DNA from: a virus
Length of the DNA: 32,615 nucleotides
Virus record (IMG/VR): IMGVR_UViG_3300008012_007091
Coordinates: 1 to 32,615 of that record
Direction: 5' to 3' (one strand)
The notes beneath the pieces were generated by a model that did not search any database, was not told the DNA's origin, and saw only the letters and a list, made by a program, of their open reading frames with translations. Position 1 is the stretch's first letter. The number at the start of each line of letters is the position of its first letter. Positions 1 through 32,615 of the stretch are shown here, piece by piece. The position numbers were made by a program, and so were the translations under genes.

Positions 1-180
1 ACCACCAATTACTCCAATCAGTCCTGTGACTGACATTTTCATTAATGTAATTACGCTTTCATCTACTGGTCTGTTTTCTTCTAATGCTACCAAATAGTCA
101 CCAATGATGATAACTCCAAGTAACACTAATACACCAGATGTTATTAGTAATATTACAATGTCTTTAAAATTTTTTATCAT
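1..180 (-). CDS. Holin-like small membrane protein, 3' end cut by window edge
   Basis: Reading leftward from ATG at 180-178 the frame is open to the window edge, giving 60 residues that begin MIKNFKDIVILLITSG. A hydrophobic stretch covers about residues 8-28 (ILLITSGVLVLLGVIIIG). A short acidic loop (ALEENRPVDES) follows, and then a second apolar segment (MSVTGLIGVIGG) runs into the edge. Two membrane segments in a small protein directly after a DUF1353 gene and downstream of a spanin pair suggest a holin, but no family motif proves it. The ATG abuts the TAA of the upstream DUF1353 gene (TAAATG), so translation is probably coupled. The C-terminus is not visible. Confidence 0.6.
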   Translation of the reverse strand, partial: MIKNFKDIVILLITSGVLVLLGVIIIGDYLVALEENRPVDESVITLMKMSVTGLIGVIGG

Positions 181-765
181 TTAATTCTCTATCTTTGCGT
201 TTCTTTTTCTGTGTCCGTTCCAGGCCACAAAGCCACCCAGTCTTAGAGACCAGTATGCTAGATAGTTCATTGAGTAAAAACCATTGACGATGATGTTGAT
301 GTCTCTGAAGATCTCGTCTGCTCTTTTTTGTGTGAGATCACCCATTGTGTCTTTCTTGTTGGCTTCCAATAATGTTTTGTATTTGTAAGCGTAGTCGTGA
401 ACAAGTCCGCCGATCAATAACACGCCCACTGGTGAAAAGAACGTCCTTAGAAATTTAGGAATACTAGCACCATCGAATTGGAATCCTGCTGGAATCACAT
501 ATTCTTTTCCGTCTATGTTGTATTTCCAATCTTTTGTAAGTTCCCAATTTCTAGTTGACAGTAACCATATTATGATTCCTTTCCAGAAACCCTTGCCTTT
601 TGTTTTGATTGCGACTGGTTTAAGTTCTGGAAAGCCTTTAAAATTGAATTTTAAATTTGGTTGCTTTCTTTTGTCTGTGAAGTTGATTATTGCTCCGATA
701 ATGACAACAGCGATCAATACAGTCCACTGCCAAAATTTCATTGCTAATGTTAAAATAAGTTCCAT
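181..765 (-). CDS. DUF1353 family protein with N-terminal membrane anchor
   Basis: This 194-residue protein has a hydrophobic N-terminal segment (about residues 12-29). The DUF1353 core follows, recognisable from GFQFDGASIPKF (about 94-105) and the downstream LVHDYAY motif (121-127). DUF1353 proteins are common in tailed phages near lysis and tail genes, and their biochemical role is not established. Here the gene sits between a 2OG oxygenase and a holin-like gene, downstream of the spanins, which fits an envelope or lysis role (inference). A Shine-Dalgarno (GAGGAG) precedes the ATG, and a TAAATA late-promoter-like box lies 22 nt upstream, so it may be transcribed independently of the spanin genes. 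DUF1353 assignment is fairly sure; function is unknown. Confidence 0.75.
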   Translation of the reverse strand: MELILTLAMKFWQWTVLIAVVIIGAIINFTDKRKQPNLKFNFKGFPELKPVAIKTKGKGFWKGIIIWLLSTRNWELTKDWKYNIDGKEYVIPAGFQFDGASIPKFLRTFFSPVGVLLIGGLVHDYAYKYKTLLEANKKDTMGDLTQKRADEIFRDINIIVNGFYSMNYLAYWSLRLGGFVAWNGHRKRNAKIEN

Positions 766-787
766 AAGTCTCCTCGTTTTCTAGGAG

Positions 788-795
788 TATTTACC
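788..795 (-). promoter_or_regulatory. Late-promoter-like box upstream of DUF1353 gene
   Basis: Minus-strand GGTAAATA lies 22 nt before the DUF1353 ATG, in the 35-nt gap after the oxygenase stop. It resembles the T4 late promoter TATAAATA and recurs before many genes in this window. A Shine-Dalgarno GAGGAG sits between box and start codon. Confidence 0.45.
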
Positions 796-800
796 AAATA

Positions 801-1547
801 TTATGCTAAAAAAGTAAACACAGTACAAAACACCTTTTCTGTATGGGTGTTGGTGCCGCAGTGTATCTGTGTACGGTCAAAAGTGAATGCTGAACCTTCC
901 TGCCAATCTACTATTTTTTCAACTGTTAGACCATGAAGATTTTCATATGGAATGTGATTCATGTATTTTTTGTGTGCGTTTCTATCAAATGGCCGATCAT
1001 TTATGTTCTGTATCTTGCTATAATCGTAGTGCCTTCCATCGATCTTTTTCCTTTTTTCTATAAGATCGTCAAGCAATGACCTAATTTTTACATCATCAGT
1101 TTTGTATTCTCTCATGTCGGGAATGTATATCTTTTCTGTGCCCAACTGCAATGTGTATTCAAACTGGGGTATTTCTTTCTTACTGAACTTGCCGCTGGGA
1201 CCATACCAGTGGTTGTCAAAAATCACAGTGGATGCTGGTCCGGAAACTTTGAGAGGAAATATGATCACCTTGTAAAGGTTGTCTTCACCGTTGGCACTGT
1301 CCACGTGTAATCGGAAGGCTCCTTTGGCCTTATAAAATATGACGCTCTCTACTTTATAGGGTTCATCTAATACATAATCCAAGGCATTTTCTATAGAGAA
1401 CCATGGCCAGTCTTTGTTATCAAATTTTGGACTCTTTGATGTGACATCCGGCCTTATGTCGAGGTATTGATCTTTTTGGTCTAGCCAGTTGCAGATAAGT
1501 TGTCTTTCGCTTGAGGGAATGACATTATCAATTACTCTTGTCGCCAT
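801..1547 (-). CDS. 2OG-Fe(II) oxygenase (prolyl-hydroxylase-like), paralogue A
   Basis: A 248-residue protein with the double-stranded beta-helix signature of 2-oxoglutarate/Fe(II) dioxygenases. The iron-binding H81-x-D83 is followed by a beta strand with basic and apolar residues (YKVIIFPL), and the distal iron His is H229 in RTQIHCGTN. The segment GLTVEKIVDW plus the C-terminal CTVFT block aligns well with the oxygenase at 13361-14038, so the two are paralogues. These enzymes hydroxylate proteins or small molecules using O2 and 2-oxoglutarate; the substrate here is unknown. The start codon lies inside the end of the o-spanin gene (20-nt overlap), which suggests co-transcription. Family is secure from the motifs; specificity is not. 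Confidence 0.8.
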   Translation of the reverse strand: MATRVIDNVIPSSERQLICNWLDQKDQYLDIRPDVTSKSPKFDNKDWPWFSIENALDYVLDEPYKVESVIFYKAKGAFRLHVDSANGEDNLYKVIIFPLKVSGPASTVIFDNHWYGPSGKFSKKEIPQFEYTLQLGTEKIYIPDMREYKTDDVKIRSLLDDLIEKRKKIDGRHYDYSKIQNINDRPFDRNAHKKYMNHIPYENLHGLTVEKIVDWQEGSAFTFDRTQIHCGTNTHTEKVFCTVFTFLA

Positions 1548-1887
1548 TTTCTGCTTCGTAGTATCGCTTGTATTCTTCTAACAGATTATTAGTTTCTTGT
1601 AACTTCTGTCGTATCTGTGCGAAGTTCTTGGCTATCATTTCAAAGTCTTTGTCCGTCAATCCAAACAGCACGGGGTCTATGCCCTCTGCCTCCAGTTTGG
1701 CAAACACCTCGTCAGCATTCTCTGAAGTGATTATGATCCAACGCACCTTCTCCAGGTCCAAGGCCTCTGGGTTGGGTAGGTTCAGTTTCGCCCTGGGTTC
1801 CTCCACGGAGAATATCTTTACACGCTTCTCTCCAATGCTACAACCAGTCAATAATAATATCAGTGCTATCAATAAAATTTTATTCAT
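1528..1887 (-). CDS. Outer-membrane spanin lipoprotein (Rz1-like)
   Basis: The start chosen is MNKILLIALILLL at 1887, a typical lipoprotein signal peptide ending in lipobox LTGC (Cys 16); three extra codons upstream (ATG at 1896) would also be in frame. The mature part is about 100 residues with a charged, probably helical C-terminal half (QKLQETNNLLEEYKRYYE). That fits an outer-membrane-anchored o-spanin which binds the periplasmic coiled coil of the i-spanin to fuse inner and outer membranes at lysis. The start overlaps the end of the i-spanin gene (ATGAATAA), the classical Rz/Rz1 gene order. At about 120 residues it is longer than lambda Rz1. The region is visibly richer in G+C than most of the window. 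Confidence 0.7.
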   Translation of the reverse strand: MNKILLIALILLLTGCSIGEKRVKIFSVEEPRAKLNLPNPEALDLEKVRWIIITSENADEVFAKLEAEGIDPVLFGLTDKDFEMIAKNFAQIRQKLQETNNLLEEYKRYYEAENGDKSN

Positions 1888-2353
1888 AATGTACATAATT
1901 TGGATTTGCTAGGCTCGGGCATTCTGGATTTATCTCTGATTTCTTTGTGGCCTTAAGTTCTGCTTCCGTTCTCTCGGCACCAGAGGCCAGTTCCACACAC
2001 CTCGCGGCGTTGTCCGCACCCTTGTTGATTATCCTCTCCACGGCCCCAGTCCTGTCTATGGCCAGTTTGCCTATGTCTCGTTTGCCTTTGTTGAAACGTT
2101 TATCTAGGTCATCGAGATCTTTTTTGAATGTCATAACCAATGCGTTTAATTTCTTGTTGCTCTCTAGTATGGCGTTAAAATCCTGTTTCTGTTGTTCCAA
2201 CAGTTTGGCCTGTGACTCTATGCCTTTTTCAAGTTCTATCTGGTTGGCTTTGAGTGTGGCGTTGTCTGCTCTCAGTTTGAAAATATAGGTCGCACCACCG
2301 GCCAGTCCTGTGAGCATTATAATGATCATTACCATTCTTATAGATGAAAACAT
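1880..2353 (-). CDS. Inner-membrane spanin (Rz-like)
   Basis: A 157-residue protein with one N-terminal membrane segment (about residues 8-26, VMIIIMLTGLAGGATYIF). A long charged region of heptad character follows from about 28 to 105, then a polar tail with two Cys (CVELAS, ECPSL). One membrane anchor plus a periplasmic coiled coil is the i-spanin architecture, and the lipoprotein gene overlapping its 3' end supports the pairing. Spanins act last in lysis of Gram-negative hosts, after holin and endolysin. The ATG has no clear Shine-Dalgarno, but an AATAAATA box lies only 5 nt upstream, so the late mRNA may be leaderless. Assignment rests on architecture and context rather than sequence identity. 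Confidence 0.65.
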   Translation of the reverse strand: MFSSIRMVMIIIMLTGLAGGATYIFKLRADNATLKANQIELEKGIESQAKLLEQQKQDFNAILESNKKLNALVMTFKKDLDDLDKRFNKGKRDIGKLAIDRTGAVERIINKGADNAARCVELASGAERTEAELKATKKSEINPECPSLANPNYVHYE

Positions 2354-2358
2354 AAAGA

Positions 2359-2366
2359 TATTTATT
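2359..2366 (-). promoter_or_regulatory. Late-promoter-like box at i-spanin start
   Basis: Minus-strand AATAAATA is separated from the i-spanin ATG by five bases (TCTTT). With T4-like spacing, transcription would start at or next to the ATG. It is paired with a divergent plus-strand box at 2383-2390. Confidence 0.5.
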
Positions 2367-2382
2367 GGCTCAAAATACAGTC

Positions 2383-2390
2383 ATTAAATA
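2383..2390 (+). promoter_or_regulatory. Late-promoter-like box for the sugar operon
   Basis: Plus-strand ATTAAATA lies 8 nt before the epimerase ATG at 2399, and there is no Shine-Dalgarno in between (AGTTCACA). It forms a divergent pair with the box at 2359-2366 in a 45-bp intergenic region. Confidence 0.5.
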
Positions 2391-2398
2391 AGTTCACA

Positions 2399-3283
2399 AT
2401 GAAATATTTGGTTACTGGTTCGGCAGGCTTTATTGGAAAAAATCTTGTCAAAAAACTTTTGAAGAACAATGATATTGTTTACAGTATTGATCGTCAAAGC
2501 ATTGGGTTCAAGCACAAACGCCTCAAACACAAAACCTGCGATATAACCAAACAAAAAATTTTCCCCAAAGTAGATGTAGTTTTTCATTTAGCCGCTTTCA
2601 ATGGTACGAAATTTTTCTATGAGAAACCGTTAGATGTTGTCAATGACAATTTTAACTCCACACTCAACCTTGTAAATTTTTACAGGAAAAACAAGTGCAG
2701 ACTTTTTGTGTATGCGGGTAGTCCCGAATCTATAGCAGGAACCACAGATTATTTCAAAATGCCTTTACCAAGTAAAGAAAACTATCCTGTTGTAATAGAG
2801 GATGTGCAGAACCCTAGATGGAGTTATGCTACCAGCAAGGCTCTATCAGAACTCACAGTGGCCAACTCGGGTATAAAATACTGCATCCTCAGATATCATA
2901 ATGTATATGGCCCGGGACAAAAAGATCATTTTATTCCGGATTTTATTTCAAGATGTAAAAAAGGGCAGTATATTCTAAATGGATTTGACAACACAAGATC
3001 ATTTATGTACATCGACGACGCGGTTGAAGCCACTGAGATGATAATAAAAAATAAAAAATGCGTCAATCAAATTATCAATGTGGGCAATGATAATGAAATA
3101 AAAATAATAGAAGTGGCTAAACTAATTTTGAAAATGTTAGGAAAAAAAGTTAAAATTAAATTAATGCCTGCCCCCAAAGGCAGTGTAAAAAGGCGTAGAC
3201 CAGACCTAACAAAATTACGTGATGTTTTCAAATACCAAAGCAAGATAGGCATCGAGCAGGGACTCAGAGAGGTGTGTAGATGA
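2399..3283 (+). CDS. NAD-dependent sugar epimerase/dehydratase (extended SDR)
   Basis: A 294-residue extended short-chain dehydrogenase/reductase. The Rossmann motif TGSAGFIG (G7, G10, G13) is at the N-terminus. The strand-4 motif VVFHLAA follows near residue 60, a Ser-containing VYAGSPES near 105, and the catalytic pair Y143-xxx-K147 (YATSK). RYHNVYGPGQ near 190 and the C-terminal part match NDP-sugar 4-epimerases and dehydratases. It probably interconverts a nucleotide sugar in the cytoplasm, and it is the first gene of a three-gene operon with a UDP-sugar dehydrogenase (ATGA overlap). The aminotransferase at 4558-5151 and the glycosyltransferases elsewhere suggest a shared role in making or altering surface glycans. 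Exact substrate cannot be read from sequence. Confidence 0.85.
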   Translation: MKYLVTGSAGFIGKNLVKKLLKNNDIVYSIDRQSIGFKHKRLKHKTCDITKQKIFPKVDVVFHLAAFNGTKFFYEKPLDVVNDNFNSTLNLVNFYRKNKCRLFVYAGSPESIAGTTDYFKMPLPSKENYPVVIEDVQNPRWSYATSKALSELTVANSGIKYCILRYHNVYGPGQKDHFIPDFISRCKKGQYILNGFDNTRSFMYIDDAVEATEMIIKNKKCVNQIINVGNDNEIKIIEVAKLILKMLGKKVKIKLMPAPKGSVKRRRPDLTKLRDVFKYQSKIGIEQGLREVCR

Positions 3284-4080
3284 AAATAGGTATCATAGGT
3301 TTAGGAGTCGTAGGAAACGCAAACAGCATAGGATTCAAGTGTTTGGGTCATGAAGTTTTGGGTTACGATCTTAATACAAAAAATTCTTTCGATGATTTAC
3401 TCAAGACAGAGATGCTGTTCTTGTGCTTACCCACTGATCCAAAAAACGGAAAAGATTGTTTTACTGCTGACATAGAAGGATATCTTAAAAAATTGTCTGA
3501 CAAAAATTATGTAGGTATTGTGGTTATAAGGTCAACAGTATATCCAGGTTTTACACAAAGAATGATAGAACATTATACTAATCTAAAAATATGCAACAGT
3601 CCTGAATTCCTAAAAGAGCGTTCTTCGGTTGATGACTTTATACATAATCATAATCTTTTGATAGTTGGCACTAACGACAAATGGATGTATAACAAAGTCG
3701 TTGACGCTCACGGACATTATCCAAAAAACACAAACCAAGTAATGCCTGTAGAAAGCGAAATTTTAAAATATTATGCTAACACTTTTGCAGGCCTCAGAGT
3801 AGTTTTCGCCAATGTGTTTTATGAACTATGTAAAAAAATGGATGCCAACTACACCGAAATCAAAAAATCTTATGTGACCACTAAGAACACCACAGATTTT
3901 TATCTAGATGTGAACAAAGACCTAAGAGGATATGCAGGAACCTGCCTGCCAAAAGATATAAATTTCATTGCTAAATTCCTTAAAGACCAAGGTCTGGATT
4001 TCAATTTGATAGATAGTATCATAAACGATAATGACAAATTTGAACCTACCACTCCAAAAGGTATGAGGAAGAATAAATGA
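3280..4080 (+). CDS. UDP-glucose/GDP-mannose dehydrogenase-like, lacking C-terminal domain
   Basis: The N-terminal dinucleotide fold has GLGVVG (G7, G9, G12). The family motif NSPEFLKE lies near 106-113. The active-site Lys and Asn are in ESEILKYYANTF (K163, N167), and the catalytic Cys is in GYAGTCLPKD (C222). The protein is 266 residues, whereas family members are usually about 400-450. What is missing is the C-terminal Rossmann-like UDP-binding domain: the frame stops at a clean TGA that overlaps the next start (ATGA), so this looks like a genuine short form rather than a frameshift. Full-length relatives oxidise UDP-glucose or GDP-mannose to the uronate with two NAD+. Whether the short form is active is unknown. 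It is translationally coupled to both neighbours. Confidence 0.8.
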   Translation: MKIGIIGLGVVGNANSIGFKCLGHEVLGYDLNTKNSFDDLLKTEMLFLCLPTDPKNGKDCFTADIEGYLKKLSDKNYVGIVVIRSTVYPGFTQRMIEHYTNLKICNSPEFLKERSSVDDFIHNHNLLIVGTNDKWMYNKVVDAHGHYPKNTNQVMPVESEILKYYANTFAGLRVVFANVFYELCKKMDANYTEIKKSYVTTKNTTDFYLDVNKDLRGYAGTCLPKDINFIAKFLKDQGLDFNLIDSIINDNDKFEPTTPKGMRKNK

Positions 4081-4568
4081 TAATTCAAGGCAAGATTCCT
4101 GTGACGTGGAACACAGATGACTATGAAAATTCAAAGTACAGCAGTCATCCCAATCCCTACAGAGGATTCACAGCATCTAACACTGCCCAAAATAAAAAAA
4201 TGAATTTGGATGTTCATATCTGTTATGATGTTCACGAAAACATAAAAAAATGTGTAAATGGATTTGGGCTCAACAACACTGCAATACAATTACAAAAGTA
4301 TCTACCGGGGGACTACTTGCCATTTCATTCAGACACATATGCTACCTACAAAAAGCACTACAACATAGACAGTGATGAAAAAGTGGTTAGAATAATTGTT
4401 TTCCTTCATGACTCTTTGCCGGGACAACAATTATGGATAAAGGACAAAGTTTACACAGGTCTTGCAGGAGATTATTTTGGTTGGACAGATGACACACAAC
4501 ACATGGCCGCTAATTTAGGATCATCTGCTAGATATAATCTGCAGATCACAGGCACTGCTATTTTTTAA
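4077..4568 (+). CDS. 2OG-Fe(II) oxygenase, third copy
   Basis: A 163-residue protein with a compact dioxygenase fold. LPFHSDTY carries H84-x-D86, VVRIIVFLHD is a typical core strand, DDTQHMAANL supplies the distal His (H142), and SSARYNLQITG supplies the 2-oxoglutarate-binding Arg (about R152). It belongs to the same broad superfamily as the oxygenases at 801-1547 and 13361-14038 but lacks their shared C-terminal block, so it is a separate lineage. It ends the plus-strand sugar operon, overlapping the dehydrogenase by ATGA, which hints at modification of a sugar or a protein (inference). Its 3' end overlaps the convergent aminotransferase gene by 11 nt. Confidence 0.72.
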   Translation: MIIQGKIPVTWNTDDYENSKYSSHPNPYRGFTASNTAQNKKMNLDVHICYDVHENIKKCVNGFGLNNTAIQLQKYLPGDYLPFHSDTYATYKKHYNIDSDEKVVRIIVFLHDSLPGQQLWIKDKVYTGLAGDYFGWTDDTQHMAANLGSSARYNLQITGTAIF

Positions 4569-5151
4569 AAAGATTTATATTTCTGCAGTCGTAATAATTC
4601 ACTTTGGTTGGTTCGTAACTGCCTTTTTCTTGATACTGTTTCAGCAACTTACTGCAATTGATTGCGTGTTCTATTGGCATATTGTAATGAAAACCTAGAC
4701 TGAAATGTTCCTGCTCACTAGTGCTCAAAGGCAACACTCTTCCATCATAGGACATTTTTTTAAGAGACTCGTACCATGACTTGTTGTCGGTTAGTATTGC
4801 TCCACCTCTTTTGTTGTCTACCGGTTTGCCATTGCCAAAACTGACACATTGTAGTTGTCCTGGTCTGTACATTTTGGGTTTGAGTAATCTTGCACTATCC
4901 CATATTGGTGTATCTTTAAGATTGTATTCACCCATCCATTCCTCACCAGTCAACTCGAAATCTATTCCTAATTTTAGATACAACATAGGCACACTTACAT
5001 ATGTGAACGCACTGCTGGATACCTTTTTTGGATTAATCAATCTAAGGCAAATCTCCAAGGCGTGTGTACAACAATCTGTAGTGATTGCGTATGTCGATCC
5101 TGTGAACTCGGCGAGTTCTTTTTCGAAATCGAATATGTGTTGATATGACAT
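4558..5151 (-). CDS. Minimal DegT/DnrJ/EryC1/StrS-type aminotransferase
   Basis: A 197-residue protein resembling sugar aminotransferases of the DegT family. FEKELAEFTGSTYAITTDCCTHAL matches the N-terminal substrate/PLP region; IWDSAR gives the Asp expected to contact the PLP ring nitrogen (D85). SFGNGKPVDNKRGGAIL matches the Schiff-base motif with Lys at about 109. Typical members are 360-400 residues; this one stops soon after the PLP-lysine region and so lacks the C-terminal small domain. The family transfers an amino group from glutamate to keto-sugars. It converges on the sugar operon and is preceded by the M15 peptidase gene (TAAATG junction). The residues for PLP chemistry are present, but catalysis by such a short form is uncertain. 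Confidence 0.7.
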   Translation of the reverse strand: MSYQHIFDFEKELAEFTGSTYAITTDCCTHALEICLRLINPKKVSSSAFTYVSVPMLYLKLGIDFELTGEEWMGEYNLKDTPIWDSARLLKPKMYRPGQLQCVSFGNGKPVDNKRGGAILTDNKSWYESLKKMSYDGRVLPLSTSEQEHFSLGFHYNMPIEHAINCSKLLKQYQEKGSYEPTKVNYYDCRNINLFKK

Positions 5152-5616
5152 TTAGGCTATCAAGCCAGGTTTGTAAACAGTTTTGCCATTCTCTTTCATG
5201 GCAGTAAGGCTTTGCTTTCTGTTGCCTTCTGATTTATAACTGATGTGTACCCAACCAGAATCAGGTATGCCCGGGGTATAGAACTCCAGTATCAGTTGGT
5301 CAAAGTCTAGTTCGTCTTGGATATACTTTGCCACATCATAATTGGGAGTGCCCGGACATTCTATGTCTGCGGCTTCTCCTTTGCAGTGTTGTGATGTTGC
5401 TGATCCACCTATCGCTTTGTTCAATTCGGGACCTCTGTATCCGCTATTGATCACAGTTGGTCCAAATTTGTCTCTTACTTTTTGTACAACATTTCTAAAC
5501 AATGCTGTGGCACTTGCCAGATGCTCTTCGCCTGGGGTATTATCTATTCCCATTCTTAAAGCAGTTTGGCTTTTTGTGAATTCCTGTAGTGAAAAATTTT
5601 TACTTAATCTTGTCAT
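5152..5616 (-). CDS. Peptidase M15 (D-Ala-D-Ala carboxypeptidase-like), probable endolysin
   Basis: This 154-residue protein has the M15A zinc-peptidase pattern: INSGYRGPELN near 56-66, SQHCKGEAADIE with zinc ligands H77 and D84, and GWVHISY with the third ligand H124. Phage proteins of this type cleave peptidoglycan cross-links and often serve as the endolysin. No signal peptide or membrane anchor is present, so export would need a holin, consistent with the holin-like and spanin genes to the left. A strong Shine-Dalgarno (AAGGAG) precedes the ATG. It is the upstream neighbour of the aminotransferase gene. A tail-associated wall hydrolase is the alternative, though no tail domain is visible. 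Confidence 0.85.
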   Translation of the reverse strand: MTRLSKNFSLQEFTKSQTALRMGIDNTPGEEHLASATALFRNVVQKVRDKFGPTVINSGYRGPELNKAIGGSATSQHCKGEAADIECPGTPNYDVAKYIQDELDFDQLILEFYTPGIPDSGWVHISYKSEGNRKQSLTAMKENGKTVYKPGLIA

Positions 5617-5629
5617 TTGTTTACTCTCC

Positions 5630-6370
5630 TTACCATTTGTGCTTACTTATAATCGCACTGTTTCCATCCTTTGTGAAAACGAATTTGTTTTCATAAGTTT
5701 TGGTAATATGGTAAGGGCCAAAATATTTTGTAAGATACATACATTCTGACATTGATTCTTGATCTAGTTTAAAGGCTTTTGATTCTCGCAATACTTGGTT
5801 GGTAGCACCGAAACTGTGCAGTTCAAATTTAAGAGAATCCGCATTTTGTTTCTTAACTTCAAATACATTGCCTTCAATTTTGAATTCCAGCAGTTGGAAT
5901 TTATCAAAGAAACTGTGTACCTCACCTAATCTCAATTGGTTTATTTTTTGATTGTAGGCGATAGGAGTCCTTGGTAAAACATTCGCAAAATTTTCTCTAC
6001 TGGCTTCGAAAGGTTTTCCCCTTTTGTGATAAGTGAATTCGAAAGTTTCGATATTTGTAAGTTTTTTCAAATCTTGTATAAATTCATCTAGGTAGGCATC
6101 TAATTTTTCTTCTCTAGGAAATTCTACGAATACCCTATATTTTCCATCTTCCATGGTACCAGGTGTCGCATCTGCATCCAGAACTTTAGGATAACCTTTT
6201 TCAGCAAACCTTTCAAGATCCTTGGCACCTTCGGGGTTGTTGCATACAAAAGACAAGACGCAAACATCTTTGTCTTCGCCCATTTTCGATTTGAATTGAT
6301 CAACCGAAAATCTTTTTTCAACTATTCCGTCGAGGTCGCCTGCTCTTAGGCCTTCATTAATCTGTTTCAT
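5630..6370 (-). CDS. Protein of unknown function, T4-like marine phage type
   Basis: A soluble 246-residue protein without signal peptide, membrane segment or recognised catalytic motif. It mixes alternating apolar strands and charged helices (EEKLDAYLDEFIQDLKKL near 90-107). Its 5' end overlaps the next gene upstream by 14 nt, and the M15 peptidase follows after a short gap, so the three genes probably form one transcription unit. The general look, an acidic beta-rich protein of about 250 residues in a phage late region, suggests a virion or assembly protein, but that is a guess. Confidence 0.6.
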   Translation of the reverse strand: MKQINEGLRAGDLDGIVEKRFSVDQFKSKMGEDKDVCVLSFVCNNPEGAKDLERFAEKGYPKVLDADATPGTMEDGKYRVFVEFPREEKLDAYLDEFIQDLKKLTNIETFEFTYHKRGKPFEASRENFANVLPRTPIAYNQKINQLRLGEVHSFFDKFQLLEFKIEGNVFEVKKQNADSLKFELHSFGATNQVLRESKAFKLDQESMSECMYLTKYFGPYHITKTYENKFVFTKDGNSAIISKHKW

Positions 6371-6878
6371 TTGTGTCTAATACTGATTCGTCTGAATTGA
6401 AATCTTTTTGGTTTTTATTTTCAACTCCGGTTTTGAAACTGGCCATTAAAGTTTTTGGCATTCTTATTTCTACCACCCATATGTCATGGGCATCTATTTT
6501 TCCTTTTACTGTGCCAGGCCTGTAGTCTTCCGGTCCTTTGATCTGTCTTGGTTTAAGTAATTCGTCCCGTCTGTATGTGACCTTACATCCTCTGTCCAGC
6601 AATCTCTTCCCACCCGATGGGTCAGGCATTTGATCCTTTGGCCACATAAATGAGCAAGTGGTAAAATGTCTTGAATCGATAGGGCCTTCGAGAAGTTCTC
6701 CTTCGTTCCAATTCTTGAAAACATATACGTCAAGTTCATCTATAACCCTTTCGAAATCTTTCAATTGATCAAGGGCGGGTGAAATTCCGTACAGGCTTTG
6801 CGTATTTTTTATTATGTCGAGTACATCATACATTGTCGTATATTTAGCAGTAATATCTGGGTTGCGATATATGTACAT
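6357..6878 (-). CDS. Protein of unknown function in phage operon
   Basis: A 173-residue soluble protein with no recognised domain. The middle is rich in Pro, Gly, Asp and Arg, and the C-terminal 30 residues are polar and probably disordered (NKNQKDFNSDESVLDTNETD). The start is well supported: minus-strand AAAGG stands 6 nt before ATG. Its 3' end overlaps the following gene by 14 nt, suggesting the two products are made together and may act together. It diverges from phoH across a 37-bp region. Confidence 0.6.
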   Translation of the reverse strand: MYIYRNPDITAKYTTMYDVLDIIKNTQSLYGISPALDQLKDFERVIDELDVYVFKNWNEGELLEGPIDSRHFTTCSFMWPKDQMPDPSGGKRLLDRGCKVTYRRDELLKPRQIKGPEDYRPGTVKGKIDAHDIWVVEIRMPKTLMASFKTGVENKNQKDFNSDESVLDTNETD

Positions 6879-6881
6879 ATA

Positions 6882-6894
6882 TTACCTTTGGTAA
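6882..6894. repeat. Short inverted repeat in divergent promoter region
   Basis: TTACC-TTT-GGTAA is a perfect 5-bp inverted repeat with a 3-base loop between the divergent gene starts at 6878 and 6916. It overlaps the AAAGG Shine-Dalgarno of the minus-strand gene, so it could be a small operator or a hairpin masking that site. It is short enough to be chance. Confidence 0.2.
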
Positions 6895-6897
6895 ACC

Positions 6898-6905
6898 ATT
6901 AAATA
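6898..6905 (+). promoter_or_regulatory. Late-promoter-like box upstream of phoH
   Basis: Plus-strand ATTAAATA ends 10 nt before the phoH ATG. The leader GTTTTACAAT has no Shine-Dalgarno. Same core and placement as the boxes before the other plus-strand units. Confidence 0.45.
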
Positions 6906-6915
6906 GTTTTACAAT

Positions 6916-7629
6916 ATGTCTCGTAAACAAAGACGCAAAAAACAAAAATCAAACATTATAAACTTTATGAACTATCTACAGGAAAAAAAACACACGGCCA
7001 GACCTACGGCCAAGACAGTGGGTCAACAAGAGTACTTAGATGTTTTAAACAATTATCAATACAGAATTCTGGTAGCAACCGGACCGGCGGGGACAGGTAA
7101 AACAATGCTGGCCACGGAGAGGGCTATCCAGCGTTTGCAAAACGGAGAGATAGACAAAATCGTTATCACTCGTCCTGCGTCCAGTGTGGATGAAGAAATT
7201 GGTTTCCTTCCGGGTGATATAAAAAATAAAATGGAACCATGGATGAAACCAATAATTGATGTTTTTGAAAGCCATTATATGCCTCCGGCTATAGACGAAA
7301 TGATGCACAACAACACACTGGAAATCGCTCCATTGGCATTCATGCGAGGCAGGACCTTCAAACATTCTTTTATCATAGGAGACGAGATGCAGAACGCTAC
7401 ACCTTCACAAATGAAGATGTTGATGACTAGATTAGGTAAAGGGTCTCAAATGGTTATCACTGGAGATACAAGGCAATCAGATAGGATGCTAGACAACGGA
7501 CTAACCGATTTCCGAAGGCACTATGAAAAATATTTCAACGCAGAGTATGTGAAGTTTATAGAGTTGACCAAGAGAGATATACAGAGACATCCTGCGGTAA
7601 ATGAAGTTTTGAGCATATACGGGGACTAG
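6916..7629 (+). CDS. phoH: PhoH-like ATPase
   Basis: A 237-residue P-loop protein of the PhoH family. The basic N-terminus (SRKQRRKKQK) is followed by Walker A GPAGTGKT at 56-63, the PhoH-specific ITRPAS and GFLPGD segments (about 83-100), and Walker B IIGDEMQNA near 152-160. A sensor-like VITGDTRQ follows. PhoH proteins are predicted RNA/DNA-associated ATPases or helicase-like proteins; the gene is widespread in marine T4-like phages and in some hosts responds to phosphate starvation, but its role in infection is unresolved. It forms a single-gene plus-strand unit. Its TAG stop shares CTAG with the stop of the convergent downstream gene, leaving no room for a terminator. Confidence 0.93.
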   Translation: MSRKQRRKKQKSNIINFMNYLQEKKHTARPTAKTVGQQEYLDVLNNYQYRILVATGPAGTGKTMLATERAIQRLQNGEIDKIVITRPASSVDEEIGFLPGDIKNKMEPWMKPIIDVFESHYMPPAIDEMMHNNTLEIAPLAFMRGRTFKHSFIIGDEMQNATPSQMKMLMTRLGKGSQMVITGDTRQSDRMLDNGLTDFRRHYEKYFNAEYVKFIELTKRDIQRHPAVNEVLSIYGD

Positions 7630-8204
7630 ATTTTAGCCAACCATAGTTCGTGTGCTTTGGTACACAACTCTTTGTCAATGTCTAAACCTATCCTTTTGGT
7701 TTGTGTGACAAGATCATCTATAAAATTTTCCCCATCAAATAAATCCTCACCATTAATTTCTACACAAGGTTCTGTTATATCAAATATTTTTACAAAATTT
7801 TCAGCGGTGTAAAGACTCTTTGACTCGTACCAAAAATAACTGTCTTCAAACGCAGGATATAATTTCTTCATTCTTGTATGTCCTATGCTGTTTTCTCTAG
7901 GCATTTTGATCACAATAAAACTTTTTTTTATTAATTTTGCGAAGCCAAATCCTCCAAATTCAAAAAAATGGCTTCCGTATGATCTTTTTTCATTTACAAT
8001 CTTTTTAAGATCTATTTGGTCTTTTTCTAGAATTTTGTTGTCAAAATAATGTGCTTTGTTTGAGGTGTCTTTGTAGTCATCTATAACAAATCTTGATATC
8101 AATCTACTATCAGTGGAAACAAGATTCGCGATATGATTGCCACCACAGCCTGGAGCAAACACAGTAAAAATGTTATTAACTGTTAATGAATTGCTGTAAG
8201 ACAT
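7626..8204 (-). CDS. Unknown protein with a weak sulfotransferase-like N-terminal motif
   Basis: I place the start at the ATG at 8204 (MSYSNSLTVNNIFTVF), which shortens the overlap with the preceding gene; in-frame ATGs at 8222 and 8210 are possible. The protein is about 192 residues. NNIFTVFAPGCGGNHIANLV near the N-terminus recalls the 5'-phosphosulfate-binding loop of sulfotransferases (strand, Gly-rich turn, helix), and VEINGEDLFD resembles a strand later in that fold, but no definite PAPS motif is present. No membrane segment or signal peptide. The gene belongs to the clamp-loader operon. It is best called a hypothetical protein; sulfotransferase is a low-confidence suggestion. Confidence 0.5.
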   Translation of the reverse strand: MSYSNSLTVNNIFTVFAPGCGGNHIANLVSTDSRLISRFVIDDYKDTSNKAHYFDNKILEKDQIDLKKIVNEKRSYGSHFFEFGGFGFAKLIKKSFIVIKMPRENSIGHTRMKKLYPAFEDSYFWYESKSLYTAENFVKIFDITEPCVEINGEDLFDGENFIDDLVTQTKRIGLDIDKELCTKAHELWLAKI

Positions 8205-8445
8205 CTGCATACCATTTTTCATAATGTTTGTAAAGGTTTTCGTATGGTATATTTAGGCCTTCTGTTCCGGGCAAAGTACATTTCAATACTTCTTGGTTCA
8301 CACAATCTAGTATTACAGTTGCCTTGGCAAATTTGCCAGTCCCTATTTTCTTCTTCGAAAGTTCGACAAATTCATCAAACTTGCCATTGGGTTTGATATT
8401 GTAGTTTACAATAAAATATCTTCGTCTTTCTTTCTTACTGCCCAT
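8176..8445 (-). CDS. Small conserved-looking protein downstream of clamp loader
   Basis: About 89 residues from the ATG at 8445 (MGSKKERRRYFIVNY); an upstream in-frame start at 8460 would lengthen it by five residues. It has a basic N-terminus, a beta-strand-rich middle and an aromatic C-terminal helix (YKHYEKWYADVLQQF). It overlaps the clamp-loader gene by 11 nt. In T4 this position is held by gp62, the small clamp-loader subunit, followed by RegA. The protein is much shorter than T4 gp62 (187 residues) and shows no RegA-like sequence I can recognise. A reduced gp62 equivalent is possible from position alone. Confidence 0.55.
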   Translation of the reverse strand: MGSKKERRRYFIVNYNIKPNGKFDEFVELSKKKIGTGKFAKATVILDCVNQEVLKCTLPGTEGLNIPYENLYKHYEKWYADVLQQFINS

Positions 8446-9364
8446 TGTGTATCCTAGCAAGTTTTATCATTGTTGCCGATAAATTAATTTCAGGGTCTGC
8501 TACAAATGAATGATCCACAAGACCTTGTTTGATTGCCAATATGGCTTTGTCTTGCCCGTCATCGTCTTTGGATATCAATTCTAGATTATCATAAAGCCAA
8601 CGAAATATTTCTTCTACTTCCTCGGGCCTCGCCTGAGAACATACAAGTTTTCTTGCTTCAGTAATTTTTCCTTGTTTGAACAGTTCCACCATTTCTAATC
8701 TGTAGTCTGCTTGTCCTTTGTCTGACTTGTCCGGAGCATACAGTTTGCCATCTCTGGAATTCATCTGTACAAGGTTGATGCATTTTCTCATATCCGGATA
8801 GGTCGCTTTCACATAAGTGTCTATCAAATCAATGTTTGGTTCAACTTTTTCCGCGATCAGAATCTCTGCCACTCTTGCCGTGAATTCATTTTTGTCCAGC
8901 GTCTCGATATGGAAACCTTGGCATCTTGAATGCAGTGCTGGTATGACTCTGTTGGGATAGTTACAGGTCAAAACAAACCTCGCTGACGTGTGATACATCT
9001 CCATCACACCACGCAGTGCGGCCTGTCCGTTGGGAGTGATGTAATCTGCTTCATCCAACAGCACATATTTGAAAGCACCAAATGGCATTATCTGTACAAA
9101 GTTTATGATCTTGTCTCTGACTGTATCCACGGAGTTTTCTCTCGATGCGTTTATCTCCAAAATGTCATAAGGGTCAACTTTCAATTCCTCGAACAGCACT
9201 TTGGCCAACGTGGTCTTTCCTGTGCCCGGAGCACCCGAGAACAAAAGATGTGGTATCGCGCCATCTTTCACCCATCCTTGAATCTGTTGCCTCTGATTCT
9301 CGTCTCTGACAACATACTCTTTCAGTGTTTTTGGTCTATATTTTTCTACCCAGAGTTCTTTCAT
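8435..9364 (-). CDS. 44: Sliding-clamp loader large subunit, T4 gp44-like AAA+ ATPase
   Basis: A 309-residue AAA+ protein close to T4 gp44 in length (319). It opens with the RFC-type box LWVEKYRPKTLKEYV. Then come Walker A SGAPGTGKTT (44-51), Walker B VLLDEADYIT (DEAD 104-107), sensor 1 in FVLTCNYPN (about 130-138), and the arginine-finger SRC motif (146-148). A helical collar region follows. In T4 four gp44 and one gp62 load the gp45 clamp onto primer-template DNA for replication and late transcription. It starts an operon with two small genes; no polymerase or clamp gene is in the window. It marks the genome as T4-like. Confidence 0.95.
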   Translation of the reverse strand: MKELWVEKYRPKTLKEYVVRDENQRQQIQGWVKDGAIPHLLFSGAPGTGKTTLAKVLFEELKVDPYDILEINASRENSVDTVRDKIINFVQIMPFGAFKYVLLDEADYITPNGQAALRGVMEMYHTSARFVLTCNYPNRVIPALHSRCQGFHIETLDKNEFTARVAEILIAEKVEPNIDLIDTYVKATYPDMRKCINLVQMNSRDGKLYAPDKSDKGQADYRLEMVELFKQGKITEARKLVCSQARPEEVEEIFRWLYDNLELISKDDDGQDKAILAIKQGLVDHSFVADPEINLSATMIKLARIHNGQ

Positions 9365-9365
9365 A

Positions 9366-9373
9366 GTTAAATA
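9366..9373 (+). promoter_or_regulatory. Late-promoter-like box upstream of radical SAM gene
   Basis: Plus-strand GTTAAATA is followed 29 nt later by the radical SAM ATG at 9403. The box forms the left half of an inverted repeat GTTAAA-TAT-TTTAAC (9366-9380), located directly behind the divergent clamp-loader start. Confidence 0.4.
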
Positions 9374-9402
9374 TTTTAACAGTTTTATAGATTAAGATCA
9401 AT

Positions 9403-10380
9403 ATGTATTCAACAAAAACATTAGAACAAATTACCATTGAACCAACCAGTTATTGTAATGCACGTTGTCCACAGTGTGACAGATTTGACGAAAAAAATAA
9501 TTTGATAGTTCCATTGAAACATCTTGATATTAGCATTTTAAATAAAAATTTGCGACCGGAATTTTTTCCTAACTTAAAGCAAATAGATCTGGAGGGAAAT
9601 TGTGGCGACGTTTTGAGTCATAAAAATCCCATGGGATTGGTTTATCTATACAGAGATGTGGGCAAACTTCGTATGGTAACAAATGGATCCATAAGGAACA
9701 AGGAATTTTTCAAAGATCTGGCAACTTTCAAAAACCTCGAACTAGTTTTTAGCATAGATGGCCTGTTGGATACCAACCATCTATATAGACAAGAATGCGA
9801 CTTTGAAAAGATATTAGACAATGCCAACACTTTTAATAGTGCTGGAGGTAACTCTACCTGGAAATTTATTGTGTTCAAACACAATGAACACCAAATAGAT
9901 GAAGCAGAAAATCTTAGTAAAAAGATGGGATTTAAAAATTTTACAATACAGCACAGTGACAGGAGTTGGCACAATGGATGGAAGTGGCCTGTCTATAATA
10001 AAAACCAGTACCAATTCGATTTAGAACCAAGCAGTAAATTTGATAAGGAGTTATCAAGTGATCATCGACAACTTAATGAAAAGTTGACGCACATTGTTAG
10101 ACAAAATAAAAAAATCAATCACTGTCCAATGGCACAACAAAAGAAAATTTTTGTAGACCATAACGGATATGTGATTCCTTGCTGTATGCTCAGCAATGAC
10201 CTTTGGAATGAAACATACAACACAAAGTTCCTTAAGAAATACATCAAAGACCTAGACAGTGTAAGCCTATACAAAAACAGTGTGCAGGATATTTTTGAAT
10301 CTGATTTCTATAGAAAAGATCTTTTACAAAGTTTCGTGAGTAAACCTATGCCAAAGTGTTTGCTTTATTGTGCTGTCTAG
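9403..10380 (+). CDS. Radical SAM enzyme with C-terminal SPASM/twitch-like cysteines
   Basis: A 325-residue protein. SYCNARCPQC gives the radical SAM CxxxCxxC cluster motif (C18, C22, C25). A GN-rich strand (IDLEGNCGDVL) and VTNGS follow, as in TIM-barrel radical SAM enzymes. The C-terminus has INHCPMAQQ, then NGYVIPCC and CLLYC, arranged like the auxiliary-cluster cysteines of SPASM or twitch domains, found in enzymes that modify peptides or other bound substrates. The substrate is unknown and no small precursor peptide gene is evident nearby. It is a single-gene plus-strand insert between minus-strand replication genes, ending in a shared CTAG with the gp31-like gene. Confidence 0.85.
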   Translation: MYSTKTLEQITIEPTSYCNARCPQCDRFDEKNNLIVPLKHLDISILNKNLRPEFFPNLKQIDLEGNCGDVLSHKNPMGLVYLYRDVGKLRMVTNGSIRNKEFFKDLATFKNLELVFSIDGLLDTNHLYRQECDFEKILDNANTFNSAGGNSTWKFIVFKHNEHQIDEAENLSKKMGFKNFTIQHSDRSWHNGWKWPVYNKNQYQFDLEPSSKFDKELSSDHRQLNEKLTHIVRQNKKINHCPMAQQKKIFVDHNGYVIPCCMLSNDLWNETYNTKFLKKYIKDLDSVSLYKNSVQDIFESDFYRKDLLQSFVSKPMPKCLLYCAV

Positions 10381-10820
10381 TCGTTTCCGGGAAGAGACGT
10401 CATCTGTTTCATACCACCAGTGTTCACGTATCCGGCTTTCAATCTGTTCTGATCTGGTTCCTCGTCTGATAGCAACAAGATATCATTCTCGTCTATCATT
10501 CTAACTTCCAGTTCCGTGCCTGACTTTTTGACCTTGAATGCTCTTGACCATCTTCCGTGTGCAACAAGTATCCATTGTCCAACTTTCACGTCTTCTTGCT
10601 GATCGCCAACTGCATAAACTTTGGCCCATCTTGGGTGTATACCCGATTCCGTTCCGTCGTCATCGGTCAAGATTATGCCACCGGCAGTTTTTGTTTCGCC
10701 GAAGTGCATATCTGAAACTAGAACTCTTTTCTTGAGTGGTTTAATATCATGGTCTACTGTGTATTGTTTTCCACCGTGAGAACCAAATCCTTTTGCTTGT
10801 AAGTCTTCTATCTGTCCCAT
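10377..10820 (-). CDS. GroES-fold co-chaperonin (T4 gp31 analogue)
   Basis: A 147-residue protein with a Cpn10-type core. IKPLKKRVLVSDMHFGETKTAGG (about 27-49) matches the GroES opening strand plus mobile loop, which carries the GroEL-binding IIL/GGI segment (GGIILTDD). AKVYAVGDQ then VKVGQWILV corresponds to the conserved GroES half with its VGDxV-type turn. C-terminal IDENDILLLSD resembles the final GroES strand. T4 gp31 replaces host GroES so that GroEL can fold the major capsid protein; the same role is likely here. N- and C-terminal extensions of about 25-30 residues are additional to the fold. The gene follows a basic Pro-rich protein gene on the same strand. Confidence 0.75.
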   Translation of the reverse strand: MGQIEDLQAKGFGSHGGKQYTVDHDIKPLKKRVLVSDMHFGETKTAGGIILTDDDGTESGIHPRWAKVYAVGDQQEDVKVGQWILVAHGRWSRAFKVKKSGTELEVRMIDENDILLLSDEEPDQNRLKAGYVNTGGMKQMTSLPGND

Positions 10821-10841
10821 TATAGGATTATTATATAAGAT

Positions 10842-11243
10842 TTATTCTAATCCGTCAAGAGCCGCGTCTATTCCAGACTTGGATTGTTCTTGTTTTGGTG
10901 CTGTTTTCACAGTTCTTTTTGGTGCCGGTTTAGTTTCCTGCACTGTGGGGTTCATTGTTTGAACCTGTTCTACTCTTGGTTGAGGAATCTGCATTGCTGG
11001 TCTTGGAGACTTTGGCACAGGCGTATCTTGAGCCCTGCCTTTTGGGGTTTGATAGTATTCCTTCATAACCTGTTCTTTAGGTTTTGCTATCACTCCTTTG
11101 GGACCTAGCACATCGCCACGAGCGTTCACTCCCATATTTCCTACGGCTGGTGTGTCCAGATTCGCCGCTCTTAATTTATCTATATCTACCATACGACCTT
11201 GCATGGTTCTATACATTTTTTTTCTAGTTGGTTGTCTTGCCAT
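10842..11243 (-). CDS. Basic, Pro/Lys-rich protein of unknown function
   Basis: A 133-residue protein rich in Pro, Lys, Gln and Thr. It has an ordered-looking N-terminus (RTMQGRMVDIDKLRAANLDT, then VGNMGVNARGDVLG) and a long low-complexity tail from about residue 70 (PKSPRPAMQIPQPRVEQVQ). The conserved-looking head suggests a phage protein with a defined partner, and the tail is probably disordered. No enzyme motif is present. A good Shine-Dalgarno (AGGAG) precedes the ATG, and the gp31-like gene lies 21 nt downstream, so they are likely co-transcribed. A structural or nucleic-acid-binding role is possible. Confidence 0.6.
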   Translation of the reverse strand: MARQPTRKKMYRTMQGRMVDIDKLRAANLDTPAVGNMGVNARGDVLGPKGVIAKPKEQVMKEYYQTPKGRAQDTPVPKSPRPAMQIPQPRVEQVQTMNPTVQETKPAPKRTVKTAPKQEQSKSGIDAALDGLE

Positions 11244-11277
11244 CTTTATCTCCTAAAACTACTTATCACAACAATCA

Positions 11278-12096
11278 TCATGCCAACAAGTGTTTGAATT
11301 TGTTGGTGTTGTTTTGAACATATTTTGGTAATTGCTCTAAATCACATTTTACCAAATCTGTCCCAGGATTGTCGTAATTGTATCTGCCGTCAAACAGATC
11401 TTTTCTCTTGATTAATTTGTCTTTTATTTCTTCTATGGATAATTTTGTTTCTGGCCTGTAATTTATGAAAGACCAAATTTTTTTATAGATATCCGATTCT
11501 GGCAACACATAAGAGAAATGCCATCCTCCTGGATCGACCAATTGTGTTGGCAACGACCGATAGTTGCCATAACCCATATGATGGTTTGTGTGCATACGCA
11601 ATTCCTGGCAGTTGCCTAGTTTTCCAAATTTAATGGCTTTTGAATGCTTGTCCCATGGGGTGTAGGCAGGATTGATTAAATTTAATTTGCCTTGAAAACA
11701 AAGTTGTTTGAAAATAAAGAGATCATTTTTGTAATCTAGATTATCTATGATTGGAATTTCGTCCACATCGCACAACAAAATGAGATCCTCTTGTCCTGCG
11801 TCTTCCAAACCTTTTTTAACCTGTTCTCTTAGATTGTATTCACGTTTACGGCCATCACTGTGATTCACTGCCCATTCTGGTATCTGGTAATCCTCACTGT
11901 CTAGTATTTTGAAATATCTTATCTTGTGCTGAAATTTTTTATAAGGTTCGAATAGGAAACCTTTGTAGTTGCCAGCAAAATCATGATCCGATTCTACTAT
12001 GACAAAATAGTCGACATACTTGTCTAAAACTTCAAATCTTATTTCCAGTAGATCTTTTTCTAGGCCAGAGTACGTGACACAATCGTATGTTTTCAT
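11278..12096 (-). CDS. Glycosyltransferase family 17-like
   Basis: A 272-residue protein whose sequence fits GT17 (beta-1,4-N-acetylglucosaminyltransferase-like). It starts with VTYSGLEKDLLEIRFEVLD, continues with FVIVESDHDFAG, and has the metal/nucleotide DxD-type motif LLCDVDEIP (about 107-115). GGWHFSYVLP lies in the C-terminal half. GT17 enzymes of bacteria and phages are poorly characterised but are predicted to add sugars using UDP-sugars. No signal peptide, so cytoplasmic. Its ATG overlaps the stop of the DnaE-like fragment (ATGA). It may decorate virion or host glycans, together with the GT8-like and GNGES-type proteins encoded further right. Confidence 0.8.
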   Translation of the reverse strand: MKTYDCVTYSGLEKDLLEIRFEVLDKYVDYFVIVESDHDFAGNYKGFLFEPYKKFQHKIRYFKILDSEDYQIPEWAVNHSDGRKREYNLREQVKKGLEDAGQEDLILLCDVDEIPIIDNLDYKNDLFIFKQLCFQGKLNLINPAYTPWDKHSKAIKFGKLGNCQELRMHTNHHMGYGNYRSLPTQLVDPGGWHFSYVLPESDIYKKIWSFINYRPETKLSIEEIKDKLIKRKDLFDGRYNYDNPGTDLVKCDLEQLPKYVQNNTNKFKHLLA

Positions 12097-12617
12097 CTCA
12101 AGAATTCTTTATAATCCAGGTCATAAAGCAAAGGATTTATCTTGTGTACTCCTATCAGGAAAAGACAGAAACTTGAAACACTACTGCCTCTACCAACACC
12201 CCATACTATATTTTTTTCTCTCAGCGTATCAACAAAATAAATCAGAAACTGTAATACCTTGATGAAGTTTTTTTGTCGGAACAACTTCATTTCATCTTTG
12301 ACTCTTTGTGTTTCGGAGTCATCTCTGCATTTGTCCAACAACCATTCTTCAACATCTATTGTTTCATAGTGTGCCGGCATAAACCAATGTTCGCAGTTGG
12401 CTTTGTCAAAATCCTCCAACGAGATATGATTCTTGGGCACGGCTGATATCTCGGGCAGGTCTAGTTCTAGTTCTTTGAGTGCTTTGCTGTATTGTGTAAC
12501 ATCTTCAAGGTGTATGCCTGATATATCTATATCAGGATTGGCGTATATCTGTTCGATGATGTAGTCCTCAGAGAATACACAGTCGCCGTAATCATTTGTT
12601 TTTATCTTTTCCGCCAT
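12093..12617 (-). CDS. DNA polymerase III alpha (DnaE)-like fragment
   Basis: A 174-residue protein. The C-terminal 40 residues, WGVGRGSSVSSF then INPLLYDLDYKEFLR, match the palm-entry motif of bacterial DnaE/PolC (GxGRGSxxGS...DPLxxxLxFERFLNP). The frame stops just where DnaE would continue into the PDxDxDF motif that carries two catalytic aspartates, so the fragment cannot be a polymerase by itself. The N-terminal 130 residues are acidic and resemble nothing I recognise with certainty. The short form has intact overlaps with both neighbours (25 nt upstream, ATGA downstream), so it is maintained as a gene, not obviously a pseudogene. It may bind DNA, nucleotide or the replisome. Confidence 0.65.
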   Translation of the reverse strand: MAEKIKTNDYGDCVFSEDYIIEQIYANPDIDISGIHLEDVTQYSKALKELELDLPEISAVPKNHISLEDFDKANCEHWFMPAHYETIDVEEWLLDKCRDDSETQRVKDEMKLFRQKNFIKVLQFLIYFVDTLREKNIVWGVGRGSSVSSFCLFLIGVHKINPLLYDLDYKEFLR

Positions 12618-13233
12618 CCACTACCTTTGGATTAAATTGGAAAACTTTTGCGTTTTCTTCTTTTTTGTTGCCAGTATTTGATTGTGCGATAGGGTGCCAG
12701 GGAAAATGTCCTGTGTAAATGCCTTTAGATAATTCTTTGTCATAAGTTGCCGTATCACTTCTTAACCACCATGGGTCAAAGTTATTATACTTGGAAGAAA
12801 ACCAATTGTCAACGTCAAGCAGATGTAACTCGGTAAAGTCTTTTTCTACCGTGTAACTGATACCATCTCCCTGGAAACTTTCTAGTTCAACACTATCAAT
12901 TAAAATTTTACCTTCTAGAATGGCATTTGATTTGGTAAAGCACACAGCGGCCATTATTTGATCATATGGCGGTTTGGGTAGTTCAATGAATCTATTGTTT
13001 GTGTGTTTTTGAAGCACGTCAAACAAGGGTTCGTTTCTTGCTGTAATGACACAGTTATTGAAAATAATCTGATATAGCAATTTAAGTCGTTCAAAATATA
13101 CATTTTGCTCGGGCAAATTTGCCGTGACAGGTCTTATTTTTGTTTTGACTTTGTATGTGTTATGGAACAATTCGCCGTCTACTACTATAATGCCTTTGAA
13201 TTCTGTGGTCCAATTGAAATTTTTATGCATCAT
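12592..13233 (-). CDS. Protein of unknown function preceding DnaE-like fragment
   Basis: A 213-residue soluble protein beginning MMHKNFNWTTEF. It has several beta-strand-like segments (GIIVVDGELF, AILEGKILIDSVELE) and a Trp-rich stretch (NWFSSKYNNFDPWWLRSD), with a polar Lys-rich tail. No catalytic motif is recognised. It overlaps the DnaE-like gene by 26 nt, which suggests the two products are made in a fixed ratio and may form a complex. Its start faces a 127-bp divergent region containing a palindrome. Confidence 0.55.
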   Translation of the reverse strand: MMHKNFNWTTEFKGIIVVDGELFHNTYKVKTKIRPVTANLPEQNVYFERLKLLYQIIFNNCVITARNEPLFDVLQKHTNNRFIELPKPPYDQIMAAVCFTKSNAILEGKILIDSVELESFQGDGISYTVEKDFTELHLLDVDNWFSSKYNNFDPWWLRSDTATYDKELSKGIYTGHFPWHPIAQSNTGNKKEENAKVFQFNPKVVDGGKDKNK

Positions 13234-13247
13234 TTGTTTTAGTTATA

Positions 13248-13259
13248 ATGTACGTACAT
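13248..13259. repeat. 12-bp perfect palindrome in divergent intergenic region
   Basis: ATGTACGTACAT is a perfect palindrome 15 bp in front of the minus-strand start at 13233, within the 127-bp divergent region 13234-13360. It lies next to TTATAA on the minus strand and could be a dimeric repressor or activator site. No second copy was noticed in the window. Confidence 0.35.
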
Positions 13260-13319
13260 AACTTTTATTCTTTTAGAGTTTGAGATTTGGTAATATTTTG
13301 CATCAATTAGTTTTTGTAA

Positions 13320-13327
13320 GATAAATA
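13320..13327 (+). promoter_or_regulatory. Late-promoter-like box upstream of second 2OG oxygenase
   Basis: Plus-strand GATAAATA, the closest match in the window to TATAAATA apart from the AATAAATA boxes, lies 33 nt before the ATG at 13361. A clear Shine-Dalgarno (TTTAGGAG) sits in between, as expected for a conventional leader. Confidence 0.5.
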
Positions 13328-13360
13328 AATGTATTATAACTATTTTTAGGAGTCAACACA

Positions 13361-14038
13361 ATGGTTCAAATTATTGAAAACGCTTTAACAGAGCAAGAAT
13401 TAACTCAAATTAGAGAGTTCAATCTTGTTGAGGATTCTTCGGTACAGCAAGGAAGAAAATACAGAAACAAAACTTTAAAAAATGATAGTATAGACCAACT
13501 ATCTAATCCTGTTGCGGCCTTTGTTGTTGAAAAAGTTAAAAAAATAATTCCTGAAAATCACGAAGTATGCGACATGGTTTTACACACTACCGAACAAGGT
13601 ATGCAGATACACAGCGACGGAAACATCAACAAAAAAGATCACAAAGCAGTGCTTTTCCCGATCAATGTTGAGGGCGAAGGTGCTGGAACAATATTTTTTG
13701 ACAATCACTATCTTGGTGAAGGACCAATGGTGTTTGCTAAAAAAAATCCGTGGGGCGGAAGTAACAAAAACAAAGACCCAAAAAATTCAAAAAAAAGAAA
13801 TGTAACAGCAGACTATTCAGTTTTAACCAACTATAAAGAAACTGCTAACATAAACGAAGTCCACAAAAAACATTTGGGACACATACCTGCTGAAAACTCA
13901 AACGGCTTGACCATTGAAAAAATTTACAAATGGAAACCGGGACAAGCAGTTATTTTTGATTCCACTCAGTTGCACTGTGCCACAAACCACACAGGTTACA
14001 AAACTGCCTGCACTGTGTTCACAAGAAGAATTGATTAA
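13361..14038 (+). CDS. 2OG-Fe(II) oxygenase, paralogue B
   Basis: A 225-residue dioxygenase. MQIHSDGN carries H84-x-D86, AVLFPINVEGEGAGTIFFD forms the core strands, and STQLHCATN carries the distal His H205. Its second half follows the same plan as the protein at 801-1547: FFDNHY, HLGHIPAENSNGLTIEKI, then a C-terminal CTVFT. The N-terminus has a small helical section, and a Lys-rich insertion (NKNKDPKNSKKR) sits in the middle. It is expressed as a single plus-strand gene between minus-strand genes, with its own promoter-like box and Shine-Dalgarno. Likely a protein or small-molecule hydroxylase in the cytoplasm; substrate unknown. Nearness to the fibre array raises the idea of virion-protein hydroxylation (inference only). 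Confidence 0.8.
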   Translation: MVQIIENALTEQELTQIREFNLVEDSSVQQGRKYRNKTLKNDSIDQLSNPVAAFVVEKVKKIIPENHEVCDMVLHTTEQGMQIHSDGNINKKDHKAVLFPINVEGEGAGTIFFDNHYLGEGPMVFAKKNPWGGSNKNKDPKNSKKRNVTADYSVLTNYKETANINEVHKKHLGHIPAENSNGLTIEKIYKWKPGQAVIFDSTQLHCATNHTGYKTACTVFTRRID

Positions 14039-14055
14039 TAAATTTTCTTTTTAGA

Positions 14056-14310
14056 TTATTCTATATTGACTAGTTCGCCAAGGTCTGGCTCACCACGTGC
14101 CTTTTTGACATTGTCCTGCCAATTTTTAACTCGTCTAGATCTAAGTTCGGATCTGTAACTTTCTAAGGCACCGGTAAGTTGTGCCACAAGCGATGGATTT
14201 CTTCCAAACCTAATAGCACTTGTTTTCTTTTTTGTTAATTCTTGAATTCTTTTTGAAATGTCCTCGTCAGACAAATTAGCAAGTTCTTCTTGTAATGGAT
14301 GAAAGTACAT
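14056..14310 (-). CDS. Small charged helical protein
   Basis: An 84-residue, mostly helical protein (EELANLSDEDISKRIQEL, then LVAQLTGALESYRSELRSRR). The helices are amphipathic and rich in Arg, Lys and Glu, as in a small coiled-coil or assembly protein. A very strong Shine-Dalgarno (AGGAGG) precedes the ATG, implying high expression. It is the last gene of the fibre array transcription unit and lies just 14 nt after the preceding structural gene. A virion or assembly role is likely from context only. Confidence 0.6.
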   Translation of the reverse strand: MYFHPLQEELANLSDEDISKRIQELTKKKTSAIRFGRNPSLVAQLTGALESYRSELRSRRVKNWQDNVKKARGEPDLGELVNIE

Positions 14311-14324
14311 CAGTACCTCCTATG

Positions 14325-14888
14325 TTAGATGTAGTTGTTGCCAAGTTGGTGCATCAAAATAGTTGTACCACCGTCTGGACTCATAAACTCGTAAAGATAT
14401 CTACCCGATGTTGGCACCGTGATTTGGTCGGAACTTCCGTCACCACCTGAAACGTTTCCTGATACTAAAACCGCACTAGGAATAGTAATTGTGTGGGCAG
14501 TTGAAGCCACAATGATATCTAAAATTATTCTGCCAAGAGTTGATGTTGCAGGAAGATTTGTGAATGCCAGTGTAATTGCGCCTGTCGTGGTTGCTGTTTG
14601 ATAATGACCATTTTCGTGATTCAAAGTTGTCGAACCTGTGATATTACCATGAGTATAAACAGTTTCAGCAGTGTCTTTGAATGTTGCTCTTGATACTACA
14701 TTATCAGTAAAATTAGATGCGGCATTTGTTGATGCTTTGTTTGATTGTAAATCTTCAATCTCTGTTTTTGCTTCGGTAAAATTGTTTTTGATCGCTGTAA
14801 AATTATCTCTGAAACCCTGTGAACTGTTGTCCTGTCCGGCTACTGGATATGTCCCGTCTACGTTTCCTGGTATTATATTACTTGCCAT
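14325..14888 (-). CDS. Fibre-like virion protein, degenerate N-terminal domain
   Basis: A 187-residue protein rich in Thr, Ser, Gly and Asn, typical of phage fibre or decoration proteins. The N-terminal segment (NSSQGFRDNFTAIKNNF) corresponds to the GTGDxxRxAxxKINDNFxELY domain of the four proteins encoded at 17554-21308, but is divergent. The C-terminal half is beta-rich, ending in a segment with TSGRYLYEFMSPDGGTT. The Shine-Dalgarno is GAGGAATAAAATG. It sits between the Ig-repeat protein and a small helical protein. Probably part of the tail-fibre or adhesin complex; there is no enzymatic motif. Confidence 0.65.
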   Translation of the reverse strand: MASNIIPGNVDGTYPVAGQDNSSQGFRDNFTAIKNNFTEAKTEIEDLQSNKASTNAASNFTDNVVSRATFKDTAETVYTHGNITGSTTLNHENGHYQTATTTGAITLAFTNLPATSTLGRIILDIIVASTAHTITIPSAVLVSGNVSGGDGSSDQITVPTSGRYLYEFMSPDGGTTILMHQLGNNYI

Positions 14889-14889
14889 T

Positions 14890-17508
14890 TTATTCCTCTA
14901 ATTTTCTTTTAAATGCTAGGTATTTATCACCTTTACGCTCCACCCTTATCTTAGATTCGGATGATGGTGCGTTAGTGAACACAATGCTTGTTTTTTTGCT
15001 AGATCCGTCGTGCTGTAATCTAAATTGTGGCTCGTAGTCCGCACTTCTTAGAGAACTATCTGTGCTTAGATACAAAGGCGTCAAATTGTTGTCTGCTGTG
15101 ATTTGGTCCCCGTATATCAAAACCGTGGCATTTTCTCTTACCTTTATTTCTTCTTCATGCACTATCTCGTTCATTTCGAATGTTGTTGTTGATCCATCTG
15201 GTGATATCGTGCCTGTGTCGACTTTGTGTCCGCTAACCACATATCTGTCTATTTTGTAATCTATTTTTTTGAAATCTATGGATTTATCTAGCACTCGTCT
15301 TTTGACTATTTCCGACTTGCCAGGTTTGCAGTATGCCAACACCACCGCCATTTTGTACCCAAGAGGTACTCCAGAATCGTCTTGGCTTGTTCTCATCCAT
15401 AATGGTAAGTGATTGTATTCTTTTTGTCCTAGGCTTTTCATTCTGGATCTCATATTTGCCACAGCATTTGGGTATAATTTTTCAAATGTGCCGATGTCTG
15501 CTGACAAAGGATTACTGTATCGTATTTTTGATCCTGAAATACTAAAACTCAATCCACTGTTTGTGGTCACGTTGTACACGTCATAATCTGCCGTGATCCT
15601 GGAAGCATCTGCCAGCGGACCTATGATCGGTTTTGTTACTGCATTTCTTAGATCCACAGATGTTGATATAGCCTCGCCGGCATTATTGACTAGTGGATCC
15701 TTCATTTCTATATAAACTACCTCATATTTGGTTGCCGATCCTTCTTTCGCCACAGCGGTCTTTATGTCACCAAAGTAAAGGGTTTTGGGAGTATGGTTTT
15801 GCTCCATTTGTTGTTGTAGAGTTGTGATTGTCTGGTGTTCTAGCCCAGCGATCAACAACATTTCAGCACTTGTCTGCATTCCGAAATTGGGATCCTCTGG
15901 CCTGAAAATAAATTCTTCTTTGTTGATATTTGGATCCTGAGCGAGTTGATAAAAAGTGTCTCTGTCGCTTAGGCTGTTTGCTTTGTTATTGATTAATCCT
16001 TGTGCGTACATACTTCCATATTCCACTCCGTAAGGAAGACTGACTTTCAATGTAAATTCTCTAGTGGTGGCAGTGCTTTGATATTGATCGTTGGCCCTGA
16101 TTGTGAATGTGTATTCTCTGTCAAAACTCAAAGTGTTTGTATCAAATGTGATGGCATTTTGGTCCACGGTTGTGAACTCTGATAGGTCAACGGTTCCTAT
16201 TATATTTCCTGCCCTGCTCAACGTCAGTCCAGTGGGCAATGAACCTGCTGTCACAGTGTATTCCAGTACTCGATTGGTTTCGGCCGCTTCTGCCTGAACA
16301 GACAACAGACTAGGTATGCCTGCTGTGACTGTGCCTAGGTTTGCGGATGTTGTGAATTCAATACCTACTTCTATTTCTCCTACCACGGTCATGGTAAAAG
16401 TTCTTTCTCCATAGACTGTGACATTTGGATACGGAGTTCTTGATGCTCTGATTGTAAAAGTGAAAGTTGTTTCCACAGCATCTTGTCTGCTCAGTGTCCC
16501 TGCTATCTCGCCTGTGTTTCCGTCAATACTCAGGCCTGATGGAAGACTGCCCGATACTATAGAATAGTTTAGGTCTCCCTGCAGTTTGTCGAAGTCTTCT
16601 ACATCTATTTTGATAACAACATTATTATCGTGTTTGAAAGTTCCCAGAGCAGAATCTGTAAGGAAGACAGGTCTCCTGTTTCCGCTCATGCTCATTACGA
16701 GAGAGTACCCATCGTGTATAGTTTGGTCCACCGTAATGATTGAATTATCTACTCTAAAATAGTCTGCCGTGTAAACAAAAATATTGTTGACCTGCGTAAC
16801 ACTGCTGGTTCCGTCGGAAACCCTTACTACGAACTCAAAATTTTCTGACCTTGATTTAGTTCTGGCAGTTGGGTCGTATCCAACTGTGTCATAGGCGTAG
16901 ACATTACTATATCCGCCGTACACGCCATAACGCTCGTCTTCGGTCAATTGTATGACCCCAGAGATCAAACCTGTGGAACTCATTGTGACACCTGGAGGTA
17001 GTTTACCTTTCACAATGTCATATACCAGGGTCTGTCCTGCCGCTGTGTCGGTGTCAGTGGCAACAATCTGGTATTCTACATAACTTCCGTCAAGGATGAC
17101 AATATCACGAGAAGTATCTGCTGTCAGATCCGTTGCATCAGAAGTGATGTCTGTCCTGTCTGATGTTTTTAGACTAGTATCTGCGAAATCTAATTGTCCG
17201 CTGTCGGTACTGAAACTAGGAACATCTGCACCCTGAATCTGCAGACTGAAATTTCTGTCGGCTATGACAGTTCCATCTGAAGCACGAATCACAAACTCGT
17301 ACAGAGAACGTGTCGAGACTTCAAATGGAGTGCCCTGCAGTAAACCTGTGGAAGTAAGTTGTATACCGGGAGGTAGGGTTCCTGCGATGTGAGAATAAGT
17401 CAAACCGGTACTGTCTTGCGAGTTCGCTTCCAGTTGTTTGGAATAGAAGTCGCGTTCGTTGATCACACCCAAAGATCCAGATGTCGTAGACCAATTTACG
17501 TTTGCCAT
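14890..17508 (-). CDS. Large virion protein with four He_PIG/Ig-like repeats
   Basis: The start is taken as the ATG at 17508 (MANVNWSTTSGSLG), behind GGGAG, giving 872 residues; six extra upstream codons begin with TTG. Four putative-Ig (He_PIG) repeats are visible at about 38-95, 162-240, 313-376 and 415-495, each with the LPPG or LPxG-(I/L)-(S/T)-GxIxGT signature. The C-terminal 370 residues differ and contain HLPLWMRTSQ and a Gly/Asp-rich end, probably a phage-specific base or attachment domain. He_PIG repeats occur on cell-surface and fibre proteins that bind carbohydrates. It is the largest protein here and is flanked by fibre-type genes, so it is likely a fibre or baseplate-adhesin shaft. 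Confidence 0.8.
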   Translation of the reverse strand: MANVNWSTTSGSLGVINERDFYSKQLEANSQDSTGLTYSHIAGTLPPGIQLTSTGLLQGTPFEVSTRSLYEFVIRASDGTVIADRNFSLQIQGADVPSFSTDSGQLDFADTSLKTSDRTDITSDATDLTADTSRDIVILDGSYVEYQIVATDTDTAAGQTLVYDIVKGKLPPGVTMSSTGLISGVIQLTEDERYGVYGGYSNVYAYDTVGYDPTARTKSRSENFEFVVRVSDGTSSVTQVNNIFVYTADYFRVDNSIITVDQTIHDGYSLVMSMSGNRRPVFLTDSALGTFKHDNNVVIKIDVEDFDKLQGDLNYSIVSGSLPSGLSIDGNTGEIAGTLSRQDAVETTFTFTIRASRTPYPNVTVYGERTFTMTVVGEIEVGIEFTTSANLGTVTAGIPSLLSVQAEAAETNRVLEYTVTAGSLPTGLTLSRAGNIIGTVDLSEFTTVDQNAITFDTNTLSFDREYTFTIRANDQYQSTATTREFTLKVSLPYGVEYGSMYAQGLINNKANSLSDRDTFYQLAQDPNINKEEFIFRPEDPNFGMQTSAEMLLIAGLEHQTITTLQQQMEQNHTPKTLYFGDIKTAVAKEGSATKYEVVYIEMKDPLVNNAGEAISTSVDLRNAVTKPIIGPLADASRITADYDVYNVTTNSGLSFSISGSKIRYSNPLSADIGTFEKLYPNAVANMRSRMKSLGQKEYNHLPLWMRTSQDDSGVPLGYKMAVVLAYCKPGKSEIVKRRVLDKSIDFKKIDYKIDRYVVSGHKVDTGTISPDGSTTTFEMNEIVHEEEIKVRENATVLIYGDQITADNNLTPLYLSTDSSLRSADYEPQFRLQHDGSSKKTSIVFTNAPSSESKIRVERKGDKYLAFKRKLEE

Positions 17509-17529
17509 TGTTCGTCTTACTCCCAATGG

Positions 17530-17537
17530 TATTTATT
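17530..17537 (-). promoter_or_regulatory. Late-promoter-like box upstream of Ig-repeat gene
   Basis: Minus-strand AATAAATA lies 21 nt upstream of ATG 17508, with Shine-Dalgarno GGGAG between them. It falls in the short gap after the neighbouring fibre gene, so the Ig-repeat gene may begin its own late transcript. Confidence 0.5.
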
Positions 17538-17553
17538 GCGATTTTATTGATTA

Positions 17554-19017
17554 TTAACTAGCCGCGTAATACGGAATCACGTATTCAGTACCACCCAAAT
17601 TCAATTTTAGATAACCTGTTGGGGTTGCCGGTAGGGCATTTGCGGCTCCTGCCGCTCCTACTGTGGTCTGTGTTTGTGGGTTGTTAATTCTGATAGTTCC
17701 TGTTCCTTGTGTTCCTAGCACAAGATCTGAGTTAGTTGCGATATTATTGATCTCCGCACTAGCACCCAATTGTATCTCACTGGAAACAGCAACATCAACA
17801 GCGGCCAACTCGTTTGTGACAGCAACTACATTACCGTTCAATGTGATTGTGCCGGTGCCATCTGGTGTTATGTTGATACCACCATTGGAGTTAGTTGCTG
17901 ATATAGTGTTAGCGTCTATCCTTATGTTGTCGGCATTCAATTGACCAGTCAAATCTACTGTGCCGGTAATTGTCTGACCAACAGTTGTCATCGCACTTTG
18001 TACATCTACAACACCTGTTCCTGCCGCTTCAATTTCTAAATTGTCATTCGTGTTCGCAGATGATACCTTGTTGTCTTTTAACAACACACTGTCTGTCTGT
18101 AAAGTTCCAGTTATGATGACCTGTCCGGTTGTAGTGATATCAGAAGTTACTAGTGTTCCTGTGATGTCAACGTTTTCTGCTAGAGTGATCTTGGTTGAAT
18201 CCACTGAGCTCAATGTCGTTCCATTGATTGTGACCGCACCTGCCACTATGTTTCCTGTTCCGCCTGGTTGTAGGTTAAGGTCGGCATTGGATGCAGTTGA
18301 TATAGTAGAATCATTTATGTTGATGTTATCAACAGATACTGTGCCAGTCATTGTGGCACCATTGATAGTTGGTGATGTTAGTGTTTTATTTGTTAAAACC
18401 TGTGAACCTGTCAGTGTTGTCACAGTGGAATCTATAGACATTGTCAGGGTGTCTCCAGATACTACTGAATCCAACCCAGTTCCGCCTGCTATTTGGAAAG
18501 TCTCACCGGACCTTACTGCTGTACCTGTTGAGTCATCTCCAACAAAAGTCAAAGCCTGTGAAACGTTTTGGGCGTCGATGTATGCCTTGATAGATTGTTG
18601 TGTTGCCAATGCTGTGGCAGAATCTGAAGACATATTGTCTTCGTCTAATATTGCTGTTACAGTGGCACCCGATGCCAGTGCCAAAGATGTTGAAAGTGTT
18701 GCGGCACCTGTAAGTGTTGTGGTGCTCGAAACAGAAAGTGTTCCGGTCACTGCTGTATTGGCCTGTAATTCTATTGTACCTGTTCCAGCAGGATCTAAAA
18801 TAATGTCTTCGTTTGATCTTGCCGTAACAATTTTTTGTCCGTTAAGATCGAGATTGCCTCCCAACTGAGGTGTTGAGTCCTCGATCAAATCATTGGCTTC
18901 TGCTGTAGAGCCATATAATTCTGTAAAGTTGTCGTTAATTTTGTCAAAAGCGGTTCTTAGTGGATCACCTGTACCGTCATTTGCTGTAGTTCCGATGTTA
19001 ATTGTCTGTTTTGCCAT
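17554..19017 (-). CDS. Repetitive fibre protein with N-terminal NDGTGD domain
   Basis: A 487-residue Thr/Gly/Asn-rich protein. The N-terminal domain (INIGTTANDGTGDPLRTAF, KINDNFTELYG) is shared with the three following genes. The shaft is built from repeats of roughly 40-60 residues around the pattern I-x-(D/N)-(S/N)-T-I-x(4)-SN-x-D-L-x-L-x(2)-GTG-x-I, visible near residues 60, 240, 320 and 380. Such Gly-Thr-Gly repeats suggest a trimeric beta-helix or collagen-poor fibre. The C-terminal end (GYLKLNLGGTEYVIPYYAAS) looks like a small tip domain. It is the longest of the paralogue family. Likely a tail fibre or adhesin contacting the cell surface. Confidence 0.75.
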   Translation of the reverse strand: MAKQTINIGTTANDGTGDPLRTAFDKINDNFTELYGSTAEANDLIEDSTPQLGGNLDLNGQKIVTARSNEDIILDPAGTGTIELQANTAVTGTLSVSSTTTLTGAATLSTSLALASGATVTAILDEDNMSSDSATALATQQSIKAYIDAQNVSQALTFVGDDSTGTAVRSGETFQIAGGTGLDSVVSGDTLTMSIDSTVTTLTGSQVLTNKTLTSPTINGATMTGTVSVDNININDSTISTASNADLNLQPGGTGNIVAGAVTINGTTLSSVDSTKITLAENVDITGTLVTSDITTTGQVIITGTLQTDSVLLKDNKVSSANTNDNLEIEAAGTGVVDVQSAMTTVGQTITGTVDLTGQLNADNIRIDANTISATNSNGGINITPDGTGTITLNGNVVAVTNELAAVDVAVSSEIQLGASAEINNIATNSDLVLGTQGTGTIRINNPQTQTTVGAAGAANALPATPTGYLKLNLGGTEYVIPYYAAS

Positions 19018-19023
19018 ATATCA

Positions 19024-19031
19024 TATTTACC
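19024..19031 (-). promoter_or_regulatory. Late-promoter-like box at long fibre gene start
   Basis: Minus-strand GGTAAATA is six bases (TGATAT) from the ATG at 19017, with no Shine-Dalgarno between them. A transcript started by T4-like spacing would be leaderless. Confidence 0.45.
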
Positions 19032-19059
19032 TATTATTTTATAAACCTAATGTAAAAAA

Positions 19060-19908
19060 TTAGACGTCTATTAAGAATTTTGTGAATTTGAACACTGTTG
19101 AATCACTGGAAATAGGAGTAACTCTGAATCTCACATCATCGCCACTTATGTCCGCTGTATATGTTCCTAATCCAGATGCATAACTTGATACAGATCCAAA
19201 CGTGGAAATGTAGGCATTTGTTCCGTTGTGGGTTATGTTCGCTTCAAATATCTCGTGCCTGCTGTTGGTGGAGTCTAAAACCGACACTATATATTTTGCA
19301 CTCCTGTACAGGGTCTTGTCGAACGTGTCTATGTTTGTCGTTGATGACGAAGCAACAGTGGCAGTGCCGTCAGATATATTGCTGTAACTGAGAGAAGCGC
19401 CAGCACTGGCGAAACTCAAAGTGCCATTTCCGTTTGTTTTAAGGAACTGTCCTGATGTGCCATCTGCTGTAGGAAAAGCGAATCCATTCAACAGCACAGT
19501 TCCAGATCCATTACCAGCAATTTCCAAATTGGCGTTTGATATGTTTGTTGAAATGGTATTGTCTTTGATCGAAATATCTCCCATTACAACAGACCCTGTG
19601 CCTGAAGCATCCAGTTGTAAATCACTATTTGTGACTGTTGTCGTTATCTTGTTGTCCGTGATCTGAATATTGTTGTCTATCAGCAGTTTGTTGGCTGTCA
19701 CAGATCCTGTGCCAGAGGCTATCAAATTCAAATCATCGTTGGACCTGTTGGCAGATATGTTGTTGCCGGAAATTGTTATGCCCGAATCAACAGCGGTCTC
19801 GTTATATAACTCCGCAAAGTTTGTATTAACTTTTTCCATTGCGGCTCGTAGAGTATCGCCTGTGCCATCGTTAGCGTTTGAACCTATGTCTATGATTAAC
19901 CTCGGCAT
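19060..19908 (-). CDS. Fibre protein, tandem-duplicated copy 1
   Basis: A 282-residue protein, exactly the length of the neighbour it duplicates. The N-terminal domain (IDIGSNANDGTGDTLRAAM, KVNTNFAELY) is followed by two or three SNxDLxLxASGTG repeats. A distinct C-terminal domain of about 85 residues (YRSAKYIVSVLDSTNSRHE and onward) corresponds along its length to that of the gene at 19908-20756. The ATG overlaps the upstream stop (TAATG) with a good Shine-Dalgarno (AGGAG). The common C-terminal domain suggests a receptor-binding tip used in two versions. No enzymatic residues seen. Confidence 0.75.
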   Translation of the reverse strand: MPRLIIDIGSNANDGTGDTLRAAMEKVNTNFAELYNETAVDSGITISGNNISANRSNDDLNLIASGTGSVTANKLLIDNNIQITDNKITTTVTNSDLQLDASGTGSVVMGDISIKDNTISTNISNANLEIAGNGSGTVLLNGFAFPTADGTSGQFLKTNGNGTLSFASAGASLSYSNISDGTATVASSSTTNIDTFDKTLYRSAKYIVSVLDSTNSRHEIFEANITHNGTNAYISTFGSVSSYASGLGTYTADISGDDVRFRVTPISSDSTVFKFTKFLIDV

Positions 19909-20756
19909 TAAATCTCCTGTAGTATCCTTATAAATTTTATCACGTGGGCATCATCACTGATTGCCACGGCTTTGAGATTGGCTTGTCCCCCACTCACATC
20001 TGCTGAAAAAGTCAAAAGAGGCAATCCAAAACTCTGCACACTTCCTGCCGAACTCACGTAGGCATTAGAGCCATCGTGAATAACATTCGCTGTAACAAAT
20101 TCATATCTACTATTAGCACTGTCAGAAACACTGATAAAATATTTTCCTGATCTGTATGCTGTTATGTCAAAACTGTCTATGGTGGCAACAGCACTTGCAT
20201 TCAATGTGATAGTGTTGTCTGATATATCACTGTTTGCTATAACTATCGCTGGCAAAGTCCAAGTTAAATCTTTTGAACCATCTGTCTTCAAAAGATAGTT
20301 GTTAGGAGCATCGGTATTGGGAATGTTGAACCCGTTAATTTTTACTATTCCTGTTCCGTTGGCATCCAGGACCACGTTGTTTGAAGAAGTGGTGTTTATG
20401 ATAGTGTTGTCTTTGAACTTGACCTGGTCAACAACAAGTTCTCCTGTGCCTGATGCTTCCAGCGACAAGTCACTATTTGTCTGTGTGGCAGTGATCTTGT
20501 TGTCCGTGATCTGGATGTTGTTGTCAACTTTTAAACTGCTGAATGTAATTTTTCCTGTTCCGCTTCCTACAAGATTTATGTTGCCGTTTGTAGATGTTGC
20601 AGTGATATTGTTTCCTTTGATATCTATAAATGAATCAACGGCAGTAGCATCATACAATTCTAGAAAATTGTCGTTTATCTTTTGTCCAGCGATCCTGAAA
20701 GTATCCCCGGTGCCGTCATTTGCAGTTATTCCGATATTGATGTTCTGTCTTGCCAT
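19908..20756 (-). CDS. Fibre protein, tandem-duplicated copy 2
   Basis: A 282-residue paralogue of the 19060-19908 product. The N-terminal domain is INIGITANDGTGDTFRIAG then QKINDNFLELYD. The repeats include NNIQITDNKITA (nearly identical to the corresponding repeat of copy 1) followed by a SNxDLxLEASGTG unit. The C-terminal domain starts YRSGKYFISVSDSANSRYE and ends IKFIRILQEI, aligned end-to-end with copy 1 but clearly diverged. So the duplication is old or has been diversified. It lies between the shortest family member (20766-21308) and copy 1, and translation of copy 1 is coupled to it by TAATG. Confidence 0.75.
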   Translation of the reverse strand: MARQNINIGITANDGTGDTFRIAGQKINDNFLELYDATAVDSFIDIKGNNITATSTNGNINLVGSGTGKITFSSLKVDNNIQITDNKITATQTNSDLSLEASGTGELVVDQVKFKDNTIINTTSSNNVVLDANGTGIVKINGFNIPNTDAPNNYLLKTDGSKDLTWTLPAIVIANSDISDNTITLNASAVATIDSFDITAYRSGKYFISVSDSANSRYEFVTANVIHDGSNAYVSSAGSVQSFGLPLLTFSADVSGGQANLKAVAISDDAHVIKFIRILQEI

Positions 20757-20765
20757 TTTTCAAAT

Positions 20766-21308
20766 TTATGATCCTATCAATCCGTAGTTCCTTAAGACTG
20801 TAAGAATAGCATCAATGGCAACATCATTTTTGGTTGATCCATCGCTGGTATAACTTATTGCTGACTGTTGTGCCACTGGTGTTGTACCAAAGAAACCAAC
20901 CTTACTGCCCGACTCAGCAACGATTATACCGCCTGTGCCATTGGCGGCTAAAATCAAGTTGTCATTTGATCTGTTGGTTGTTATTTTGTTATCACTTACA
21001 GTGACCGAATCAAGCACAATGTTTCCAGTTCCGTTTGGTGTGATTGTTATATCCGAGTTGGTACCAATTGATGTAATAGCCGAACTGTCAATTTTCAATT
21101 GATCAATTTCAATCGATCCTGTTCCGTTTGGCTGAATTTTTACGTCACCGTTTGTAAAAGGAGTAGTCAGTAATCCACCTAGTCCTGCTTCAGCAACACT
21201 GGTATAGAGTTCTGTGAAATTTAAGTTACATTTGTTGAATGCGCCTCGTACGGAATCTCCCGTTGCTGAATTTCCTGCTGTTCCTAAATTTATCGTTAAT
21301 CTGGCCAT
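20766..21308 (-). CDS. Short fibre-family protein, first gene of the array
   Basis: A 180-residue protein with the family N-terminal domain (INLGTAGNSATGDSVRGAF, KCNLNFTELY). Two to three Gly-Thr-Gly shaft repeats follow (VKIQPNGTGSIEIDQLKI and TITPNGTGNIVLDSV), and the C-terminal end is short and different (AIDAILTVLRNYGLIGS). It lacks the C-terminal tip domain of the two duplicated proteins. It is the promoter-proximal gene of the minus-strand fibre array; its start lies 14 nt from an AATAAATA box and has no Shine-Dalgarno. It could be a collar or connector for the longer fibres. Confidence 0.7.
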   Translation of the reverse strand: MARLTINLGTAGNSATGDSVRGAFNKCNLNFTELYTSVAEAGLGGLLTTPFTNGDVKIQPNGTGSIEIDQLKIDSSAITSIGTNSDITITPNGTGNIVLDSVTVSDNKITTNRSNDNLILAANGTGGIIVAESGSKVGFFGTTPVAQQSAISYTSDGSTKNDVAIDAILTVLRNYGLIGS

Positions 21309-21322
21309 ATTAAAATCGTTAG

Positions 21323-21335
21323 TATTTATTAAATA
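21323..21335. promoter_or_regulatory. Overlapping divergent late-promoter-like boxes
   Basis: TATTTATTAAATA holds minus-strand AATAAATA (21323-21330) and plus-strand ATTAAATA (21328-21335), overlapping by three bases. The minus box serves the fibre array (14 nt to ATG 21308) and the plus box the zinc-ribbon gene (13 nt to ATG 21349). If both are promoters they cannot be occupied at once. Confidence 0.5.
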
Positions 21336-21348
21336 TTAATGTGCTTTT

Positions 21349-21627
21349 ATGTTCTTAGAAAAACTCAAAACAATCCGTTTGTATGAGAGACAGAGTAAAC
21401 TGGGCCAATATCACACCTTCAAAAGGAAGAATACCATATACGTTTTCAAATGTGATCATTGTGGTACTATATTCCTTCGGCCTAGGTCAAAAGTAGATCC
21501 ACAGAGAGCAACCAATGAATACAAGCACGTATGTTCATATTGTGATTCAAAAAAATTTGCTCAATTGGTTGGTGTAAAGATGAGGAAAATCTACAAAATG
21601 GATGCCAGTTCTACCAAGTCTATATAA
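21349..21627 (+). CDS. Small zinc-ribbon protein
   Basis: A 92-residue basic protein with two Cys pairs, FKCDHCGTIF and HVCSYCDSKKF, spaced about 29 residues apart and likely to bind one zinc ion. The surrounding residues are rich in Lys and Arg, which fits nucleic-acid binding. The arrangement recalls the zinc ribbon of some HNH/homing-type phage proteins, but no catalytic His-Asn-His motif is present. It is a lone plus-strand gene between the fibre array and a minus-strand accessory cluster, with a TAAATA box but no Shine-Dalgarno. The 3' end overlaps the convergent gene by 8 nt. Function unknown. Confidence 0.6.
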   Translation: MFLEKLKTIRLYERQSKLGQYHTFKRKNTIYVFKCDHCGTIFLRPRSKVDPQRATNEYKHVCSYCDSKKFAQLVGVKMRKIYKMDASSTKSI

Positions 21628-22369
21628 TCCATTTGATATCGGTTTTTTGTCCGTCAACTAATCTTTTTAGATCGGCATAACTTCCGGCCCTTATGTTTCC
21701 TCCAGCATACGTGAAGTAAGGTCTCAAAAATGGATTAAGATGTATGTTTTCTACCCTATTAAAAAAATAAAAATTTGTGCTTTTGAACTTGCGACATATC
21801 TGCGTCAGTTGAAAAAGCCATTCGTATTTAAGATAGGCTTTCATGCTGAGCCTGGATGGATAATTCCTTGTGTTTTTGTAAATGTTGTTCTGTATCCTAC
21901 TTTGTTCGCCATCCTTCGATTCCCACTGTCTAGCCCCTAGGATATCAAACCCCAATATGGCAATCTCGCTCGCACCCGATTCAGCGGCCAACAGCACTGC
22001 CGAACACCCTGAACCTCTTGCCTGTGAAAGATCTCTGCTGGACCATTTGCCTTTTTTTATGTCACCTCCGGCCCACATCCTGTACAGTTTAAGTCCATCG
22101 GGTATGTCGTTGTTTTCCTGTTCTGCCAAAAGGTAATCCCATTTGCTTATGTTTTCTATTCCAAAAATTTCCGCATTGAATTCTATTGATTGTTTTGCTT
22201 CCGCTAGTTCTTCATACATCTCAGGATTGACTGCTATTATTTTGTCACACAGGTCTGGGTGATCTCTATAAATGGCGTTGCATCCATAGATAGTTCCTTT
22301 GCCTTTGAGTGTGTCTATTGGGTAAATTTTTCTTGACTCTCCGTTGCCTATAACGAATGCGGTATCCAT
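21620..22369 (-). CDS. GNGES-motif glycan-type enzyme, copy 1 (DUF115/GT42-like)
   Basis: The start is the ATG at 22369 (MDTAFVIGNGESR), overlapping the IscA-type stop as TAATG; ten additional codons upstream are in frame but less likely. The N-terminal FVIGNGESR and downstream YGCNAIYRDHPD resemble the nucleotide-binding start of sialyltransferase GT42 and DUF115/MptE-like proteins (GNGPS...CN). AILGFDILGARQWE lies near two thirds of the length. The protein at 27069-27701 shares these landmarks, so the two are paralogues. Likely a cytoplasmic sugar transferase or related phospho-transfer enzyme, possibly acting on surface glycans. Family placement is tentative; paralogy is clear. Confidence 0.6.
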   Translation of the reverse strand: MDTAFVIGNGESRKIYPIDTLKGKGTIYGCNAIYRDHPDLCDKIIAVNPEMYEELAEAKQSIEFNAEIFGIENISKWDYLLAEQENNDIPDGLKLYRMWAGGDIKKGKWSSRDLSQARGSGCSAVLLAAESGASEIAILGFDILGARQWESKDGEQSRIQNNIYKNTRNYPSRLSMKAYLKYEWLFQLTQICRKFKSTNFYFFNRVENIHLNPFLRPYFTYAGGNIRAGSYADLKRLVDGQKTDIKWII

Positions 22370-22704
22370 TATACCCCGAATGATTCTCCGCAACCGCAAC
22401 CAGATGTGGCATTTGGATTTATAATTTCGAATTGTGATCCAAATGTCTCTTCTATCCAGTCTATTTTTGTGCCTGCCACATACAGCATAGAAGTTTCATC
22501 GACAACAAATCGACCTTTACCCCAATCTTCAAGTATGTCATCTTTGCCCACATTTTCCTTCTTGTCCACGAAACCCCATTCGTATTTGAATCCAGCACAA
22601 CCGCCACCCAACACAGTTAGGCTGACAGCATATTTGTCTGTGTTCTTGGCAAGAAGTTTTTCCATTTGTGCCTTTGCGGCATCTGTGATATCAAACCATT
22701 TCAT
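22369..22704 (-). CDS. A-type iron-sulfur cluster carrier (IscA/ErpA-like)
   Basis: A 111-residue protein with the HesB/IscA fold: the N-terminal helix ITDAAKAQMEKLLAK, then GGGCAGFKYEWGF with the first Cys (C36), FVVDETSMLYVAGTKIDW, and C-terminal SGCGCGESFGV with C103 and C105. These three Cys bind the transferred cluster. A-type carriers deliver Fe-S clusters to apo-proteins, and homologues occur in T4-like marine phages. The radical SAM enzyme encoded at 9403-10380 is a possible client (inference). The gene is co-directional with the SodC/UvsE cluster and coupled to the GNGES gene. Confidence 0.9.
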   Translation of the reverse strand: MKWFDITDAAKAQMEKLLAKNTDKYAVSLTVLGGGCAGFKYEWGFVDKKENVGKDDILEDWGKGRFVVDETSMLYVAGTKIDWIEETFGSQFEIINPNATSGCGCGESFGV

Positions 22705-22719
22705 ACTAATAATTATCTT

Positions 22720-22998
22720 TTAAACAAACGAATATTTTTTATCTGAAAAATGTCTAGCATTCTCAAACCAAAATCTAAAAGCCTCTTTTTTATTTTGGAA
22801 ACTCATGATTGCCTCCTGTTCCTCGTAGTTGTGTAGGAACTCGCTGTAGTCCTCTTTTTGTTCAAATGTCCATCCCCATTTTTGTTGGCAGTTTTTTTGA
22901 CACCACTCAATACATTCGCCATCAACACCGTAGTCGCCTAGGCGAATTTTATATCTAAAAGATTTATTATATCCACAGTCTGCGGGCATCTTAGTCAT
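22720..22998 (-). CDS. Small Trp/Cys-containing protein of unknown function
   Basis: A 92-residue protein with three Cys in ECIEWCQKNCQQKWGW plus one near the N-terminus. It is rich in aromatic residues (WFENARHFSDKKYSF) and has no signal peptide. The Cys cluster might bind a metal or form disulfides, which is interesting between an Fe-S carrier gene and a superoxide dismutase gene, but no family is recognised. Upstream of its ATG lies an 11-bp element (AATCTGTTACA) that is also found at nearly the same distance before the uvsE start. Confidence 0.5.
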   Translation of the reverse strand: MTKMPADCGYNKSFRYKIRLGDYGVDGECIEWCQKNCQQKWGWTFEQKEDYSEFLHNYEEQEAIMSFQNKKEAFRFWFENARHFSDKKYSFV

Positions 22999-23016
22999 AA
23001 TGATATTGTAACAGAT

Positions 23017-23559
23017 TTATTCAGAAAGAACAATGACTCCACAGGCCAATCTATCACCTGCGTTACCAGTTTTTAATGATTCAGCATCACCACCTGAGCC
23101 TAGGTCGTCTTTGTTAGAATGGACAACTATAGATCTACCAACAATGGATCTTTCTCCCAATAGATCCACTCTCTTGGCAACAATCTTGCCTTTGGCTATT
23201 CCGTTTTCATCCGCTGTGATGTTCCCTAGATCCCCAACGTGTCCTTTTTCTAGATCTCCGTGATCAACGTCGTCTGGATTGTAATGTCCTCCTGCCGATT
23301 CACAACCTTTGCTTAGGTCACCAAATTCATGTATGTGGAAACCGTGTTCTCCCGGTTGCAGTCCTAAAATATTGTACATCATCAATGTGGGTGTGCCTGA
23401 CTTCTGCATCATAACCACACTGCCTTTTACTTTTTCGCTGTGTGTGAGTTGGCAGACTGCTCTTGCTTCTGATTCGTTTTCGTTTATTCTATTGATAGAT
23501 TCGCATTGGCACGCAGTCGCTTTGGTTCTTGGACAACGATCAAATTCTTTGAACTTCAT
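23017..23559 (-). CDS. sodC: Cu/Zn superoxide dismutase, no signal peptide
   Basis: A 180-residue protein with every expected metal ligand. GFHIHEFGD gives H75 and H77, GGHYNP the bridging H92, VDHGD H100, GHVGDLGN H107 and D110, and VVHSN H147. The structural disulfide cysteines C86 and C173 are present, as is the GNAGDRLACGVI signature. The enzyme converts superoxide to O2 and H2O2. Bacterial SodC is normally exported, but here the N-terminus is polar and Cys-rich (CPRTKATACQC; C9, C17, C19, C36), not a signal peptide, so it would act in the cytoplasm or after lysis. Its start overlaps the uvsE stop region by 20 nt, and a TAAATA box lies 6 nt before the ATG. Likely an auxiliary defence against oxidative stress. 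Confidence 0.93.
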   Translation of the reverse strand: MKFKEFDRCPRTKATACQCESINRINENESEARAVCQLTHSEKVKGSVVMMQKSGTPTLMMYNILGLQPGEHGFHIHEFGDLSKGCESAGGHYNPDDVDHGDLEKGHVGDLGNITADENGIAKGKIVAKRVDLLGERSIVGRSIVVHSNKDDLGSGGDAESLKTGNAGDRLACGVIVLSE

Positions 23560-24592
23560 TTTGGGTATTTAGCCACTGTTGATGAAGTTGTTCTGCGGCC
23601 ATGTTTTTGCCTTTTGCTTCTGACTGTATGTCAAAATGTTCGGCAAAACTCAATGCCCATTCGTTTGTCTTATGATTAGGGAACAGATCTGAATGTGCTC
23701 TCAGTTTCTGTTTCTTTGCTCCACGAGCCAGTAAATCTTTCATGTCGTGCATTTGGTTGTGCATCTCTTCCGGCTTGAGTCCTGCCATCGCCAATGCTTC
23801 ATCTCGGAAATATGAATAGTGCATAGTGGGTCTAACACCACGCCAACTGTCTATGACCCTCTTCACTCTGTCGTCGTCGGCCTGTATGTATTCTTCTGCT
23901 CTTATCAAATGATGGTGTATGTCCATTACCAACGCCACGTGTTTTTCAAGTTCGAGACTTGCGTCGAGACCCCAACTCATTTCGTCGTTCTCTATCGTGA
24001 TCAGATTCCTTGCCTCTGTTGACAGTCTGGGCAGTATGTCTATGATTCCTTGTGGACCTCTCCTGCCGGAGATGTGTACGTTTATCTTGCAACCATCCTG
24101 GAATGATCGACCAAAACCCATCCATCTTGCCATGTCAACGTGATATTCAAATTCCAATATGCTTCTCTCACGTATGTCTTCGGATTCCGATGACAGCACA
24201 CAAAATTGTCCTGGATGGAAACTGACTTTGACGTCGTGTTTCCTAGATGCTTCTCCAACCGGAGCAAATATCTTGGCAAGGTGATCCTGTATGTGTCGCT
24301 GTTGCCACCAATCTATCCAGTTCTTCTCTGTGTAACCCTGGAGCATCTCAGATCCAAGTCTGACCATCCTGCGTTCTGGTGGCAGTGTGGCCACCCTTTC
24401 TATCATTCTAACAGCGGCCGCGGCATTGTGATTCATTATGTCCCACTGTCGCTGTTCGGCATCTTCTGGGTGTTCCCTCAACCAACGCATCGTGGTTGAC
24501 CTGCCATTGAGATCCCTGTCCTTGGCGTTCACCTTCATTCCACCAAATTCGGACTTGTCGTTGAGCCATTTACAACAGAAACCTATACGCAT
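23540..24592 (-). CDS. uvsE: UV damage endonuclease UvsE/UvdE
   Basis: A 350-residue UVDE-family protein. MRIGFCCKW opens the TIM barrel, VSFHPGQFCVLSSE lies at about 123-136, and IENDEMSWG carries the metal-binding Glu-Asn-Asp. DIHHHL and HYSYFRDEA follow, and LRAHSDLF completes the set of His/Asp metal ligands. UvdE-type enzymes nick DNA 5' to UV photoproducts and some other lesions, starting excision repair. That suits a phage of sunlit surface water. The C-terminal 20 residues overlap the sodC start. G+C is visibly higher than in neighbouring genes. Upstream is a GT8-like gene ending 19 nt before the ATG. Confidence 0.93.
   Translation of the reverse strand: MRIGFCCKWLNDKSEFGGMKVNAKDRDLNGRSTTMRWLREHPEDAEQRQWDIMNHNAAAAVRMIERVATLPPERRMVRLGSEMLQGYTEKNWIDWWQQRHIQDHLAKIFAPVGEASRKHDVKVSFHPGQFCVLSSESEDIRERSILEFEYHVDMARWMGFGRSFQDGCKINVHISGRRGPQGIIDILPRLSTEARNLITIENDEMSWGLDASLELEKHVALVMDIHHHLIRAEEYIQADDDRVKRVIDSWRGVRPTMHYSYFRDEALAMAGLKPEEMHNQMHDMKDLLARGAKKQKLRAHSDLFPNHKTNEWALSFAEHFDIQSEAKGKNMAAEQLHQQWLNTQNEVQRI
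23566..23573 (-). promoter_or_regulatory. Late-promoter-like box at sodC start, inside uvsE
   Basis: Minus-strand GCTAAATA is six bases (CCCAAA) from the sodC ATG and lies within the uvsE coding end. There is no Shine-Dalgarno, so a late sodC transcript would be leaderless. Because it is coding sequence, chance occurrence is harder to exclude than for intergenic boxes. Confidence 0.35.
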
Positions 24593-24610
24593 AATATAAA
24601 GTGTAACAGA

Positions 24611-25309
24611 TTATTTCCAATTGTCAATCACGAATTCATCGCCACAATTAAACGGTTTTGGTTCACCATGGAACACCGCTACCTTGTTGTCTTCGGTAAT
24701 AGTAGGCGGATGTTGGAAAACGTGTTTGGCACCATGTCTGACCTTGGTATCTTTCCTGCCCATCATTTCCCATTTATATGATCTTATCCAGTCGTCGGGC
24801 CAATGATTGATATCATCTTTTGCTCTCTTGGTGATAAAATCTTGGTCTCCATGGTTGGACTGAAGAATCGATGTTGTATTTTGTTGGAAATCATTCCATA
24901 GATAATCCAATTTTCCTTTTTCCCATCTCATAACAGACGAATTCGATAGGCTCCAATCTTTCACTCTGCAACGATTGAAATCACGTATAATTTGGAATGT
25001 GCCCGGTTTGTGTTCAAACAAACAATCAATGTTTCTAAACACAATGACATCTAGATCAAAAAAGAGTATTGTGCCTTTTACAGGAATTTCCGGATGGAAC
25101 ATATATAATTTTGACCACCAGGTCTTTATGCCTGGTAGATTTGGTAGATTGATCACGTTGATGCCGGGATCTAATTCGTGAGGACTTTCAGTTATGCAAT
25201 GAAATTGGTGTGGTAAAGTGAGATTACGTCTGCACATATTGTATAAAACATTGACATACTTACTCACATACTTGTTGCCCCATTTTACACAAAAAATATG
25301 CCTATCCAT
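24611..25309 (-). CDS. Glycosyltransferase, GT8-like
   Basis: A 232-residue protein with a GT-A-type fold. The N-terminal VKWGNKYVSKYVNVLYNM resembles the start of GT8 transferases, ILFFDLDVIVFRNID carries the metal-binding DxD (about 82-96), and the C-terminal VAVFHGEPKPFNC matches the GT8 HxGxxKPW-type metal site. GT8 enzymes move glucose or galactose from UDP-sugars with retention. No signal peptide. The start overlaps the end of the upstream gene by 8 nt with GGAG as Shine-Dalgarno. Together with GT17 and the two GNGES proteins it makes four glycan-type enzymes, which suggests modification of virion or host surface sugars. Confidence 0.7.
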   Translation of the reverse strand: MDRHIFCVKWGNKYVSKYVNVLYNMCRRNLTLPHQFHCITESPHELDPGINVINLPNLPGIKTWWSKLYMFHPEIPVKGTILFFDLDVIVFRNIDCLFEHKPGTFQIIRDFNRCRVKDWSLSNSSVMRWEKGKLDYLWNDFQQNTTSILQSNHGDQDFITKRAKDDINHWPDDWIRSYKWEMMGRKDTKVRHGAKHVFQHPPTITEDNKVAVFHGEPKPFNCGDEFVIDNWK

Positions 25310-26372
25310 TTTTACTGCTCCAATCGTAACCCGGTTTAAGAAATTGTTTTTGAATAGTTATCCAATTTTTGTCTCCCAAGCGATAATCAAAATGACTGGA
25401 AAGTCCGTTTTTGATCTTTATTGATTTGATATTGAGATTATTTCCTAGTGTTTTCAAGACGTCTTGGAATCTATCCGACCCAAAACTTTTGTCAAGATCC
25501 ACTTGACCCAGTTTTATATAACCCAAAGCAAGTTTTGGATCTTCCCAATCAAAATTATTTAAGGACAGCCATTCTCTAAAATTATCCATTTCTTTTTTTT
25601 TGAATGCGTTGCTTTCGTTGATGGTGTTGCCCCATTCCACATCAAACTCGCCGGAGAAGTATTTCTGATGGTTGATTGCAGAGCAGGTGGCATCGTCAAG
25701 TTTCTTTCCATCCTCGTCTCTAAAAACTTCAAAAAGTGTTTTGCCCACCTGGCTCCAGTGTAGGTAAACACCTCCAAATTCTCTGTCGTACCTGTTTTTC
25801 TTGAACAGTTCAAAATCCTCGTCTGCGAGTTCTTTTCTTGGAGCGTTCAAAAATGTAGTGATCTGAGAAGGTCTTATCCAATCTGGATCAAGCACCTGTT
25901 TACGGTACGCCAATACCCAACTTTCTATTTCGTGGCAAAGATTATTCAACTGCCGTATCGCATATTTTGTGTCATAGTCTGCCTGCTTGTAGTATTCCGA
26001 AAGTTTCCAGGCTGTGCCTTGCAGGTCCTCAAAATATCTGTGTAACAGATTGCAGGTGTCATGATTTAACCCTAGATCAAAATTCTGAAAATCCTTTTTG
26101 GTATAATCTTGTTTGACTTTGTACTCGGGGCTAAATTCGAATTCATTGATCGTCTGTGATATTTCATTTAGTTCTCCGCAAAGAAAATCAATGTTCCTGG
26201 CAGAATTGGGAAATCCTAGAAAACAGAAATTTTTTTCAAGGATCAGTTTATTTGCTAGATTTCTTTCAAGTGATGACAGCCATCTATCTGTCAATGAATT
26301 GTTGTAGATATCGATGTAATAAGTGATGTTGTCTAGTTCGACTTCTATTTTACTTTTTAGAGTAGATGGCAC
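25302..26372 (-). CDS. Large protein of unknown function
   Basis: A 356-residue soluble protein. The start is probably GTG at 26372 (behind GGAG, inside the end of the QueD-like gene, 23-nt overlap), since no nearby ATG gives a longer protein. It is helix-rich in the first two thirds (NLCHEIESWVLAYRKQ) and has FGGVYLHWSQVGKTLFEVF near 215. A C-terminal part carries IKLGQVDLDKSFG and LNIKSIKIKNG. No membrane segment or known catalytic motif is recognised. Its place between QueD-like and GT8-like genes, with overlap on both sides, hints at a linked role, but I cannot assign function. Confidence 0.55.
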   Translation of the reverse strand: MPSTLKSKIEVELDNITYYIDIYNNSLTDRWLSSLERNLANKLILEKNFCFLGFPNSARNIDFLCGELNEISQTINEFEFSPEYKVKQDYTKKDFQNFDLGLNHDTCNLLHRYFEDLQGTAWKLSEYYKQADYDTKYAIRQLNNLCHEIESWVLAYRKQVLDPDWIRPSQITTFLNAPRKELADEDFELFKKNRYDREFGGVYLHWSQVGKTLFEVFRDEDGKKLDDATCSAINHQKYFSGEFDVEWGNTINESNAFKKKEMDNFREWLSLNNFDWEDPKLALGYIKLGQVDLDKSFGSDRFQDVLKTLGNNLNIKSIKIKNGLSSHFDYRLGDKNWITIQKQFLKPGYDWSSKNG

Positions 26373-26799
26373 TGTTCGCTCCGTGTTCCATACACTCTAC
26401 ACTAACAACAAAACATCTATTGTTTGTTTTTTGTCGAATCAGTTCATCGGCAAAATTAAAGGCGTGTTCCGCGAACTTTTCGGCACCCACACCATCAAAT
26501 ATTCTTATCTCAGCAAGATCCAATTTTTCTAGTTCTCTGAACTTTTCAAGATGTGGGTCATTTTTGTCCAATGCTAGTTTATGATCGAAGTGATCCTCCA
26601 ACCACTTCTTCAATGGTTTCAATCCACCAAAGTCAACCGCCCAGTTTTTGTTGTCCAGTTCATCACAACCAAATGTAAACTTGAATGCTAGACTGTAACC
26701 GTGTAGCAGATGACAGTGCGAGTGGTCGGCATTGGGTTGCCTGAATACTGCCGATAATCCTATATTGTGTCCATAAGTTTTTGTTGAATAATGTGTCAT
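26350..26799 (-). CDS. 6-pyruvoyl-tetrahydropterin synthase/QueD-like protein, variant metal site
   Basis: A 149-residue T-fold protein. SHCHLLHGYSLAF corresponds to the QueD C-xx-LHGH-x(F/Y) block, VDFGGLKPLKKWLEDHFDHKLAL to the DFxxLK...LDH block, and VGAEKFAEHAF and VECMEHGANSAIY to the C-terminal catalytic block. QueD makes 6-carboxytetrahydropterin from dihydroneopterin triphosphate on the queuosine/7-deazaguanine pathway. Two of the usual three zinc His are replaced: the SAAH-type His is Phe19 (LSAVF) and the second His of LHGH is Tyr35. Extra His (DHSHCH) could substitute. The nucleophilic Cys (C29) is present. No QueC, QueE or FolE gene lies in the window. Confidence 0.8.
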   Translation of the reverse strand: MTHYSTKTYGHNIGLSAVFRQPNADHSHCHLLHGYSLAFKFTFGCDELDNKNWAVDFGGLKPLKKWLEDHFDHKLALDKNDPHLEKFRELEKLDLAEIRIFDGVGAEKFAEHAFNFADELIRQKTNNRCFVVSVECMEHGANSAIYSKK

Positions 26800-26803
26800 A
26801 TGT

Positions 26804-27052
26804 TTAGTGTATAGTTATTGGTGTGTCGTTGTCAATGTCTAATTCTTTTTTGATGCTGTCTATTTTTTGTGAAAGTTCGTTTGGAATATCGAGATCATTG
26901 TCAATTATGGCCTTAAGCATATCTACAATTATAAGGAATTCTGGTAACTTGCTTATTTTAGTGGTGTCCAAGCCGTTCTTGCTCATGGCATGAAGCATAT
27001 ACTCCACAACGTCTTGTATACAGTTTATACTTTTTTTATCTTTCGTCTTCAT
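26804..27052 (-). CDS. Small acidic helical protein
   Basis: An 82-residue soluble protein, probably all helix (IQDVVEYMLHAMSKNGL, LPEFLIIVDMLKAIIDNDL), with a Lys-rich N-terminus and an acidic C-terminus (DIDNDTPITIH). No motif is recognised. It lies 4 nt upstream of the QueD-like start and likely shares its transcript. A TAAATA box stands 17 nt before the ATG, inside the 3' end of the upstream GNGES gene. Small acidic helical proteins in phages are often host-takeover inhibitors, but nothing specific supports that here. Confidence 0.5.
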   Translation of the reverse strand: MKTKDKKSINCIQDVVEYMLHAMSKNGLDTTKISKLPEFLIIVDMLKAIIDNDLDIPNELSQKIDSIKKELDIDNDTPITIH

Positions 27053-27068
27053 ATTATAATTTTATAAT

Positions 27069-27701
27069 CTATTTAGATTGTGTCAACTGCTTTTGAATAA
27101 ATTTATTCATGCCTTGGTACGTTTCAAAGAATACATTTTTATGAACACTCCATTCCTTTGGCATCTCCCATCCTTCCTGATTCACGATGATCCATCTTGT
27201 GTTGTTGAGTTCGAATAGTTTATTGAATTGATGTATCCAGTATCTAGGATCAACTGGTCTTTTTATGTAGGTGTAGCCAGTGGTGTCCTTGTAAACATTG
27301 TTTATTTTTCCTTTTTCCAAAGGGTGTAGGTCAAAACCCAACATGAATATTGCCTTTGGTTTGAATTCAAGAGCAACAACTCCTGCGTATGGCCCGGTGC
27401 CCCAGTGGAATGGCTCGTCCTGCCTTTGGTCTCCCTCGTACGGAAGGTCAGGCAAGGACTTGACGTTTTGCCACATCGCAAATTGCGAAGCCCAATTCTT
27501 TCTTGTATAGACGGTGGTATTTTTGCCTACAGTGTTTGCGGCTTCCTGACACATATGTTTGTCGCAACATACAAAATAATCAAAGACATAATCTCTGAAT
27601 TGAGCATTACACCCAACCACTGTGGATATTTTTTTTAAAGGTGCGAGATCAAATCCCAGTCTTGATTCACCGTTCCCTATGATGCTGACAAATTTAGTCA
27701 T
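27069..27701 (-). CDS. GNGES-motif glycan-type enzyme, copy 2 (DUF115/GT42-like)
   Basis: The start is ATG 27701 (MTKFVSIIGNGESRLG); the two extra codons upstream begin with TTG. SIIGNGESR, then VVGCNAQFRDYVFDY and the later IFMLGFDLHPLEKGKINN, line up with the protein at 21620-22369, though copy 2 is shorter (about 210 vs 250 residues). The shared GNGES, GCNAxxRD and LGFD landmarks suggest a nucleotide-sugar enzyme related to GT42 sialyltransferases or DUF115/MptE-like proteins. The start overlaps the upstream gene end by 8 nt. Having two versions may allow two different glycan products. Confidence 0.6.
   Translation of the reverse strand: MTKFVSIIGNGESRLGFDLAPLKKISTVVGCNAQFRDYVFDYFVCCDKHMCQEAANTVGKNTTVYTRKNWASQFAMWQNVKSLPDLPYEGDQRQDEPFHWGTGPYAGVVALEFKPKAIFMLGFDLHPLEKGKINNVYKDTTGYTYIKRPVDPRYWIHQFNKLFELNNTRWIIVNQEGWEMPKEWSVHKNVFFETYQGMNKFIQKQLTQSK
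27070..27077 (-). promoter_or_regulatory. Late-promoter-like box before small acidic protein gene
   Basis: Minus-strand TCTAAATA spans the last codons and stop of the upstream GNGES gene and lies 17 nt before ATG 27052. It is partly dictated by coding sequence (Ser-Lys-stop), so the call is weak. Confidence 0.3.
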
Positions 27702-27960
27702 TAGCAACCATCTTGAATATTGTTTTGTAATTTTCCCAGGCTTTTTTCAATGCTGGATATTTCCTGCGTAGATCTAGTGCGTCTTGTCCTATCATTTCTT
27801 CGTCCTCGACAATTTCCTCTTGATCTTTGGCGAAATCGTCTTGTTCGATCAAAACCTTTTCACCATTGGCTTTCTGCTCATATATGGTGTGGCCACCATC
27901 GGGAGAAACATACAAAGGACCTGTTGTCTCCTTGTGTTTCCTTTTTGTTTTTTTAGGCAT
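27694..27960 (-). CDS. Small acidic/basic protein of unknown function
   Basis: An 88-residue protein with a very basic start (MPKKTKRKHKETTG), a beta-hairpin-like middle (GPLYVSPDGGHTIYEQKANGEKVLI), and an acidic helical section (DDFAKDQEEIVEDEEMIG). The charge split suggests nucleic-acid contact at one end and a protein partner at the other. No family recognised. Its ATG overlaps the HIT gene stop as TGATG, so it is translationally coupled. Confidence 0.5.
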   Translation of the reverse strand: MPKKTKRKHKETTGPLYVSPDGGHTIYEQKANGEKVLIEQDDFAKDQEEIVEDEEMIGQDALDLRRKYPALKKAWENYKTIFKMVAND

Positions 27961-28364
27961 CAGTAATATTCCTTATGGTCACCATCTGGATAGCATTGTC
28001 GTATGCCACCAACTTTTTTGCCTCTGACGTCGTTCTCGAACCTTGGTATGACGTGTATGTGTGGCCACATCACCGTTTGTCCGGCACAGAGTCCTATGTT
28101 TTGTCCTATATTGAATCCTTGCCATTCTCCTTTTCCAACTCTCTCCTTGGCCCAACCATATGCACAACCATATGCTGTCTGCACAGTTTCGACATCATCC
28201 TTTTTTGGAATAAACAAAGTGTGTCCCGGAGTTACAGGAAACATATCTGCCCATACTGCCAAATGATCATTTTCCCACAAGGGTTTTCCGTTGGCCACCC
28301 AACTGCTTTCCTTATATGATGTTATTGGCTTTCTTAGATTCTTGGGTATAAATTTTTTCAACAT
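27960..28364 (-). CDS. HIT-family nucleotide hydrolase/transferase
   Basis: From the ATG at 28364 (MLKKFIPKNLRKP) the protein is 134 residues; an in-frame TTG seven codons upstream is less likely. The HIT signature PHIHVIPRFEND supplies the catalytic middle His and the following His (about 102 and 104), while the first His of HxHxH is replaced by Trp. VTPGHTLFIPKKD earlier is the other HIT landmark. HIT proteins cleave dinucleoside polyphosphates or nucleoside phosphoramidates; the substrate here is unknown. The gene overlaps its neighbours on both sides (53 nt upstream). Confidence 0.8.
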   Translation of the reverse strand: MLKKFIPKNLRKPITSYKESSWVANGKPLWENDHLAVWADMFPVTPGHTLFIPKKDDVETVQTAYGCAYGWAKERVGKGEWQGFNIGQNIGLCAGQTVMWPHIHVIPRFENDVRGKKVGGIRQCYPDGDHKEYY

Positions 28365-28692
28365 TTTTGGTTTCGATAATTCCAATCTTTATGTTACTTG
28401 AATTAGGCCTGTATTTCAACCTAATTCGTTCCCAATACTTGGTTTTGGACACGCTGGGATTGTATTGGTTGGTATTCAGCAAATTGACTATAGCCTTACG
28501 AACCTTCTCCGCACCTCCGTGCTTTCTGCAGGTGTCCGACCTGCCAACGTGTACGACTGTGCCTCCAATTGACACAAGGTATACACAACTTAACCTGATA
28601 AATTTATTTTGCGTTTTTTTCTTGTGCGTGATCTTGTAACCCTTGGATATGTCGTAAAAATCTTCTATGCTGTGCCAACTAGGAGAGTTCAT
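28312..28692 (-). CDS. Unknown protein, weak GIY-YIG resemblance
   Basis: I place the start at ATG 28692 (MNSPSWHSIEDF) because a perfect Shine-Dalgarno GGAGG lies five bases upstream; in-frame ATGs at 28728 and 28704 lack one. The protein is about 126 residues and basic. CVYLVSIGGTVVHVGRSDTC has the spacing of a GIY-YIG nuclease core (xxYxx...xxxVGRS), with a following basic helix (EKVRKAIVNLLN). The catalytic Glu of the family is not clearly placed. Nuclease is therefore a suggestion only. It overlaps the upstream gene by 14 nt. Confidence 0.45.
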   Translation of the reverse strand: MNSPSWHSIEDFYDISKGYKITHKKKTQNKFIRLSCVYLVSIGGTVVHVGRSDTCRKHGGAEKVRKAIVNLLNTNQYNPSVSKTKYWERIRLKYRPNSSNIKIGIIETKNVEKIYTQESKKANNII

Positions 28693-29119
28693 GAAATCCT
28701 CCATCCACTTTCTTCCAATTGTTTCCATCCTGCTTTATGTCGGCATCTGTGCAGGTTCTATCGAGATGCTGGGTGCCCAATGCCAAAAGGTCTTTGTGTG
28801 TGTACAATTTCACTAGTCCAGGAACAAATTTTTTCAATCGATCAATACCCAATACCTCGTTGTGTGTTCCACACATCCAACCTTGTCCTACTATGAGCCA
28901 TTTCTGCACTTGTTTATGCTCTCTTTTGTGATTATTAAGTATTTCAAAAAAAGCATTTGGATCATTGCATATCTGCCAGTCCTTGAATTTTTCGTTGTTA
29001 TCTTGATTCTCAGTGTTGACCAAAAATTTTCTATCTGCCTGTATTTTCTTTATGTTATCAATCACGATGTCGGGCAGGTTCCACCAACAATCTATTGCCA
29101 GTATACCATCAAATTTCAT
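28679..29119 (-). CDS. Soluble protein of unknown function
   Basis: A 146-residue protein with a predicted alpha/beta look. MKFDGILAIDCWWNLP opens with a strand and an acidic turn, QKWLIVGQGWMCGTHNEVLGID is in the middle, and LVKLYTHKDLLALGTQHL follows. The pattern resembles a HAD- or Rossmann-like fold but no defining motif is complete. The start overlaps the exonuclease stop by ATGA. It may act with the exonuclease, though nothing in its sequence says so. Confidence 0.5.
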   Translation of the reverse strand: MKFDGILAIDCWWNLPDIVIDNIKKIQADRKFLVNTENQDNNEKFKDWQICNDPNAFFEILNNHKREHKQVQKWLIVGQGWMCGTHNEVLGIDRLKKFVPGLVKLYTHKDLLALGTQHLDRTCTDADIKQDGNNWKKVDGGFHELS

Positions 29120-29646
29120 TTTGTGAGACCTAGTTTTTTGTAATACCTTTGTACTTTTTTAGCCTGATAGTCACAGTCTGCCAAGGCATTGTGGGCGTCA
29201 ACTTTGGCGACCTCTGTCTCCTTGAAAAGTGAGAACAATGTTCGTGAGTCTCTGATGGCCCAATATTGCCATGGAACAGGTTTCTCCATTTGTGCGTAGA
29301 GATCTTGTAAAATAGCATAATCAAACAACGGACCTTGACACCAAAAAACGTCAACGCCAACACTCCATTTGTTGATTGCCTTTATGGTATCATCGAGACT
29401 GATCCTGTCAGATTCTCCAAGGGCATCTTCTCTTATGTGTTCCGGCTGTGTTGCCCACCAATCCAGGGTTTCCTGCATCACGTGTCTGCCCTTTTCGGTC
29501 TGAGAATCAACATCCACTTTGAAATACAATGGATCATAGGGTTCTTTATTGGTATAGGGATCAAACTTGATTGCTCCCAGAGAAAGTATCACAGCATCCG
29601 GTCGAGTGCTCAGTGTTTCTAGGTCTATCATAGCGTGGATTGCCAT
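29116..29646 (-). CDS. DnaQ-fold 3'-5' exonuclease
   Basis: A 176-residue RNase H-fold exonuclease. IDLETLSTRPDAVILSLGAI contains the Exo I motif DxE (D8, E10), CQGPLFDYAILQDL corresponds to Exo II with its Asp, and VDAHNALADCDYQAKK gives Exo III with His and Asp (HxxxxD). All four metal-binding acidic residues and the His are in place. It resembles the Rv2179c-like/Exonuc_VIII-like and phage DexA-type exonucleases, which degrade ssDNA or RNA ends; substrate cannot be told. The ATG overlaps the amidinotransferase stop (TAATG). Confidence 0.88.
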   Translation of the reverse strand: MAIHAMIDLETLSTRPDAVILSLGAIKFDPYTNKEPYDPLYFKVDVDSQTEKGRHVMQETLDWWATQPEHIREDALGESDRISLDDTIKAINKWSVGVDVFWCQGPLFDYAILQDLYAQMEKPVPWQYWAIRDSRTLFSLFKETEVAKVDAHNALADCDYQAKKVQRYYKKLGLTK

Positions 29647-30305
29647 TAGTTTATGTACTCCATATAGTTTGAATTTGTTCTTTCAGGAAAATAGTTTTGC
29701 TTTCCGCCTTCCCTTTCTATGTCACAGGTTATGCAGTGTAGGCCTCCGTCCCAAAAACTTCTTGTCTTGAAATCTACCAGATGCACATTAATTCCTTTTT
29801 TTGATAGCCAATCAAATAACTTTTCATTGTGAGCAATTGCCAATACATTTTTCTCATCTATGACCAACATATTGACTTCAAAAACTGTTTCACGTATATC
29901 ACCCACCCAGTCTCTGGCAAATTTTTCTAGATGACTGTTGAACTTGGCGTTCTTCATGATTTCCTCGTCATCTATGAACCAGTTGCAGTTGAAATCGGCC
30001 ATTGTGGGTTCGTCTAAATAGTATATGTCCCAATTGGGAAAAGTCCGAGAGTATTCTTTGTTGTAGAAAGTGGACACAATGACTCCAGGAGCAACAGGGC
30101 AAAAAATTCCATCGCTGTGTCCATACGTGTCTGTGTTCTTTTTATTGACCTGTATCCTAAAATTTTTTGACCATTCCTTTATGATGGGTTCAACTAGATG
30201 CCACCAATCCTTGTGCGGTCCCCAATCAACCACAATGTCTCTGCCCAGTCTCACAATAGATGGCGTGTTTAGACAGGCAAGGCCTCCATCGTTGGCCTCA
30301 ACCAC
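29646..30305 (-). CDS. Amidinotransferase-like protein, C-terminal half
   Basis: A 219-residue segment of the pentein (guanidino-group-modifying) fold. TYGHSDGIFCPVAPG holds the catalytic His-x-Asp pair (H63, D65), and SFWDGGLHCITCDIE holds the catalytic Cys (C191) in a GLHC context typical of glycine/inosamine amidinotransferases and arginine deiminases. The N-terminal half is encoded directly upstream in the same frame, separated by one TAG. This half could start at GTG 30305, which has AAGG five bases upstream and a TTAAATA box ending 10 nt upstream. Without the N-terminal blades the fold is incomplete. It might be a subunit of a split enzyme or the product of readthrough. Confidence 0.75.
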   Translation of the reverse strand: MVEANDGGLACLNTPSIVRLGRDIVVDWGPHKDWWHLVEPIIKEWSKNFRIQVNKKNTDTYGHSDGIFCPVAPGVIVSTFYNKEYSRTFPNWDIYYLDEPTMADFNCNWFIDDEEIMKNAKFNSHLEKFARDWVGDIRETVFEVNMLVIDEKNVLAIAHNEKLFDWLSKKGINVHLVDFKTRSFWDGGLHCITCDIEREGGKQNYFPERTNSNYMEYIN

Positions 30306-30314
30306 TTTGCCTTG

Positions 30315-30317
30315 CTA
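30315..30317 (-). other. In-frame amber codon splitting the amidinotransferase
   Basis: TAG in the context AAA-TAG-CAA-GGC. The frame before (HLDKLK) and after (QGKVVEANDGG) is the same, with no shift, and together they give about 342 codons, a usual length for glycine/inosamine amidinotransferases. TAG is the ordinary stop of several other genes in the window (for example at 7629, 10380 and 31607), so this is a single special stop. Confidence 0.8.
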
Positions 30318-30674
30318 TTTAAGTTTATCAAGATGCGACTGCCATGGGTCTTTCTTGTAGTAATTCCGTAAATGATAAAAAGTGTCTCCCAGAGTTATAT
30401 TTTCATCACGAGGCACAATAGGTGGCTTCATTAGATATCCTTTGCTATTGGTATAGATGTTAGGGTCGCTGTCGAATTCAGGTCTTCTCACGGTAACACC
30501 AAATTCCTGCAATTTTTTCTCTATGCCATTGAGATCTTTCTTGGTCATTTCGGTTATTGTGTGGAAAGCGTCTCTCGTATCACTTTCCAGATCGTCGTAG
30601 AAAGATTTCGGGTAACAATCACCCAACCATATTTCTTTCAAGGGTTGGAACCCACTATAAGAATTTATTGACAT
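30315..30674 (-). CDS. Amidinotransferase-like protein, N-terminal half
   Basis: A 119-residue segment ending at the amber codon. SGFQPLKEIWLGDCYP is the usual first strand of amidinotransferases, and PPIVPRDENITLG matches the conserved RxRD region. It lacks the His and Cys of the catalytic triad, which are in the downstream segment. The ATG is placed one base after the predicted transcription start of a near-consensus sigma-70 promoter. The complete enzyme would move an amidino group from arginine to an amine (as in StrB or glycine amidinotransferase). A released N-terminal domain alone is unlikely to be catalytic. Confidence 0.75.
   Translation of the reverse strand: MSINSYSGFQPLKEIWLGDCYPKSFYDDLESDTRDAFHTITEMTKKDLNGIEKKLQEFGVTVRRPEFDSDPNIYTNSKGYLMKPPIVPRDENITLGDTFYHLRNYYKKDPWQSHLDKLK
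30316..30323 (-). promoter_or_regulatory. Late-promoter-like box over the amber codon
   Basis: Minus-strand CTTAAATA overlaps the amber codon by two bases and ends 10 nt before the GTG start at 30305, with AAGG as a possible Shine-Dalgarno in between. It could drive separate late synthesis of the C-terminal half. The sequence is also coding (Leu-Lys), so chance is possible. Confidence 0.35.
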
Positions 30675-30681
30675 TGTGTTA

Positions 30682-30709
30682 ATTATAGCACAATGGATAG
30701 GTAAGTCAA
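30682..30709 (-). promoter_or_regulatory. Sigma-70 promoter driving the amidinotransferase region
   Basis: Minus-strand TTGACT (30709-30704), a 16-bp spacer, and TATAAT (30687-30682) with TGC just before the -10 (extended -10). The predicted start is at about 30675, one base before ATG 30674, so the mRNA would be almost leaderless. This is the best host-type promoter seen in the window, suggesting early expression of the genes to the left (amidinotransferase, exonuclease and beyond). Confidence 0.65.
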
Positions 30710-30928
30710 TTAGATTTGTTCACCAGCGGATTGGTTAACAAGATCCTCGAACTCTTTTTTGTCCATGCAGTATGTTTGGCCATAACTTTCCGGAAAATCT
30801 CTGGACACGTTTTCCACCATTAACTTGGAATCAATCTCGCATTGATTATAGGTATCGTAACCATCTGGTCCGTATAGGGTCTGGCAGATGCCTTGAGTAC
30901 AGAATATTATTACCAAAACAAATTTCAT
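30710..30928 (-). CDS. Small secreted Cys-containing protein
   Basis: A 72-residue protein with an N-terminal signal peptide-like stretch (MKFVLVIIFCTQGICQ), a likely cleavage near residue 16, and a short mature part. Mature Cys residues in YNQCEIDS and QTYCMDKKE might form a disulfide in the periplasm. No family recognised. A TAAATA box lies 6 nt before the ATG. The stop is immediately followed by the sigma-70 promoter of the amidinotransferase region, so it is a one-gene late unit. Confidence 0.55.
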   Translation of the reverse strand: MKFVLVIIFCTQGICQTLYGPDGYDTYNQCEIDSKLMVENVSRDFPESYGQTYCMDKKEFEDLVNQSAGEQI

Positions 30929-30934
30929 ATAAAG

Positions 30935-30942
30935 TATTTAAG
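30935..30942 (-). promoter_or_regulatory. Late-promoter-like box at secreted protein gene start
   Basis: Minus-strand CTTAAATA is six bases (CTTTAT) from ATG 30928, with no Shine-Dalgarno. It is the same arrangement as at 2359, 19024 and 23566 and predicts a leaderless transcript. Confidence 0.45.
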
Positions 30943-30980
30943 ATGTGTCTGCATCCATTAAACGAGCACATCTTAATTCT

Positions 30981-30988
30981 GGTAAATA
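30981..30988 (+). promoter_or_regulatory. Late-promoter-like box for the membrane-protein pair
   Basis: Plus-strand GGTAAATA lies 10 nt before ATG 30999. This supports 30999 rather than the in-frame ATG at 30945 as the true start, since the latter lies upstream of the box. Confidence 0.45.
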
Positions 30989-30998
30989 CACACAGATT

Positions 30999-31277
30999 AT
31001 GAACTTTATCACGTTGGTAGCAGAAGTGGGTTTTCCAATAGCGGGTGCCATAGCCGCGGGCCTGTTTGTGTTCGTTACTTTGAAATTCATCCTGGCATCG
31101 GTAACAGGAAGTGTCAACAGCCTGAAAGCCATAATAGGTGCCCTGGACAACAGGGTGCAGACCATGAACAACGACCTGGTCAAGATTGACGCTCTATTGA
31201 GTCACGTGTTAAAGATCAGACCCAACGTGGAACGTATAGCCGCCAATGAGGGCAAGGAAGATGCGAGGAGAGATTAG
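30999..31277 (+). CDS. Small membrane protein, tandem paralogue 1 (possible holin)
   Basis: From ATG 30999 (MNFITLVAEVGFPIAG) the product is about 92 residues: one membrane segment (VGFPIAGAIAAGLFVFVTL) and then an amphipathic helix with heptad pattern (GALDNRVQTMNNDLVKIDALL), ending charged. An in-frame ATG at 30945 would add 18 hydrophilic residues. The GFPI...GxFVF membrane segment and the LDN-(D/R) helix are also found in the next gene, so the two are tandem duplicates. The architecture, one N-terminal membrane segment plus a cytoplasmic coiled coil, recalls BhlA/UviB-type small holins and YvrJ-like proteins. G+C is higher than in neighbouring genes. Confidence 0.6.
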   Translation: MNFITLVAEVGFPIAGAIAAGLFVFVTLKFILASVTGSVNSLKAIIGALDNRVQTMNNDLVKIDALLSHVLKIRPNVERIAANEGKEDARRD

Positions 31278-31280
31278 GTT

Positions 31281-31607
31281 ATGGACATAGCACAACTCAT
31301 CAAAGACTTTGGCTTTCCTATAGTGGCCGCCATGGGACTAGGCTACTTTGTTTTCTACATATGGAAATGGGTCACGGAAGAGATCAAACCCGTGCTGGGC
31401 AGTGCCTCATCGACTCTGATCAAACTGGTCGATCGTGTGCGAATGCTGGACAATGACATGATCCGACTCAACACCAAACTGGCCATGGTGCTGGAGTACA
31501 AGGAAGAGATCATCAAGTCCGGACGTTCGGACGAACTGGACGAGATACTGGCCAAGTACAAGAGTAAATCTGAGAGTTTTGATAGCACTGGTGACACTAA
31601 GAAATAG
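31281..31607 (+). CDS. Small membrane protein, tandem paralogue 2 (possible holin)
   Basis: A 108-residue paralogue of the preceding gene, 3 nt downstream, with GAGGAG inside the preceding coding end as its Shine-Dalgarno. FGFPIVAAMGLGYFVFYIW is the membrane segment (about 11-29), and MLDNDMIRLNTKLAMVLEYKEEI the coiled-coil region; the tail is charged. The parallel GFPI/FVF/LDND features show common ancestry, while the rest is diverged. Two unequal small membrane proteins could be a holin/antiholin or hetero-oligomer pair. Its stop overlaps the convergent cyclase gene by 11 nt. Confidence 0.6.
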   Translation: MDIAQLIKDFGFPIVAAMGLGYFVFYIWKWVTEEIKPVLGSASSTLIKLVDRVRMLDNDMIRLNTKLAMVLEYKEEIIKSGRSDELDEILAKYKSKSESFDSTGDTKK

Positions 31608-32615
31608 TGTACACTTTAACTGCCTCTGATTTGCCTTTTACAGTTATCTCATCAACATAGTCAAAATTGTAATTGTATTTCACGGCCTTGACCGTGTCCT
31701 CACCTATCACAAGTGTCTTGCCCAGGGTCTTACTGCTACTTTCCAATCTTGATGCCAGATTCACAGCATCACCTATCACCGAGTAATCGAACCTCTGATT
31801 GGATCCCATATTGCCCACAAGTGCCTCACCTGTGTTGATACCTATTCCTATGTTGATGTTCGGAAGTCCTTCTGCTGTGAGTTCTTGATTCAACAGTTTC
31901 AATTCCGCCTGCATCTCGAGTGCGGCCTGTACTGCGTGTTCCTCGTGTTCGCCATCGTCTATGGGTGCGTTCCAGAATGCCATTATGCAGTCGCCCATGA
32001 ACTTGTCTATGGTTCCACCGTTCTTTATTATGATATCCGTCATACGTGTTAGGAACCTGTTTATCAGTTTTGTTAGGCCTTCAGGATTTCCTTTGTACTT
32101 TTCACTGATGGGAGTGAAGCCACGTATGTCCGAAAACATAAATGTCATTGTTTTGGTTTCACCACCCAATTTTAACAAACCGGGATCCTTCTGTAGTTTC
32201 TTGACCATGGCAGGTGCCAGGTAGTGTTCGAACTGTTTCTTGATCTGTTGCTTTTGGAAAAATTCTTTTACGAAACGATTGAAAATGGCGTGGAAACTGG
32301 TAATGGTAATAACCAAATATAACCAACTGATATCCCACAGTTGTAGGTGCCTAGTGAATGCAAAATAACTGGCGTATGCCGACCCAGAATAAATTAGTAG
32401 TAGTAGGGTGCCTATCAGCCAGTATGGGGCGTAAGCGGCGCTTAAAATTAGAATAAAGGCTATAATAGCGGTGCTTATATACTCTAAAAAATTCGCATAA
32501 TCAAGCCTCACAATAGTGTCTCCATTGATGATTGTTTGTAGAGAAACAGCAGTGGTAATATGAGAATATTCTTCACCATTGGGTGTGGCTATGACTCCGC
32601 CAATACCTTCCGCGG
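31597..32615 (-). CDS. CHASE2-type class III adenylate cyclase, 5' end beyond window
   Basis: The frame is open to the right edge: 34 codons upstream of a GTG at 32511 are free of stops and encode IATPNGEEYSHI, TAVSLQTIINGDTI, the typical end of an extracytoplasmic CHASE2 sensor domain. Three membrane segments follow (AIIAFILILSAAY, IGTLLLLIYSG, WLYLVITIT), then the cyclase domain. Numbering from 32511, metal Asp 128 (MFSDIRGF) and Asp 174 (KFMGDCIMAF) are present, as are substrate Lys 170, Ser 244 at the Thr/Asp specificity position, and transition-state Asn 251 and Arg 255 (VNLASRLE). Lys plus Ser/Thr points to adenylate rather than guanylate cyclase. The class makes cAMP from ATP, gated by an outside signal. 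The N-terminal part is missing. Confidence 0.88.
   Translation of the reverse strand, partial: AEGIGGVIATPNGEEYSHITTAVSLQTIINGDTIVRLDYANFLEYISTAIIAFILILSAAYAPYWLIGTLLLLIYSGSAYASYFAFTRHLQLWDISWLYLVITITSFHAIFNRFVKEFFQKQQIKKQFEHYLAPAMVKKLQKDPGLLKLGGETKTMTFMFSDIRGFTPISEKYKGNPEGLTKLINRFLTRMTDIIIKNGGTIDKFMGDCIMAFWNAPIDDGEHEEHAVQAALEMQAELKLLNQELTAEGLPNINIGIGINTGEALVGNMGSNQRFDYSVIGDAVNLASRLESSSKTLGKTLVIGEDTVKAVKYNYNFDYVDEITVKGKSEAVKVYTIS

Follow-up and report, generated by a model that had tools for sequence, protein, structure and literature searches.

The window analyzed here is the whole of IMG/VR record IMGVR_UViG_3300008012_007091, a virus contig of 32,615 bases with a G+C content of 39.6% that ends at position 32615. 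Its last frame, on the minus strand, is open at the contig edge (31597 to beyond 32613) and encodes the C-terminal part of a CHASE2 class III adenylate cyclase. Two small plus-strand genes adjoin it. The features are as follows.

30945..31277, plus strand: second small protein, phrog_18771, paralogue of the 31281..31607 protein; likely start at 30999
31281..31607, plus strand: small protein, phrog_18771, convergent with the cyclase gene and overlapping its end by 11 bases
31597..32613, minus strand: CHASE2 class III adenylate cyclase, C-terminal 338 aa (residues 269–606 of 606); the 5′ end is outside the contig and is present in the related locus L017
31603..32157, minus strand: class III cyclase catalytic domain (PF00211 match)
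about 31747–31749, minus strand: transition-state residue R557
about 31759–31761, minus strand: transition-state residue N553
about 31780–31782, minus strand: substrate-pair residue S546
about 31990–31992, minus strand: metal Asp D476
about 32002–32004, minus strand: substrate-pair residue K472
about 32128–32130, minus strand: metal Asp D430
32200..32250, minus strand: sensor/catalytic recombination junction at approximately residue 391, QIKKQFEHYL, from comparison of related phages
32230..32496, minus strand: three membrane helices (residues 308–396; AlphaFold2 helices 308–329, 332–357 and 364–396)
32500..32613, minus strand: end of the periplasmic CHASE2 domain (residues 269–306), from the PF05226 extent, with coordinates by offset to L017

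The window is 99.88% identical to L017 over 9,016 bp and L017 extends beyond the window edge. In L017 the cyclase frame runs on to an ATG and gives a protein of 606 aa (L017:1165–2985), thus the window gene corresponds to residues 269–606. The GTG at position 32511 is internal to the frame, as a first-pass annotation of the sequence had proposed in reading the frame past this apparent start to the window edge. That annotation had named an upstream stop or frameshift, a chimeric join near 31600, or host chromosomal genes just past the edge as evidence that would count against it, and had suggested that the sequence beyond 32615 be read. In L017 the region around the edge is free of stops, frameshifts and joins, and beyond it are the full CHASE2 domain and, directly upstream of the cyclase gene, a curlin-repeat gene (L017:1–921, PF07012, E = 5e-8).

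The complete protein displays a CHASE2 domain at residues 14–306 (PF05226, E = 1.7e-41) and a cyclase domain at residues 421–605. The Guanylate_cyc match (PF00211) at window positions 31603–32157 has E-values of 1.5e-27 and 4.4e-25 in two Pfam searches, and its score of 88.8 bits against a curated cut-off of 21.9 places the domain in class III. An AlphaFold2 model of the single chain, run on an alignment of window-related loci only (mean pLDDT 86), displays a membrane helix at the N-terminus, followed by a periplasmic domain, a further three membrane helices and the catalytic domain. Pfam and the model together give the layout of a CHASE2 sensor, i.e. an N-terminal helix, a periplasmic CHASE2 domain, three helices and a cytoplasmic output domain. 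All six catalytic residues are present: D430, D476, K472, S546, N553 and R557. The end of CHASE2, the three helices and the complete catalytic set had been recognized earlier from the letters alone and are borne out here.

The window gene encodes part of a membrane sensor protein that is predicted from its sequence to make cAMP. The closest clean PDB match of the modelled catalytic domain is Pseudomonas aeruginosa CyaB (3r5g, TM 0.88 by target length). CyaB shares the class III catalytic fold with the phage cyclase at 41% identity, however the 3r5g structure is the catalytic domain alone and the phage CHASE2 sensor has no counterpart there.

The window carries T4-type replication genes, i.e. 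a clamp loader (phrog_168), PhoH (phrog_170) and an exonuclease (phrog_255), and by these genes it appears to be from a marine T4-type phage, in agreement with the T4-like assignment of the first-pass annotation. The clamp loaders nearest to that of the window are from Pseudomonas PA5oct-type phages (52%). The gene block downstream of the cyclase is common to dozens of viral contigs. Because the gene lies at the extreme end of the record, this part of the contig could be of host origin or the product of a chimeric assembly. Against this, L017 displays the same junction and continues past it, the same block is found beside the cyclase in dozens of contigs, and cultured phages with complete genomes have homologues. 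Both readings are ruled out in substance by L017 and by these phages, and almost no weight is given to them. Judged from its gene content the contig is phage and not host, and the earlier view that the cyclase is phage-borne stands. Matches to records labelled "Acinetobacter phage MD-2021a" were set aside as mislabelled bacterial contigs, which carry mfd, isc and hsc genes; one record of that name, L084 (CAKLQF020000009.1), resembles a bacterial chromosome fragment.

Several other genes in the window were noted. The protein encoded at 31281..31607 displays, by eye, one apparent membrane segment and a coiled coil. A role for the phrog_18771 pair as holins finds no Pfam support. A homologous pair is directly upstream of csgF in the cultured phages HTVC008M and Melnitz, i.e. 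at the opposite end of the cassette described below, and the orientation of the pair relative to the cyclase varies between loci. An amidinotransferase-like gene (by reading) at 29646–30674 on the minus strand contains an in-frame stop at about 30317 that divides it in two. A sense codon and an open frame are seen at this position in L017, thus the stop reflects either sequence variation or a sequencing error in the window contig. Minus-strand genes for a Cu/Zn superoxide dismutase (PF00080), UvdE (PF03851) and an A-type Fe-S carrier (PF01521) are close together at 23017–24592 and 22369–22704. The Fe-S carrier, a 6-pyruvoyl tetrahydropterin synthase-like protein and a HIT protein are in a gene order common to dozens of contigs. 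Positions 12093–12617 (minus strand) encode a free-standing 174 aa fragment of the DNA polymerase III alpha NTPase domain (PF07733, phrog_11127).

Relatives of the cyclase are encoded by at least 306 IMG/VR stretches. Among sequenced phages, full-length relatives were found only in HTVC008M (AGE60353.1, annotated as an adenylate/guanylyl cyclase) and four Melnitz strains (homologue QZI95054.1), with identities over the window part of 49% and 46%, respectively. In both cultured phages the cyclase is the last gene of the order csgF-csgG-curlin-FecR-curlin-cyclase, and the same order is present in L012 and L013. L017 reaches only 1.2 kb upstream of its cyclase; all three of csgF, csgG and FecR occur in L012 and L013, with 73% identity in the sensor. 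On this comparison of gene order and sequence the window-type cyclase probably belongs to a curli-type (type VIII secretion) cassette for a secreted fibre. A third arrangement has csgF-csgG-curlin-FecR divergent from the cyclase.

A CHASE2 cyclase within a phage curli cassette is already published and is not new as a gene type. The cyclase and FecR have been described as part of the curli (T8SS) clusters of podo- and myo-type pelagiphages and as absent from bacterial curli operons; the podophages of the HTVC023P type have the adenylate cyclase of the curli cassette (PMC9599517, 2022). Two other papers describe the curli genes with no mention of the cyclase in their main text (PMC7029224; PMC9004378). 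The first-pass annotation, in holding that sensor cyclases have no established role in tailed phages, had overlooked HTVC008M, Melnitz and the 2022 paper. The architecture and cassette-end position of the HTVC008M and Melnitz cyclases are like those of the window-type gene; however the window phage cyclase adjoins a different gene block, and in comparison with Melnitz its identity is 67% in the sensor but only 41% in the catalytic half.

A different set of genes is found upstream of the cyclase in L026, L036, L049, L059, L064 and others. In L026, L036, L049 and L064 the order is FecR-adhesin/TolC/ABC-membrane/HlyD-cyclase. The FecR-type adhesin displays cadherin repeats and is 1,696 aa long where complete (L170). 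The TolC-type outer-membrane protein (PF02321, E = 3.5e-51) and the HlyD adaptor (PF13437) are accompanied by an ABC protein (L036:5294–6043 and relatives) that consists of a membrane part of about 250 aa, in which no ATPase domain is recognized. No dedicated ATPase for this type I secretion (T1SS)-like cassette was found; the single strong ABC_tran match in the 137-kb contig G032 is SufC-like, lies beside SufB-like and SufE-like genes (by reading) and was rejected as the cassette ATPase. Since the ABC protein has no recognized ATPase domain, this system may differ in its working from a classical T1SS. Across 50,697 phage records no convincing relative of the HlyD gene was found, and no paper on it came to light. 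In other observations made by reading, the phage contig of L064 (G032; L171 and L170) encodes SufB-, SufE- and SufC-like Fe-S assembly proteins, together with a TonB-dependent receptor, a protein resembling amidophosphoribosyltransferase and an HtrA-like protease immediately ahead of the FecR adhesin.

LapA-type adhesins are secreted by T1SS. The alternative phage cassette is LapA-like in combining a large adhesin that has a distinct N-terminal domain with TolC and HlyD parts. It differs from LapA systems in that the N-terminal domain of the phage adhesin is FecR and the ABC protein lacks a recognized ATPase domain.

At least five of the eight downstream block genes are kept in 14 of 16 loci with a curli-type sensor and in 29 of 42 with a T1SS-type sensor. 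The same downstream block is thus beside both, and therefore the curli and T1SS-like cassettes occupy one slot in one phage group. Both cyclase types, T1SS and curli, occur together on the contig L038, and two cyclase copies are also present in L040, L053 and L070. A literature search on type I secretion cassettes in SAR11-type phages, with subscription papers mostly outside its coverage, gave nothing relevant, and no report has been found of a T1SS-like cassette replacing curli with the same downstream genes.

The two halves of the cyclase display different histories. Among 24 proteins, the mean identity between curli-type and T1SS-type members is 31% in the sensor and 68% in the catalytic domain. 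For the pair L026/L032, identity is 27% in the sensor and 99% in the catalytic domain; the reverse is seen for L017 and L015, with 97% and 53%, respectively. Cassette type changes twice on the sensor tree, the minimum for three states, and six to seven times on the catalytic tree. Catalytic trees constrained to one clade per cassette group are rejected (AU p = 3.6e-4, 1.0e-6 and 4.2e-4). A sharp step in DNA identity marks the linker that follows the final membrane helix, and the L026 and L032 forms align only from nt position 1236 onward (96.5%). Part of this evidence is from metagenome contigs; however six separate datasets contain the L026 form at 100% identity and three contain the L032 form at 99.9% or more, and this recurrence argues against chance chimeras. 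As read from these alignments and trees, the sensor half follows cassette type and the catalytic half is exchanged at a single junction. No report has been found of such a linkage between sensor half and cassette with an exchanged catalytic half. We read the mosaic as a cassette-specific input joined to a common output.

Since the crossover falls where the catalytic domain begins and the flank beyond it is shared (L026/L032), the cyclase domain could also be kept mainly as a homology anchor for cassette exchange, its enzymatic output mattering little. The Melnitz cyclase would fit this, as it displays Ser in place of the transition-state Asn, in addition to Asp in place of the substrate-pair Ser. 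In Melnitz the catalytic domain may have an altered activity or none, thus cyclase activity need not hold for all members. The Melnitz-3 cyclase (L083:14185–16236) has a C-terminal extension besides both active-site changes. Against the anchor interpretation, catalytic residues are kept in nearly all aligned members: all six letters are present in 22 of 24 phage proteins, and the L015 protein has Thr for the substrate-pair Ser, a permitted substitution. In addition, dN/dS for pairs with measurable dS is about 0.12 in the sensor half and 0.03–0.13 in the catalytic half, values by which the gene is under purifying selection. A role confined to recombination is considered improbable.

A Pycsar-type cyclase (cCMP/cUMP) of defence or counter-defence was also considered, as the catalytic domain is recognized by the PycC models of PADLOC (E = 1e-29 at best, for the full protein). 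These models are themselves class III cyclases and would match many such proteins, so the matches are regarded as generic. No Pycsar effector, PycTIR or PycTM, adjoins the gene and no PADLOC model matches the two adjacent small genes. The purine-type Lys/Ser pair, the CHASE2 sensor and the secretion neighbours all differ from a Pycsar system as well. The Pycsar reading is rejected as very improbable.

The cAMP predicted as product would need a receptor. The cNMP-binding domain PF00027 is absent from HTVC008M, Melnitz and 12 related contigs, and a second HMM made from bacterial cNMP-binding domains has no match in 3,114 phage open reading frames. A phage-encoded cAMP receptor is accordingly rejected at the level of these two models, and since the phage cassettes have no cNMP-binding domain, the target of cAMP in the infected cell must be a host protein or an unrecognized phage protein. 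The first-pass annotation had proposed that a phage raising host cAMP in response to a periplasmic signal could rewire host metabolism or defence. In the form considered here, the cyclase would reprogram host transcription or metabolism through a host CRP-type regulator, which is near an idea advanced for curli regulation (PMC9599517). The catalytic set is complete, as this would require; a host receptor would be needed, and cNMP-binding proteins occur in 176 of the 240 Alphaproteobacterial genomes sampled and are thus common there. However five small proteorhodopsin-bearing Alphaproteobacterial genomes, which have SAR11-like size and G+C and may be SAR11, show neither a cNMP-binding domain nor a class III cyclase. 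Furthermore, the sensor half co-varies with the secretion cassette and not with the rest of the phage genome. The gene is part of a secreted-fibre cassette, and the proposal of a cyclase that acts alone on host cAMP finds no support here; reprogramming through a host regulator is considered rather unlikely.

The 80 best bacterial relatives are nearly all from Alphaproteobacteria. These cyclases, e.g. in Bradyrhizobium and AG-404-M02, also combine CHASE2 with a class III domain; they are longer than the phage protein and about 35%–40% identical to it. FecR and/or T1SS genes adjoin them in most loci. Sixty bacterial loci offer more than 4 kb of upstream sequence. In 30 of them a FecR-type open reading frame lies on the same strand within 4 kb, directly adjacent in 24, and 43 have FecR or type I secretion genes anywhere in the locus.

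The marine single-cell genome AG-404-M02 (L145) displays an ABC transporter, a cNMP-binding HlyD, a CHASE2 cyclase and two small cNMP-binding proteins; the cNMP-binding domain is N-terminal in HlyD. HlyD, ABC and FecR-RTX protein genes are on the opposite strand. L092, L100, L128 and L143 each have a long cNMP-binding open reading frame before the cyclase and one or more small ones after it; in L092 the long frame was confirmed as HlyD. The cNMP-binding domain is absent from the cyclase-adjacent HlyD in nine other bacterial loci tested. In the five marine loci, the secretion apparatus itself could be a direct target of cAMP, since the HlyD adaptor next to the cyclase has a cNMP-binding domain. 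The phage cassettes lack such domains, which these bacterial loci have both within the adaptor and next to it. No report has been found of an Alphaproteobacterial cyclase beside FecR and type I secretion genes, nor of the five loci with a cNMP-binding HlyD.

The cyclase is best explained, at a probability of roughly 0.55, as a sensor-reporter of a phage-borne cassette for secretion of a fibre or adhesin, which in the window phage is of the curli type. Because the sensor half follows cassette type, monitoring of the phage's own export machinery is suggested. The periplasmic CHASE2 domain would read the export state of the cassette's own FecR or fibre component and would switch a homodimeric class IIIb catalytic domain to make cAMP. 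Here cAMP as product, FecR or fibre export as signal and homodimeric action are all inferred, and the sensing of FecR by CHASE2 is suggested by co-location and co-variation. In the five marine bacterial loci the corresponding path would be from export state to CHASE2, to cAMP, to the secretion adaptor.

The sensor-reporter function may be accompanied by a more general property, to which about an even chance is given. The cyclase would be an interchangeable joint, in which a periplasmic sensor dedicated to one secretion cassette out of two or more unrelated kinds, i.e. curli fibres or a FecR-cadherin adhesin with TolC/HlyD parts, is placed on a common, freely recombining cAMP-making domain. If this is true, phages swap whole fibre-secretion systems and retain the same second-messenger output.

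To our knowledge, it is not known in general what CHASE2 domains sense, and the sensor/catalytic mosaic is a natural set of chimeras for finding their signals. The export-to-adaptor logic of the bacterial relatives could explain why FecR and a cyclase accompany the phage curli genes, a question left open by the 2022 paper (PMC9599517). A phage that installs a fibre-secretion machine together with a second-messenger receptor that monitors it would represent an unusual layer of phage control.
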